The notes beneath the pieces are model-generated. The model had not been told where the DNA came from and ran no database searches. It was given only the letters and a program-made list of their open reading frames with translations. Both the position numbers and the translations under genes were made by a program. 64,000 nt of DNA from Lutjanus erythropterus (Eukaryota > Chordata > Actinopteri > Lutjaniformes > Lutjanidae): the NCBI GenBank assembly GCA_020091685.1, contig CM034594.1, forward strand, positions 5,640,903 through 5,704,902. Reading direction: 5' to 3'. Below are positions 1-64,000 of this stretch, piece after piece; position 1 is the first letter of the stretch, and every line of letters begins with the position of its first letter.

Positions 1-960
1 ATACAAATTTTATTTCTTTTTATATTTTCTCAGTTTCACAAGTCAGTTCTTCACTTCACAGAACTTATGAACTTTCAAAGAACTTACAGCTGCAGCTGCT
101 CCTGTTGGAGTGACTTTGTCCCACAATGGCATGAATTAAACGTGTGAAACCGCTCCCAGTGAATTTGTTAAAGTTTAAGTATAAGGGGGTAGGGACTGAA
201 ATCAATACTAACATGTTGCCGTGTTTTTATTGTTGTGAAAAATGCAACCATGACATTGCTAATGTACTGATCTTGTTTCACCGGAAAAAATGATTAAAAA
301 TAAAATCATCCATAACCCTTATGTTAAATTCATTATTTATGTGGATTTATGTAGCATTAAGCCTTTATGCCCTCAAAAAATTGACAATACCAAAGGCCAA
401 GTGGCCTTGGCACTAAAATGATGAAATTCCAGACCTGGACAGAGAGCACAGCTAATGCACTTAACATAAGTCATGCTACGACTTCTGCTGACATAGGGGC
501 TACGGGTTAGCGCAAAAAAAATATTCAATGTAATATATGTAGGAGGGTCAGTTAAGAGCTCCATTGCCTGAAAATCTCTGGTCTGTACTATAACATGCCA
601 GCTGTTTTTCACCTGCAATTTATGTCTTCCAATGAGACAACCCACCCCTGTTTTCTAACAGACCCCACTCATGAATGAGGACGCTCAGCTGCAGTCTTAT
701 GCTTATTCATTTTAACCTCATTCACTCTTTCCTCTCCTGGTTGCTCATGCTATTTAATCCTGCTCTCTTTCTGTTATCAGTATGGAAATAATATGAAAAA
801 ATATACAAGGAGACTTGACTGTCAGGATTGCTTTTGGTTGCAGTGATGAAACATAATTTCTGCCGAGGTGCTGCTTTTGCTCGGCAAGCGCAGCGGTTTT
901 GTTCTGTTGACTGTTGCTGTAAGCTGCTATTTGTTGAGGTCTTTTTTTTTTCTCTTCTAG
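1..960. other. drd2: drd2 intron upstream of the TM3 exon (partial)
   Basis: AT-rich intron sequence with no exon recognised. It ends in a strong polypyrimidine tract (t9 tctcttctag) at the acceptor. The exon coding TM1 and TM2 was searched for by motif and not found. Confidence 0.8.
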
Positions 961-1070
961 GTAGTTGGAGAGTGGCGCTTTAGCAAGATCCACTGTGACA
1001 TCTTTGTCACTCTGGATGTGATGATGTGTACAGCCAGCATCCTCAATCTCTGTGCCATCAGCATTGATCG
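961..1070 (+). CDS. drd2: drd2 exon: extracellular loop 1 end and TM3
   Basis: 110 nt, starting [15 protein letters not shown] and ending in the first two bases of the DRY arginine codon. Acceptor tctcttctag, donor gtgagt. The length and phase match what I recall of the mammalian exon. It carries the conserved disulfide Cys and the amine-binding Asp of TM3. Confidence 0.97.
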
Positions 1071-2427
1071 GTGAGTTCACCTCTGAAAAGATTGTTTAGT
1101 CCTGTCTGTCATGCTTCCTGTATGGATTTGTAATGGAAATCTTTACTTTCTGAAAAGCAGAGAACTGCTATCTTTTAATTGCATGACAAAGCCCATGTAT
1201 CTGTGTACAAACTACATGCCTTTTCCAGACATGTATTCCACACCACACATCTTTACTTGTTTATTTATATAGAAATGCATACCTATACCCATACCTAATT
1301 ACTCACCACCAGATGTTTCAGGGTTACAAATGTGACTTTCTTAATATGACAAACTGCAGCAATTTCAAAACTTAAATGTATACATGATTTAATGAACACC
1401 TGTAACTAAGACAGGTGTGTAGGAGGATTGGATGGCAAAGTTGTGGACACCAGAACCAGAACAAACTTTCTATTAAAGTTAAATAAAGCTTTCTACATTT
1501 AAGTTTCTGTCTCCCCTCGTGCTGTGAGCCACAGGCAAGGGGACTGACAGCTTTTACTATACATATGGGGACTCTGTGTCTCTGTCACTCTGAAATTCTG
1601 CAACAACAGGCAACAGAAGGGCAGGCAGACAACAGAGAAGAAGAACAGGGTAGAGTCGTAGAGAACAGTCGCAGGAGACATTGTAGTGATGAGAAGAAGT
1701 AACATGGCTTGTTTTGTTTACTTGCCATGTGGGGGTGTTCCTATAGGGATGGCCTGGGGCACTGGCCACCACTGAAAGCCATCTGAAGTGCCACCCTATT
1801 ATCCTCAAGTATGATTGGCTATCTGTAAAGTGAGAGGAGAGATGTTAGTTTGAGTCAACTCTTTATGGATCATTTTACAACACTTGCACCAACCCCATCA
1901 AAGACGTCTGCCCCTGCCACGGGCAAACCAACTCCAGAGCATTGGCGTTCGTAAACACACCATTCAAAGTTGGCCCTTTCTTACAAGCTCAACAAGTGAG
2001 AGAGAGCGAGAGAGACATAGAGAGTGAATGAAGACAGAATGACGTTAGCGAGAGCAAAGCTATGAATCAGAGATATAAACCATTATTATCTGATTATGTT
2101 CTAAAGAACAAATAAACATGGCCACACATCTGCACAAGACCAGATTTTGTGTAAATACAGCCAAAGTGAACCTCACTCTGCCCCACCTGTGTGTGTGTAT
2201 CTCTCTCTGTAGCTCTCACAGGCAGACAGCAGAGGAGAAAGACGGAGACAGTGATGTAACCATTGGTCACTACATTTTTATTGAGTGACGCCTTACAACC
2301 AGGCTGAAGCCCAGAAAAGTCTCAAACACAGCAACAAATGAGAAAATAAGATTTACAGATAGAGAGGGCAGAGTCTCTGAAGATGCAGACAATACTAGTT
2401 GGCAATATGGTTCGCAATATGGTGCAC

Positions 2428-2468
<41 letters not shown>

Positions 2469-5400
2469 CATTAGAATTAACAGTTTGCATATTATTGTAT
2501 ATTTATACATTTAGAAGGCATGTAGCAACATTAGCCTTTATTTTGTAGCTATGTCTGTGACTACCTGAAGAGTTCAAGTCCAAACTTCATTCTCTTTTTA
2601 GTTCTGTTTTGGTTTCTCCCAACTCCTGAGTAGTATTTCTGGCTCTTTGGCTACTCGATGTTCAGCAGCTAGTTGCTAACTTTGTCTGTCTGCTGTTTGG
2701 TGCAGCAGGTACTTCACAGTGGATTTTTAGAGCTTTTCACTGAAAACAGCTGCCAGCTGCTGCTGAAAGTACGTGATGAGAGTGATGAGAGCAAATCAAA
2801 ACAATAATGTTTTGTGCCATAAAAACAAAATGAGCTGAAAGATGCTAAATCTCTCTGTAGAGCTAAAGGCCAGCCATTCTCTGTGACTACAAAGAAACCA
2901 TTGTACATTCACATAGTCACTTGATTTTTGTTGATATAAAATTCTTGATTAAAGCATTTATGAATAAGTACACGACACAAATAAATTAAGTGCTATTTAA
3001 AGAAGCAGTTCATGACAGCACCTGTTTTGTCACCAGACCTCAGTCTCCTCCTGGATTCATTAATGCAATGTCCAAAAATAAATCGACTTATTTAGTTGTG
3101 TAACTGGCATGGTGACTGTGATTAATGACAGTCCCTCTATTAAAGTAGACCACAAAGCAAGATTACACTGGAGAGCTGTTCCTCTGAGGGGCATGTAAAG
3201 CTTGAGCTTTCAATAACGAACTGAAGGAAGCAATCATGTAATGTTGACAACCGGAATACATATTGAAAGTGTGAGAGCTTTATTCTAAATGAAACACTTG
3301 TGCTCGAGTCTGAAGAATACCAAGGACATACCACTTCACATATTTTCATTTTATACAATCCTGTCAAGTTTCATTTTACATGATGCTATGCTCGGCTGCG
3401 TTTTCATCTTAAATCTATATGCTAAATAAATATTCATCACGGTCACACACAAGCACAATTTCAAGTCTTATTGAAGTGATTGAATTAGAATGCAAATGTC
3501 TCTCATACGTGGAGAAAACCTTATTAGTCTGAATAATCCCAAGGTGGATGATTGTTTATTTGTGTATTTGAAGTGAATGCTACAAGCAGAGGAACAGCAG
3601 CAAAATTAACATAGATATTATTGTGTATTATGTGACTTTTGTCTGCTTGTTGTGTACTTGTGAATACAAATAACAGAAAGGACGACAGCATCACTCTCCC
3701 CGGCTTCATTTCAGTGTCCACTCCAGTGACGCTGATTTATAAAATCAGTCCAGCAGCTCCAGGCAGCATCATGGTTTATACATCAGAGGATTGTTTCTTT
3801 CTCTGCTAACTTTGTTTTTACTCACCAAGGTGGAGCAAACTGCGATGAGATTATCACAATATGGAGTCTACTTTTGTGAATCTGTGTGTATGAACTCAGG
3901 GAGGATGCACATACAAGTGTTGACAACTTAGTTTTGGAACTGTGTAACCGCAGGCCAGAAAAGAGAATAATTAGTTAAAACTAGTGTGAAAGAGACTAAT
4001 ACATATCCAACGATGGCCAGTCCACATCCTCTATAAAAGCAGAAGACCAGCCTAAAACAAATGTGTTTTTGTGTAGGAGGTGACATGAATAAACACATGC
4101 CAAATGTGATTTAACAGAACTCCAATTATGCTGCCAAAAGGCACTTTTTAAAAAGCAGAATCACAAAACATTTCCATATCACGATGCTATCAGTGAGTCA
4201 CAATGTGCACAAAAATATTTTACAACACAATGATGTCAGAGCAGTTTGTCTCCAACTTTAGTGACACTCAGTAAGGCAAAAATATTTTCTGTACTTTTTG
4301 TTAATGTTGTTAAATCAGTCATATTTAAATCAGAATCAGAATCAGAGTTTATTTCCTGGTAGGTTTTCACATACAAGAAATTTTCTGTGGAATTTTGGTG
4401 CAAAACAATAAACACAGTGCAAAAATATATATATATATAAATAATGATGAATGTCAAGAAGCATAAATAAAAAGAGACAATAATATATGAAAAAAACACA
4501 AGGACAAAGTACGTAGAAAATAACTGATGTTTAAATTTGAGTTAATGTTTTTACATAATACAATATTCCAAATAATGTTTGGGAAAACAAGTGTTTACAT
4601 AATTTCATAAACTCTCTATAATGTCATGAATGTAACATAAAATATGATTATGATGATCCTGAACAAATGGGTCTGGAGAATTACATCTCTAATAATTTGA
4701 GCTGTATAACCTCAGAATCTGTGCAGAATATCCTTCACATTAAATGTGCAATAAAACTGCCCAAGCATGTTTGTTCTGGCTGACCCTCTCCCTCTTAAAG
4801 TTCTCCCTGAAGCTCAGGCAGACTGGGTCCAGACAGCCCTTATGCTGGGGAGAAAGCTCATAGTCACAGATTGGAAGGCAGTCGCCCCACCGCCAGCCAG
4901 AGTGTGGTTCTGTCAGCTGAGTGCTGTGGCAGCATACAAGGGCCTTTCCTTTAGGCTTAATAACCAGGTGGAGAAATATCATGCTCAGTGGGCAAAATAC
5001 ATTTTTTTTTAATGGACCCTGACAACATATATGTTAACATTTTTGGCTCATATCCCAGAGAATTTTTTAGACCTTTGGTTAATTCACACTTAATAATCTA
5101 AGTATCCAATGTTTCAGTATTGTCTGCTCCTTGCCATATAGTTTTCTAGCTTCGTTTTCATTCCGTGTCCTGTCTCACAGCTTTTACATTGTCATTTGAT
5201 GCAGTGATGTGTTTTTTCTGCCTTGTTCAAAAGAAAAACAAGAAAAACTACTGATCACAAAAAATCGCAAAAAAAAAAAAACATAGACATATGTATACCT
5301 ATTGTGCCCCTGTAGGTATTTTATGATTAAACAGAGTACAGGTGTATTGATGTGATTCAGTAGCTACCATTCAATGAATCTGAATAGATTTTCTTTAAGG

Positions 5401-8400
5401 TACCAACACTTGATTTATGCAAAATTGCATATTCCTTTGATTAAAAACTGCAGCTGTAATGCAAATATAATTCTTGCTATGGCTTCTGTGATTTAATCAT
5501 CTGAGAAGGAAGGCCTCCGTGCACAATTTTATCGAGTGGCAATGTCCAGTGAGGATAAGTGTGCTAACAACTGCACTTCCTCAAATGGCCACTTGAGGCC
5601 ATTTTATTTATATTAACACTTAAAAGTATGCATAATCAACCCCTCTCATCCCCACTCATCACATAAAGACTTTTTGTCACCACTCTTTAGTGTCCCATAA
5701 TGATCCACAAGTTACCCTCTAGTGACTGAAGCTGACGATGCTAGAAAGCCTTATTAACGTGTGGTTAATGTTGGGAAATGGTCGCAGTTTGGATAGGTTT
5801 AGGCCACAAAACTACTTAGGTACGTCAAGTGATATTACTGACTTGTTTTGTGCTTGAACTGTATTTGTTTGAGCCATCCGTCCACCCCACCCCCTCACTG
5901 GATTCTGTCCCTCTTTATACTAAGTTAACAGCCCACAGTGTTTGATACAGCCACGGATGGTTTTACATTGAAGGCATGTAAAAAGCCTGGAGTGTCTCTT
6001 TTAGCCAGTAACGGGTACTGTGCATGGCTGTATGAGTTGATGTGGGGCAGTGGCAAAACATCCATACTTTATGAGTTAGAAAACAGGTCGTTAAAATTAG
6101 GGGAGTGCCCGCTTTCAGTGACAGGTGGATGCTATCACAGGTGGCTAGACATTTTTGGATTAGCTGGTGGTTAGCTACAGTCAGGGTCTGCCAAGGTGTT
6201 GACAACCAGAGCCACCACACTGTGAGCTTCACAATGGCTCTTCAGAAACCCAGAGGCTCTGCCCACTGTTTATTATACTACCTATGATTTTACACTATTG
6301 GCAACAATCAACCATTAATCACAACACAGCACAGATTCTTCCACAATAAGTTATACTTTGATGTGCATGCCCTAAAAGACACCCTGTGAGGTTTCTTGTA
6401 AATAAAATTATGTTTACATTCAGTGTCACTCACCAGAGCACAATGTGTGTATCCTTGATGCCTAATAAATGTGTTAAATGTCTTTCCTTCCTCATAAAAC
6501 ATTCACAAAGCAGACTTTATATCCATTTTTCATCTTCTGTCCTTGTTGATTAGCTTGCACTGTCCTTCTTAACTGCCTTTTTTTTGGCACTTTACTACAT
6601 TTCTTTGCAAGTTATCACTGCCAACTGTCAATCAGCAGGATAGCGTAAAAGTGGTGGCAGGGATGTGTATTGCGTCGCCCACTCACAAGTACTCACAAGT
6701 GTGTATTCTTATGAACGTGCATGATACAAACAAAGCAGGGACCCAGTAGTAAAAATATTGCTCCATAGTGCCTCTAGTAACTACCTTCACAGGGTTCCTC
6801 GAATGGAAGAGCTGTATAAAAGTGAAGGAGAAAAAGCTCAGCTGTGTGCTGTGTTTGCATAGCATCCAAAGCCATGAAACAGGCAGAAATACAGGCTCAG
6901 TTATTACATATTCAATATTTCAATATTATTTTGTTTCTGTGCCTCATTTTTTGTGAGCCTCAGCTGCATCATCTCAGTGTTGCAAAGTGTACATCCTGCT
7001 CCAAAATTGTGATACAGGAGCAGGTGGTCAAAAAAAAAGTTTCTTTCTTCCCACTGAAACCAGTCATATTCTTGAAAATATTTTTAGCCTTACACTGTGC
7101 ATTACCACTCTTAAGACAAACCGTGGGTATGAAAAAACATCTCCATACCCAAGGCTTGTTTACACCTTGGTGTAGTGTGTTGCACAATCCATGACAACAC
7201 GCATGGTGTGATAGAGTTACCTTAGATTTACTCTGACTTCTCTTGTGTGTTTCCATAAAGACAACTGATCAAAGTTGTTAAGTCTAAAGTCTTTCAAACC
7301 AAACTGCACAGAAATTTATACATGAGACACTCTAAAAACCTGTGCATTTCCTGGTGATTACAACAAGCTCACTAATAAGGTCAAGCAGTGTAGCAGGGTT
7401 AAATGATAAGGTCATACGTGGGAGAAAAGTTCCTTCTCTTCATGCAAACAGCAGCCCACAGCACATAGCTGCTTCTAAAGGCATCAGAAAGTATCTGGTC
7501 AAAGATGATGGGCATCTCAGTTGTATATTTGGTTGCTTGATACCGGACTTACTTCTTTAAAGGACCTAACATCAGTATACAATATTCTTATTTACTCCAG
7601 CATACCATAGATCTGTTTTATTTGGCTTTTTGCCTTTATTTTTGATAGTGACAACTGAAGATATGACAGGAAAGGGGGTAGAGAGAGAGAGAGGGAATGA
7701 CGTGAAGCAAAGGGGCCGCAGGCGGGAATCGAACCAGCAGCCGCTGCAGAGGACTGATAGCCTCAGCTCATGGGCCACCGGCCCTACCAACTACGCAGCA
7801 GGGGCGCCCCATACATCTTTAATAAAGCGAAAAAATGACATTTGGACCTAGAGTATTCCTTTGATGATGGTGACTGGTGTACTCTCCTACATAAATCACA
7901 GACTGCGCCAAACACGTAACAACTTGTCATAGACAAAACAAGTTTAATGATGGGATTTCTGCCGTGTGGTAGAGGTGAAGAATTTCAAACCACACTTGTA
8001 TGACAACACAAATTTTTGTTAAACTTGTCATACTGTACTGTACTATTGTCAGCATATAAAGGTGTATACAGGTGTCGTGTTTTCATACATCCACACTAAA
8101 AGGGCTATTTTTTTCTTCACCCCTCACAGTTACACAGCGGTCGCGATGCCAATGCTCTACAACACTCGCTACAGTTCCAGGAGACGGGTCACAGTAATGA
8201 TCTCTGTGGTGTGGGTCCTGTCTTTTGCCATATCCTGTCCTCTGTTGTTTGGCCTAAATAACACAGGTAAGAAAGAATGTAGTACACATCTGATCTACAG
8301 TCTTTGAAACAGAGGCATTTTTTTCATGGTGTGTGACTAAATTACCAGAGAAAAAGTGGTACTGTACTGTATTATTCATAGGTACATCCACTGCACAGTA

Positions 8401-11400
8401 CACTACATAATGTACTCTATAATATATAACGTAGACACACATAGTATACATTGTGAATAGGTTGCTGATGTATCTTTTAAATGCCCACATTTGCATCAAT
8501 GTTGCACTAAAGCAGAATGTCAATGTCAGTGCCTATTTGCAGTAATAATACTGTGCAGCATTGCATTTTAAAAGTAAATTTAAACTGGTAATTTTCTTCA
8601 TACTGACATATAACCACTAGTAGTGAGTTTTAGGATTCTTATTACAGATCACAGGCTTGAATGGAGCATTAGAGTTTAAGGGCTTTTTAGACTTGTTGCA
8701 GACCAGCTCCTGTGGCTCATATCCTGTCACTTTGAAGCTCCACTCATCCCTTTGAGTGCCTTGATGTAATGTCGATTCTGCCTGGACTCAGGCGTTCAGA
8801 TTTGTGAACCCCACTGCTTTTAAGTGAAGTGTCTGCAGATCTCACCATTGTGAGCTGCAGGAAACATGAAAGCAGGGACCACTGGCAGGAAATGCTGAAA
8901 CTGAAGCAATCAAAATAATTTTTTTAAAGGGCCACTTTATCTGTGTTTTTTTCCCAGGCTTTCCAAAAAGATACTCCCTGTCAGCCGTTAGAGTGCCAAT
9001 GCATGTCAGTGCCTCTCCCTACCCCTGGGGGGTTTATATGTAGCAATGTCATGATGCAGAAACCTGTATCAGGTCATGTGGGGGAAACGTTTTTAAAAGG
9101 ACTTGAGACAATAGAATAGAATTAATAGAATTTGACACTAAAAGAGACAGAGGCTCGCTTTGACGAGAATTTTTTTTCCACGTTTGAATACAGATGTACA
9201 CTACTGGAAAGCTACAGAATGATATGAAACCTTCAAAAAGTAATTAAATGGACACATTTTAAGCTCCAGCAGCCCATTATTAAAATATTTCTAACAATGG
9301 ACTGAAGCTTGTAGAGCTGTGGAGAGACAACAAGTTTGTTAGAAGTGTCTATCATTTCAAACACATATTATCACAGCCTTAGTTTTGTATAGTAAATAGA
9401 CTGAATTGTGTATAGTGCCTTTACCCAAAGCATTTTACAATGCACCAGTTCAGTGTAGTGTTCAGTGACATGTTTTAAGGACACTTCAACATGTACACTC
9501 CATTGCATTCCAGCAATTTAGTATGTACCCCCCATAACTTTGGGGAGACAGATTACAGGATTAGAAACTGAAGCAGTTTAGGCTGATATATCCTGACCTT
9601 TACACTTGAATTTGGGTTACGCTCCAAAAACACTGCACATTTTTTTCATGCTTTATACAGACTTTCTTTGCTGTTGAAGTATTAACTCAAAGATTTTCAT
9701 GACCATGGGGAATTTGTTCAATCCAACCAACGTGACCACCCAACTTGAGGTAACTGGTGATTTCCATGTCCACCGACTCCAAGACCTTGTGCTTCCTTCT
9801 GTGTCAAATGCAAAAAAAAAGTCACCTTCAGATTCTCCTCCAGTAACAGATCTTGCAGTAGCTCGTCAGCAGAGAGAGCACTGGACTCTGCAGCATCTTT
9901 TAACAGTAACAGATTACTAAATAACAGTAACAGTAACTGAATAACTGAGTTCTTAAATTGCAAAATTAATGCGTTAGACAAACAAGTAATCCAAGTAATC
10001 TAAGGTGTTACTACTCTAACACACTGTTTATGAGGGTTATTTTTTCAGTCTTTTGAAAACTCCTTCCAGTGCTACAGAAGATATTATACAACTGTATTAA
10101 CCAGCTGAGTAGTTCTCCTCCTGACAGTAAAAGTAATTTAATAAAATCGTGGTGCCCCTTTAATGGTCAACCCACTCTACCTCCTGAGGCTCAGCTACCT
10201 TGAAGTGTGACGACAGCAAGTTGTTAACATGAACTACACAATTACTGTGACATCTATGTACAGTATCCATTACAACTCATTTGTTATCTGTGCCTGCATG
10301 GCAGAAATTGTTGCCTAATCTGAAGCTTCCTTCAGGGTCTGAACTTGGTACATTTTTTGTATCCAGTCCAGGACTGTCACCTCAGTGTGTTTGTTCTGGT
10401 ATGAAGGGAGCTTTAAAAAGTCAGCAGCTCAGGGAAGATTTGGCTTCCTTTAAAAGCAAATCAGTGAAATCTTGAATTAACAAGCAACCAGTGCAGGAAG
10501 TTGAGAATTGCAGTGATATGATCTCTACATTTGGCAACAAATAAAAGCCCCATGAAAGCACCCTGGATAAGATAAAAGGTGGTTGAAGTAAATGGGAAGG
10601 GAAATGACCTCCAAGTAAAGAGTAGGAGTGGTTACATTTTAGGACAGATTTTGAGACTGAAGTCAAAGAGCAACCCTTCATTGTTACACTACAACTTCAA
10701 GCCAAACTAAGTTTTCCATTTTATTGTAGAAAGTTTTCCAGGAGTCACATTGACAAAAAACACAACAAAACTACACACACAAAAGAAAAAAGCAGTTTCT
10801 GATGGAACATGCTGTCTGAAGTCTTTTATTCGCCCTGTGCTTATCTCCACAGCTACTCGTGATGAGTCACTCTGTGTGATTGCCAATCCGGCCTTTGTGG
10901 TCTACTCTTCCATCGTGTCCTTCTATGTTCCCTTCATCATCACGCTGCTGGTTTATGTGCAAATTTATGTGGTCCTGAGGAAGCGCAGAAAACGTGTTAA
11001 CACAAAGCCAAAGCAGCGTGTGTGTCAGGCTGCTGACCCTGATGTGGCCACTTCACTGAAGGTGAGCTTCTGTGGCAATAAGGCCACCATTTACACTTTT
11101 ATGACTTCATTATGAAACCAAGATTGATTTAAACCTTTATTATCCCAGAGGTCTGTACTGTCTGAACATTTTAGAATGATGGCTTTTTTTCTCTGTGCAT
11201 GGATGATTCAAGCAAAAAGGATGATACAAACTAATGAAAGATCTGTGTAAAAGTCTGAGGTTGCAGCCCACTAAATCCATGAAAAAAAAATCATAGACCA
11301 TCTTTGTGTTCCATTTTTAAAAATGGATGATATAGTACCGTACACTTTTCTTTAAACTTTATTGCCATTTTCACACAATAAAAGGCAAAATCACCTCACT

Positions 11401-14400
11401 TCACATTGAGCACCAGTACCAAATTCCAGGTACTGGTACTGGTATGGTATTGGTTCAAATGTGAACAGTATGTAAGCTTAATCAGAAATAAAGTACCAGA
11501 TTCCTAACTAAGGTAATTAATAACTGGTGTCCGTCTCTTTTTAAGAATGGACAGTTGTAGTTGTTGGTTGGCAGTCATGTGTTCTTTCATGTAGACATGC
11601 TTGGTTTTCTGTAATCATTGAATAACTGTGGATAGGTTAGACTTCATCTAATTAATAATTATTATTTTTCTTGCAACCGTCAATAAAATATGCAGTATAC
11701 AACACAGGTTGACAGACATTCATATAACACTCCCATAAGCATTTTAGAGTGACATCTTTTTCAACCAGTGTGAAAAAACATCACAACATAAAATTAACCT
11801 CTTGCCCTTTAGGTTAATTTGTTCTCTTATGACACTGCAATCTCAACCCAAATATACTTGATGGTTTAATGGACAACTGTTGTATTATGTAACAGCATAC
11901 TGCAAAAGAGGAAAACCCAGACAAGAAGAGAATTGATTTTCTTTGAAAAACACAACAAATAACATTCAAGGCAAGAGATTAAAAGGGCAGGTCTCAGTTA
12001 CACCTAAAGCACTGTTAGATTGTTTTTCTTCACCCCACCATATATACATGAGACTCTGTATAACTGGTTGCATTCTGGAGGCCAGTTTTAATCTTAAGGT
12101 TACATTCACTGGCGTGTTTCAGTGTCGAAAGCCGTCACGCAACCTTAACTATGGTGACCCTCAAATGACCTTTTGCTTTTCTGGTTATTGATTTAGTGAC
12201 ATGCTGAAGCTCAATGGGCTCTGCACAGGAAGCCAAGTAATGCTTTTGATCCAGTGCACCGCATTACTCATGTTCATGCATGGCTTTACAATGTGGTTTC
12301 TGAGTGTGCATGTGTGAGTGTGTGTTATAGATTTATATCAGGGAAGACATTTACATGGGAGTTCACAGGGAGTATAGGCTGCATATTACTTGATAATTTA
12401 ATGATCTGTGAAGTCGTTACATGGCAGCATGTTGACAGATTATGTACATAATCTTTATGGAGTAAAAAAACATAATTTGCATAAAATTTCACTTAGACTG
12501 TTAATTGTTGAATGAGTTGGTTTAATTTCGGTGAAATAATCTTGGTTCACAATTTCTTCCACTGTCAGGTTAATAGATTTACAGCTGCAGCTGCAGATCA
12601 GATTCTTGGCCAGAGCCCCATGTAGCCTCATTTGACCCAGTAGGCAGTGGGACCTGTGCTTAGACCTGTGCTTAGACAGCCCTTTTGTCAGTTGTGCTTT
12701 GACATTGTATCCTCTCCTTGCCTGACACAGCTGTTTTCATTTCAGGATAAGTGCACTCATCCAGAGGATGTGAGGTTGTGCACCATGATTGTTAAATCTA
12801 ATGGGAGTTTTCCTGTCAACAAGAAGAAAGTGGTATGTGCCCTTCTTTGTGCTTTTGTTTACAGATTTTTTTCTCCTAAAAAGTTTAATTGTTGGAAACA
12901 TTTGTTTTGCTCATGTGTGTGTCACCTTGAAGTTTTCTTCCCCCTCTCAGTGAAAATATGGCTTTAAAAGGCACCTTTCTGCTTCTGTGAGCACAGAAAA
13001 GCTGAATTAAACACTGAGCGTGTGATAATTTGTTCTCTTTTAAAAAACCTATTATTTCAAATGTCACGTATTATGTGATAACCTGAATGAAAAATGACCA
13101 TCTGAATCCGTCTTTTTCTGCTCACCCCAACCTTGCTCAGATATTCATCAAAGATGGAGTCAATGAAGGGGAAGATCTGGAGCTGGATGAGCTGAACAAC
13201 AGTGGCAGCAGCCAGAAGCAGACACAGCAGCAGCCACAGTGTGCCCTCGGAGACACTCCGGCCACCAGCCACCAGCTACTGATGCCCAACAAAGCCAACG
13301 CTAGCCCCACCTCCACACCTCCCACACCCCCCGAGGAGGGCCAGAAAGCAGAAAAGAATGGAGATCCTACCAAGGAGGCCCTGGGGGACCCGGCTCCCGT
13401 TGTGGCCAAAGCCTTCCAGACGCAGGCCTTACCTAACGGCAAGACGCAGACCTCTGTGAAGACCCTAAGCAAGAGGAAGATCTCCCAGCAGAAGGAGAAG
13501 AAGGCCACTCAGATGTTAGCCATCGTCCTCGGTATGCTGATTCACACTTTATTAGAAGGGGCGTGCATAAGACTGTCAGAACCATGTAGTAACACCTGTC
13601 ATGAATATAAACGCTTTATGAATGTCTGATGAATGTCTATAATGTTCTGTTGTCAGTAAGTGTCTTTCAGTCAATTATACCAATTTAACACTAACAAAGT
13701 CAATAATGTCTTTGTTATGACAACTTGACATTAACCAAGATAATCTGTCAGTGTCTTTGTCATGAAAAGCTGACATTATCATACTTAAAGAAACGGTTTA
13801 GCTTTTTGTTTTAACATGACATTAAACTTTCACATGTGGTTGGTTTTGACACTGGCCATCATGACACGATTATAAGCACGTCATGAATATTTTCCTTGAC
13901 CTCAAATAAAATGGTACGTTTTGGACTTGTCATAAAGATGTCATCAGGTTTTATTACACTGTCAAATGCTTTTGTTATGGTGGTGTGAAGAATTTCCTAG
14001 ACTTCAAATAAAGTGGTACCATTTGGACTGATGTCATTAAATGTTATAAAACCAGTTTGACAACAGAGTGCAGTAACAGTGCCATGTAGCATACAGGTTA
14101 GCTAACGGACAAATAGCATTTAGTTCGGTTAATGTCAAGTTGTCACAACAAAGAGATTTTTGTCTTGGTTAATGTCTGTCACACTCTGTCACTGAGATTT
14201 TGTCTAGTCCTGTTTTATTTTGGTAAAGTCTTCCCTTATGTGTCTTCACTTCCTGTCTTTGTCTGTTTTCCTGCTCTTCTGATTGTCCCACCTGCCCTTA
14301 ATTTGCCCTTTGTGTATGTAGACACTATATGTTGACATTTTCAATTGTCAGGTCTTCTGTGTCTTTGAGTGTCTGTTGTGTCTGTTCTCCAGTATCCCAG

Positions 14401-15831
14401 AGTTCCTGTTTCTGTTCTGGATTTTTCTCTGTGGTTTTTTGCGCTTTCATTTTATTTTTTATTTTTTGGACCTTAGAGTTTGTTTGTTTTTTCACCTGAA
14501 ATCCTCAGCCACCTTTTGTTTGTTTGCTTTTCCTTATCAGTGACTTTATTGAAGTCACCATTTGTTCATTTATTGCATTTGTCCTGTCTGCATTTTTGGT
14601 TCCCCCTGTGAGCTGAACCCCTGACAGTAAAACAGCAAACTCCAAAGGCCAACAAAGAGAAAAAAATGAGAGTCCAAAAACTGCAAAAATCCAGAACAAA
14701 AACAGGAACACTCAAAGACACACAAACGCTGGAGAAGAGGACCTGACACCTGAAGACGGCAACATACAGTGAGACAGGCAACGACTTCACTCGTCATGTA
14801 TTTTCAGAACTGTGGCCTTTTGTTTGCAGGATAACAGGCTTATCTTTATACTGACAGACAATTAACGGTTAAAAACAGCTGATCAACTTACAGCAGAGGA
14901 CTCGGCGTTGCTTGTTTTGTCAGTTTAAGAGGCTGCGTGCATCCTGTGCTCCTGCAGTGCTCCTGCAGTCTGCCTGTTTCTGCCATATCTAGGGAGGAGG
15001 GGCCAGGGGGAAATAACTCATTTCAACCGTCTGTTTGGATTGCTGTATTCATTTTTGCAAGTGCAATGCCAACATATTGCTCCTTTAATGACAACAGTCA
15101 TAAACATTCGTGTAGACTACATAGATGTTCGTGGAGGGTATTATGACATGGTTGTGACAGTGAAATGACAGTCTATTGTACACACCTTCAAATGAAGTGT
15201 TTCTGTTTTTAAAAAATGTTTAAAACTGTGTTAAATTAAGCATCTCCACAGTCAAATAACTGCTTTTGTTGTTGTTGTTTTCACATGCAAAACAACATGC
15301 AGTGATCTGTGGGGACTCTTTACTCTTTCACTTTAAACTCATCCAGAATAAATATTTGTTTCTGTTTTGATTTAATACAGGATACTCCTGTAATGTACTA
15401 TTTTATACTGCCATCAAGCTCCCTGCCATCGTTGGTCCCCGGCTGCCTCTGCATGTGTTTTTTCTATGGCAGTTTTTTTGGTAAAACCTAAAATAGAGCT
15501 TGAAAACAAGTGATGCAATGGAAGGAAATGGTTTAAAAACTTATATTAGTGTCTAATATAAGAGTCTCTTTATTCCCCAATTTTCTTGCTTTCTCTCTCT
15601 TCCTCTAATAATTTCTTTTCTTGTCTCTCCTCAGGTGTATTCATCATATGCTGGCTGCCATTTTTCATTACGCATATCTTGAACACCCACTGCACGAAAT
15701 GCAAGGTTCCTGCTGAGGTGTATAATGCTTTCACTTGGCTGGGCTACGTGAATAGTGCTGTAAATCCCATCATATATACCACCTTTAATGTCGAGTTCAG
15801 AAAGGCATTCATTAAGATCTTGCACTGCTAA
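961..15831 (+). CDS. drd2: Dopamine D2 receptor, 3' six coding exons (gene partial at the left window edge)
   Basis: Joined exons 961-1070, 8130-8266, 10853-11061, 12746-12832, 13141-13531 and 15635-15831 give 376 codons plus TAA. Each junction is GT-AG and frame-compatible. The product is a class A GPCR for dopamine, Gi/o-coupled by family knowledge. Visible landmarks are the TM3 ligand Asp in TLDVMMC, the DRY motif split across the first intron, TM5 serines in [13 protein letters not shown], the TM6 CWLPF motif, the TM7 NPIIY motif, and a C-terminus ending KILHC, with no tail beyond helix 8 and a probable palmitoylated Cys. Extracellular cysteines in IHCDIF and ESLCVI would form the usual disulfide. 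The third intracellular loop is long and polar (about 160 residues), typical of D2-like receptors. The exon carrying the N-terminus, TM1 and TM2 is absent, so it must lie left of position 1. The gene converges on ankk1. The D2 rather than D3/D4 call is very sure; which teleost copy it is cannot be told here. Confidence 0.97.
1735..1815. repeat. Dispersed repeat, first copy
   Basis: Shares an interrupted block with 51,085-51,160: a ggg..cactgg.cacc..tgaaa core, then a cca.cc.attatcctcaa tail. Both copies are diverged. The family was not identified. Confidence 0.55.
2431..2465. repeat. (TG)n microsatellite
   Basis: About 17 uninterrupted TG units inside a drd2 intron. A polymorphic marker is likely. 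Confidence 0.95.
4328..4445. repeat. Fish LINE/SINE 3'-tail-like fragment
   Basis: Begins with short tandem aatcag units and continues gtttatttcc, the form of the common fish tail that reads aatcagaatcagcttta. It ends in an (AT)n stretch at 4427-4440. Assignment is by memory of the motif, so the family is uncertain. Confidence 0.45.
5925..6310. repeat. Dispersed repeat family X, copy 1
   Basis: Shares ordered blocks with copies near 20,340 and 24,095: a (c)atttttggatta block, then ctgccaa..tg, ccaccac and aatggctctt.ag motifs. No coding capacity. Probably an old non-autonomous element; its ends are not defined. Confidence 0.55.
7621..7810 (-). mobile_element. tRNA-derived SINE
   Basis: On the - strand it starts GGGGCGCCCC. 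It has an A-box-like gcgtagttggtagg (+ positions about 7785-7798) and a perfect B box GGTTCGATTCC (7725-7735). A pyrimidine-rich body follows, with a tail containing AATAAAGGCAAAAAGCC. The pol III boxes are correctly ordered and spaced. The element sits antisense in a drd2 intron, is close to full length, and is of a kind common in perch-like fishes. It is not a functional tRNA because cloverleaf arms and an anticodon loop cannot be drawn. Confidence 0.85.
8130..8266 (+). CDS. drd2: drd2 exon: intracellular loop 2 and TM4
   Basis: 137 nt. The first base completes the DRY Arg codon, then the exon reads [16 protein letters not shown] and on through TM4 to LFGLNNT. Acceptor ccctcacag, donor gtaaga. 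It is nearly identical to mammalian D2 across loop 2 and TM4. Confidence 0.97.
8267..10852. other. drd2: drd2 intron, about 2.6 kb
   Basis: No exon found. It contains a hAT-like TIR fragment at about 9,897-10,026. Otherwise unremarkable AT-rich sequence. Confidence 0.8.
9897..10026. mobile_element. Degraded hAT-like MITE fragment
   Basis: Repeated aacagtaacag units and an end reading gtgttactactctaacacactg resemble the CAGTGTTGGG...GTTACT termini of fish hAT MITEs, such as the intact one at 55,429. No matching left end or target duplication was found. Confidence 0.35.
10853..11061 (+). CDS. drd2: drd2 exon: extracellular loop 2, TM5 and start of loop 3
   Basis: 209 nt. The split codon gives Ala, then [16 protein letters not shown]. 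The loop-2 Cys and TM5 serines are present, followed by the basic [10 protein letters not shown] stretch used for G-protein coupling. It ends in phase 0 at a Lys codon with donor gtgagc. It is longer than the mammalian exon because of additional residues at the start of the third intracellular loop. Confidence 0.96.
11062..12745. other. drd2: drd2 intron before the cassette exon
   Basis: About 1.7 kb with no exon. Near 11,400-11,450 it has short ggtactggtactggta repeats. Near 12,652 a 14-bp unit (acctgtgcttagac type) is duplicated in tandem. The 3' end has a T-rich acceptor. Confidence 0.8.
12746..12832 (+). CDS. drd2: drd2 87-nt cassette exon (D2 long-isoform insert)
   Basis: Exactly 87 nt, 29 codons, phase 0 at both ends, so it can be skipped without a frame change. 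The encoded peptide starts [12 protein letters not shown] and ends [12 protein letters not shown], matching the 29-residue insert that separates mammalian D2L from D2S. Acceptor ttcatttcag, donor gtatgt. Alternative use in this species is inferred from length, phase and homology. Confidence 0.95.
12833..13140. other. drd2: drd2 intron after the cassette exon (308 nt)
   Basis: The shortest drd2 intron in the window. It is the one that must compete when the 87-nt exon is skipped. It is T-rich with a gtatgt donor and a ctcag acceptor. No repeat seen. Confidence 0.85.
13141..13531 (+). CDS. drd2: drd2 exon: third intracellular loop and start of TM6
   Basis: 391 nt. It starts [18 protein letters not shown], an acidic block, followed by a Gln/Ser/Pro-rich low-complexity stretch, then the conserved basic segment [17 protein letters not shown] at the TM6 entry. 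The middle differs strongly from mammals, as expected for this loop. Acceptor cttgctcag, donor gtatgc. The exon is noticeably GC-richer than its flanks. Confidence 0.95.
13600..14130. repeat. Degraded DNA-transposon-like repeat
   Basis: Two similar segments, near 13,895-13,920 and 14,000-14,030, share tcaaataaa.tggtac and tttggact. Several tgtcat/gacatta motifs occur in both orientations. This fits an old MITE with a subterminal duplication. Ends are not resolved. Confidence 0.4.
14346..14750. repeat. LTR-like fragment with an inverted partial copy
   Basis: A segment starting tgtcaggtcttctg (14,347) and ending ccctgaca (about 14,627) has TG...CA ends and TGTCAGG/CCTGACA inverted termini. Positions about 14,635-14,750 repeat part of it in reverse orientation, ending ggacctgaca. 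Read as a solo-LTR-like fossil next to an inverted partial copy. It has no coding parts and is old and broken. The family is unknown. Confidence 0.4.
15635..15831 (+). CDS. drd2: drd2 last coding exon: TM6, TM7 and C-terminus
   Basis: 197 nt including TAA at 15829-15831. The first two bases complete a Gly codon, then [15 protein letters not shown], a loop with three cysteines (THCTKCK region), [15 protein letters not shown] and the terminal [11 protein letters not shown]. Acceptor tctcctcag. Confidence 0.97.
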
Positions 15832-16620
15832 ATGGCAGCATCACTGATCAGACTGAAGGAGGGATGCTGAATAAAAGCATCTCTTCTGGCAAATACCTCA
15901 TCCTGTTCAGGAAAACGCACCACAGGAGGAAACTGCGATCTGCTTTTTAACGTTATGGAGCTGAGAGACTGAAAAGCTGAAAGTGTCTTATTGATAAAGG
16001 CATGTTGGCTCTATATGTGAATTGTTTGTGGAGTCCCTGTTCTCCAAATCACTGAATGTAAAACAAGAAATGTCTGTAACAAATGACCTGTTTCATGAAG
16101 GAAAAGAAAAAAAAATAACATTGTTCTCTAAAAATCATTGTGCTTGTCACGTAAGGAGCCATCTGTGTATACCACACACATACAAGTTGCAAACGGCTAT
16201 TTATTGTGTGTGTGTGCTTTATGTTTTGATGATGGAAATATTCTGCAAATCTTATAGATATCAAGTCAGTGTTCATTGCAGTGTTAAAATGGAAACGTGA
16301 GCTCTTAATCTTCAACATAATCTTAAAATTACTGATTGGAATATGTGTTAAAAACAAGAGACTATTTACTTGTTGTATAATGTGGCAATGCCAATATCCA
16401 CATATTTGCAATTTTATAAATTGAAAAATCATACACATAGATTATTGTTATTATTATTATTTGCTGTACATAGTTTTTCTTAACACATTAATTGTGATTA
16501 TATGCCTGCAAATGGAAATGTGATGCATGCTACACTGCTCCTCTACTTGACTTCTCATGAAATGTATGTTTAACAAAAAACTACAAATGACGTCCAATAA
16601 ATGAAGACACTGTAAAGTGC
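15832..16620 (+). other. drd2: drd2 3' untranslated region (probable)
   Basis: AT-rich sequence after the TAA with no coding potential. A canonical AATAAA lies at 16596-16601 and is the most likely polyadenylation signal. A second AATAAA at 16976-16981 could serve a longer transcript. The cleavage position is inferred. Confidence 0.6.
16596..16601 (+). terminator. drd2: Polyadenylation signal AATAAA for drd2
   Basis: Canonical hexamer about 765 nt after the stop codon, with TG-rich sequence downstream (cactgtaaagtgcc, then gtgttcgctgtgtg). An alternative copy is at 16976. Confidence 0.5.
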
Positions 16621-16621
16621 C

Positions 16622-17258
16622 ACATGAATATCAGTGTTCGCTGTGTGTACAAAGATACACCCATAAATGACTTATGTCATTATTCAGAAGCCTCTCTTTA
16701 TGCCCACGACTGGTTTGCAGTTTCAGTAATGTTGTTTACTGGAAGTAACTCTGAGAACTGCTGCAGTGGAGTTGTACCGTGGCAAAGTAATGACCTGTAC
16801 GTGGACTTTACAGCTTCCAGGTATAATCACGAAGGTGTGTGCAACCCCTGAAGCACCTCCCTGGGGACGTTTGCTGAGTAAGAATGAGGCGAACTTGGCA
16901 AAACTGAAACAGTAGTTACAGCAATACATCTGTCATTTTTGTGGGCGCAAAATCCTGCATCATTTTCAGCTCAACAATAAAGACATTATTATCAACTATG
17001 GTACGTTAATGTTTTGATGAATATCAGCCACAGAGGACAGTAAGTGAAATCACATGAATTTATAACTGTCAGGCCCTATATTAAAATCTAGACAATATAA
17101 AGCCTGCAAAAAGTGGATTTTTTGTGGTGGAATATTTGTGGGAATCAGTCTGCAAAACACATGCACATCTTTCTTGTCCAGGTACTGAGTCCAAACCTGT
17201 ACAATTATTTCTGCTTTCCAATTATTTGCAACACTGTAGAATGCTCCCATTAAAAACA
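16622..17258. other. Intergenic sequence downstream of drd2
   Basis: AT-rich DNA with no exon. It carries the second possible drd2 poly(A) hexamer at 16,976. Confidence 0.6.
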
Positions 17259-17832
17259 GTACCACTTTACAATAAGACTACTCTTATAAATGGTTTATCA
17301 CGTGATCAAGTGATAGCACTGTTTTCATCAGGTGATGTGAGCTCGCTATTTGGCAAGATCCAGATACTGCTTACTACTAATTAATGTGACTAATGAGTTA
17401 CTAACAGTTATAACTGGCAAAGGAAGACTGATTGTAAAGTATACAGTGGTGCATGCTCAGAATGTCAAGATAAACAGTATTGCCAAAGCCTTATTGTATG
17501 ACTCTGATAATTTAATAACTTAATTTAATGCCAAATGAAACTTTCTGACTATTAAGATACGCTGACAGTGGTTAAATGCTAGTAACTCATTACCAAATAT
17601 CTGATGAGGCTGACAGGTATACGACATGCTGGTGATGAAGAAGAGAAAATAACCTAATTAGATCTGAGGCTTAACAGTACAGATAAATGTTGGCTCACTA
17701 TTTGGCAAGCAACAGGTCACGTTTGCCCTTTTTACCTAATGTGTTGTAACAGCTTAATAATTCAAAAAAGTCTTTAAAATTATAAACCATTTCAAAACCA
17801 TTTATAAGGGCAGTCGTGTTGTAAATTGGTAT
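17259..17832. mobile_element. Foldback MITE
   Basis: The left end (gtaccactttacaataag, then cttataaatggttta) is repeated in inverted form at the right end (accatttataaggg, then gttgtaaattggtat). The inverted arms span roughly 40 bp with mismatches. About 570 bp with no ORF. Non-autonomous DNA element, superfamily not assigned. Confidence 0.6.
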
Positions 17833-18269
17833 CAAAAACCCTTTATTACATTTAAAAAGTATAACGTTTTGAAATTGGCTCTTAATCATGGACAGAGGTG
17901 TCAAACTGAATCAGGTTTGTGTGTGACTGAACAGCCTCAGTTGCTCCTATTGAAGGTGTGATGCATGCTATAATAGTAACTAGACAAAAAGTGAGGAAAG
18001 GGGATTGGAGTCCCAGTATCAAACCAAAATGAAATCTAAACTGGTAAATTACACCCTGAGATTTCATGCTGTCCAACTCACCCTTTGAGTGACTTAACAT
18101 TTGTGAATGATTTTATTTCTCTGCTTGGTCTTTTAGTGAAATGTTTGTGTTTGTGTCCTTATTTGTGTAATGCTTTGACTTGAGTCCTTGATAATATTTT
18201 ATTTTTTATTCATTTTGTGTACACAGAGTGAGCTTTCATAGTACTTAATGGCACACACTCTGCCCCCTC
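17833..18269. other. Intergenic, nothing recognised
   Basis: AT-rich, no exon-like or repeat structure that I can name. Confidence 0.6.
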
Positions 18270-18781
18270 TCCCTCCTAGACTGGCACTTCTCTCCGTCTC
18301 CTTCTGTCTGTTTGTCGTGTTGTGCTCTGATTTCAGGAGTGGGATCAGGTGTGCAGGTGGTGGGCGACAAGCTGCTAATCATCCCCAATGTTCTCTGCTT
18401 TAAATACCGGCCTTCAACTCCACCACCCCGCCAGATTGTAGACGCTGCCACACAGTTAGTTCCAGTCTTTTTGAATTTCTTTTGCTTGCCTGCCCTTTTT
18501 ACTAACACTTGTATCCCTCTGCCTGCAGCATTCCCCGGCCCAACTCCTGCTGCCGTCCCACACCTGCTCTGCCTGTAAATTGCACTGGATCAGCTCAACT
18601 CGTCCTGGTTCTCTGGCCTCTCACTGCCTGGTTTCAGTTCCCCTGCCTTGCCCTGCTCTGCTCATCGGCTCATGCCACAGTCTTTGCTCTATTCTGACCA
18701 TCTGCTGCCCAGCCTCCACAGTTAATAAAACTTTGCTTTAGTTTCTAGCCTCTGCCTCTGTATTCTGTGTTTGGGTTCACT
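18270..18781 (+). repeat. Retroelement terminal-like segment (LTR-like)
   Basis: A pyrimidine-rich, GC-richer island with a TATA-like tttaaatacc at about 18,400, runs of ctgcctg/cctgct, an AATAAAA at about 18,724 and an end reading tctgtgtttgggttca. This composition and order resemble fish LTR termini. Target duplications were not found, so type and limits are uncertain. It is a fossil with no coding region. Confidence 0.35.
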
Positions 18782-19021
18782 TAAAGGGACAATTAACCCC
18801 CAGATATTTCCTCTTGTCTGTAGTGCTGTTTATCTCTGTCTGTCTTTTTCCAAAAATCATGACCTGGTTACTCGAGATAATCCACAGACCTTTTTGTGAG
18901 CAGTTTCATGTAGGAACTACTTTCTCTGTTGAAAGTAGTTCCGTTAAATTCTAAAGTAGTTCCAGTAGATTCTACTGCAGAAAGGAAGTGATTTTGATTT
19001 TGGAGTGAGCTGTCCCTTTTA
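18782..19021. mobile_element. Small MITE with internal hairpin
   Basis: Ends are taaagggaca and tgtccctttta, about 10-11 bp inverted. The interior has a perfect 12-bp hairpin, ggaactactttc / gaaagtagttcc, at 18,913-18,942 with a 6-nt loop. 240 bp, no ORF. Confidence 0.65.
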
Positions 19022-20339
19022 TAGTATTGATATTCCATATTGATTTTGGGGGCCTTTGTGAACAAAAGTAGTGGCGTTTCCACTGTTATACACAAAGTAT
19101 GATGTCATGCTTCTTTTTCACTAGTTAACATTGCCTGGGAATTTGTGAACATACACTCTTCTAGTCTACATTTCAAGGAGAATCTAACCCGGTGGTTTGA
19201 CTATCATTACCAGTTACAGTCCTGTGCCTGTAGCTATGCAAATGGGATGGACTGTGAAGTCCTATTTATTCAATGACATACAATATAATTATAATAATTG
19301 GCTTCACTTGAAATGTTTGGAAATAAAACTTTTCAGTCTATGTGGTGGTATGGAGACACTATAGAGCACTTTAGGAGTCAGAGCACGCTTTCAGTAGATG
19401 TATCTAACCTTCACGTGTCTTTGAAAAGGAGGCATGGTGTAAGGCCTTTGTTGTAGCTGTGAATTGCAGTTTTTCATGAGCAGTTTGAGCGTAACATCAG
19501 TCTTTGTGATGACCAAAGTCAGACCAAAGAAAGTACCATTACATCATTTTCAGGAAAGAAATCTGTGTAACAGCAGGCTAACATCATGAAGGGCAAGAGC
19601 CAGGAGCAACAACCGTAAGAACATGATATTCCTGAAACGCTGTTCACAATCACTGAGTCCAACCTCAGGGACAAAGGTAACCGAACGAAAAGTTCTGCTT
19701 TTCGAGGCAATTCATCACTTGTGGTGAGTGCTGCTGCTGGAGTTCACCTGTTCACATTGTGATGTTGTGTTTGAATCCAAAGAAACTAAATTGTTTTAGA
19801 TTGATGAATGGATGTTAACAGTTTTCTCCAATATAACAAACAGTAAAAGCAGAAGTTCATGCAAAAGTGATGAAAATTTATGATATAGCTTCAAGCACAT
19901 GGACATTGGCATTGAATTTTCCTTTTTGTGACACTCTGTACAACTTTAAAACTAATGTGTTATCCACTGTCACTCTCATTCTGCAGTCAAGTTAGCAATA
20001 ATACACATGTGATGGTTACACTTGTAAAATAAAGGTTCTGAAAAACATTTCAAGGCACCAAAAATACTTGGTTAGGATTAGGAAACAATCATGGTATGGT
20101 TCAATCAATCAGTCAGTCATTTATTACTGATCACATGACCGAGGTCAGTGGAATTTGTTTTTGGTACAGCATGGTAGGTGAGCTCCACACAGCAGTGTCA
20201 GGAACATCAAACACAGGAAAACAATAACATCAAAGTAGACACAATGTTTTTGGTCAGTATTGTTAATTTCCACCTTCATGACAACTGTAGAGAGGTTAGA
20301 TTTTTATATAACTCACCCTATTATATTATATTAATGCTG

Positions 20340-20600
20340 TCACAGGCGGCTAGCTGCCGAGAAGCCACTTCATTCAGCTGCTTCAGCTCCACTCACGCTC
20401 CACTTATTTACCCATTTTTTGATTAATCTAAGTGAGACAGAGTCAGGCACTGCCAAGCTGACAATGAGCACCACGGCTTCAAAACAGTGCTTCAGAAATC
20501 TATGGCTGGTGTCATCTGTTCCCAGCTTTAGTTAAGTTACATTTTCTTTACTGGTGTATCATACCAGCCAGTAACAACATAGACCTTCAGCAATCGCAAA
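20340..20600. repeat. Dispersed repeat family X, copy 2
   Basis: The blocks ctccactcac.ctccactt, cccattttttgatta and aggcactgccaa are shared in order with the copy at 24,095. The later part also matches the 5,925 copy. Diverged, non-coding. Confidence 0.6.
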
Positions 20601-23600
20601 CTCTTGTGAATTCCTTTTTGCAGCTCAAAACTTTATAATCTCTTTTCATTTCCTCTTTTCTTCGTCTAACAACAGTATCAGTAGAGAGGGTGTTTTGTCA
20701 GTTTCACCGAGTCCCTTCAGGCAGCGGCTGACTGATGCGATGTTCTCAGTGACACAGCTTAATGGACTTCCACCATCTCCTAGGATATTTGGATTCTGTT
20801 TGCCCCGTGGCAAACACTATCAGAGCGAAGTTGTTACAGAGGAGCGAGGAAACAGGTTTTATGATGACAAAGAAAATAAAAGACAATTGTTTCAATTAAC
20901 ACCGCCAATGAAATCTGATTTTGTGCCACATATTTCACAATAGTTGCTCCTGGGAAACCAGGTATGAAACTATTATTTGTCTGAAAAAAGCATGTCTTAT
21001 TGCAGTATTCAGTCACACACAATCCTCTTACAACCTGGTTTATGACAGGTCTTACTGTCTCTCTGCTATATATGGATCTCCTATTTTCCTGTGTGTCACA
21101 TGTATATATGATATTTCCATAATAAAATCCCTTGGGGGAATTTCTCACACCAATGTAGCTGATACTCTGTATTGCAATAGTTACTGAATCATTTTAATTA
21201 GCAGCTGTACAGGTTGGCAATTTATCAGCCTGTTCTTTATCCCAGATGGACGATACCGATGCTTTGTCAGACTCAGATGTAACCTTTAGTGCCTGTATGA
21301 GACGCACCGGGCTTTCAAGTAATTTCAACTTAAATCAATCTGTGTCAGGTGACATAAAGCGAGAGGGTCAATATATGGAGGAGGTGGGATGGATGGATGG
21401 ACAGTTCCCACAAAGACAGTGCTTTCACCCAGGTGGCCAGGATTTGTGTATCCTAATCTATCCTGATCAAAGTCAACCTAATCTGAAGTTTTAAGTTATA
21501 TAACATGACTTATTACACTGATGAACATTTGGGTTAATAGCTGAAGGGTTGGTTGGTGGCAGGCGGATGATTTGAGTGTACATGCAGATTTTAGTGAACT
21601 CAGAGCCCATCCGTACATCATTACATGCTTAATGTAACTACTGTTCTTATGATGGAAAGTTTACATACATTACCCAGCTATAACCGATTGCAAAATTAAA
21701 TCTTAGCCTGCCTTTATGAACAGTTCATGTCGTGAGTGTTATGCAGCGCTTGGGGACTGCAAGTCTGTATCACACTCTTCTCATCAACAGAGAAAGCAAC
21801 TGGACCAAGACGCCTCTCACAACAAAAAATATGCTCTGTCTGAGCAGGGTCTTACACGTAGTGATGATTTGATCTTCAAGCACTTAGAAAAAAAACTGTT
21901 ATGCAAAATGTGAATATTCTGTTTCCTTACTTGGACAAGAAAGAGTGATGGAGAAGCATTCCATTGTGCCCTTGCTAATGTTGTGTGTCTGTTGCTGAGT
22001 CTCATTGTTTTGTGAAGCACTTCATGATGTCTGTTAAACTTTTCATTATTATTAATGCCTTAACGTAAGCAAACTGTGACTGATTTAAGTCTTCAAATAC
22101 ATATTAAAAATGCCTTCTTACAGTGCCACATACAGAGGCTAAATGGTTTATTGTGCATCAGTTTAAGATGCTGAGAGGTGTGACAAACATTTTAGTATTT
22201 GAGGACCTGGGATGAGAAGTGGATGGCAAACCTATATAAAAATCAGTCATACAATACATTCATGAAGCTATATTATAGCCTTAAAGCACTCAATTTTCAT
22301 GTTTTGATGCTTTTAGAGCTTCAGTTTTAGGGTGTCTATAAAAGTTATTTAATTATCAACACACTCAAATGTACAAAACTGAATTTAGTGCCAGGGAAAC
22401 ATTCAGATTCAACCTGAGAATCACATCTGAATCAATGAATAATTAAGAGCTTGTTAGTGTAAACAGGGAATGCAAGACTCACACACTATAATTCACACTG
22501 ACAACCACATGTAGCCAGAGACACACGGCCACACACACACGAGCATGTTAAGTGGTTATTCTTCGTAATGGTAATGCAATCTTTTTGTACTCATTCCTTT
22601 TTGTCGGTCTATAAACAGCTGTGGTTTTGATCCCTCTTTTATCATCGTTGCCGCAGGGCAGCTCCATGTTTCTGATTAAATTTCTGATTACATCAGGGGA
22701 AATCTGTGAAGGCTGGCCAGCCTGCCCTCAGTGTCACTCTTCCTGCAGCTCCCCCCAGGGCTCCAATTCAAGCATCACTGATATACTGAAGATCCCTTCG
22801 ACTTTGGTGTTGTTATCCACAACACGGGCACACAAGCTGAGACCAACACATCCACTCACCCTCTCCTGTCCCCGTCAATCTCTGGCTTGTCCCTCGACAC
22901 CACGTCTGAAATGACATGTGATTGAGCAGTTGTACTCATCTGTGATTTATGTTACAGAGCCTATCAGTGATTTTGCTGCAAGGAATATCAAAAGTAATGT
23001 TGATATCAAAAAAGGCAACTTTGGCAGCCAGTTGTGCATGACACACAGGGTCTCCAAGGAGAGACTTCCTTATGTCTGTCTTCCCCCTTCAACCTCCAGC
23101 GGGTGCTTTCCCTCGTCACTTCTGTACAGTCGATGGCGATGCAGAACACAGTGACAGATGTGTCCAAAAATAGTCCCAGAGGTTGACGGAGGAGAGTTCA
23201 AACAGAGGCAGGGTTGGGTGCGCTGCATGTTCAAGCAATAAAGTCACTCTTAATTAACTGAATCATGATATGGTTCTTTAATTATTCAGATCTTCTTATA
23301 CCAAGGAGTCCTTTAAGTGTGATTACCAGTAGACCATCAACCAGCAGTCTTTCTGCTCTGCCCAAGGCCCCAAAGGCCGTGTGCTTAATGAGACAAAGTG
23401 ATACAATATGATAAAATCTTAAAGAGAATTTGCTAGTTATCCTCAAAGCACCGTTCAGCTGCATTTCAAGAGACACAAAGAAGTTCTCAAATGCAGTCGC
23501 CATTTACATGCATGTTTGCTTAAATTTCTTGCTTTTTTTCCATCAATTTAATTAGCTCATTTTAAAATTATATATTGCACATATGGTTTTCAAAAGATCT

Positions 23601-24094
23601 GTCTGTTTCTCATAGAGTTTTTTTTTATCAGGAAATCTATAAAATGAATAGAGATATTTTAATTTTTTTATTAGGAAGTTTGATCGGGTGTTGTGCTTTG
23701 AGGTATTTAGCCTATAAGCCTGACTTTTCTAACATGGTGAGACCAGGGGAGTAGTGGTAAACCCACCTTGATTGACACAGTTGATGAAAAAAGATAAGTA
23801 AACTTTGTAAAGAGGTGGTTAAACTAAGTTTACTTGGGTTTAACCCTCACTACGCCCTGGCCGAGACATTCTGGTCCATGGAATACTATGCTTGCTAATT
23901 TAAAACAGGCCGTAAGAAAAATACAATAAGAACAGATATATTGCTGTTTAAAGCCTGGTACAGAAACCAGAATGGGTTTCTATAGATAATCTCCCTGTTC
24001 ATGACAAATTTTACGGACATGATCTTTTATATAACTTACCGATTTAAATTACATCAAGGCTTGAAGTTATGCCTGCTTAAGGGTGTGCCTGCTT

Positions 24095-24510
24095 AGAGCG
24101 GCAGGTAGGTTTGTCCCACCTTAGCTCCACTCATACTCCACTTCTTTGTCCATTTTTGGATTAGGTGGGAGTTAGACCCAGCCCCCAGGTACAGCCATTT
24201 TGTCAAAGCGTGTAATGGCAGCATGATGTGATGATCTATGGTGCAAAAAGACTTTTCCCCCATCAACTCAGACATTGTGAAAGAAGCAGCTGTAAAATGG
24301 GAGATTAATCGTTTTGAGTAACACAACCCCTGCCAAACAGCATGCTGTAACCACTTCTCTATAATACATCCATGAGTCAGATGGAGTCAAGCACTGCCAA
24401 TATGACGGCAGCCAAAACCACCACACCTGGCTCATAATGGCTCTTTAGGAGCCTATGATGTCCAAGAGACTGTGGCCATGTTTTATACAGTCAACAATTA
24501 TGACCCTCAG
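24095..24510. repeat. Dispersed repeat family X, copy 3
   Basis: The longest of the three copies. It contains ctccactcatactccactt, ccatttttggatta, aagcactgccaa, ccaccacac and aatggctcttta in the same order as copies 1 and 2. Non-coding. Confidence 0.6.
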
Positions 24511-25449
24511 CAGAAACATCCTGACAAGTAGGCTAAGGTAAGCTAAGCACTGTGACCATATTTGTTTTTCTTCTTTTCTTGTTTTGTGAGGGCTTAGAAA
24601 AAATGTGTTAAATTGTGACAGAAATCATTTTGCTGCATGCTTTTGGCATTGCATCTAAGTCACAGACAGTCATTACCATGATCGCTACATCTCCAGTATG
24701 AGCACCACTACAAGATGTTAGAGAAGTGGTTATTAATGTTGGTGTGGAGACTTTTAATGTGTTTCCCACTTTAAAGGATAATAGGATAACATTATATTTG
24801 GAGTATCTATTACTTTCATTATTGTTAATTATTACCATTGTTACAGCATTAGTTATTTACTGTGTTGTTAGTGAGGCACTCAGTTGATCTGCCCACACTA
24901 ATCATCGAGGAGCTGATATGACATTTGAAGGAGGCCCTTTGAAGCACAGCAGCCCCTGTACTCTTATCATCATTCTAGCTCCGATGAGACATTCGCCGCT
25001 CTGAACAGCTCTTATCGTGACCTTTTTGAAATATTCTGTTTGCTGCAGTGGCTGTCCAACAGCTTGAGCACCGCTCTAGGATATCAGCAAGTATTAAATT
25101 ATTGCATTCATTCATGAGGTTGAATGAAATGCCTGTTTAAAGTATTAATATTCTCCCCCTTGTCACAACTTTTTATTAGGGCAATTATTGTTTCAAATGT
25201 AGCTTTAACCTCACGATTCTCACACATATTCATTTCTTTTTTCCACTAAAGTGACGATGGGTACAACTGAGAATAAAAAGGATGACAAATATTAAACAAC
25301 AAGCAGGGAGAATAATAACTTTTATGTACTTGACTGCAAGTTGTGCTCTAACAGCAAAGCCATGGAGATGAGATATGAATAAATATGGGAAATAATTAAA
25401 TAAGGAAAATTCACTATTCAATTTAAATTATCTTGCTCCAAATTATAGC

Positions 25450-26168
25450 AGGGATAGTTTGGATTATTTGAAGTGGCGTGTGACAGTCAGTTTATTAGTT
25501 TATGTACCAGGACAGCAAATAAACAATGTACTGCTGTTGACAGGGTCACTGCTTTTCTTTGCTGTCACTTAGCCTTTCCTGGTAGCAAACCACTTCTATG
25601 TAGGCCAAATATTGCTGTCTTCAAACCAACCAAACGTCAAAGACTAAATCAGTAACATAACCTCACATAATACACAGTTGCTCATTTACCACTTTCTTGA
25701 TCAATCAGTTTGTTTGTGTTATTGTGTGACATTGGTGAATCTGAACTCTTTAAAACACAAAAGTCACAATAAAACAAACAAACTAACCGACTGAAGCACT
25801 GCTAGACCAGAAACTCACATGTTCTATGAGGTAAAATGACTGATTTTTTAAATGAAGTCTGGTATCTTTGGAGACAAATATTTGGCCTATATATTGTCGA
25901 TTTCCAATCAGAAAAGGCTGCCTGACAGCAACGTAAATTGGTAAAAATCTCACAAACACAGTGAAACTAATGTTGATTTTTTTAGGTATTCATTTTTTAA
26001 GTGGCTAAATATGTTTTGCTGCTGACTCCACAGCAGCACATTGCTTAGCTTCCATGCTAGTTCTCCTGCTGCTTCTCCAAACTGAGGTATATCGACTGTA
26101 GTTAATACTATAACTATCAGTAAGTACTTCATACAACCCCACTTAAAATAATCCGAACTATCACTTTA
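25450..26168. mobile_element. Palindromic MITE family P, copy A
   Basis: The left end gatagtttggattatttgaa and the right end aataatccgaactatcactt are inverted copies. The centre has inverted arms with gtttgtgttattgtgtgac against gtcacaataaaacaaac. Same family as 53,007 and 58,729. About 720 bp. The left terminal arm is shortened. Confidence 0.75.
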
Positions 26169-27199
26169 AAAGAGTTTAAATACTTTCAGGAGTCAAACTT
26201 ACTGACTTCTTACCTGACTTCTTACAGGATTTATGTCTGCATTGAACATTCTCCACTTGATGCAAGGCGTACTTACCAAATTATTCACATAATGTCTCAA
26301 GGTGTTCGTCAGGATGAATGATAATTATAATTTACATGTTCATCTGTATTCACACTGCATCTTCAGATGAGTGAGGCAGTGCCAATCATGATGCCATTAG
26401 GGAAGGAAATACTCCCTCTTCCACAATGACACTAGCAAATCAATTGCGTGGTGAAGTTAAAAGTGTCAAAAAAGATCACAGCCAAGCTTCAAAACGCTGA
26501 AGTTGTTTCATCTCAAAGTGTGCCTGAGGGGATGACACTGTAAGACAAGGAAAATATTGCTATGGATGTGATTGGATCGATTGGTTATGCTTCACATATT
26601 GCTTCCTCCCTGATTCTGCAAACTTTGCTTGATATGCGTGACAGTATGATGGTGAAAGCAAATGACTGAATAGAGCTGAGCTTTTCAACTCAGCCTCCTC
26701 CTGTTAGCTGATTCCACCTGGCTCTTTGCTGCCTCATCGGAGGTCTGTGAAGATGGGTCAGAGTCATTTGTAATCATTTATCCCCCTAAGGCAGAGTATC
26801 AATTTAAATCTTAACACAATCTAGCAAATCAGAAGTCAGGGATTGCTATAGAAGCAGTGGGACGTGCTGTTAATTGTGCTGGGAGCGAACTGTGAGAGAT
26901 TGGAGAGCTCTCTTGGTGCAGATAGTCATAATCACAATCTTGGTGAGATGAGTCCTTCCTTCTCACCCTCTCTCCGTCTCCACTTTATCCCTGTTTATGT
27001 CCTCCACTTTCTGCTTTTGCACTCAGTCCACCAAGTTTTTCCCTCTCTTCACTTCCTCTGCAATCAAATATAAGAGTCGTTTGAGTGCAGCATTTGACCC
27101 AAAGAAATAAAATTGAAAGACATGCGCTTTCTTTTTTATATTTCTGCTAGGTTTATTTGTTTATTCCTTTAGTTAGTTAGGTTGTTGGTTTTAGGCAAA
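26169..27199. other. Intergenic, nothing recognised
   Basis: No exon or named repeat seen. A pyrimidine-rich patch lies near 26,955-27,060. Confidence 0.55.
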
Positions 27200-28461
27200 T
27201 CCTACTGGTAGGAAGTCATCCACATGTTGAAGACCCCTCTGACAGAGGGTTCCACCAGACGTTCCCAACAGACCCTCACAATATGTTTGGGCCTGCCATG
27301 TCTGTCCAGCTTCCTCCTCTGCCAGCAGATCCAACTCACCACCAGGTGGTGATCAGTTGACAGCTCAGCCCCTCTCTTCACCCGAGTGTCCAAGGCATAC
27401 GGCTAAAGTTCAGATGACATGACCACAAAGTCGATCATTGACCTCCGACCAAGGGCATCCCTGTGCCATGTGCACTGATGGACACCCTTATGCTTGAACA
27501 TGGTGTTTGTTATGGACAAACTATGACTAGAACAGAAGTCCAATAACAGAACACCACTCGGGTTCCCAATCACGCCCCTCCAGGTAACACTGTCACCATA
27601 CACGTGGCATTGACCTCCCCCAGTAGAACGATGGAGTCCCCATTCGGAGCACTTTCCAGCACTCCTCCCAAAGTCTCCAAGAAACCCGGGTACTCTGCAC
27701 TGCCGTTCGGCCCATAGGCCGAAACAACAGTGAGGCACCTATCCTCGACCCAAAGGTGCAGGGCGGCGACCCTCTCGTTCACCAGGGAAAACTCCAACAC
27801 ATGGCAGCTGAGCTGGGGGGCTATAAGCAAGCCCACACCAGCCTGCCGCCTCTCACTGTGGGCAACTCCAGAGTAGAAAAGAGTCCAGAGTTGGGTTCCA
27901 GAGCCCAGACTGTGCATGGAGGTGAGCCCAACTATCTCTAGCCGGTACAGCTCAACCTCCCACACTAGCTCAGGCTCCTTCCCCCCCAGCGAGGTGACAT
28001 TCCATGTCCCCACAGTTAGATTCCATGTCCTGGGGTTGGGTCATTGGAGCCCCCGCCCACAACTGCTACCGAACCGAACCAAACTATACTGCATCAGCCC
28101 CTTCTGAACCCTCCCACGGGTGATGGGCCTATTTGAAGGTGGGCCCATGTCGCTCATTCGGGCTGGGTCCAGCCAGGTCCTGTGGGCGAAGACCTGGCCA
28201 CCAGGCACTTGCCTGCTAGCCCCAAACCCTGGCCTGGCTCCAGGGTGGGGCCCCAGTAACACCAATCCGGGCAATGCAGATCCCTCTTGTTAGGCCATTC
28301 ACTGGGGGCACTGGAACTGCTCTTAGTCTGACCCGTTACCTAGGACCTGTTTGCCTTGGGAGACTCTACCAGGGGCAATAAGCCCCTGACAACATAGCTT
28401 CCAAGATCATTCAGGCTCTCAAACCCCTCCACCACGATAAGGTGGTGGTGCTGGAGGAAAA
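27200..28461 (-). mobile_element. Non-LTR retrotransposon fragment: 5' region and APE endonuclease
   Basis: On the - strand a GC-rich 5' region (about 28,461-28,020) leads into an endonuclease reading frame starting GTWNVTSL (27,570-28,013). That frame continues [20 protein letters not shown] and IVLLGEVNA, where active copies usually have GDFNA. The rest is in other frames: [15 protein letters not shown] (27,403-27,738) and AELSTDHHLVVSW (27,202-27,393), the latter carrying the terminal SDHH-type motif. So at least two frame changes break it. It stops just after the endonuclease, and no reverse transcriptase follows. RTE/Rex3-like is my best guess for the clade, with moderate doubt. Confidence 0.85.
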
Positions 28462-28592
28462 CAACACCAAAAATATTAAGATTCATCCTCTGGGGTTCAG
28501 TGTGTGTCCAAAATTTCATGGTAATCTATCCAGTAGTTGTTGAGTCTGGCCACAGACCGGCACTGCTATCAATAGAGCTACATGAATGGTCC
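28462..28592. repeat. Short dispersed repeat fragment beside the LINE
   Basis: Contains caaaatttcatggtaatc and ccagtagttgttgag, a motif set common in fish repeats. Fragment only; family unknown. Confidence 0.4.
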
Positions 28593-31500
28593 TTGGGAAA
28601 ATTAGGCAGTTACATGATTTAGTCTCAATACTATCTAATAAACCTAAACCTAATATACCACCACTTGCAATTTTGCACCATTTTGCAACATTTGTACAGT
28701 AATATATGTTTACACTTAGAGCAGCTTAAGTGTCTTTAATTCTTTAAACTTTGCTCTGCATAAACAGTTTTTGCACTATTCATTCATTTTTGTATTTTTT
28801 TGTGTGGTATATTTCGTAGTTTTTTGGTCCCTGAGGAACGTTGATTCAGTTGTACACTGGTAAAATAACAAGTGAAAACATAGTCTAGAGTCTACAATAC
28901 AGTACATTTAAAAATGAATTTAAAAAACTTCCTCTAGACTCTCGTGTCAAACTTTCCAGAGGGTGGTTGGGGGTGTGTTGGCAGGACTCCTCATCTCATC
29001 TGTACATTAACCAAACTCATTTTGTTTTTATCTATCCATAAATACATGGGACAATAATGGATAGCGGGCAACTTCACCTATTTCTCTGCTACGACAGCAA
29101 ATTAGACAATTTGATGGTATTTTAGTTCCTTTCTCAGTGGACTCTTCTCCGTTCCAGTTGAGTGTAACTTGACTGTGAGTCCAGGAGGAGTTCACTGATT
29201 CTTCCTATCTCACCAAAAGGTGAACCAAGGTAACAGCAATTATTCCTTATTGATTCACAAAGTAAAACAGAAGCAGATGAATCAGAACCATCAGAGTTTA
29301 AAGCTTTGCTACCCTGATAAGGCCACAATATGATATCCAAAAAGGGCCGATATTCTGTGCAATCAGCAGAATTTTAATATAGTAACCAAATTAAAAAAGA
29401 GGGTTATCAACATCCTTTTGTCTTGTCCTCCCAGCATCATAGGTACACTGTGTGTCCTTTCAGGGTGCTTATCAAAAACTTTTCAGATCCTTAGCTCCAC
29501 TGTCCGCTGTTGACCCAAGAGCCATGGTTACTGCTTGATAGTTATTAAGAGTGAGTGATTTACAACAACATTACAGTCACCCGGTTATGTGCGTAGGTGA
29601 CATCCTCATACAAAATAAATGGGAGACATTAACTGCTAATATTTCTATGTGAGTCTGTTTGAAATCTTTTCTCAACTAAGAAAATGTCCTGGGAAGAAAT
29701 TTTGAATTTGCACTCATCATCCCAAATAAAAGAAATGTTGAGGAAATGTTTAATAATGTATTATATCTACACAGACAGTGCATGTGGTGTGTAATTGAAG
29801 GTTTTAGGCTCTTTCCAATTGTCTAAGACCCCTTAATCTTGCATTTGTATTGAATGTATTGATTCATCTCTTTTCTAGATCCTGGCTTTGCAGCTGCTGT
29901 GAAGGAGTCTTTAAGGGTCACAGCAGATAACCTTTTCTCAATTCAGATTTTCTACTTTGCAGCAAAGAATATCAAGGGGATTTCAGTGGTGCTTTCTCAA
30001 TGGAGATTTGACCCAATATTATTGGATATTTCAAAACCTATATGGCATGACCTTTTCAGGATAATAAATGGAGGTAAAATAGGAGGCCACAGTGTTATCA
30101 ACACAGCTAAAATAAGCCATTACAAGTTTGGTTTTATTGGAAAGTGAAGGTAACATTCTTCTTTTTTGTTGCAGTGTAAGAAATTACCTTAACAACAAAG
30201 GCGTTATGCAGCAGCGCTGCACATGTAACTGCAGTTTCCTTGAATGTACTAAACACAGGATATCAGACGCAAATGTGGCATCTATTCGGTTTAATGAGAA
30301 CTGCTTGCGTCGTGCATACACCGAAAAAGTTTTCTTGCTTCCAAATTTACTTGTTCAGTATGTGGCCCACTAAATATGTACAGTTGTGTTCCAGTAAAGA
30401 TAAACCTCCAGTAAACCAAGGATGAAAATTTCATAATAGAAAGTGTCATAATTGACCTTGTTTGTAGTTCAAGATGTCCTGTCAACAGTTTTACAGATGT
30501 CTCTGTCATAATGGGGAATATTTTGCTGCAATGTCACAAGTGGCAGCTGGTCAAAATTGGAAGTGAGGCTGAGTGGCAGTGCCATATCTAGGATTTCTTA
30601 TACATCTATTGCTGTTCTTCAATATCAAACAGACACAGGCTTTACAGTGTTTTTATGACTTTCCATATTTTGGTGATACAAAAGTCAAACTGCATATTTA
30701 ACTTTATTTTTATAGCACATCCTCTACCAAACTAATCCTCATTGACTGTTGTGGTAGTATAACTACATGGTACAAAAAAATGAAAAGGTGGATTTTGGGT
30801 TTAGCTCTAAAAGTCCCACTGTTGACCCCTAACCTCCTTTTCCAAAGACAATATAACTCTGTTATCACCAGGCAAAAAATGGGGACTGATTAGCAAAATC
30901 TAATACAGCCTATGCACTGCAGTGGGATAGGTTTTTATATGTATATTTAATTAACTCCTTAATTTAACAGGCTTACAAATAATATCCATAATATACTGTC
31001 TTTATACCACATGAGTGGTGCATACAAAACAAAAAACAGTGTATAAGGTAGTAGATTAAAAGGAAAATGAAAAAAGCAGTTGAAAAAACTTCTTCTCAGG
31101 TCCTCATGTCAAACCTGCATCTGTAGTGCTGATAGACGTGTGGTTATTTTGTCATTTGTAAATAAAACTACAACACCTTGTAGTTCCACAGAAAGAACAA
31201 TAGCTCCTCCATTAGTTGTATTTAGGGCCTGAATATGTGTTAATGCAGGGACACATTTCTAGTTAAAATCTTATTTAATGAACAAAGTGTGGTTTCGAGC
31301 AGAAAATTAACTCTCTGGCTAATTGTGTGATGTAGGTGTGCTGCTGTACCAAGAGTTTAGACGAAATATACTATCGTCAGTATAGGTGATTGATTGTAAA
31401 AAATCAAAGATTAACTAAGTAATTCTGTGTCACCATGTGTCTTTTAAATGCTGTCCAATCTCATGCAGTGCAGTAAATCTGTGTGTGTACATGCTGCTTG

Positions 31501-32835
31501 ACCTGCCTGCATGCCATCCCTGACTAGTCCTCATTAATGCATACAGTTAGTGACTGAGGAGCCTGCTCAGGGTGACGGGGGGTGAGCAGTATTAACTTGC
31601 AGTTTGAAGTGTGTTATTTTAAGGGAAGGGGAGGCTTGTGATGAAAACAATTCTCCTTCATCTGGAGAGGTTGGACGTAATCTTTACTGAAGCCTGAAGG
31701 ACAAGAGGTGAAGGCAGGAGGAAATGAAACAGATACATATCTGAGTGGTGTTTAATTCACTGTCGGTTCAGGCCTCCTGGCAGCTCGTCCAAGGAGAGAA
31801 GTGTTTGGAAGTTATGATATTGTGATCTTGTTGCGCTTGCTCTACAGTAGCAATATATCTTTTTGTCATTAATCTGCAGAGTAAAACTTTTAAAGAGCTT
31901 AGTCAAAGTTGCTGAAATGCCTTGTGTGACCTTTCTCTTTATGTATTCATGGTGAAATTGTTGCACAAAGAAAATTAGAGTTAGTAAACATAATCCTCCA
32001 GTCCATCCTCAATGAGCCCCTAGTAGTTAGATGCTAGACACATACGGCACACCTCATCCGGTTGGTTTCAGTTAAAATGTAAATGTATTTATGATAAAAT
32101 CTGAATTTCATAAGATTTTCCACATACATTAATTTAAGTGCAGATCTTTTTATTTTGGCAATCTCCTGAATTAGCCAGAGTAACATTCAACTCATCCAAA
32201 CATGCCACTGAGTCATGAGCACTTCAAGTGAATCATGTATAATTAAACAGCTACATAATTAAATGGCTTCCCCATTACTCCATTGTAGCCTTGGGGAAGA
32301 AAACCTGAAAATTACCCTCAAGGGATATTAAAATCCTGATGACAAACATTAATTTCTTTGCCACTTACTAATAAGTGGTTTCTTTTTTATGGACTGTCCT
32401 GACCATTACTTTTATCTTTTTTTTTTCATTTAGATACCATATCTGGTCACCATGATTATGATTAACTTTCATTTCATTTCATTTCCATCATTAAACCTTA
32501 GCACACATGGCTGTGGTATATAATTGCCCCCTAAGGAACAACATATTGCTATGCAAGAAAGAAATCTTGACAGTTGCGCTATAAATTAAGTGCATTTTCT
32601 TTGGTGTGGGATGTAGTCTCATAGATAACTGGAGACTACAGCCCACACCAGTGTTGCAGAGACATCATGTCTGTTGTGTACAGTCACACAGCAAGCAAAC
32701 AGGCTACACTATACTGTACTGTAATGCATTAGTTGTTTGTATTTTGTTCAAAGGCTTTAATCAAATTTAATGAGCACATTATAAAAAAGATTACAGGGAA
32801 ATGGACAGAGAAATGGAATGAGCGCAAGAGATACA
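28593..32835. other. Intergenic, no gene found
   Basis: AT-rich. Short open frames near 29,899-30,373 have no acceptor/donor context or motif support. No named element. Confidence 0.55.
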
Positions 32836-33085
32836 GTTCTAAAAAAATCTAATGTAAAATCTAATAAGTTGGGTGTACTCAAAAAAAATTATGCAAACTC
32901 ATTGCCTCAATAAAACTAAGTAAAGTTGAGATTTTAAAGTAAAAAGAACCTCTTTATTTTGAGTCCACAATACTTAAACTACTTTGTTAATTATAAGTGC
33001 ACAATAGTTAGACTAACTTGTTTATTTTGAGTCCACAAAAGTTAGACTAACTTGTTTACTTAAGTGTGCAAAACTCACATCAACA
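32836..33085. repeat. Repeat with internal near-tandem units (left flank of a composite)
   Basis: Units of the type ttattttgagtccacaa followed by gttagactaacttgttta recur two to three times between 32,955 and 33,060. This resembles the sequence at 35,395-35,557, which ends tttttacagtg. Possibly two halves of one disrupted element. Confidence 0.4.
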
Positions 33086-33959
33086 CTTTATGTATCTATA
33101 AACACACTGTATTCTTTGTTGACAGTACTGGCCTGATAAATAGCTACAAAAGGCTGTGAACTGAACACCCTTTATCCCCAACCCCCAACCCCGTTTCTCA
33201 TCAGATTCACACCAGTGTAGTCAATGAATTTTTTTTTCTCATTTTGAACTTAGAATGGCAAGTTTGCCAAAAGGTGAGGAATTTACATAAAGTGTTCAAA
33301 GTCCTGGATTGTACATTTTTATCCTTGTTAGTCACGTTGCAGCAGTATGACCGCATATGTGATATAATGGATAAGCTAAGTTATCCCTAACCAGCAAGCA
33401 CGTAACCACAAACCTGGCGTTGAATTTCTACAAGACAGCATAAAATTATGTACTCATCAAATCAGTTTAGCAAACGCAATGCTGACAAGAATGGCCACTG
33501 CTGTTGAAACGACATCCTTCCTCAGTTGGGTGTGTCCAGGCGTCTTTAAGAGTAAGGTAATGCGCCAAGAGGGGGAGAGATCTGCACATGTCTGAATGTT
33601 GAAAAAGCAATGCCTAAACTTATATAAAATGACCGAAATTATGTAAATATTCCTCTACCATGTTTTGCCATATAGTCGCACTAGTTTCTCTGTCCTCTCC
33701 TTTGCGTGTTTGTTTTCTACACTTTTACAGAGAAGCTGCGGTTGAGATGCGGTGAGGTGGCAACTCCAGTCTGCAGTTGCAATTTCACAACCACAGTGCA
33801 CAGTATGGTTCGGCAACTTTATAAAAATGTCACCTACGTTGATGGGCTGAATCCATAATTGTTTTTATTAACTGATTTTTGGGGCGACATTTGTTTTATT
33901 TTGCTAATGTAATGGTCTGCAGGGTGACAGTCACTGTTCTCATCCAGCAGCTCAGTACA

Positions 33960-34450
33960 CATCTCACTCCCGGCCACAGAACTCATATCATATGATCAGG
34001 CCTGGACTACTATTGAACAAGTTAAGTTTCAGGAAGATTTGACCAAGTAAACGTAAGTTATTGCAACTTCCTGTGTTTTGGCAAAACATTGACCTTCGCT
34101 GTGCTGTCATGGCCACACTGTTTGACAATACGTCAAGATCTTCATAATATAGCATTACAAAGGTCCTAAGGCTTTTCTGACCACATTTGACTTGGGTATG
34201 GCCAACCTGCTTAGAGGAGCCTGTCAAAGTCTAAAACATTTCCTGTTTCCAGTAGATGGCGCTATGACTATTGTGGTATACAGTCATGAAGATATGTTCA
34301 GGGCCAGAGTGTTATCAAATGTGAAGTTTGGTGCAGACTGGATCATATACACTAAAGTTATAAAAGTTTTTGTGTTTCATGGCGAGACGTCAAAATTACA
34401 CGGCAGGCCGTCCCTCCAGAAATACAGCACGGCGAGGTCGGGCACCCATC
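33960..34450 (+). repeat. Dispersed fish repeat
   Basis: Contains ccagtagatggcgctatgac, gtgaagtttggtgcagac and gtgtttcatggcgagacgtc, in the order seen in a common non-coding fish repeat that I recognise by memory. No intact coding region. Confidence 0.45.
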
Positions 34451-34498
34451 AGACACCAGCCAGACACAGGAGGTGATTACTCTTTTTCACTTGTAAAT

Positions 34499-34520
34499 CT
34501 TTTTTTTTTTTTTTTTTTTT
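34499..34520. repeat. Poly(T) tract
   Basis: About 22 T residues. It could be the A tail of an antisense retroelement, but no SINE body is clear next to it. Confidence 0.9.
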
Positions 34521-34812
34521 CATATTTTAGGGTCCAGTTCATAAGCAAGCACAAATAATAACTTTATTTACCATAAAAGTAAGTAAACATTAAAAGGCCC
34601 ATAACTAGTTCTAAACTAAAACACTGTTTAAAACTGTTTTAATTCAAAATGACTTGCACAGTTTTAGCTTTATTTTACAATATTTATAATATTTACCTTT
34701 TTCTGGATTGCAAGATTGAGGATTAGAGCTGCTCCAGGACGTCCAACAGGCAGGTTTAACTTGTGCTCGCTGTTGTTTGTGAGAGAACATGGACTGTTTG
34801 TAATATCTAAAT

Positions 34813-35219
34813 CAGGGGTGGACAAACTTTTCCCTTCAAGAGCCCAAACTGAAACTTACTGTTGGGCCATGAGGCAAAAGCACAAACCCAATGTGTTGTA
34901 TAGATACAAAATGATACTAAGATCCCAAGTTCCACTAACTTCCAAAGAGTTGCTGTATCCAACTGTTCAGATTATGCAAACTAAATAATAATAAAGGATC
35001 CTATTTATATTATCTTGGGGGCTTTTGCCTCTATTGAACAAGACAGGTGAAGGTAGACTGGAAAGGTGAGAGAGACAAAGGAGACAACAGACAAAAATAA
35101 AACAGCATAAATAACAATTTATATATTCATTCTTAATTAAAGCTAGAAACATCTGTGGGCTGAATCAAACATCATGGTGAGCCAACTTTGGTCCGGACGC
35201 CCCAGTTTGGGCAGCCCTG
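34813..35219. mobile_element. hAT-type MITE with 8-bp target duplication
   Basis: Ends caggggtggacaaac and tttgggcagccctg. A perfect 8-bp direct repeat, atctaaat, flanks it at 34,805-34,812 and 35,220-35,227. The 8-bp duplication and CAGGG ends place it in hAT. The interior at about 35,015-35,100 (cttttgcct.tattgaacaa...gacaggtgaag) looks like a SINE tail inserted into or captured by the element. Confidence 0.85.
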
Positions 35220-35394
35220 ATCTAAATAAAGACTAACAGGCTCTAGATGAGTCTGTTTTTTACTTTCTATAACTGGATGGTTTGAGACTATTTGTTTTAG
35301 AGGCATTTTTCTTTCTCACTTATGTAAAGTGCCTCTAATTTGTGGGATACTTAAGTATGAGAGTAATGTACTTAGTTACATTTCACCACTGAAA

Positions 35395-35557
35395 AAAGCA
35401 TAACATCTAAATAATTGGTTTGTTTAAGTGAGTTTGGCAGCTTTTTCGACCTCAAAGTAGAAGTAACATTTAAAATGAGTGTTAATAACAAGTTGATAAA
35501 AACTGAGTTAGGTGAACTCAGTATTTGTAATTAAACTTGATGTTAGTTTTTACAGTG
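35395..35557. repeat. DNA-transposon end-like repeat (right flank of a composite)
   Basis: Ends gatgttagtttttacagtg, a common terminal form of fish DNA repeats. Partial similarity to 32,836-33,085. Confidence 0.4.
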
Positions 35558-35700
35558 TGAAAATGTACAGGAGTGGTGCAGCACTAAAAGCAGCCATGAA
35601 ATCTTTTGCATTGCCTGACAAATACAAAAACACACTATTATATTAGTGTATTATATCACCAGAAAACAGCCAAACCAGCCAACTCTTCACTACCCTGAGT

Positions 35701-35845
35701 TCAAGGTCTAGTGTGCAAAATTTTCAGGGGTTTATTGGTAGAACATGATAATATTCATGTTTTTGTTAGTCTATAATCACCTGAAAATAATTTGCATTTC
35801 TATCTACAGAGGGCACTGTCCCTCTTCCCTGGAGGCTGCCATGTT
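35701..35845. repeat. Fragment of MITE family Q
   Basis: Shares aaggtc.agtgtg, gg.tttattg, tgtttttgttagt.tataa, ctacagagggc and ggaggc.gccatgtt with the more complete element at 47,184-47,479. Only the left part remains. Confidence 0.65.
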
Positions 35846-36060
35846 GAACTAGCATGTTGCTCCTTTTTCCTCATGAGTTTCACAGCCAATTGAAAACTGG
35901 TCACCGTTCACTTCCATTGTTTGGGAGATTCTGCAACACTGTTTTCCTGTTAAACTCCAGTAGTGTTTTGGGGACTACAAAATTAAACCTGACTTTCAAT
36001 CAGCATGAGGGTGAGTAGGTAATGACTGAATTTTCATTTTTGGGTGAACTATCCCTTTAA
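35846..36060. repeat. MITE end fragment
   Basis: Ends tttttgggtgaactatccct, a familiar terminal sequence of fish MITEs. The left boundary is unclear and abuts the family Q fragment. Confidence 0.5.
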
Positions 36061-39000
36061 TTCACATTTTCTGATTTAGTTAATTGATTTTTATTAAATT
36101 ATAATTGAACCACAAATAATTTTCATGCCTCATACCTTCATTACGGAGGAGTGTCATGCATGAAATTGACAAATTCATTTGTCTGGCAACCAGTTTTTCT
36201 TTGTAGACATGTGACATACAATCCTCCCACCAAACTGTGTCATATGTACTATATATGGTGTTCAAATCGCGCAAAGTTGCTCAACGTTGGGGGGTTTCTG
36301 CTTTGTGCCCGGGAGATAGGAGTGAGATCCACCATTAATCATTCTGCAGGAACATGACAATGCCAAGGGGAGGGAGCTGAAGGGCTAATAATAATACACT
36401 GGAGAAAACAAGGCCATTCAACTGGAATAGTTCAACAGCTCTGAGAAAACATTATGCAGTATAGGAACTGATTATCATTTTAAAATCCCACCGGCTAATT
36501 CTTTTCAAGCCAATGTTTGCTGTGTCTTTGTGCAGTTTTCTTATTCAAGGTGTTCATTTGATGAGGAAGTAATTGACAGGGTTTCCAAAAACACTTCCGC
36601 TCAGTAACCTGAATGGAGGCTCATCCAGGTGAAAAAGAGCAGTCATTTTCCTAACAGCGAGCAACAAGCTTGGGGATTTAGAGGGACTGACCCGTGGTGT
36701 TTTTCCACTGTCATACAGCAGAGTGAGAGGTCGCTAAGAGATGACAGGGGCAAAAAAATGTTTTCCGTATCATCACTCCGGAAAAAAATCAGCCCTCTGG
36801 AGACACGATAGATCACTCAATCAATTACCATGGCAAGGACCAGAGATGTCTGCCTAGATGCCTGCTCGGCCCTGCTGAGACTGCACACCTGGATCAAAAA
36901 GACGCAGCTGCATCCATCCTGATTGAAGCTGCTTAACACCACAGGGCACAGCTCAGTGGTGAGTTTAACCCTGCCAGTTAAGAGGGGATCTGCAGAAAAG
37001 CGTGTAATGGCTCTCCTCTGAGAAGCTAAATATACCGATAAGTAGCCAGATTACATCCTGTCATTAAGATGAGAGCTGCTAATGTCAGACAGACCTTTTC
37101 AACAGCATCTCAGAGGCTGCAGTGCAGCAAAATAACATCTTTATGCAAACACAACACCTGTAAAGTGAACACTATAGACTGTAGGGGTTTAGACAAGGAG
37201 ATTAAACAGCTCATCCATAGCAGGCCCATATCCAAATCTAATTTTGTGAGTTGTTGAAAACAGAATTATGTATGCAAATTGCTCCATATGAGTTTCATAA
37301 CAAAGCTTTCAGAGCCTTTGATGCAACAAGACATATTTAATTTGTGTAGGAGGAGATACGCCACGATGAGCTGTACTCTATAATCATTTTGAGTCAGTTA
37401 AAGCAATTAAGAGGTGAGGTTTCTGTTTAATTTAAAACTGTTCTACAAGTTATTATAATTGCATTGTACAAAACATAAGCAAGAGAGCAAGGTGAACTAG
37501 TAAAGTGTGTCATTAAGCTATTGTTTCATTCTGTATGAATTACATAAGCTAAGGATGTGCGTGTTTAGTCAACTACCACTAGAAAATGCCAACATATAAT
37601 TTACCCACAGCTGTTTTTGATTAGACTGTGTTTGAATTAAATATTCAAGCCGTCCAGTCTTTGACTTTTCCTACAAGTGTCTTATGCATAATGCGGGTTC
37701 TTAAAAATTGTCAAGATAAAGACAGATGGGTTTTTTTTTTAAATGAGCATTTATACTGTGGTGGAAAATCTGAAAATAAAGACAGACACACTGACCAAAA
37801 CTGTCTTTGTGGTGTTTCAGTAGAACTTTGCAAAAAGTCACTACAGTCACACAGAGAGATTGTGTAAAAGTAGCTCGGGCCAAAAGACAAAGAAGGCTGA
37901 GTCAGGATGTGCGTATATATACTGAAGACAAAAGTTGTCCACCTGTTGAGGAGGGACAGAACTCACCATTCCCATACAGGAAAAGCAACTGTGTGGTCAA
38001 GGACAGGAAAACGGGTCATCATAAACTATAATACTAAGCTTTAATACGGATAAGAGAAAGAGAGAGCTATGAATTCAAATCAGGCATCAGTCTTGCACCT
38101 TGCTCAGCTGCTACAGTCAAATAATTTGACATGTACTTTATTCTGCCAAAACTATTCAAAAACTACTACTATTTTAACCATTTAAAATGCTACAATGTAG
38201 GGGGCAGGGGCTGCTCCCCTTGGACCACCCTGTTTAAAAGGCATAGCATGGAGCCTATAACCACAGGATGGCAACACTACTGTTAATAAATAAAACAAAT
38301 TATTTATGCCTTTCCTACTGTATCATGTAACACTATCAGACAGTGATGTTAATTAAGATTTGGTTGAATGCTAACATTAGCTGTTGTCACATGATAGCTA
38401 ATGGGTTAACAAATTATGTTGTTTTAGTTTGAAATATGGCTCCGTGTCCCTCTGGATTTTCTTATCCACGGTCTTCTCAGTTGCTGATCAATCAGGAAGC
38501 GATGAAATGATCGGATTTACTGCGTTTGTCCAACTTACAACTGGAACACAGCAGTTTGACATTTGAACTTCCCACCCTGAGTGTGATGAAAATGGCTGCC
38601 ATGTAAATATGGTGAGTGCGTACACACATTCAGCTCAGACGTGTGGACGTTCAACTCGTGTGTGGACATAGCAGGGTGCTGGTGCTAGCACTGCTAACAT
38701 TAGCCACACGGTGTGGCAGCTAATGTTACAATGTCAGATATTATGGTGTTTAACTGCAGATGATGTGTTCCTGTTCAGTCTGAGAAGATAATATATTTAA
38801 TGAGTTGTTGTGTTGTAGGATAATGTGCAGTGTTCATAATACATGGTGCAACGTGTGGCACATTTCGGCTGAATTAAAGAGGCTGATTCATGGTTTGAAA
38901 TTGCTCTCAATGCACGCAATACTTTTCTGACAAATTGTGTTCAACTTTGACAGTTTTCTTAGTGTTTTCTTACTTTTGGACAAGTCAGTTTGTCTAAATC

Positions 39001-40030
39001 AAAATTTCTGTTTAACTGAGAGGGAAATTAGTTGCCAGGAACATCCCTATCATAAGTAGTGCTACTACAGAATATTGTTAAATTTAAAGAAAAACAACAT
39101 TGCACTCTCCTTTCTTTCCTCAGCTCTTGGTGTTTGTGGCCCAAGCAACTTACATGACATTATCTTCTTCCTGCTTGTCTCCCTATTAGAAAATAAAATT
39201 AGTTTAGGTGCCTGTAAACCCAATTACCGGCTGATAGAAGGTATCCGATGTGTCACCGTATGTGTAAAAGGGTTGGGGCAGCACCATTGATTTAGGTAGG
39301 CCTGATTAGATGTTCTTGGTGAAAGTGAGTTTAGTTTTTCAGGGACTGACAATAGAACAATGTTGTAGTTAAACACAAAGGCTTGTTTCATTTGAACATT
39401 AGAAGGACAAAAACACTGTTTGACAGGTTTGACAATGACACAGCTCTAAAGATTCCACAGATGTTTGTCATTTCCACCTGTTCAACTGTCACCAGACTGT
39501 TTACTGTAGATAACAATCACACAAATGTGGTTTGCCTCCAATTTTTAAAATACTGAAGGCCTCATAAATTTTAAATAGGAGTTGCTGCAGTAAAAAGGAC
39601 ATTTTCAACTATAAATCATTCCACCCAATCTGAAATGCATGGTCCCCTCCAGAGAGCCTCTTTTCAAAATGTGATAGCTGCATTTCAAACTGTAGTGGAT
39701 AAATTACCCTGAGAGCAGGGTCAGCAGACATAATACTTTGTCAGGCTCCTGATATAAGCCATATGACATTATAAATCAGCATTTCAGTTATCTAAATCTA
39801 GGAAACCCAAGTGAGTGCAGCTTGCTGATAGCTGTCTAAAAATGAATCAAAAATAAATTGAATTTCAAGCATCACAGGGGAAAAACGCAGCCTGAATGAA
39901 ACTAGATAGAATAAACGACACTAATGCTGCGTTGCAGACAACTTGAAAAGTTTCTGACCACCTACTTGAAAAGATACAGTAGAACGCCACTCACGCCACA
40001 CTCACTGGAGTTCCTAATGAACTAGGTGGA
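36061..40030. other. Intergenic, no gene found
   Basis: AT-rich. Open frames up to about 80 codons have no splice or motif support. No named repeat. Confidence 0.55.
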
Positions 40031-40210
40031 AATCATAGACCATACATTAAACAGTGGACAGAGCTTCCAGATCAGAAAAGCGAAGCCAATGTGGAAATGC
40101 ATTAAACCTGCCTTCTTTGTAATAGCCAGCAGGGGGCAACTCCACTGGTTGCAAAAAGAGGTCTGACTGTATGAACCCTGATGGCAAAATAAACCTCAAT
40201 TAACAGTTTC
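40031..40210. repeat. Common fish MITE-like repeat
   Basis: Contains gaaatcatagaccatac, aaagcgaagcc, agccagcagggggcaac and tggttgcaaaaagaggtctg in the order of a widespread fish non-coding repeat recognised by motif. Ends not defined. Confidence 0.5.
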
Positions 40211-40918
40211 CTAATGAGTTTATGGTCTCAATTGCTAGTTTCAAGTCTTTTTCAATACAGCACGATGTTCATTTTTTAAATTATGGTCTTGTTTGGAGTA
40301 AAATCAACAATAAAGCAGGGTATGCTTCAGGGTGGGTCTACTGTATGATTGACAGGTTATTGTCAGTGAGTTCACCCAGTGCAACACACAACGCTCACAA
40401 AACTCAGATCAAACTGTCAGACTAGACAGTATTTATCAAATAGGGATGAAGACTCTGTCATTGTATTTTCTAATTCTTAGATTAAATGTCTTAAGAAACA
40501 TGTTATAGTGTAATGTTTGTCTGTAATATAACAAAGCTCACACCTCCTGAAATTTAGATCAAACTGATCAAAATTTAACCAATATACTGTTACTAAATGA
40601 TTATGTCTCACCTAAAATGGTTTAATAATTATAGTTTAGTGTACTGTTTAGTTGTAATATAAGAAACTTTGTGGCCAGACTAGTCAAAACCAAGCACCAC
40701 CAAGTTTCTATGTGTCACCCTTCAGCTCCACGCTCTTGTCAGTACTGTGCATGCTCTGCTGCAAAAAAACAAAATAGCAAACCCCAAATAGAGCCAAACT
40801 TGAGGTTTCAAAAGGGTAGTCCACAAACCAATGTGCGATGTGACGGTGGGGGCAAATCCATATGCTTCAACTTCATAAAGAAGCAGTCGTCTGGACACCA
40901 GTGGCAGCACCCATGGAA

Positions 40919-40967
40919 GCCTAAAATAATACACAGTAATGTTATGTCACTATGTATTATTTTAGGC
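40919..40967. other. Perfect 15-bp inverted repeat (hairpin)
   Basis: Left arm gcctaaaataataca at 40,919-40,933, right arm tgtattattttaggc at 40,953-40,967, with a 19-nt loop between. No ORF or repeat end is obvious. Confidence 0.8.
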
Positions 40968-41519
40968 TTTTAGTCAGGACAGGTTCTACTATATGTTGCT
41001 AACATATAGTAAACCTGCGTTGCATGTAAATGCATCATATGGTGCCAGTCTCACAAAGCAAGCAAATTGTATAATGGCATCTATTACTCTATGCGACGTT
41101 TCTCTTTCTCTGTGTTTTTTAAATATGTGGGTGCGTGCACTGCTGAAGGTTCAGCTGTGTGTGTACTCTTGCCAGTGAAACTCAACTTGTCACGCTCTGC
41201 CATGTTTTTTGTTTATTTTTGATTTTGTGGACCTGAAATGGTTTGAGGTCAGGAGCTGGAAATTTCAACTGTGAAATTCCAATCTCCGACATTGACTGAA
41301 ATGCAGCATATCATGCTGTTAATGTAAATCAACACTTACTATGGCTGTTTTTTTCAAGTAAAACCCTTTCATTCCATGACTTGCATTGTGATGCCACACC
41401 ATTTTAGTGTCGCTTCAGTCGAGGTTAGAAGTTGGTATATCTGCATTTACTATATTTGGATGGAAAGGTCAACCTGAGAGCACTTTTGGTTTCCCCGAAA
41501 ATTCAGCACTGACCCTCCC

Positions 41520-41612
41520 TCTTCCTTTTAATGTATGTTTTTTGTATTCTTATCATCTTGTGTCTGTGTCTAGCTGAAAAATTGCCCCTCAGGGATAAAT
41601 AAAGTTAAAAGC
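41520..41612 (+). repeat. LINE 3'-tail-like fragment (L2 type)
   Basis: Reads tgtctgtgtctagctgaaaa then ttgcccctcagggataaata aagtt, the usual 3' end of fish L2-like LINEs. A severely 5'-truncated copy. Confidence 0.6.
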
Positions 41613-42802
41613 GAAGTGAGGTGATTTGTACACTTATAAGCATTTATTTGTCAGTGGATTGGTTTTATGCAGTCAGGCGAACAGCTACGGGCAACTGTTA
41701 TTTTAGCGAACCTTGAAGCTCCAACAGACAGTATGCATTTTCCATTTCTTTTAATCCCCTTTTTAATCCCTTTTAAGTGGATGGATGGTTCACTGTTGAC
41801 ATACAAACATTCAAAAATGGCGAACACAATGAGACCATCCAACCAAGCTAACAGACATCTTTGGTGTCAAACTTTGTGGAGGAAAAGTAGGCATTTTGGA
41901 ACAAAATGACCATTTAAAATTGACATAGCAGACATTCACTTAGGAAAAGAAGTCTAAGCTCAGTCTGAGTCCAATTCTGCTCTGCTCTGTTCATTTACAG
42001 TAATTTGATTCGCCTCAGCTCAGTCAGTCAGCCTCTTGTGGTTGCGGAGAAAACCCTGTGAATGTGCAGGTCAATACAGCTCCTGAATCCATGCATTTAA
42101 TTTCACTTTAAAAAGGTGTCACTGTGTTGAATTAGTGTGGCATAAGCTGAGCAGTGTTTCCCTCAGTCTGCAGGGAATGACTGATAATCAGAGTTACTTT
42201 GCCTTGTCATGAAGTATATATGTCATGAAGTGCATATGTATTTATAGCTGGAGGAGTCTGAATAGATGCATCTAAATTATGGCAGTAACAGTGATTGGTT
42301 CTGTTGTCAACCAGATTATTAGACACATAACAGCTTCATAAAGTGGCAGATTTAATGACTCCCTCTACAAGTCCTTATGAGAGATTTTTTTTTTATTATT
42401 ATTTTCATCTTCATCCGTATGTGGCAGCAGCAGTAATTCACTCACAAGGAAAGCACACAGAGGAATGTGATACAAAGAAGAGAATCAATATATGTTTTGT
42501 CCTTATTGGGCACTTCGCCTGCTTCTGATCCCACATGTTGGCTCCATTTTCCACTATAACAACCCTGTGGGATTTTACAAACGTTTTTCCATTAGACCTA
42601 GACAGACCTTATGTGTTACATCTGTTGTAAGGCAGAATAATACAAAAAAGTTCTTTTGTTTGCAAACCAAAAAGAAGAACGGACTCTGATTTCTTAAACT
42701 AGATATTTGGAAAAATCCAAATTGTAAGCAGTTTTGTTAAATAAATGTATGTATCTTGACAGATATAGAGAGGTAGTAGTACTTGTGTATTTTACTTATA
42801 AT

Positions 42803-43004
42803 TGACCCTTCGCTAAGCAACTGTCTTAGCAACTATAAATAGGTGCTGCGTGCCTGTCAGGCTTTGCATGTCTGTACCAAGCCTGCAGGAAGAGCATCAA
42901 GCTTTGAGTGGCAAAAACCATGTAATGACAACGCAAGCAATGCAAGAATGGAAAGCTTGACAGGCATAGCAACAGTAAGTAGGGTGGAGCTTAGCAAAGG
43001 GATG
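42803..43004. mobile_element. Possible foldback element
   Basis: Left cccttcgctaagc and right gcttagcaaaggg are inverted copies with one mismatch, about 190 bp apart. Several short direct and inverted motifs lie inside (gcttgacaggcatagc against gcctgtcaggctttgc). It lies just downstream of the ankk1 stop codon, so it may fall in that 3' UTR. Confidence 0.5.
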
Positions 43005-43158
43005 GTTGTGTTTATAATTTCATAATGAAGATAAAATTATCCATCTTTTCTAAAATTCAAAAAGCTGCTCAATAAAAGCACCACTCAAAAGGATGCAAAT
43101 ATTCCAGCTGTGTCATTCACGTGTTCACTGTGCTGTAACCCCTCCATTCATATTCTAA

Positions 43159-44191
43159 CTACTCCTCCAATAGTTTCACTATTTCCCATTTTTCACACCT
43201 CTGGGCCACATCCAGAGCTGTGGCTCCAGAAGAGTCCAGCAGAGTCCTGTCTGCTCCATTGAGCAGCAGAGCCTTTACAATAGGCAGAGAGCCGTGCTGG
43301 GCAGCCAGGTGTAAAGGTGACGCCTTCCCTGAGTTTACTGCATTCACATCAGCATGATGTGATATTAAGTGGAGGACACTTGGGAAACTGACACTGGTAC
43401 AGGCGACATGTAATGGCATCCATCCTTCACTGTCCTCTGACACATTAGGGTCGGCGTTGGCTGCCAGGAGCGTCGCCACCACTTCTGACTCACTCTGGTG
43501 GCAGGCCAGGTGGAGTGGAGTCCATCCATTCTCACCTGTAGCGTTCACACAACCACCCTGACTCTCCAGCTGGGCCACCGTGGTTTCATGGCCCCTCAGA
43601 GCAGCCAGGTGCATGGGGGTCCAGCCTTGGAGGGTTCTGGAGTCTGGGCTGGCCTTGTTTGACAACAACTGCCTGCATATGCCTGTGTGACCCTTCAGGG
43701 CAGCCAGGTGGAGTGGAGTATATCCTCTGCTGTCTGCACCATCAGTGTCCACCCCGCTCTTCAGCAGCTGTCTCACTACTCTGTTATGGCCTTCTTCAGC
43801 TGATAAATGAAGAGCTGTAGAGAGGCAGAAGTCCGTAGCGCTGGGATCTGCTCCGTGGGAGAGGAGGAGCTTGGCAATATTCAGATGTCCGTAGGCGGAG
43901 GCGAGGTGGAGTGGCGTCCTCCCCTGTGCCTCCCGTTCACTCACTGCTTCCTCTGACAGCCGTGAAAGCAGCAGGCGCACCACTGTTTCATGTCCATTCT
44001 GGCAGGACAGGTGGAGGGGCATCCAACCGGCTTTTTCCCGGGCATCCACCACTGCTCCTTTGTCCAATAGGAGACGGACATCCCTGTCATCGCCGCTCTG
44101 AGCGGCAAAATGGAGCGCTGTCCACTGGTCCTCATCTCCCTGGTTGGCATCTGCTCCATGTTCCAGCAACAAAGAGATGATATCATGAAGC
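43159..44191 (-). CDS. ankk1: ankk1 exon 9: ankyrin repeat array and stop
   Basis: 1,033 nt including TAG at 43,161-43,159. About ten ankyrin units in a row, with signatures such as QWTALHFAAQSGDD, GRTPLHLASAYGH, GYTPLHLAALKGH, GWTPMHLAALRGH and GWMPLHVAC. It ends in KLLEE, without the short tail present in human ANKK1. Acceptor tttttccccgacag. GC-richer than its surroundings. Confidence 0.97.
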
Positions 44192-47100
44192 CTGTCGGGG
44201 AAAAAAAGGAAAATTCACTCAAGTCTTAATACAGCTAAGATAACTCTTCTGGCTTTAAGCCTTATATTTAGCATACAAACATGAGTGATATCGTCTCGTA
44301 TAACTGTCTTTTATTGGGTTTCACCAACAAAGATTTAATTGATCTAAGATTAGTTCTAATCAGAGTTAAGCAGAGCTCTGTTGTACAATTAAAACCTAAT
44401 CTCAGTTTAATAAACTGAAGTTTAGTGATGTAAACCAAAATTAAATTGAGTTTAATTAATATGGACATGGACAATATGGACAACCATTAACTTTTGGCAG
44501 CTCTGTATTCCTTGAAAAACTGCACTGTTTGGTAGCTGGCTAAAAAAAATTAAGAAAATTGTACATTGCTTACTAGCAATTGTTAGCTAAGATGGTAACG
44601 AAATGTTATTGTTTCTAAGCTAATGTTAGCTAAAATGTTACTCTGATCGCTTACTAACATTAGCTAAAAAGTAAAAAACAAACAAAGTTACATTGTTTGC
44701 TAGATGGCTAAAAAGTAACAAAATGTTATTGTTTGCAAGCATATGTTAGCTAGCAAAAACGTTATTTAACCCAGATAACTTATTCATGATCGCTCAGCAG
44801 AGAAGCTTTAATTTTTCCTTCCTTAGAAAAGATGTATATATACTTGTTGGCTGAATTAATGGAGCAACTTCATTATTTAGTTCATTCCATCTTAAAAAGG
44901 CAGCCATTTTAAAAGTTTAAATCGCCTGAAGTGTTAGTTTAAAGTTAAACTGGATTATATTTTAATTTGGAGTGCAACAGTTTTAAATTAAAGATTTAAT
45001 TAAATTTAATCTGGATTTAGAGAAAATTGTGATCTAAATTAAACCATCATTTAATCAGGTTTAAATATTAATCCTGGTTAGTGCAACCCAGCCACTTGTA
45101 AAACAAAAGTTTGTTGACATATTTTTATACCAACCTGTGTAGAACAGCAATAATAAGTGGAGTGTAACCCCTGGCAGTCGTACAGTTGACGTCAGCACCC
45201 AGATTCAGGACGTGCTCGACACTCTCTGCATCCCTGCTGGCTACAGTGTAGTGGAGGAGGCTCCTTTTACCTGAATACTGTGTGTAGATGTGCTCTTTTC
45301 TCACAGACTGTCTGAAACTACCAAAGTCCTTTTTGGACAGCAGAAAGAGGACACTGTCCTTGTCATGTGGTTGTTCTGTGAAAGGAAAGCAAAAAGCATT
45401 ATATGAGAAAAGTGCTGCAGAGATTGTAATTGCAGTGAGTCACAGGGATCTTTATTTTTTATGAATTTTGCTGTATTAAAGTTGAGTCTCCTCATTTCAT
45501 TGTGCACAGCAGTGTGCTTGTGCACATAATAGCAGAGGGTGAAGCTTTCTGGAGGCTGTGAAGCTCAGTCAGTATGTAAAATGTTTAGCTTGTGCATTAC
45601 TGTTTGAAGAAATGTACCTATACACATTCATGTTTTAATATGGAGTGACACTGAAAGGTCAATTCAATTAAAAGTATTGTGAATTAGCTATTTAACAAAC
45701 TAGTGAACATCTAAAAGAAAGTGTCCAAGGCTATATGACTGTTTCTTTTATTGTCTTCCACTGAAAGTTGACTCTGCTTTTCAGTCCTAAAGGTAATATT
45801 AAAAATGTGACAGGACTGTAAATAGCACTTTTTAAATGTCAGCCCTCCAGTCTTTGTGCTGCATTGTACATGATTTTTTATCCCTCTCTAGCCATGTGTT
45901 TACCTGAGGGAAGGTCAGGCATCTCAGGCAAAGCAATCTAAAATGGAAAAGAAAGAAAGGAAATACTACAGAAGTTATTAGCTGTGACATCAATCATCAG
46001 AAGTGGTTAATAAGCACATATATCAAACTGTGAGCATGTGTGTTCAAAGGTAGGAATGGCTCAACATTTAAACAGCTGCGGTGTAAGTGGATACATCATA
46101 TGCCCTATCTGCACAAAATATTTTAATGTATTTTTGTACTTTCCTCTTTCAGCCACAGTAGCAACTAAAATGTCATGACATTTGGTACAAATATCTATGG
46201 TGTCACAAGGATGAATTCTAATAACTGTGGTAATCTCTTGTTTATCCCTCCTCTTGTTATCTTTTTTGTCTCCTTATTAACTTCTTGTTGTTTACTTAAT
46301 ATCTTGCATTTTTATTAATGTTTCTGTTATTGCACCACCCCCCTTTGCTGTTGCAACACTGCAGATTTCTCAGTTGTGGAATTAATAATATATTATTTTA
46401 CTTTGTCTTAATCCCATGACGTTTCTTCTAGTGTAAATCAGGAAAACATTCTCATCAGCCCCAGGTGTACATTGCTAAGGTAGATTAGCAAATACTAGCA
46501 TGCTAATATGCTAAAATACGAGGGTGAACATAACTGTTATACCTGCTACACAAAAGCATTTTAGTATTGTCACTGTGAGTATGTTAGCATGCAAATATTA
46601 GCAATTACCTTAAAGTGGCTATAATATCAAATGTCAAGTGGCATATGAGATGATTATAGTGATGAATTTACAGAGTATTAACCCCTGAATCTGCAACTCC
46701 ACTTGACTTAATAGAGATTTACACTTTCACTACAGTTTCAGCTCATTGTTTAGCTGTCCATCTTGCAACATTAGTATTTTCATACTACTCCAACATATCA
46801 TAGCATAGTTTTTGGCCACAGCAGGCAGCTGTTTTCAGCTAAAACTCTCTGAAACCCACTGTACACCACCTACTCAGCATCACACAGCACACATACCCAG
46901 TTAGCAACTATATAGTGAACATAATTGAGCATTTAGTAGCTAAAAAGCCAAATATTTTCCTTTGGAGGTGCTAGAGACCAAAAACAAAGCTAAAACAGAA
47001 TGAATATTAGACTTACATTCATTGGACGTCCAGAAATGTAACTCTAAATTTATTATATACATATATACATTCATAACTGTCGAATGTGTTAACAGAAAAC

Positions 47101-50100
47101 TGTTTGTTACCAAGTGCATCATGTCAATTTAAAAGGTGATGACACTGTATGTTAATGTTGTCTGCACAACTCTGCTTGCAGGCTTAAAGGTCCAGTGTGT
47201 AGCATTTACAGGGATTTATTGACAAAATATAGCAGAAATGGAATATAATATTTATGTTTTCATTAGTGTATAAACATCTGAAAATAAGAATCATTGTGTC
47301 TTTGTTACCGTAGAATTAGTTGTTTATATCTACAGAGGGTGGGGGTCCTCTTCCATGGAGGCCACCATGTTTCTAGCAGCCAAAGGTTCTTCCACATGTT
47401 TGGAAAGGGAGGGTGAGGTGACGTGCAATCCGCAAGCTCACTGCTAGATGCCACTAAATCCTGCACACTGGTCCTTCAAAGCAACACAGTGTCTAAATCA
47501 TAGGTGTCATTTATGCTAGGAAGGCTGGGAACATGAATCACTTTTTTAAATGACTGATTTTGTCCTCATCACTTTTTAAAAGCATAATTTGTTTAGAAAA
47601 AATCCTGAAAACAAGCTTGCATCAAGAAATTGCATAAGGTTTTCATATATATTGAGGTCATTGTGTTTTATTTGCTGGATTATAAGGTACATAGTAAGAC
47701 ACTGACTTACATGCTGCAGTGCTGCTTACTAAAGTAGTTCCTGAAATCTACTGATGTGGATGTGATGGATGACTGATGGTTGGTCGATGTTGTTTTGGGT
47801 TATTGAGTTTTGTCATATTGTCTACTCTGTACTTGCTTTTGATGTGCTTTTGATACACCATGATGCATTTTTTTTCCAACTCTTAATTATCTACTCTGAG
47901 CTCATAACAATTCTCCAATTACATTGCCTAAAATCACGTGTTGAAGACCATTTAAAATTGATTTTTTCAGCTGGGCTGTTATGTCCCCACCACCTTTCAA
48001 CACAACGTAACACCCTTGGTGTAAACACATCCTCACAGAGCCACCAGTCTGATTTTGTTGTTGTTGTGTTTTTGTAGTGTGACTGAGCTGCTCATTATGC
48101 CAAAGGTGTAGCAGATACTGTAGATATTACAGTACCATTCAAGCAGAGTATGAAGCAGAACTAACCTTGTGTATCGGGGAAACCAGCCAAGGATAATTTG
48201 ATTTCTGTTCGTCGTCATGGTATTTATGACATTGGATTGGACCTGGGATCTTCAGGACTTCACTGAGAGCCTCTGTTTTCCTCACCGTGTCTGGAAACAA
48301 AACAGCATTCATGGACAGAAATGCTCTGCATTTGCCTAATCAAACAAATGTATTCCTACACTCAAACCCAGTGTGAGCCTCTAATAATTGCATGACTACA
48401 GAGAATGAAGAGTCATGCATGAATGGTAAATTCTTTCATAGATTCCGTCACACAAGTGAGCTTTTTGGAACAAAAACTCACACAAATTTGAATGGCTGCT
48501 GTGTATGAATAAACATGACACACATTTGTATTCATTAACATGACTTTTCAAGCCACGAGTGCTTGTTAAACAAAGGTGACCCAGTTCCTCTGGTGTAAAT
48601 GTTTCACTCAAACATGTAGTCGACTTTGCTCTCTGAGAATGTGACAACTGTTCACTTGATGACTGCAAACATGGCCGAACAGGACAATGTTTTTTAGTTG
48701 AGTTTTTTTATTATCATTATTATTATTATTATTATTTTTAGAGAATGTGGATCAAATGAGCAACGAGTCTCAATAATGCCTTTTAATGGCAGCAGATTAA
48801 AACACTGATGTTTCAACAGGATGTCAGTGTGTCTGTTTTTAATCATCTGGCACTTGTTCATTCTTTAGTGAGCAAAAGCCCATATGTTGCATATTGATAC
48901 TGTGTTTTTATCATATAATTGCTTCCATGTGTGCGTGTGTGCATGCATGTGTGAGAGAGAGATCCCTGGGGCTACAGCTTGTCCACAGCTCATCACAACT
49001 CTTGAAAAACCTCTTTAAGAATTGTATGCCTTTATGTTTTAATGGCCGGAGACATTATGTTTTCAGGTCATCACATTCTTGTGAAGGTGATATCTCTAGT
49101 ATGCCTTGATCTTCAAACTTTGCACAAATGAGAACTTGGACTGAAGGATGACCTGATTAAATTTTGGTAATCAAATGTAAAAATAGTCTCTAAGTGAAGA
49201 CTGCATGTTTCTTACTGGAAGTTTTTCAGTGGAATCATACATGTATAGTGAGAACTTGCAAGTGATCAACAACTGCTGCAGTTTTAAATCTTGCTTCAGA
49301 CAACCACAATCTATGTTGGGGTCATGTTATTGTTGGCAAAACTTTGCAAATCTTAGCTGGTTGCATTTATGGTGTCATTGCAGTAGGTGCTTCACCATCT
49401 GTTGCTGGTGGGGATCTGCACTCTACTAAGTGCAGTCTTCTAGTTTTGCTTGAAACACCTTTTTCCTTGAGTGCAATGTTTGTTAATAAAACAAAAAAAT
49501 GTCACTTAATATTGACATTCTCATTAAGGAAATATTAATATTGTTACTGATTATCTTGGCATCATTTCACACTGAGACACTTAATGAGACACTACAGTTA
49601 TGAAAGCAATTAAACCCAACATCATACAAAAGTAACAAATGGTACATCATCTGTCTACGGATGTAGCATAGATGTTATACTTTATATCATCTTTTCCCAA
49701 ATGTATTCCATTACATCTTGAGGGCAGACTGGTGATATAATAATCATACCAGTCTTTGTACAAATAAGACATAAAAAGTCTGGTATGTCATTTTCATAGG
49801 ACACAGGAGAAATATAATCCCTTGAGCAGAGAGAATTTTAAATTGTATTCACAGTGGGTCATGTGTGCAAGATTTTGAGTAAGTGTAGCCCTCCTCTGTG
49901 GCATGACTTGTTTAATCTCATCAACTATAAGAGATAGTACTGTTCTTCTTCATCGCAGTGCCTTTGGGAAATCAGATTTTTCTGTTAAAGCACCAACTCA
50001 GTACCTTTGGGTTTCCAGTCGATGACATAAAGAGCTGCAGCGCCACTGAGATCCAAATTAAAAAGTGGGCTGACAGTTCAGCTCTGATGTGTGTGTGTTT

Positions 50101-51439
50101 GTGTTTTCTTTTTCACTCCTGTACCTGAGAACTGAGGCCTCTTCCTGTGGTCCTGATCCCAGCACTGCTTCATGATGCTGATCATCTGATCGCACTCATG
50201 GGGCTTCTGATCAGGTATCAGTTCCACACCTGGTCTCTTCCCATGCGATACCTGTAACAGCACTGTGGTCACGCTGCACCCTGCAGGTCCACAAAACACA
50301 CGTCAGACACAAGATTCAGTGATCAGTGCATGCAGAGAGTGACCACAAATATAAAAACACCATGTTTACCCACACACCATGTTAAATATTTTCATAAGTT
50401 ATGTCTTTTACACTTTGCATTTTGTTCTCAATAAACAAACAAGACATAACATGTTACTTAGTGAGTTTGAGAGGTTTTGGAAGGCAGATTCTGTTGAATT
50501 TTGATGGAGCCAAGTTAGTTGTTTACCTTTGTCTCCCTCTAGTCTTTATGCTAAGCTAATGTGCCCTGGTTTTAGCTTCAAGTGTAATGAATAGACATGA
50601 CAGTGGTATCATTGCCATTGCCTATTAGCTTACAGTTATGTTTCAGTAAATCACACAAAATATTAGGGCTAAGCTGAGGTTTAGGTTTAGATTGCTTGGG
50701 CTTGGACTTGACAGGGTTGAGGTTAAGTTCACATAAAAAGTTAGTAAAAAGAAAAAGTCATCCAGTGATTGGCTGGTTCTTCACATTGTGTGTTTTTAGG
50801 ATTAATGCAGCAGACTCATTGAATTTCTTGCAGTCTGACCTAAAACTGAATACTCTTAAATTTCTTGGGCACTTTAAGAATGTACTCGATAATCAGCCAT
50901 TACCTGCCTGTTACTGTTTTAAATGCTTTTGTTTGTTGATTTGTGTGGTTGTTTTTTCCCATGGTAACTATTTTAACCAGTTCTGCTCATTGTATTTGCA
51001 TATTACATGCATTTTACATGGTGTAATCTCAGCACCCTTGTAAATGAGGTTCACCCTCAATGATTTCTTGCTAGGGTGTTTCTGGAGGGGGGACATGGGC
51101 GGGCACTGGTCACCCCTGAAAACTAATTTTCCGCCCAAAGTACCACCCCATTATCCTCAAATCTGTCCAGTTAGAGGTGGGAACTTTTTTTTCAACCAGT
51201 TGTTTGATGAGTTGTTTTAAATGTGCATTGTTTTCTTTTGTATGTAGCCTATGTTAATTTTGCCTTCTTAAAAAATTCAAATTATATAAATAATAAATTT
51301 TAAAATTATTGGAGTGTGGAGGATGAATGTAGGAGTCTCATAGCCTTAGTATAGTATAAGTATAGTATATACAAAGGAGGTACAATTTCCTTTTAAGGAC
51401 TGTAAGATGCTGTAATGCTAGTAATTAAAGTACGAATGT

Positions 51440-51504
<65 letters not shown>

Positions 51505-54500
51505 ATGTCACCCCTACATAAACCAGTGCCCCTCTTGCCGCCGCCTTGTCAAAATAAAGGACTGTTAAAAAATAACCCATGACTTCATCAGTACCGTGAA
51601 TTAATTTGAAACTGACAGTAAGTTTCTGCCTGTTATTGTGGCCTCTTCACCTGTGTACCTGTCAGAATTTACATTACCAGATGTTTTGGGGGAAAAGTGT
51701 TTTTCTCACTTTTTGTGCTATGAACTTTATGTACTTCGACATTTGGGACAGCTAAGGCTGTTTGTTTAATGTGATTAAGTTCACTGTTCAACAATAAAGA
51801 TGATCTGGAGTGCTGTTGCATTTTTTATTATAAGAAGACACTGAGATGAAAAATGACTTTATCTGCAGCTTATGGTGTTTAAGTGATTGTGATGAGTGTT
51901 ACACTACTTCTTACTGAAATCTATTTGATATGAAGATGTGGTGCATTTCAAATTAAATCAGTCCTACCTGCATACGGTTTCTGTTGTGTCAGAATCTCCC
52001 AAATCACAATTCCAAAGCTGTAAATGATCAAAGCATAGAGAGGCACTTCAGTTATCATTTTTTTATTTTCTCATATCATGCATTCATTGAACTCTGTGGC
52101 ACTCTCACTTTTATATAACAGACACTGAAAAATGATGCTGTTCTTTTTGTTCTATGAAAAAACATAATGCCTTTTTATATACAAAACAAAACCAGTGGGT
52201 AAGAAAAAGAGTGTCAGACAGGAGTAAAATATATAAAATATGTCCCAGTTACTTGTTATGGAGGAAAAATATATACAATAGAGGGAAAGGTTGCATTGTG
52301 AATTGTGGATTGTGCACTGGGTCAGAAAAAAAGTGGTGACTCTGGTGGTGCAATTTAAAAAATGCCTGAAGCAAGTCACCTGTAAACATCAAAGGTAGTT
52401 CCTGGAGGATCAGGGCACTGAGTGAAGGTCTCTGGAGGAATGTAACTTATGTTCCCCCTTGCTGTCAGATTCTCCATGAACAGTTTCTTGCTCATGCCCT
52501 CCTCCCAGCTGATTAAACCAAAATCTGAAATCTTGGTGGAAAAAACAATAGTAGTACAGTATTACAACTGTAGAAACCATTGCTCTGTAGATGTCAAAAG
52601 ATCGCTGTACAGGCTCATGCATTTTTTTCACTGACCTTGACATGGAGATGATCGTCCAGTAGGATGTTTGACGTCTTGAGGTTAAGATGGAGTAGTGGTG
52701 GATTCATGCTGTGGAGGAAATTCATGCCCATGGAGGCCTCATGAATCATCTGGAACTTCTTTGGCCACATCAGCGTGTGACTGGCGAGGAGATTGTTCAA
52801 CGATCCATTACTCATGTACTCCATCACCAAGGCTGTTGCTTCGCTGCACAGTCCGTAGATGGACACAATGTACTTGAATTTCACTTTGGCTATGTTGGAA
52901 GCCTCATCCATTATTCTCCTGTGGAAAAAATAATGGCCAGTGAAGGAGTGCTGGGTATTAAAAAAGTATTTTGAACTTTGACCACTGAAAACCACAAGAT
53001 CAATATTAAAGTGATGGTTCAGATTATTTGAAGTGGAGTTGTATGAGGTTCTTATTGATAGTATGTGTATTACCTACAGTAGAGGGCAGTTGACATACAT
53101 CCAGTGTAGAGAAACAATACCTGCATGGAAGTTAAATAATGTACTGCTGTGGACAGAGTCAGCAACAAAACATATTTTAACCACTTAAAAAAAAGGTCCA
53201 TCAAAAAAAAAAATAATAATAAAAAAATCTGTTTGAAAAATCATTTGTGCATGCTATATTTAGAATATTTTCACTGGTTTATCTTGCTGTCAAACAGCCT
53301 TTTCCTTCGGGAAACAGCTGTTACATAAGCCAAATATCACTCTCTCCAAACTAAGCAAACTCTCTGGATGAAATCAGTAATTTTATCTTGAAGAACACAG
53401 AGTTGCCGTGGTCTACTGCCGGCTTGATCTGTAAGTTTGTTTGTGTTATTGTGTGACTTCTGTGTTTTTTAAAGGTTAGTTTGAATTCACCAAAGTCACA
53501 CAATAACACAAACAAACTTACAGCAGCAACCAGCAACTCCTGTGTTTTGTGAGGTAAAGCTACTGTTTTCACCAGTGGAGTTTGGTTGGTGTGGAGAGCC
53601 ACATAATACAGGTTTCCGGGTGGAAAAAGCTGTCTAATGTTTAAGCAGTGGAAATATTGTAAATATGGTGTCCATATCTTCAACAGATGCTGATTTTAGT
53701 TGGGCCTTTTCCCTCTAGACATCATCGCGCCCCAGAATGCCCGCTCTATATTTCACTATAGTGTCTTAGCTTTGTGCTGTAGGTACTTTGTCATCAATAA
53801 CCACAACCAGAAATGCACATTGCAACACTGAGATCTGATTTTTATTGGTTTTGGGGTTGTTCTTTTTTGGGGGGGACATTTTCCCGGGGGAAAGCGTGAT
53901 GAAGAGTCACTGGGCAAATGGGCAGGTTGTGAATTTTCTCTTCTTTTTTTTTTGTAATTTTTCATAAATTAAGCTATACCTACAACACTATTGTGGAAAA
54001 CAATAACAATACTGCAATTTTAAGTTTGAAATGACATCACATAATCACCATCAGTAAACAGTGGGACTTAGTTAGTCCTTACCTCAGGAGATGGAGCCTG
54101 TTTTCCAGGAGGGAGTGCAGAAGTGAGAACCGACTGGTCTCAGTTCTTCCACATATAAATTCAGTATTTTCTCATATAAGTTGCCAAAACCACTACCTAC
54201 TGCCCTATTACTGTTGTTTGTTCTAATAACATAGCTGTGTTTTTAAGTGAGGATTCACAGTGAAATGCAGCAACTTTCTCTTCATTAATTCAACCGCAAC
54301 ATGACTACAGTATGTTTTGTTGTCAACCCCGTCCACAGCAATTCATTCCTTAGCTTCCATGCTGGTGCTCTGCTTCTCCAAACTAAAGGCGAGCCATGTG
54401 CCATTCACAGTAGGTCATACACTGACCCACTGACTGACATCAATAAGTACCTCATACAGCCCCACTTCAAAATAATCCAAACTTTCCCTTCAATTCAACA

Positions 54501-54792
54501 TAAACTCTGCTAATATGCAAAGAAACTGGAGTCAAATCAGACAGTTGCTCATATCTGACAGCAGGATAAAAGGCAATTTGTGTTAGTTTTCATAATTTAA
54601 GCCCCACCTGTAAAAGTTGTTTGCACACACGGCTGTGTCAAAACTTTTTGCGGCACATTTTTCCCTCCAGACCTTGAGCTTGACCTGGTACACCTGACCA
54701 AATCTGCATTCTGCCACCTTAATCCAATCCGCCTCAAAGTCATCCTTCTTGAAGTTCCTGAACTGCCCGGGGGATCCGTCAAGCCGATCCAT
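43159..54792 (-). CDS. ankk1: Ankyrin repeat and kinase domain containing 1, complete nine-exon gene
   Basis: Exons in transcript order: 54792-54608, 52918-52636, 52531-52380, 52017-51968, 50280-50125, 48290-48166, 45937-45904, 45375-45135, 44191-43159. All have GT-AG borders and matching phases, giving 752 codons plus TAG (human ANKK1 is 765). N-terminal RIPK-type kinase domain: DDFEADW start, CRFGQVYQV loop, AAK lysine, IVSIYG strand, LVMEYMSNGSL hinge, LLHLNLKTSNILL catalytic loop, ISDFGL, YIPPE activation-loop end, CWDQDHRKRP. A linker and about 12 ankyrin repeats follow to the C-terminus (GWTPLHLA-type units). The HRD-type aspartate is Asn and the glycine loop is degenerate, so catalysis is doubtful. 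I chose the ATG at 54792-54790, shortly before the conserved FKKDDFEADW start. A tiny upstream ORF (ATG TGT AGG ATT AGG CAG TGA) lies just 5'. The function in fish is unknown; RIPK-like signalling is family inference. Confidence 0.96.
44192..45134. repeat. ankk1 intron 8 with GTTAGC-rich repeat
   Basis: Between about 44,530 and 44,770, motifs of the type aatgttagctaa, agctaatgttagct and aaaatgtta recur four to five times, a degenerate tandem array. The rest is AT-rich with several ttaattta runs. Confidence 0.6.
45135..45375 (-). CDS. ankk1: ankk1 exon 8: linker end and first ankyrin repeats
   Basis: 241 nt. Reads QPHDKDSVLFLLSKKDFG, then GKRSLLHYTVASRDAESV, LNLGADVNCTTARGYTPL and AVLH. This matches the start of the human ankyrin array (TPLHFLVAQGSVEQV). 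Acceptor cctttcacag, donor gttggt. Confidence 0.95.
45904..45937 (-). CDS. ankk1: ankk1 exon 7: 34-nt microexon in the linker
   Basis: 34 nt, reading IALPEMPDLPS plus one base. Acceptor cttttccattttag, donor gtaaac. It is needed to join phase-0 exon 6 to exon 8, which opens with two bases of a split codon. No similarity evidence, but both splice sites are strong and the phase is exact. Confidence 0.75.
45938..48165. other. ankk1 intron 6 (2.2 kb) with two repeats
   Basis: Contains a GCTAA/TTAGCATGC-rich repeat at about 46,480-46,610 and MITE family Q at 47,184-47,479. No additional exon is needed for the frame. Confidence 0.75.
47184..47479. mobile_element. MITE family Q, most complete copy
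   Basis: Inverted ends: taaaggtccagtgtgtag then catttac at the left, and aaatcctgcacactggtcct then tcaa at the right. About 296 bp. Interior motif ctacagagggtgggggtcct. The same family occurs at 35,701 and probably 56,294. Confidence 0.75.
48166..48290 (-). CDS. ankk1: ankk1 exon 6: kinase end and linker
   Basis: 125 nt. Reads DTVRKTEALSEVLKIPG, then a poorly conserved hydrophilic linker ending SPIHK in phase 0. Acceptor tgtttccag, donor gttagt. The assignment rests on phase fit between neighbours more than on similarity. Confidence 0.85.
48291..50124. other. ankk1 intron 5, no named repeat except (TTA)n
   Basis: 1.8 kb intron. A (TTA)n tract lies at about 48,708-48,739. The T-rich end leads to the exon 6 acceptor. 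Confidence 0.75.
48708..48739. repeat. (TTA)n microsatellite
   Basis: About nine TTA/ATT units, one interrupted by TCA. Confidence 0.85.
50125..50280 (-). CDS. ankk1: ankk1 exon 5: kinase C-lobe end
   Basis: 156 nt. Reads CSVTTVLLQVSHGKRPG, then ISIMKQCWDQDHRKRPQF, the conserved kinase subdomain XI. Acceptor gacctgcag, donor gtacag. Confidence 0.95.
51085..51160. repeat. Dispersed repeat, second copy
   Basis: Shares the cactggtcacccctgaaa and accaccccattatcctcaa blocks with 1,735-1,815. Confidence 0.55.
51437..51500. repeat. (TG)n microsatellite, long
   Basis: About 30 TG units with one TATG interruption near the start. The longest simple repeat in the window, in ankk1 intron 4. Confidence 0.95.
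51968..52017 (-). CDS. ankk1: ankk1 exon 4: kinase F helix
   Basis: 50 nt. With flanking split codons it reads SFGIVIWEILTQQKPYAG, matching human SFAIVIWELLTQKKPYSG. Acceptor catttacag, donor gtagga. Confidence 0.95.
52380..52531 (-). CDS. ankk1: ankk1 exon 3: DFG and activation loop
   Basis: 152 nt. Reads ISDFGLISWEEGMSKK, then LTARGNISYIPPETF and GTTFDVY plus two bases. Intact DFG and PPE. Acceptor ccaccaag, donor gtgact. Confidence 0.95.
52636..52918 (-). CDS. ankk1: ankk1 exon 2: N-lobe helix to catalytic loop
   Basis: 283 nt. The split Arg codon is followed by RIMDEASNIAKVKFKYIV, then VMEYMSNGSLNNLLASHT, LLHLNLKTSNILLDD and HVK. Acceptor ttttttccacag, donor gtcagt. The catalytic-loop Asn codon is AAC, on the complement of gttaag near 52,680. 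Confidence 0.96.
53007..54492. mobile_element. Palindromic MITE family P, copy B, in ankk1 intron 1
   Basis: Inverted ends: taaagtgatggttcagatta then tttgaagtgg, against ccacttcaaaataatccaaa. The centre carries perfect 29-bp inverted arms at 53,431-53,459 and 53,493-53,521 with a 33-nt loop. About 1.5 kb, longer than copy A, with extra unshared sequence near 53,700-54,100. No transposase. Confidence 0.75.
54608..54792 (-). CDS. ankk1: ankk1 exon 1: start and kinase N-lobe
   Basis: 185 nt from ATG, reading MDRLDGSPGQFRNFKKDD and on through CAAKSF to NNFY plus two bases. Donor gtgggg. The glycine loop reads ECRFGQV, where human has SGGFSQV, so the first loop glycines are missing. Confidence 0.9.
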
Positions 54793-55326
54793 GAGCACAG
54801 AGATCCACAACACACTCACTGCCTAATCCTACACATAAACAGGGTTTATCCTCCAGATCAGCATCAATCAGTGGCACAGCAGGAGCTTGTGTCTCACACA
54901 GGGAAAGAGAAGGTTGTGGAACATGGATATACATTAAAATCAGTGGCAGTCACAAACATACTAGACTGCTGTGTTCATCTGTGGGAGGAGCTGAGCTGCA
55001 GAACTTGTTTGCACTTATGTTGCAGAGCCGGTTTTCAGACCGCTGACCTAACTTCCAGTATCTCGTGATTTTTTTTATCTTTCACCTCTGGTAAAATGAA
55101 AGGAAAACAAAACAATTTCTAAGAAATATGTAGATTCACCACCAGAGTATGAGCTATGATAGTTGATATGATATATAAAGTCTGTACAGAAAATTAACTG
55201 CCTAATGAACCATCCACTTCTATCAAACTGCACTTTAACAAGGCACTTAACCCCCAGCAGCTCCTGTCAAACTTCTCAGTTGTGGATAGTTTGAGTTTCA
55301 GAATCTGCAGCAGCATGGTCTGGATG

Positions 55327-55363
<37 letters not shown>

Positions 55364-55428
55364 CCCACACAGTCACTCTAAATAGCAATGTCTACATAAC
55401 AAAGTTTCAAATTTATGGATATGAAAGC
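54793..55428. promoter_or_regulatory. ankk1: Presumed ankk1 5' flank and promoter region
   Basis: Upstream of the chosen ATG. No convincing TATA box or CpG island is visible. A six-codon upstream ORF and a (GT)n tract at 55,329-55,361 lie here. Position is inferred from gene orientation only. Confidence 0.35.
55329..55361. repeat. (GT)n microsatellite
   Basis: About 16 GT units, about 550 bp upstream of the ankk1 start codon. Confidence 0.95.
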
Positions 55429-56202
55429 CAGTGTTGGGAATAACGCCGTTATAAATAACGCCGTTACGTAATGGCGTTATTTTTTCACTAACGGGGTAAT
55501 CTAACTAATTATTTTTTTCCGCCGTTACAACGCCGTTACCGTTACTGACGGTCAAAAGCGGTGCGTTACTTACTCTGAATAAATTGAAGAAACTACCAGC
55601 CGTAGCGAGTCTACTCTGCTCTGTTTATTTGTCATCCAAGACTTGGGGTGCGTTCAGGTTCGAGAATAGCGCACGTACTTCTTATGACTCCAGGCTGTTT
55701 GTCCCTGCTCATTCAATTAGACAATGCTTTCCAAAGCTTGCTAACGTTTCTGTGTTTGCTACACCTGAATGCTAGCCTCGTTCCCATCCCCCACTGTCAG
55801 CCAGCAAGAATGCTGCTTCCATCTTGAAGACGGCAGACGCTTTGAGGCTGACAGGAGGAGGAGGGGGACGAGGCTTACCTGAATGCACCCCCTGAATAGA
55901 TGCGATAGAAGTGATTGTAATTGGCTGAGGGTTAGAGTCATGTGTCATGGTAAGCCAATCAGAGCCGGTGTTTTCACACACAAACCGGAACAGCGCGTGC
56001 GGCAAACACACACGCAAAACAGATGCAGAGGGATATCTTTGACATACAACAACTTCTTTTTAAAGTAACGGAAATAGTTACTTTCCCTGGTAACTAGTTA
56101 CTTTTACTATAGAGTAATTCAGTTACTAACTCAGTTACTTTTTGGAAGAAGTAGTGAGTAAGTATAACTAATTACTTTTTTAAAGTAACGTGCCCAACAC
56201 TG
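55429..56202. mobile_element. hAT-type non-autonomous element, intact ends
   Basis: 774 bp starting cagtgttgggaataacgccg and ending taacgtgcccaacactg. An exact 8-bp target duplication, atgaaagc, lies at 55,421-55,428 and 56,203-56,210. Subterminal regions are rich in cgttac / gtaac repeats, typical of this fish hAT group. No transposase ORF. The perfect target duplication suggests a fairly recent insertion. Confidence 0.93.
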
Positions 56203-56293
56203 ATGAAAGCAAAAACTGAGATTAACCTAATTTAACAGAAAAGCTTGTCAGGCCCAACTACATTTATGAAGCAATCTTGACTTCTAAACTCAT

Positions 56294-56630
56294 TTAAGGA
56301 CCACTGTGTATGATTTAGTGGCATCTAGTGGTTCAGTCTAGTGATTGCATCCAACTCCCTTCACCCTCCCTAGTCCAAGTGTGGAAGGGAAACAACAGTG
56401 GCCACGACAAATGTGGAGGGCCCACTCCAAAACTAGTGTCTGGTTTGTCCCATCTGGGCTACTGTAGAAAATCGCAATGCAACATGCCGGATTTTGTAGA
56501 AGACATGCATTTGTTTTTTGAGAGTTAGATGAGAAAATCTATTAATTGTAAGATAAAATCATCAAATCTGGAAACACAGAGAAACAGTTACTTTCCAAAG
56601 GCAACAAAATCTGCATCCCAGCACCTTTAA
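56294..56630. mobile_element. Probable MITE family Q, diverged copy
   Basis: Left end ttaaggaccactgtgtatga then tttagtggcatctagtgg, right end ctgcatcccagcaccttta. It matches family Q read in the reverse direction (gatgccactaaatcctgcac at 47,448-47,467). Confidence 0.6.
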
Positions 56631-58434
56631 AGCTCTAAAATTTATCTGATTATCTATTTCTTAGCCAAGCACAGTAATTTTCTTGGGGTATCAACCAGCT
56701 GAGACTGAACTGTTCCTGGCCAAAAAATAAAGAGACAGTGGTTTCCACATGAAACTGCACACAGCAAGGCCTATGAATTATGTTGAGGAACCAGGCCATA
56801 ATTTCTGTATGCATTTTTTTTTTTGACACTTTGAACACCACAAACTGAATGCCATCTAATTCCATTATATTGAAGAGAAGGCAGACATCTCTACGGCTGA
56901 TATCTCCAGAACTTGGCAACTGACACCAAAACAAAATAGCACCATAAAATGTGTACTTTTTTAATTTGGAGCGAACTGTCTTTTTAATTGCCCTGTTGGG
57001 GATGAACACAGCTTTTTGAATTAAATTAAATATAGGAGTGCTGTTGCCTCACCTGTTTGTTACCTTTAGACAAAAGTGCAGGATAGCTGTTTAACACTGT
57101 TTCCAGTCTTTGTGCTATGCTAAAATAATCTACTGTCTGTATCTTTATTGAATGAAAGTGGTGTCCATCTTCTCATTTAACTCATCCAATGAATCAAGAA
57201 CTTGGGAAAGCAATTAATAAGTGAAAATATCAAAAAGGTTATTGTGAAATAGTTTTGTTTTGATTGTTCTCTTAAAAAACAGAGTTCTCTCTGCAGGCTT
57301 TGGGGACTGATTTGAACATTGTGATCATTTTACTTTCATGCAGTATTGATTAAACGATGCACAGCTTCTTCTTGTGGCAACAATACCAAAACAAACCTCA
57401 GTTAAATTAAATTAAAGAAAGTTCAAAGTCAAAATAATCAAATTCATGAAAACAATTTGTTTTTTTTTAATTATCTAAAACCCTGAGCTGGATGGCAGAT
57501 ATTGTGCTGAAGTGCTGACTTTGTTGTGTCTCAATGTGTCAGGACATTGACTGCCTTCCACCTTGACTTCCTGTTAGACGTTGAAATCGTGGATTTCATC
57601 TTTCTGCATCATTAAAGCAGGGTGTTATTTTGGAGAAAAGCTTTAAACTGTCTGGCTTATGTGAAAGGATTAGGGTAATAGGAAGCTCATTCAAGAAGAT
57701 GAGGAAACAAAGATGTCCTCAACCACCTTCCCTTTTATTCCCACCTGCTGTTCTGCTTTATAGACTCCTCAGTTATATTTTACCACCTCTCAGCCCCCTT
57801 TACAGCTGAATTTGTCAAGGGACGAGGTGTATTGTTAGGATGTTAAAGAAAGACATGAACTCAGATAAGAACATTTATAGACACGGACAAATGTATTTAT
57901 ATGAATTGTTCCTGTGGGCAAATAGTAGGTTTGGCAGTAAATATCTGGCCCATTTCCCTTGGGTTTCTTCATTCCTAGCAGATTGGCACATTTAGATTCA
58001 ATATGGTTCCTGCTGAGAGCATGACGCAAATCTCCACCAGAAACTCACAATTGTGTGCAACCCTCACCAGGCAGCTGCTCGTCTTTCATTGTCTCTGTCT
58101 TTTCTCCAGCTCCTATAAACTGTAAATGTAATGTGATACATAAGGATTTCTGTCCATAATGTATGTCTCATGACAGAACAGCTGCAGGATTCTTCAGTCA
58201 TGTCTTCTCTTATTCTTATTCTTACTCTCTGAGGTAGCTCTTTGTTCAGGCTTTCATTTCAAAGAAAGAAGGTTGAAAGTTTTATTAATTCCATTATTAA
58301 TTCCACTTCAATAGGATTTTCCCCTCCCTGCTCCTTTTAAATCTGCTGCATCACCCAGCAGGGCTGTGAGAGGAAGAGGATGCACAGCCTATAGTATATA
58401 TTTGTACTGACAGCAGGCTGCAGACACCCTAAAT
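56631..58434. other. Intergenic with degraded repeats, no gene
   Basis: The open frame at 56,650-57,009 (-) covers a repeat-like segment (ctctacggctgatatctcca, gagcgaactgtcttttt) and is not a gene. A cttagcat-type repeat fragment is at 57,052-57,130. The rest is AT-rich. I looked for ttc12 exons and saw none. Confidence 0.6.
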
Positions 58435-58700
58435 CAGTGTTTCCCAGTCCTGGTCCTCAGGGCCCATTGTCCTGCATGTTTTAGATCAGTGGTGCCCAAC
58501 CCTGGTCCTCAGGGACCCCTGTCCTGCATGTTTTAGATGTTTCCCTGCTCCAACACACCTGATTCAAATGATCAGCTCATCATCAAGCCTCTGCAGAAGC
58601 CTGACAACAGCCTGATCATTTGAATCAGGTGTGTTGGAGCAGAGAAACATCTAAAACATGCAGGACAGTGGGCCCTGAGGACCAGGGTTGGGAAACACTG
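58435..58700. mobile_element. Palindromic hAT MITE with duplicated left end
   Basis: Starts cagtgtttcccagtcctggt and ends ccagggttgggaaacactg. 8-bp target duplication ccctaaat at 58,427-58,434 and 58,701-58,708. Most of the element is one long inverted repeat. The left terminus occurs twice in tandem (58,435-58,496 and from 58,497), while the right terminus is single. Confidence 0.88.
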
Positions 58701-58728
58701 CCCTAAATGTAAAGTGCTCTAACCACAT

Positions 58729-59646
58729 TAAAGTGATAGTTTGGATTATTTGATGCAGGGTTGTATGAGGTACTTATTGATAGTCAGTGTGTTAGCTACA
58801 GTAATTGTTGGTTAGCATGTCTCCAGGTTAGAGAAGCAGAGAGGAGTACTGACAAATCAGCAAAGCAAGGTGCTGTGTTATGTGCCACAGTGTCCGTGTG
58901 GTGCTGTGCTCTCCTGTGCCCAGGTTCTGCCCCTCCCCCCTTGCAAGATTGCGGTGATTGGCATCAGGTGCAGCTGCTCTGCAATCAGGACCTGGTGCTT
59001 AAAAACCTGGAGAGTGCAGCCGATCACGGCCAGTGGGCCATTCAGCGGACTACAGTCTGCCAGTCTGTAGACTAATCCTGGTTAGATTACTCGTGGCGGT
59101 TGACAAGTGCTTTGTTTTGCTAGCATGCTGAGCTAGTGAAATCACCCCTGCCCGCCCGCCCCCCACCCCCATGTGCTTTGCTAGTTCCGCCAGCTAGCAA
59201 AGGCACTTGTTGTGTTCTGTGTTTGTGTTCTTGTTAGCCTCCCTGGCTATCATGGACACTTGTTGTCTTTTGATGTGTGCATTTGTTGTTTAATTTAGTA
59301 GGTTAAGTTAACCCTTTTGTTAGTTTAATTTGTTAACTTAATTTGACACACTTTTTTAATAAAAGAACTTTTGTTTACATTTTTGTCTCAGTTCTCCTTC
59401 CTTCCTTTTTCTCCTGGGTAAATTTATTTAATGTTGCATCCCTCATCCCCTAGCCCAACTTGGGGTGGTAACATGCTGCAACAAAGGTATTTTAGCCACT
59501 TAAAAAGTCTACAGCAGCACATTGCTTGCTGTTCTCTGATTCTTCAAATCGGGGTCATCTCAACCGGCATCTGCTGTAAGTAGCACAGTGACTATTGATA
59601 AGTACCTCATATAACCCCACTTCAAATAATCTAAACTATGCCTTTA
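58729..59646. mobile_element. Palindromic MITE family P, copy C, host of an LTR insertion
   Basis: The left end taaagtgatagtttggatta and the right end aataatctaaactatgccttt are inverted. It shares ggttgtatgaggta.ttattgatag with copy B and cagcagcacattgctt with copy A. It is interrupted at 58,871-59,478 by the LTR below; without that the element would be about 315 bp. Confidence 0.8.
58876..59473 (+). mobile_element. Solo LTR (fossil retroelement) nested in a MITE
   Basis: 598 bp with terminal TGTTA...TAACA and a perfect 5-bp target duplication, tgctg, at 58,871-58,875 and 59,474-59,478. AATAAA at 59,358-59,363. No internal region or coding part remains, as expected after LTR-LTR recombination. 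Five-base duplications fit gypsy or ERV-like integrases; the family is not identified. It is younger than the MITE it interrupts. Confidence 0.85.
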
Positions 59647-60884
59647 ATGTGAGGCTTTATATGATTACAGCTTAATTATTTTGCAGCACAATAATACACT
59701 GCAGATCATTATGAAGGACTGTAACTTATAAGAAGACATGAACAGAATAACCAATAAAAATATGAAAGAGCATCATTATTAGTACAGAGTGTACACTGAC
59801 TCTGCACAGTGTTTGGTGTATTTACTTGGCAGTACTCTGCAGAGCTCCTCAACACAATAATTTCTCAAACATCCTAGCGCTTCATCTCTGTGTTTGTATG
59901 CAGGCATGGTAATAGATGAGTTTAATGTTCACTGACAGCCATAGTTTCATGCTTCACTAGCTCACACTATTATTTAGGACAGACTTGTGGATTGATGTTC
60001 CAATGAAAACCAGGCGCTCGTGATCAGGTTCCTGATAGGCTACCCGAGGCAAGAAGTCTGTCTTCATTGATAGAGCCCACATCTCGCAGCTCAGCCAATC
60101 ACATTAGCAGGCTCCACCATGCTGGGTAAGCTCACTGGCTGGAACCAACGGCTTTTCTATTGCCCCTAATGTACTCTTATAACCAACCAGCGTAACTCCT
60201 GTGTCTCTGATCTATATTCTGTGAGCACAGAGGGAGCTGAACATAACCAAACAAGATGAAAGAGTGGGGTGCATTGAGGTGAACGGGATGTCTAATCTGC
60301 TGTGTACTGTGATAAATGCTGGTGTATGTTAGCTGTGTGTTCCAGACTAGAACATTAATTGGTTCTTGTGTATCTCTCAAGAGCACTGAATGTTTTTTAA
60401 TCAAATCCTTATCTTATGCAGATATTTTGCCTCTTGTATTCCTGCAGTATTGAAAACATGCAGAGTAGAGAGAGCAGAAACAGTGAATTGTGATGTAGTC
60501 ACCAGAAGCACAGGATGTCGAGGATTTACTTGTGAGAGGAAAATAATTTTTTGAATTATTATAATATATTCCTCTTTGAACTCTCGCACTTTTCAAATCT
60601 GTGCATCATCTTATTTGGAGACTTGGAAATGTAAACACCATGCAGAACCGTCTGTTTTGGTTTCCCCCCATTCATTTCTATGGTGATGAAGTAAAACATC
60701 TCCAAATCATTATTCTGTCACCAGTAATTAGTTTCAGTTGAACATTATGTTGCTAGTAAGGTGCCATGCACCATATACACTCTTTGTAACCGTAACCCTC
60801 ACCCTAATCTGCAACAATTGCATCGTTTTAAATGCCCTTTGGTATAGGGCTAGAAGGGAAAGTGCAGGGAAAGTGTGTACGTTC

Positions 60885-61020
60885 AGAGCAATGGGCCTTG
60901 GAAGAAATGCTTGTTTGTTTTGGGGAAATGGGCTGTCAGGCAAATGGGTTTTTGTTGCAATGGGACATTTCTTGGACTATTGGGATTTTGGACTAATGGA
61001 CAGTCAGAACAATGAGCAGT
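60885..61020 (+). repeat. Degenerate ~17-bp minisatellite
   Basis: aatggg-type cores recur at about 60,926, 60,943, 60,959, 60,978, 60,994 and 61,010 (spacings 16-19), with an earlier one near 60,889. Several units share the form (a)caatgggc.gtc. Highly diverged. Confidence 0.55.
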
Positions 61021-61833
61021 CCTGGTTGTAGCATGCCTTGTTGGTACAATGCTATAGCAGTTAAACAAACATTATTAAACAGACTAGACTCCCAAAAATC
61101 ATAGCAGTGCATGTTTTGGCATGCTCCATGACTGCCTCAGCCTAAAACTTGATCAGGCAAACTAGACTGTATGATACAAACATACAACATGAGATACATT
61201 TATTTGATGTTTGTAAGCCCATCCGGGATGCTAACCACACACCTTATTATATCTTTGTTGTTGGACATAATTTAGTCCATCTTGTCATTATATGTGAGCA
61301 CACTTTAGTTAGATTTTCCAGTCTTGATGGTCACTTTTAGAATTCATCTACAGTCAAGTAAAAGTCCTTTGAAAATCTGCGGGGAAGTCGTGGGTGCAGC
61401 CATGCAGCAGCACAAGGAGTAAAAATTTAAAAAATAAATAAAAAATGAGGCTTGAGCTGTCTTGTATGTATATAATCATATTTAAGGCAAAAATTTAATT
61501 CAGTTAAACTTTTTTGGTTACTGTTTTGCTTGTTTATTCAAAAAGTGACAAGACGACCCAATGAGAGCCAACTAAAGCCCTCATCAGACACAAAACACTC
61601 TGTATGATGCAGGACTTAAGGGACCAAAATACCAAGTTTTTAGGGAGTCACTCACTTGGACCTTTTGTCAGATCTGTGACCAAGTCAGTATTGAAAGGCG
61701 TCTTTTAGTCGCTCCCAAATGTCTTTGTATTATCTATAGGTTGCGTTTCTATAGGCACGTTTAGTTATTAATGGGCTAAATGTCGATGTAATGTATTTTG
61801 ATATTTACTTTTACTTGTGTGGACTGGAATGTT

Positions 61834-62090
61834 TAATGTGTTGTACTTCCTGTAGTTACTTAATGTTTATCTTTCACTAGTCTGACTCACAGGAAGTAGC
61901 TTACTTACTTAGGCCTTTGTATTCCCCGAGGTCCTGCCAATGATGAAAGCCCTCCATCCTCTCCAGTCTGCAGTCCATCTTTTTGATCCAGTTGCTGACA
62001 TGACAGGACAATATTGTTTAATGTGTTGTACTTCCTAGAGGTACTTAATGTTGATCTTTCACTAGTCTGACTCACAGGAAGTAGGCTTTT
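61834..62090 (+). repeat. Pair of ~72-bp direct repeats
   Basis: The segments at 61,834-61,905 and 62,017-62,088 both read ttaatgtgttgtacttcct, then tacttaatgtt.atctttca, ctagtctgactcacaggaag and ta. They differ at only a few positions and lie about 183 bp apart start to start. Confidence 0.85.
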
Positions 62091-62231
62091 GGTATAATCC
62101 TAGATTATTTTGGTCAACATTTCCCTTCCTCTGCCACTATTTTTTAAGGGCATCATTGCTGCATGCTGGGCTTAGAGCTGCCCAAGATGACTGTGATTGG
62201 TTTAAAGAAATACAAGCAACCCAGAGCAACA

Positions 62232-62245
62232 CCCCCCCCCCCCCC
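62232..62245. repeat. Poly(C) tract
   Basis: About 14 consecutive C residues. A rare mononucleotide run in this AT-rich DNA. Confidence 0.85.
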
Positions 62246-64000
62246 ATACCATCATGATTATGTCTTCAGACCTTTTACAAGCACTGGCACCACACTAAAA
62301 CTAAGTGTGGATGTCTAACTATGCAACATTAATCTTTCACTAGTGGTTAATGGTAAACAATACTTTGTTTTTTACTAGCATGAAGCACAATGTAACTAAT
62401 TTGACAGTTGGGGTCTAGCTATGTTAAAAAATAACTGCTTTCTTTGAACTACCAATGCAAACGTACTGCTGTTTCATAGAGCCGCACTAAAACACAGAGT
62501 GATTAGCCTTAATCATAACTGTCAGCACTGGGACTTGAAAATAAAGGAAATTTTCTGGCCGCTGGCCACATACATCTTACATTTAGAAAGATGTTGCTCT
62601 TCATTAAGTCTCTTAATCTTTTTAGCATGTGCTCAATCCTTGTCACATTCATCCATCCTTGTGATTCTTCTTCTTTTTAACAGGTGACAAAAAATAGACA
62701 GAAAAAAGAGAGTTTACCTAATCACCTCTGCACACCTGCCCAGTCACTGTGTGAAGTGGGTGTGATTGTAAGTTTTGGAAAGCCGCAGAAATATTTCATC
62801 TGGACGGTGTGGTTTCCAGAGCCATATGAGCATCTGACAAGCAGTTCTGATCAAGTAAACTGGTGTCATTAGTCATTTATGTCAATACAGTTTCCTTCTT
62901 ACAATTCATTTTGACAATGCCTCCAGATTAACTCTTGTTTATCATTTTCTGATTTGTTATTACAATCACTGAACTTGCTGTCCAATACTGTTTTCACATT
63001 TTCATAATTGCCACCAGTGAAAACACCAAAGGCCAAATGCTGCCTTCGATCTTTGTTGGAAGTGTGTTCAGCTCTCTGCAACGCTGTGCACCTACACACA
63101 GAACATAGTGAGGGAAGAAGTTCTGGATCACAGTGCTATGAGTAAATAATGGTATTTCACTTCAACTTGAAAATGAATGAATATGATGTGAGAAACAATG
63201 CTAGAAAAAGACAGATTTTCCATTATACAGTATATTATTTTATTTGAATGATTAAGTATTCAGGTCAGAGATTCAGAGAATGAATTGAAGTAAAAGTCAG
63301 CAGTCATCAAGAATTCATCCTGACAGACAGATCAAGACTAGTGCAAAAAATTGTCTCTCTCTAGAGAAACTGCTATATATTTATATTTATTCAATTATTA
63401 AATGAAAGATAATGATTAAACATTGCTATAACATCCTACAACACATTGATGCAAGTCATTTTGATTGGACATTTAAAAGGAAAAACAACATTTCAGAGGG
63501 TTGTTTATGATTTTTTGCCATCATAAATTACTTGAGTTTTCCTAACCCAATCTGGTGCATTTTTTTCTGTCACAGAAGCTCAATATAACTGTCAAGTCAC
63601 GAATGCATGCATTACATAAAATCAGTATTAACGAGCTATCAATCTCATGGTGGGATTGAAAGAGTATTGATTTGTTGCCACTGAGGGAAAATAAAGGGAT
63701 CAGAGCTGCTTTTCTATTTGGGGTGGTGTTTATTTCCAGTGAATGATAATAGACTGCTCTTGGTTAAGTGTGAAATTTGACTCCAACAGCTGTGTCACCT
63801 ATGAGAGGAGGTGTGAATTGGATTGCTCCTCATCGTCTAGTCTGGCCTATACCGGCTGATAACGACCGGCCACCTCTGCTCCACGGTTAATATGATTGAC
63901 TGCTCCACTGTCTGTTGACTAATGTAATTGTCGGCAGCTATTTTGGTGAGGACGTGATCAGTGTAATTGGCAGTGGTCCTTCCTTGGTCACGGTAGGATC

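Follow-up and report, generated by a model that had tools for sequence, protein, structure and literature searches.

Does a fish ANKK1 in which asparagine stands in place of the catalytic aspartate still act as a protein kinase, or has the gene been kept for some other purpose? ANKK1 harbours TaqIA, a variant that has drawn much work on the genetics of addiction, and the biochemical function of the gene is unsettled. We addressed the question in a window of 64,000 nucleotides of the Lutjanus erythropterus genome (the whole stretch of DNA analysed, part of a contig of 47 Mb; source assembly of 938 Mb in 444 contigs), comparing the locus with related kinases of the same genome, with solved structures and with published work on RIP kinases and pseudokinases.

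An intact ANKK1 gene beside DRD2

The window holds a complete ANKK1 (RIPK5) gene on the minus strand (54792-43159), with nine coding exons, all on that strand, and introns that are all of the GT-AG type. Exon 1 (54608..54792; donor GTGGGGCT) encodes the start methionine, the glycine loop and the beta-3 lysine; exon 2 (52636..52918; acceptor TTCCACAG, donor GTCAGTGA) extends from the alpha-C helix to the catalytic loop; and exon 3 (52380..52531) carries the DFG motif and the activation segment with its PPE. Exon 4 (SFGIVIWEILTQQKPYAG; 51968..52017) is followed by exon 5 (50125..50280), which encodes the end of the kinase C-lobe, exon 6 (48166..48290), with the kinase end and part of the linker, and exon 7 (45904..45937), a linker exon of 34 nt and the least certain of the set. 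Exon 8 (45135..45375) includes further linker and the first ankyrin repeats, and exon 9 (43159..44191) the remaining repeats and the stop codon. The model comprises 2259 coding bases and 752 residues without internal stop or frameshift, and a pseudogene was rejected on the strength of this intact reading frame.

In Pfam searches the protein showed a single kinase domain at residues 25-279 (PF07714, E 3.1e-46), with ankyrin repeats across the C-terminal half; PF00069 and PF07714 both cover nearly the whole kinase domain. The best relative of that domain among solved structures is the RIPK4 chain 5wni (E 3.4e-68). The protein thus starts with a RIP-type kinase domain and ends in ankyrin repeats, the layout also described for human ANKK1 (PMC9573974). 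An open frame on the plus strand (10711..11112) matches the D(2) dopamine receptor (E 3.9e-23) and marks an exon of DRD2; since ANKK1 ends at 43159 on the minus strand, the two genes face each other tail to tail. We take human ANKK1 and DRD2 to be arranged tail to tail as well. The NCAM1-TTC12-ANKK1-DRD2 cluster has been described as conserved in vertebrates (PMC7177674). The gene is an intact fish orthologue of ANKK1 and is presumably expressed.

Other features were seen around the locus. Upstream of ankk1 exon 1, an element of about 774 bp (55429-56202) has ends CAGTGTTGGG and CCCAACACTG and is flanked by 8-bp direct repeats (ATGAAAGC); it resembles a non-autonomous hAT-type transposon. Intron 1 of ankk1 contains a MITE-like inverted repeat (53429-53523; arms of 36 nt, 94 percent complementary, 23 nt spacing). 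Two overlapping frames on the minus strand at 27406-28040, one of which was searched without a Pfam match, resemble the LINE-type endonuclease region of fish retroelements. Outside the window, 8 to 14 kb beyond its right end, two long minus-strand open frames rich in Ser/Thr and Glu/Lys, one of 673 codons (L016 7978-9996) and one of 1343 (L017 2-4030), meet where these neighbouring loci join and are perhaps parts of one frame of about 2000 codons.

Asparagine at the catalytic position

The catalytic loop of the fish protein, PPLLHLNLKTSNILL, reads HLNLKTSNILL. In the gene model and the alignment, Asn141 (codon AAC, 52681..52683, minus strand) takes the place of the catalytic aspartate and aligns with Asp145 of human ANKK1 in a provisional human sequence. 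The initial annotation had reported this loop and codon within 52660-52700, and both are real in the assembly, in an open exon of an intact gene. Its further statement that human ANKK1 has aspartate here agrees with that alignment and with the construct name D145N (PMC12119088). The minus strand at 52675-52701, CCACCACTACTCCATCTTAACCTCAAG, translates to PPLLHLNLK, and a degenerate pattern for PPLLHL(D/N)LK had a single match in the window and none in 100 shuffles, on which a reading-frame artefact behind Asn141 was rejected.

One base decides the residue, a single G-to-A transition from GAC being enough to give AAC, so an assembly or base-calling error at this position has to be considered. 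The frame is clean, contigs of 28 to 47 Mb are among those seen in the assembly, and the site is neither in a homopolymer nor, because the preceding base is T, a CpG; we regard such an error as very improbable.

The aspartate of the HRD-type motif, expected in an active RIP kinase, is replaced in the fish protein. A kinase domain is classified as a pseudokinase by sequence if at least one of the beta-3 Lys, the HRD Asp and the DFG Asp is missing (PMC4718504), and since the HRD Asp is missing, the fish ANKK1 domain is a pseudokinase by this definition. The same exchange has been used experimentally: the human kinase mutants of an eLife study were RIPK1 D138N, RIPK2 D146N, RIPK3 D142N, RIPK4 D143N and RIPK5 D145N (PMC12119088), and RIPK1 D138N is termed kinase-dead in a review (PMC10492769). 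The predicted fish protein naturally bears the substitution that was engineered as a kinase mutant in the human RIPKs.

Other kinase motifs

Most other elements of the nucleotide site are in place. The beta-3 lysine (Lys49 in CAAK, 54646..54648, aligned with human Lys51), the alpha-C glutamate (Glu67 in MDEAS, 52903..52905), the metal-binding asparagine of the catalytic loop (Asn146, 52666..52668) and the DFG motif (residues 159-161, 52517..52525) are kept, all encoded on the minus strand, and Lys143 of the catalytic loop and the PPE are likewise present. The beta-3 Lys, alpha-C Glu and DFG Asp of an active RIP kinase are thus all found, and the presence of the lysine and of DFG in the gene model bears out what had been annotated. 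With Lys, Glu, the catalytic-loop Asn and DFG retained, nucleotide binding by fish ANKK1 would therefore be possible.

The glycine loop is degraded. It reads AECRFG (residues 27-32; 54697..54714, minus strand) where RIPK4 of the same fish has GSGGFG, and it departs from the GxGxxG of an active RIP kinase. The corresponding loop of the provisional human sequence is ASGGFS, itself off the consensus; relative to it the fish loop is without the central glycine and with the third. Part of the degradation is therefore not peculiar to this fish, and the earlier description of a reduced loop stands for AECRFG itself, but only in part as a trait that sets the fish apart from human ANKK1.

RIP kinases elsewhere in the same genome

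A search of the source assembly with the kinase segment gave at least 18 matches, three of which are exons of this ANKK1 gene. Aspartate occupies the column in six of the six other kinase loci that were read, nine weaker matches being left out: HLDLKPANILL in a RIPK4-like locus, HHDLKTQNILL in a RIPK2-like locus, HLDLKPSNVLL and HHDLKPSNVLL in two further RIPK-like loci, and HLDIKPANVLL and HRDIKTSNVLL in two distant kinases, with names assigned by similarity. No second ankk1 copy was seen among the at least 18 matches in the 938 Mb assembly, in which one ankk1 locus was found. A second copy retaining the aspartate was considered and rejected: all six of the other loci read have Asp, but the nine weaker matches stand outside this count.

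The RIPK4-like locus lies on a contig (C11) separate from that of ANKK1, keeps GSGGFG and LAIK, and has ankyrin-like matches after it. It aligns with the RIPK4 chain 5wni in five segments, with identities of 84, 78, 68, 68 and 56 percent. ANKK1 is distinct from this RIPK4, a separation based on locus and similarity rather than on a tree. Two PDB chains, 5wni (RIPK4) and 5ng2 (RIPK2), show Asn at the same column. We take 5wni to be mouse RIPK4 carrying an engineered D143N, and the asparagine of 5ng2 to be engineered likewise. These asparagines were not accepted as natural occurrences, because Asp is present in the three other RIPK2 chains listed, and because D143N and D146N are known as engineered mutants (PMC12119088).

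Conservation of the kinase domain

Identity between fish ANKK1 and human ANKK1 (provisional sequence) is 128/260 in the kinase domain, 16/83 in the linker and 181/379 in the ankyrin part. As the kinase and ankyrin parts are equally conserved, the former does not appear to decay faster than the latter. Zebrafish and human ANKK1 are 41.9 percent identical in a published table (PMC9573974), and such divergence is therefore not peculiar to this fish. Within the kinase domain, the N-lobe is less similar to the provisional human sequence (29/78) than the C-lobe (94/181; Fisher p 0.03, marginal and one of three contrasts tested). The other two contrasts showed no significant difference, neither for human ANKK1 against the RIPK4 chain (N-lobe 36/74, C-lobe 91/181, p 0.89) nor for fish ANKK1 against RIPK4 (28/77 and 80/180, p 0.27); against RIPK2, the fish values are 20/66 and 70/180. 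These figures give a weak hint that constraint on the nucleotide site of fish ANKK1 may be relaxed. Because its kinase domain matches human ANKK1 at 128/260 positions, compared with 56-84 percent for the RIPK4 segments against 5wni, the comparison also suggests that ANKK1 may be evolving faster than RIPK4 in this fish.

Asn141 might on these grounds be a recent, unfixed change, that is, a loss-of-function allele of the individual or the species or a first step of decay under relaxed constraint with no new role. A single transition would suffice for it, ANKK1 seems the faster-evolving gene, and RIPK5 is reported to have been lost in several vertebrate lineages. Against it stand 2259 coding bases without a stop, a frameshift or a broken splice site, and the equal conservation of the kinase and ankyrin parts next to a diverged linker, which argue that the kinase domain is not simply rotting. 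We consider a recent change of this kind improbable.

Comparison with known kinases and pseudokinases

Human ANKK1 (RIPK5, SgK288) shares with the fish protein the kinase-ankyrin layout, the position in the DRD2 cluster and the conserved Lys, Glu and DFG, and differs from it in Asp145 and in the central glycine of the glycine loop (provisional human sequence). RIPK4, the closest relative with a solved kinase domain (5wni), has the same domain order, whereas the fish's own RIPK4 has kept both GSGGFG and HLDLK.

Outside the family, HER3/ERBB3 is a near parallel in its active site, with Asn for the catalytic Asp and with Asn171 and DFG kept. It binds ATP at about 1 uM, one metal being held by the equivalents of Asn171 and DFG, and shows trans-autophosphorylation in vitro (PMC4718504). 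HER3 differs from fish ANKK1 in belonging to the receptor tyrosine kinases and in having no alpha-C Glu, a residue still present in the fish protein. Asparagine at this position is not always lethal to catalysis, low activity having been reported for both HER3 and JAK2 JH2. Fish ANKK1 might accordingly be viewed as a slow but working kinase in which Asn141 is tolerated and Lys49, Glu67, Asn146 and DFG permit low but useful phosphotransfer; the nearly complete matches to PF00069 and PF07714 are consistent with this view. The choice of Asp-to-Asn as the kinase mutation in all five human RIPKs (PMC12119088) speaks against it, as does a glycine loop that is also without its central glycine, and we think a slow kinase unlikely.

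PSKH2, a primate pseudokinase, is of the HRN type that is predicted for fish ANKK1; unlike the latter it is CAMK-related, and ankyrin repeats are not mentioned for it in the source passages available. PSKH2 orthologues with Asp are reported to be just as inactive as the Asn-bearing ones, and restoring the Asp failed to activate human PSKH2; activity thus need not depend on this one residue. Within the RIP kinases, feline RIPK3 offers another case in which a single vertebrate lineage has a catalytic residue mutated: the cat protein is reported still to activate NF-kB but not cell death. It differs from fish ANKK1 in having a RHIM and no ankyrin repeats.

As for ANKK1 itself, experiments in human cells led to the proposal that it is a Wnt/PCP scaffold with FARP1 and WGEF as interaction partners, and its overexpression shrank the wound area, an effect left unchanged by p.Lys51Arg, which is expected to affect kinase activity (PMC11477271). 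NF-kB is activated by RIPK1-4 but not by human RIPK5 (PMC12119088). In zebrafish, a loss-of-function insertion in ankk1 changed drd2 expression, behaviour and drug responses (PMC8861280); the gene therefore matters in fish.

Homologue and literature searches

When the exon 2 peptide was searched against prokaryote genome contigs, no animal homologue was found, the five loci returned being 27-30 percent identical and all from bacterial genome bins; among viral contigs, a protein scan found no relative and a scan with the DNA pattern gave 0 matches. The string HLNLKTSN was not found in open-licence papers, and none of the open-licence papers containing HLNLK or HLDLK concerned RIP kinases, judging by titles and the opening of abstracts. 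In the open-licence passages on ANKK1 and pseudokinases we found no use of the term pseudokinase for ANKK1; one apparent match, set aside on the excerpt available, referred to a Legionella protein of similar name. Autophosphorylation of ANKK1 was likewise not shown in the open-licence passages checked, and the sole match in the open-licence literature for a teleost pseudokinase with reference to the catalytic aspartate concerned titin. The initial annotation had presented a pseudokinase scaffold as a new view of this gene in fish. With a scaffold role for human ANKK1 already published (PMC11477271), that claim is overstated: it may hold for the pseudokinase label, which the open-licence passages did not apply to ANKK1, and not for the scaffold. 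The result is partly new, in that a known RIP kinase occurs here in HRN form, joined to a scaffold idea that is already in print.

A putative pseudokinase scaffold

With a probability of roughly two in three, we read fish ANKK1 as an HRN-type pseudokinase with ankyrin repeats, of very poor or no phosphotransfer, which may bind ATP and would act as a scaffold. The kinase domain would keep its fold, the Lys-Glu pair of the nucleotide site and both metal-binding residues; as Asn replaces the catalytic base and the glycine loop is weakened, phosphate transfer would be very poor or absent; ATP might still bind with one metal, in the manner of HER3; and the protein would act through its conformation and its ankyrin repeats. 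We infer expression, inactivity, ATP binding, the scaffold role and the standing of Asn141 as a settled feature of the lineage. In view of ATP binding by HER3, the scaffold proposed for human ANKK1, the failure of RIPK5 to activate NF-kB and the zebrafish phenotype, a catalytically weak or dead scaffold that may still bind ATP appears to be the most economical explanation.

A wider version of this scaffold reading, in which a whole clade of fishes has turned ANKK1 into a maintained pseudokinase scaffold beside DRD2 and the conserved function needs no catalysis, is put forward tentatively, at somewhat less than even odds. If the change is clade-wide, these fishes would offer a naturally kinase-dead version of a gene that has long been linked with dopamine phenotypes. 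If a lineage has kept the gene yet lost the catalytic base, the function shared by ANKK1 proteins is likely to be kinase-independent; natural orthologues with Asp and with Asn would then make the scaffold hypothesis testable, and caution would be advisable in treating ANKK1 simply as a kinase.
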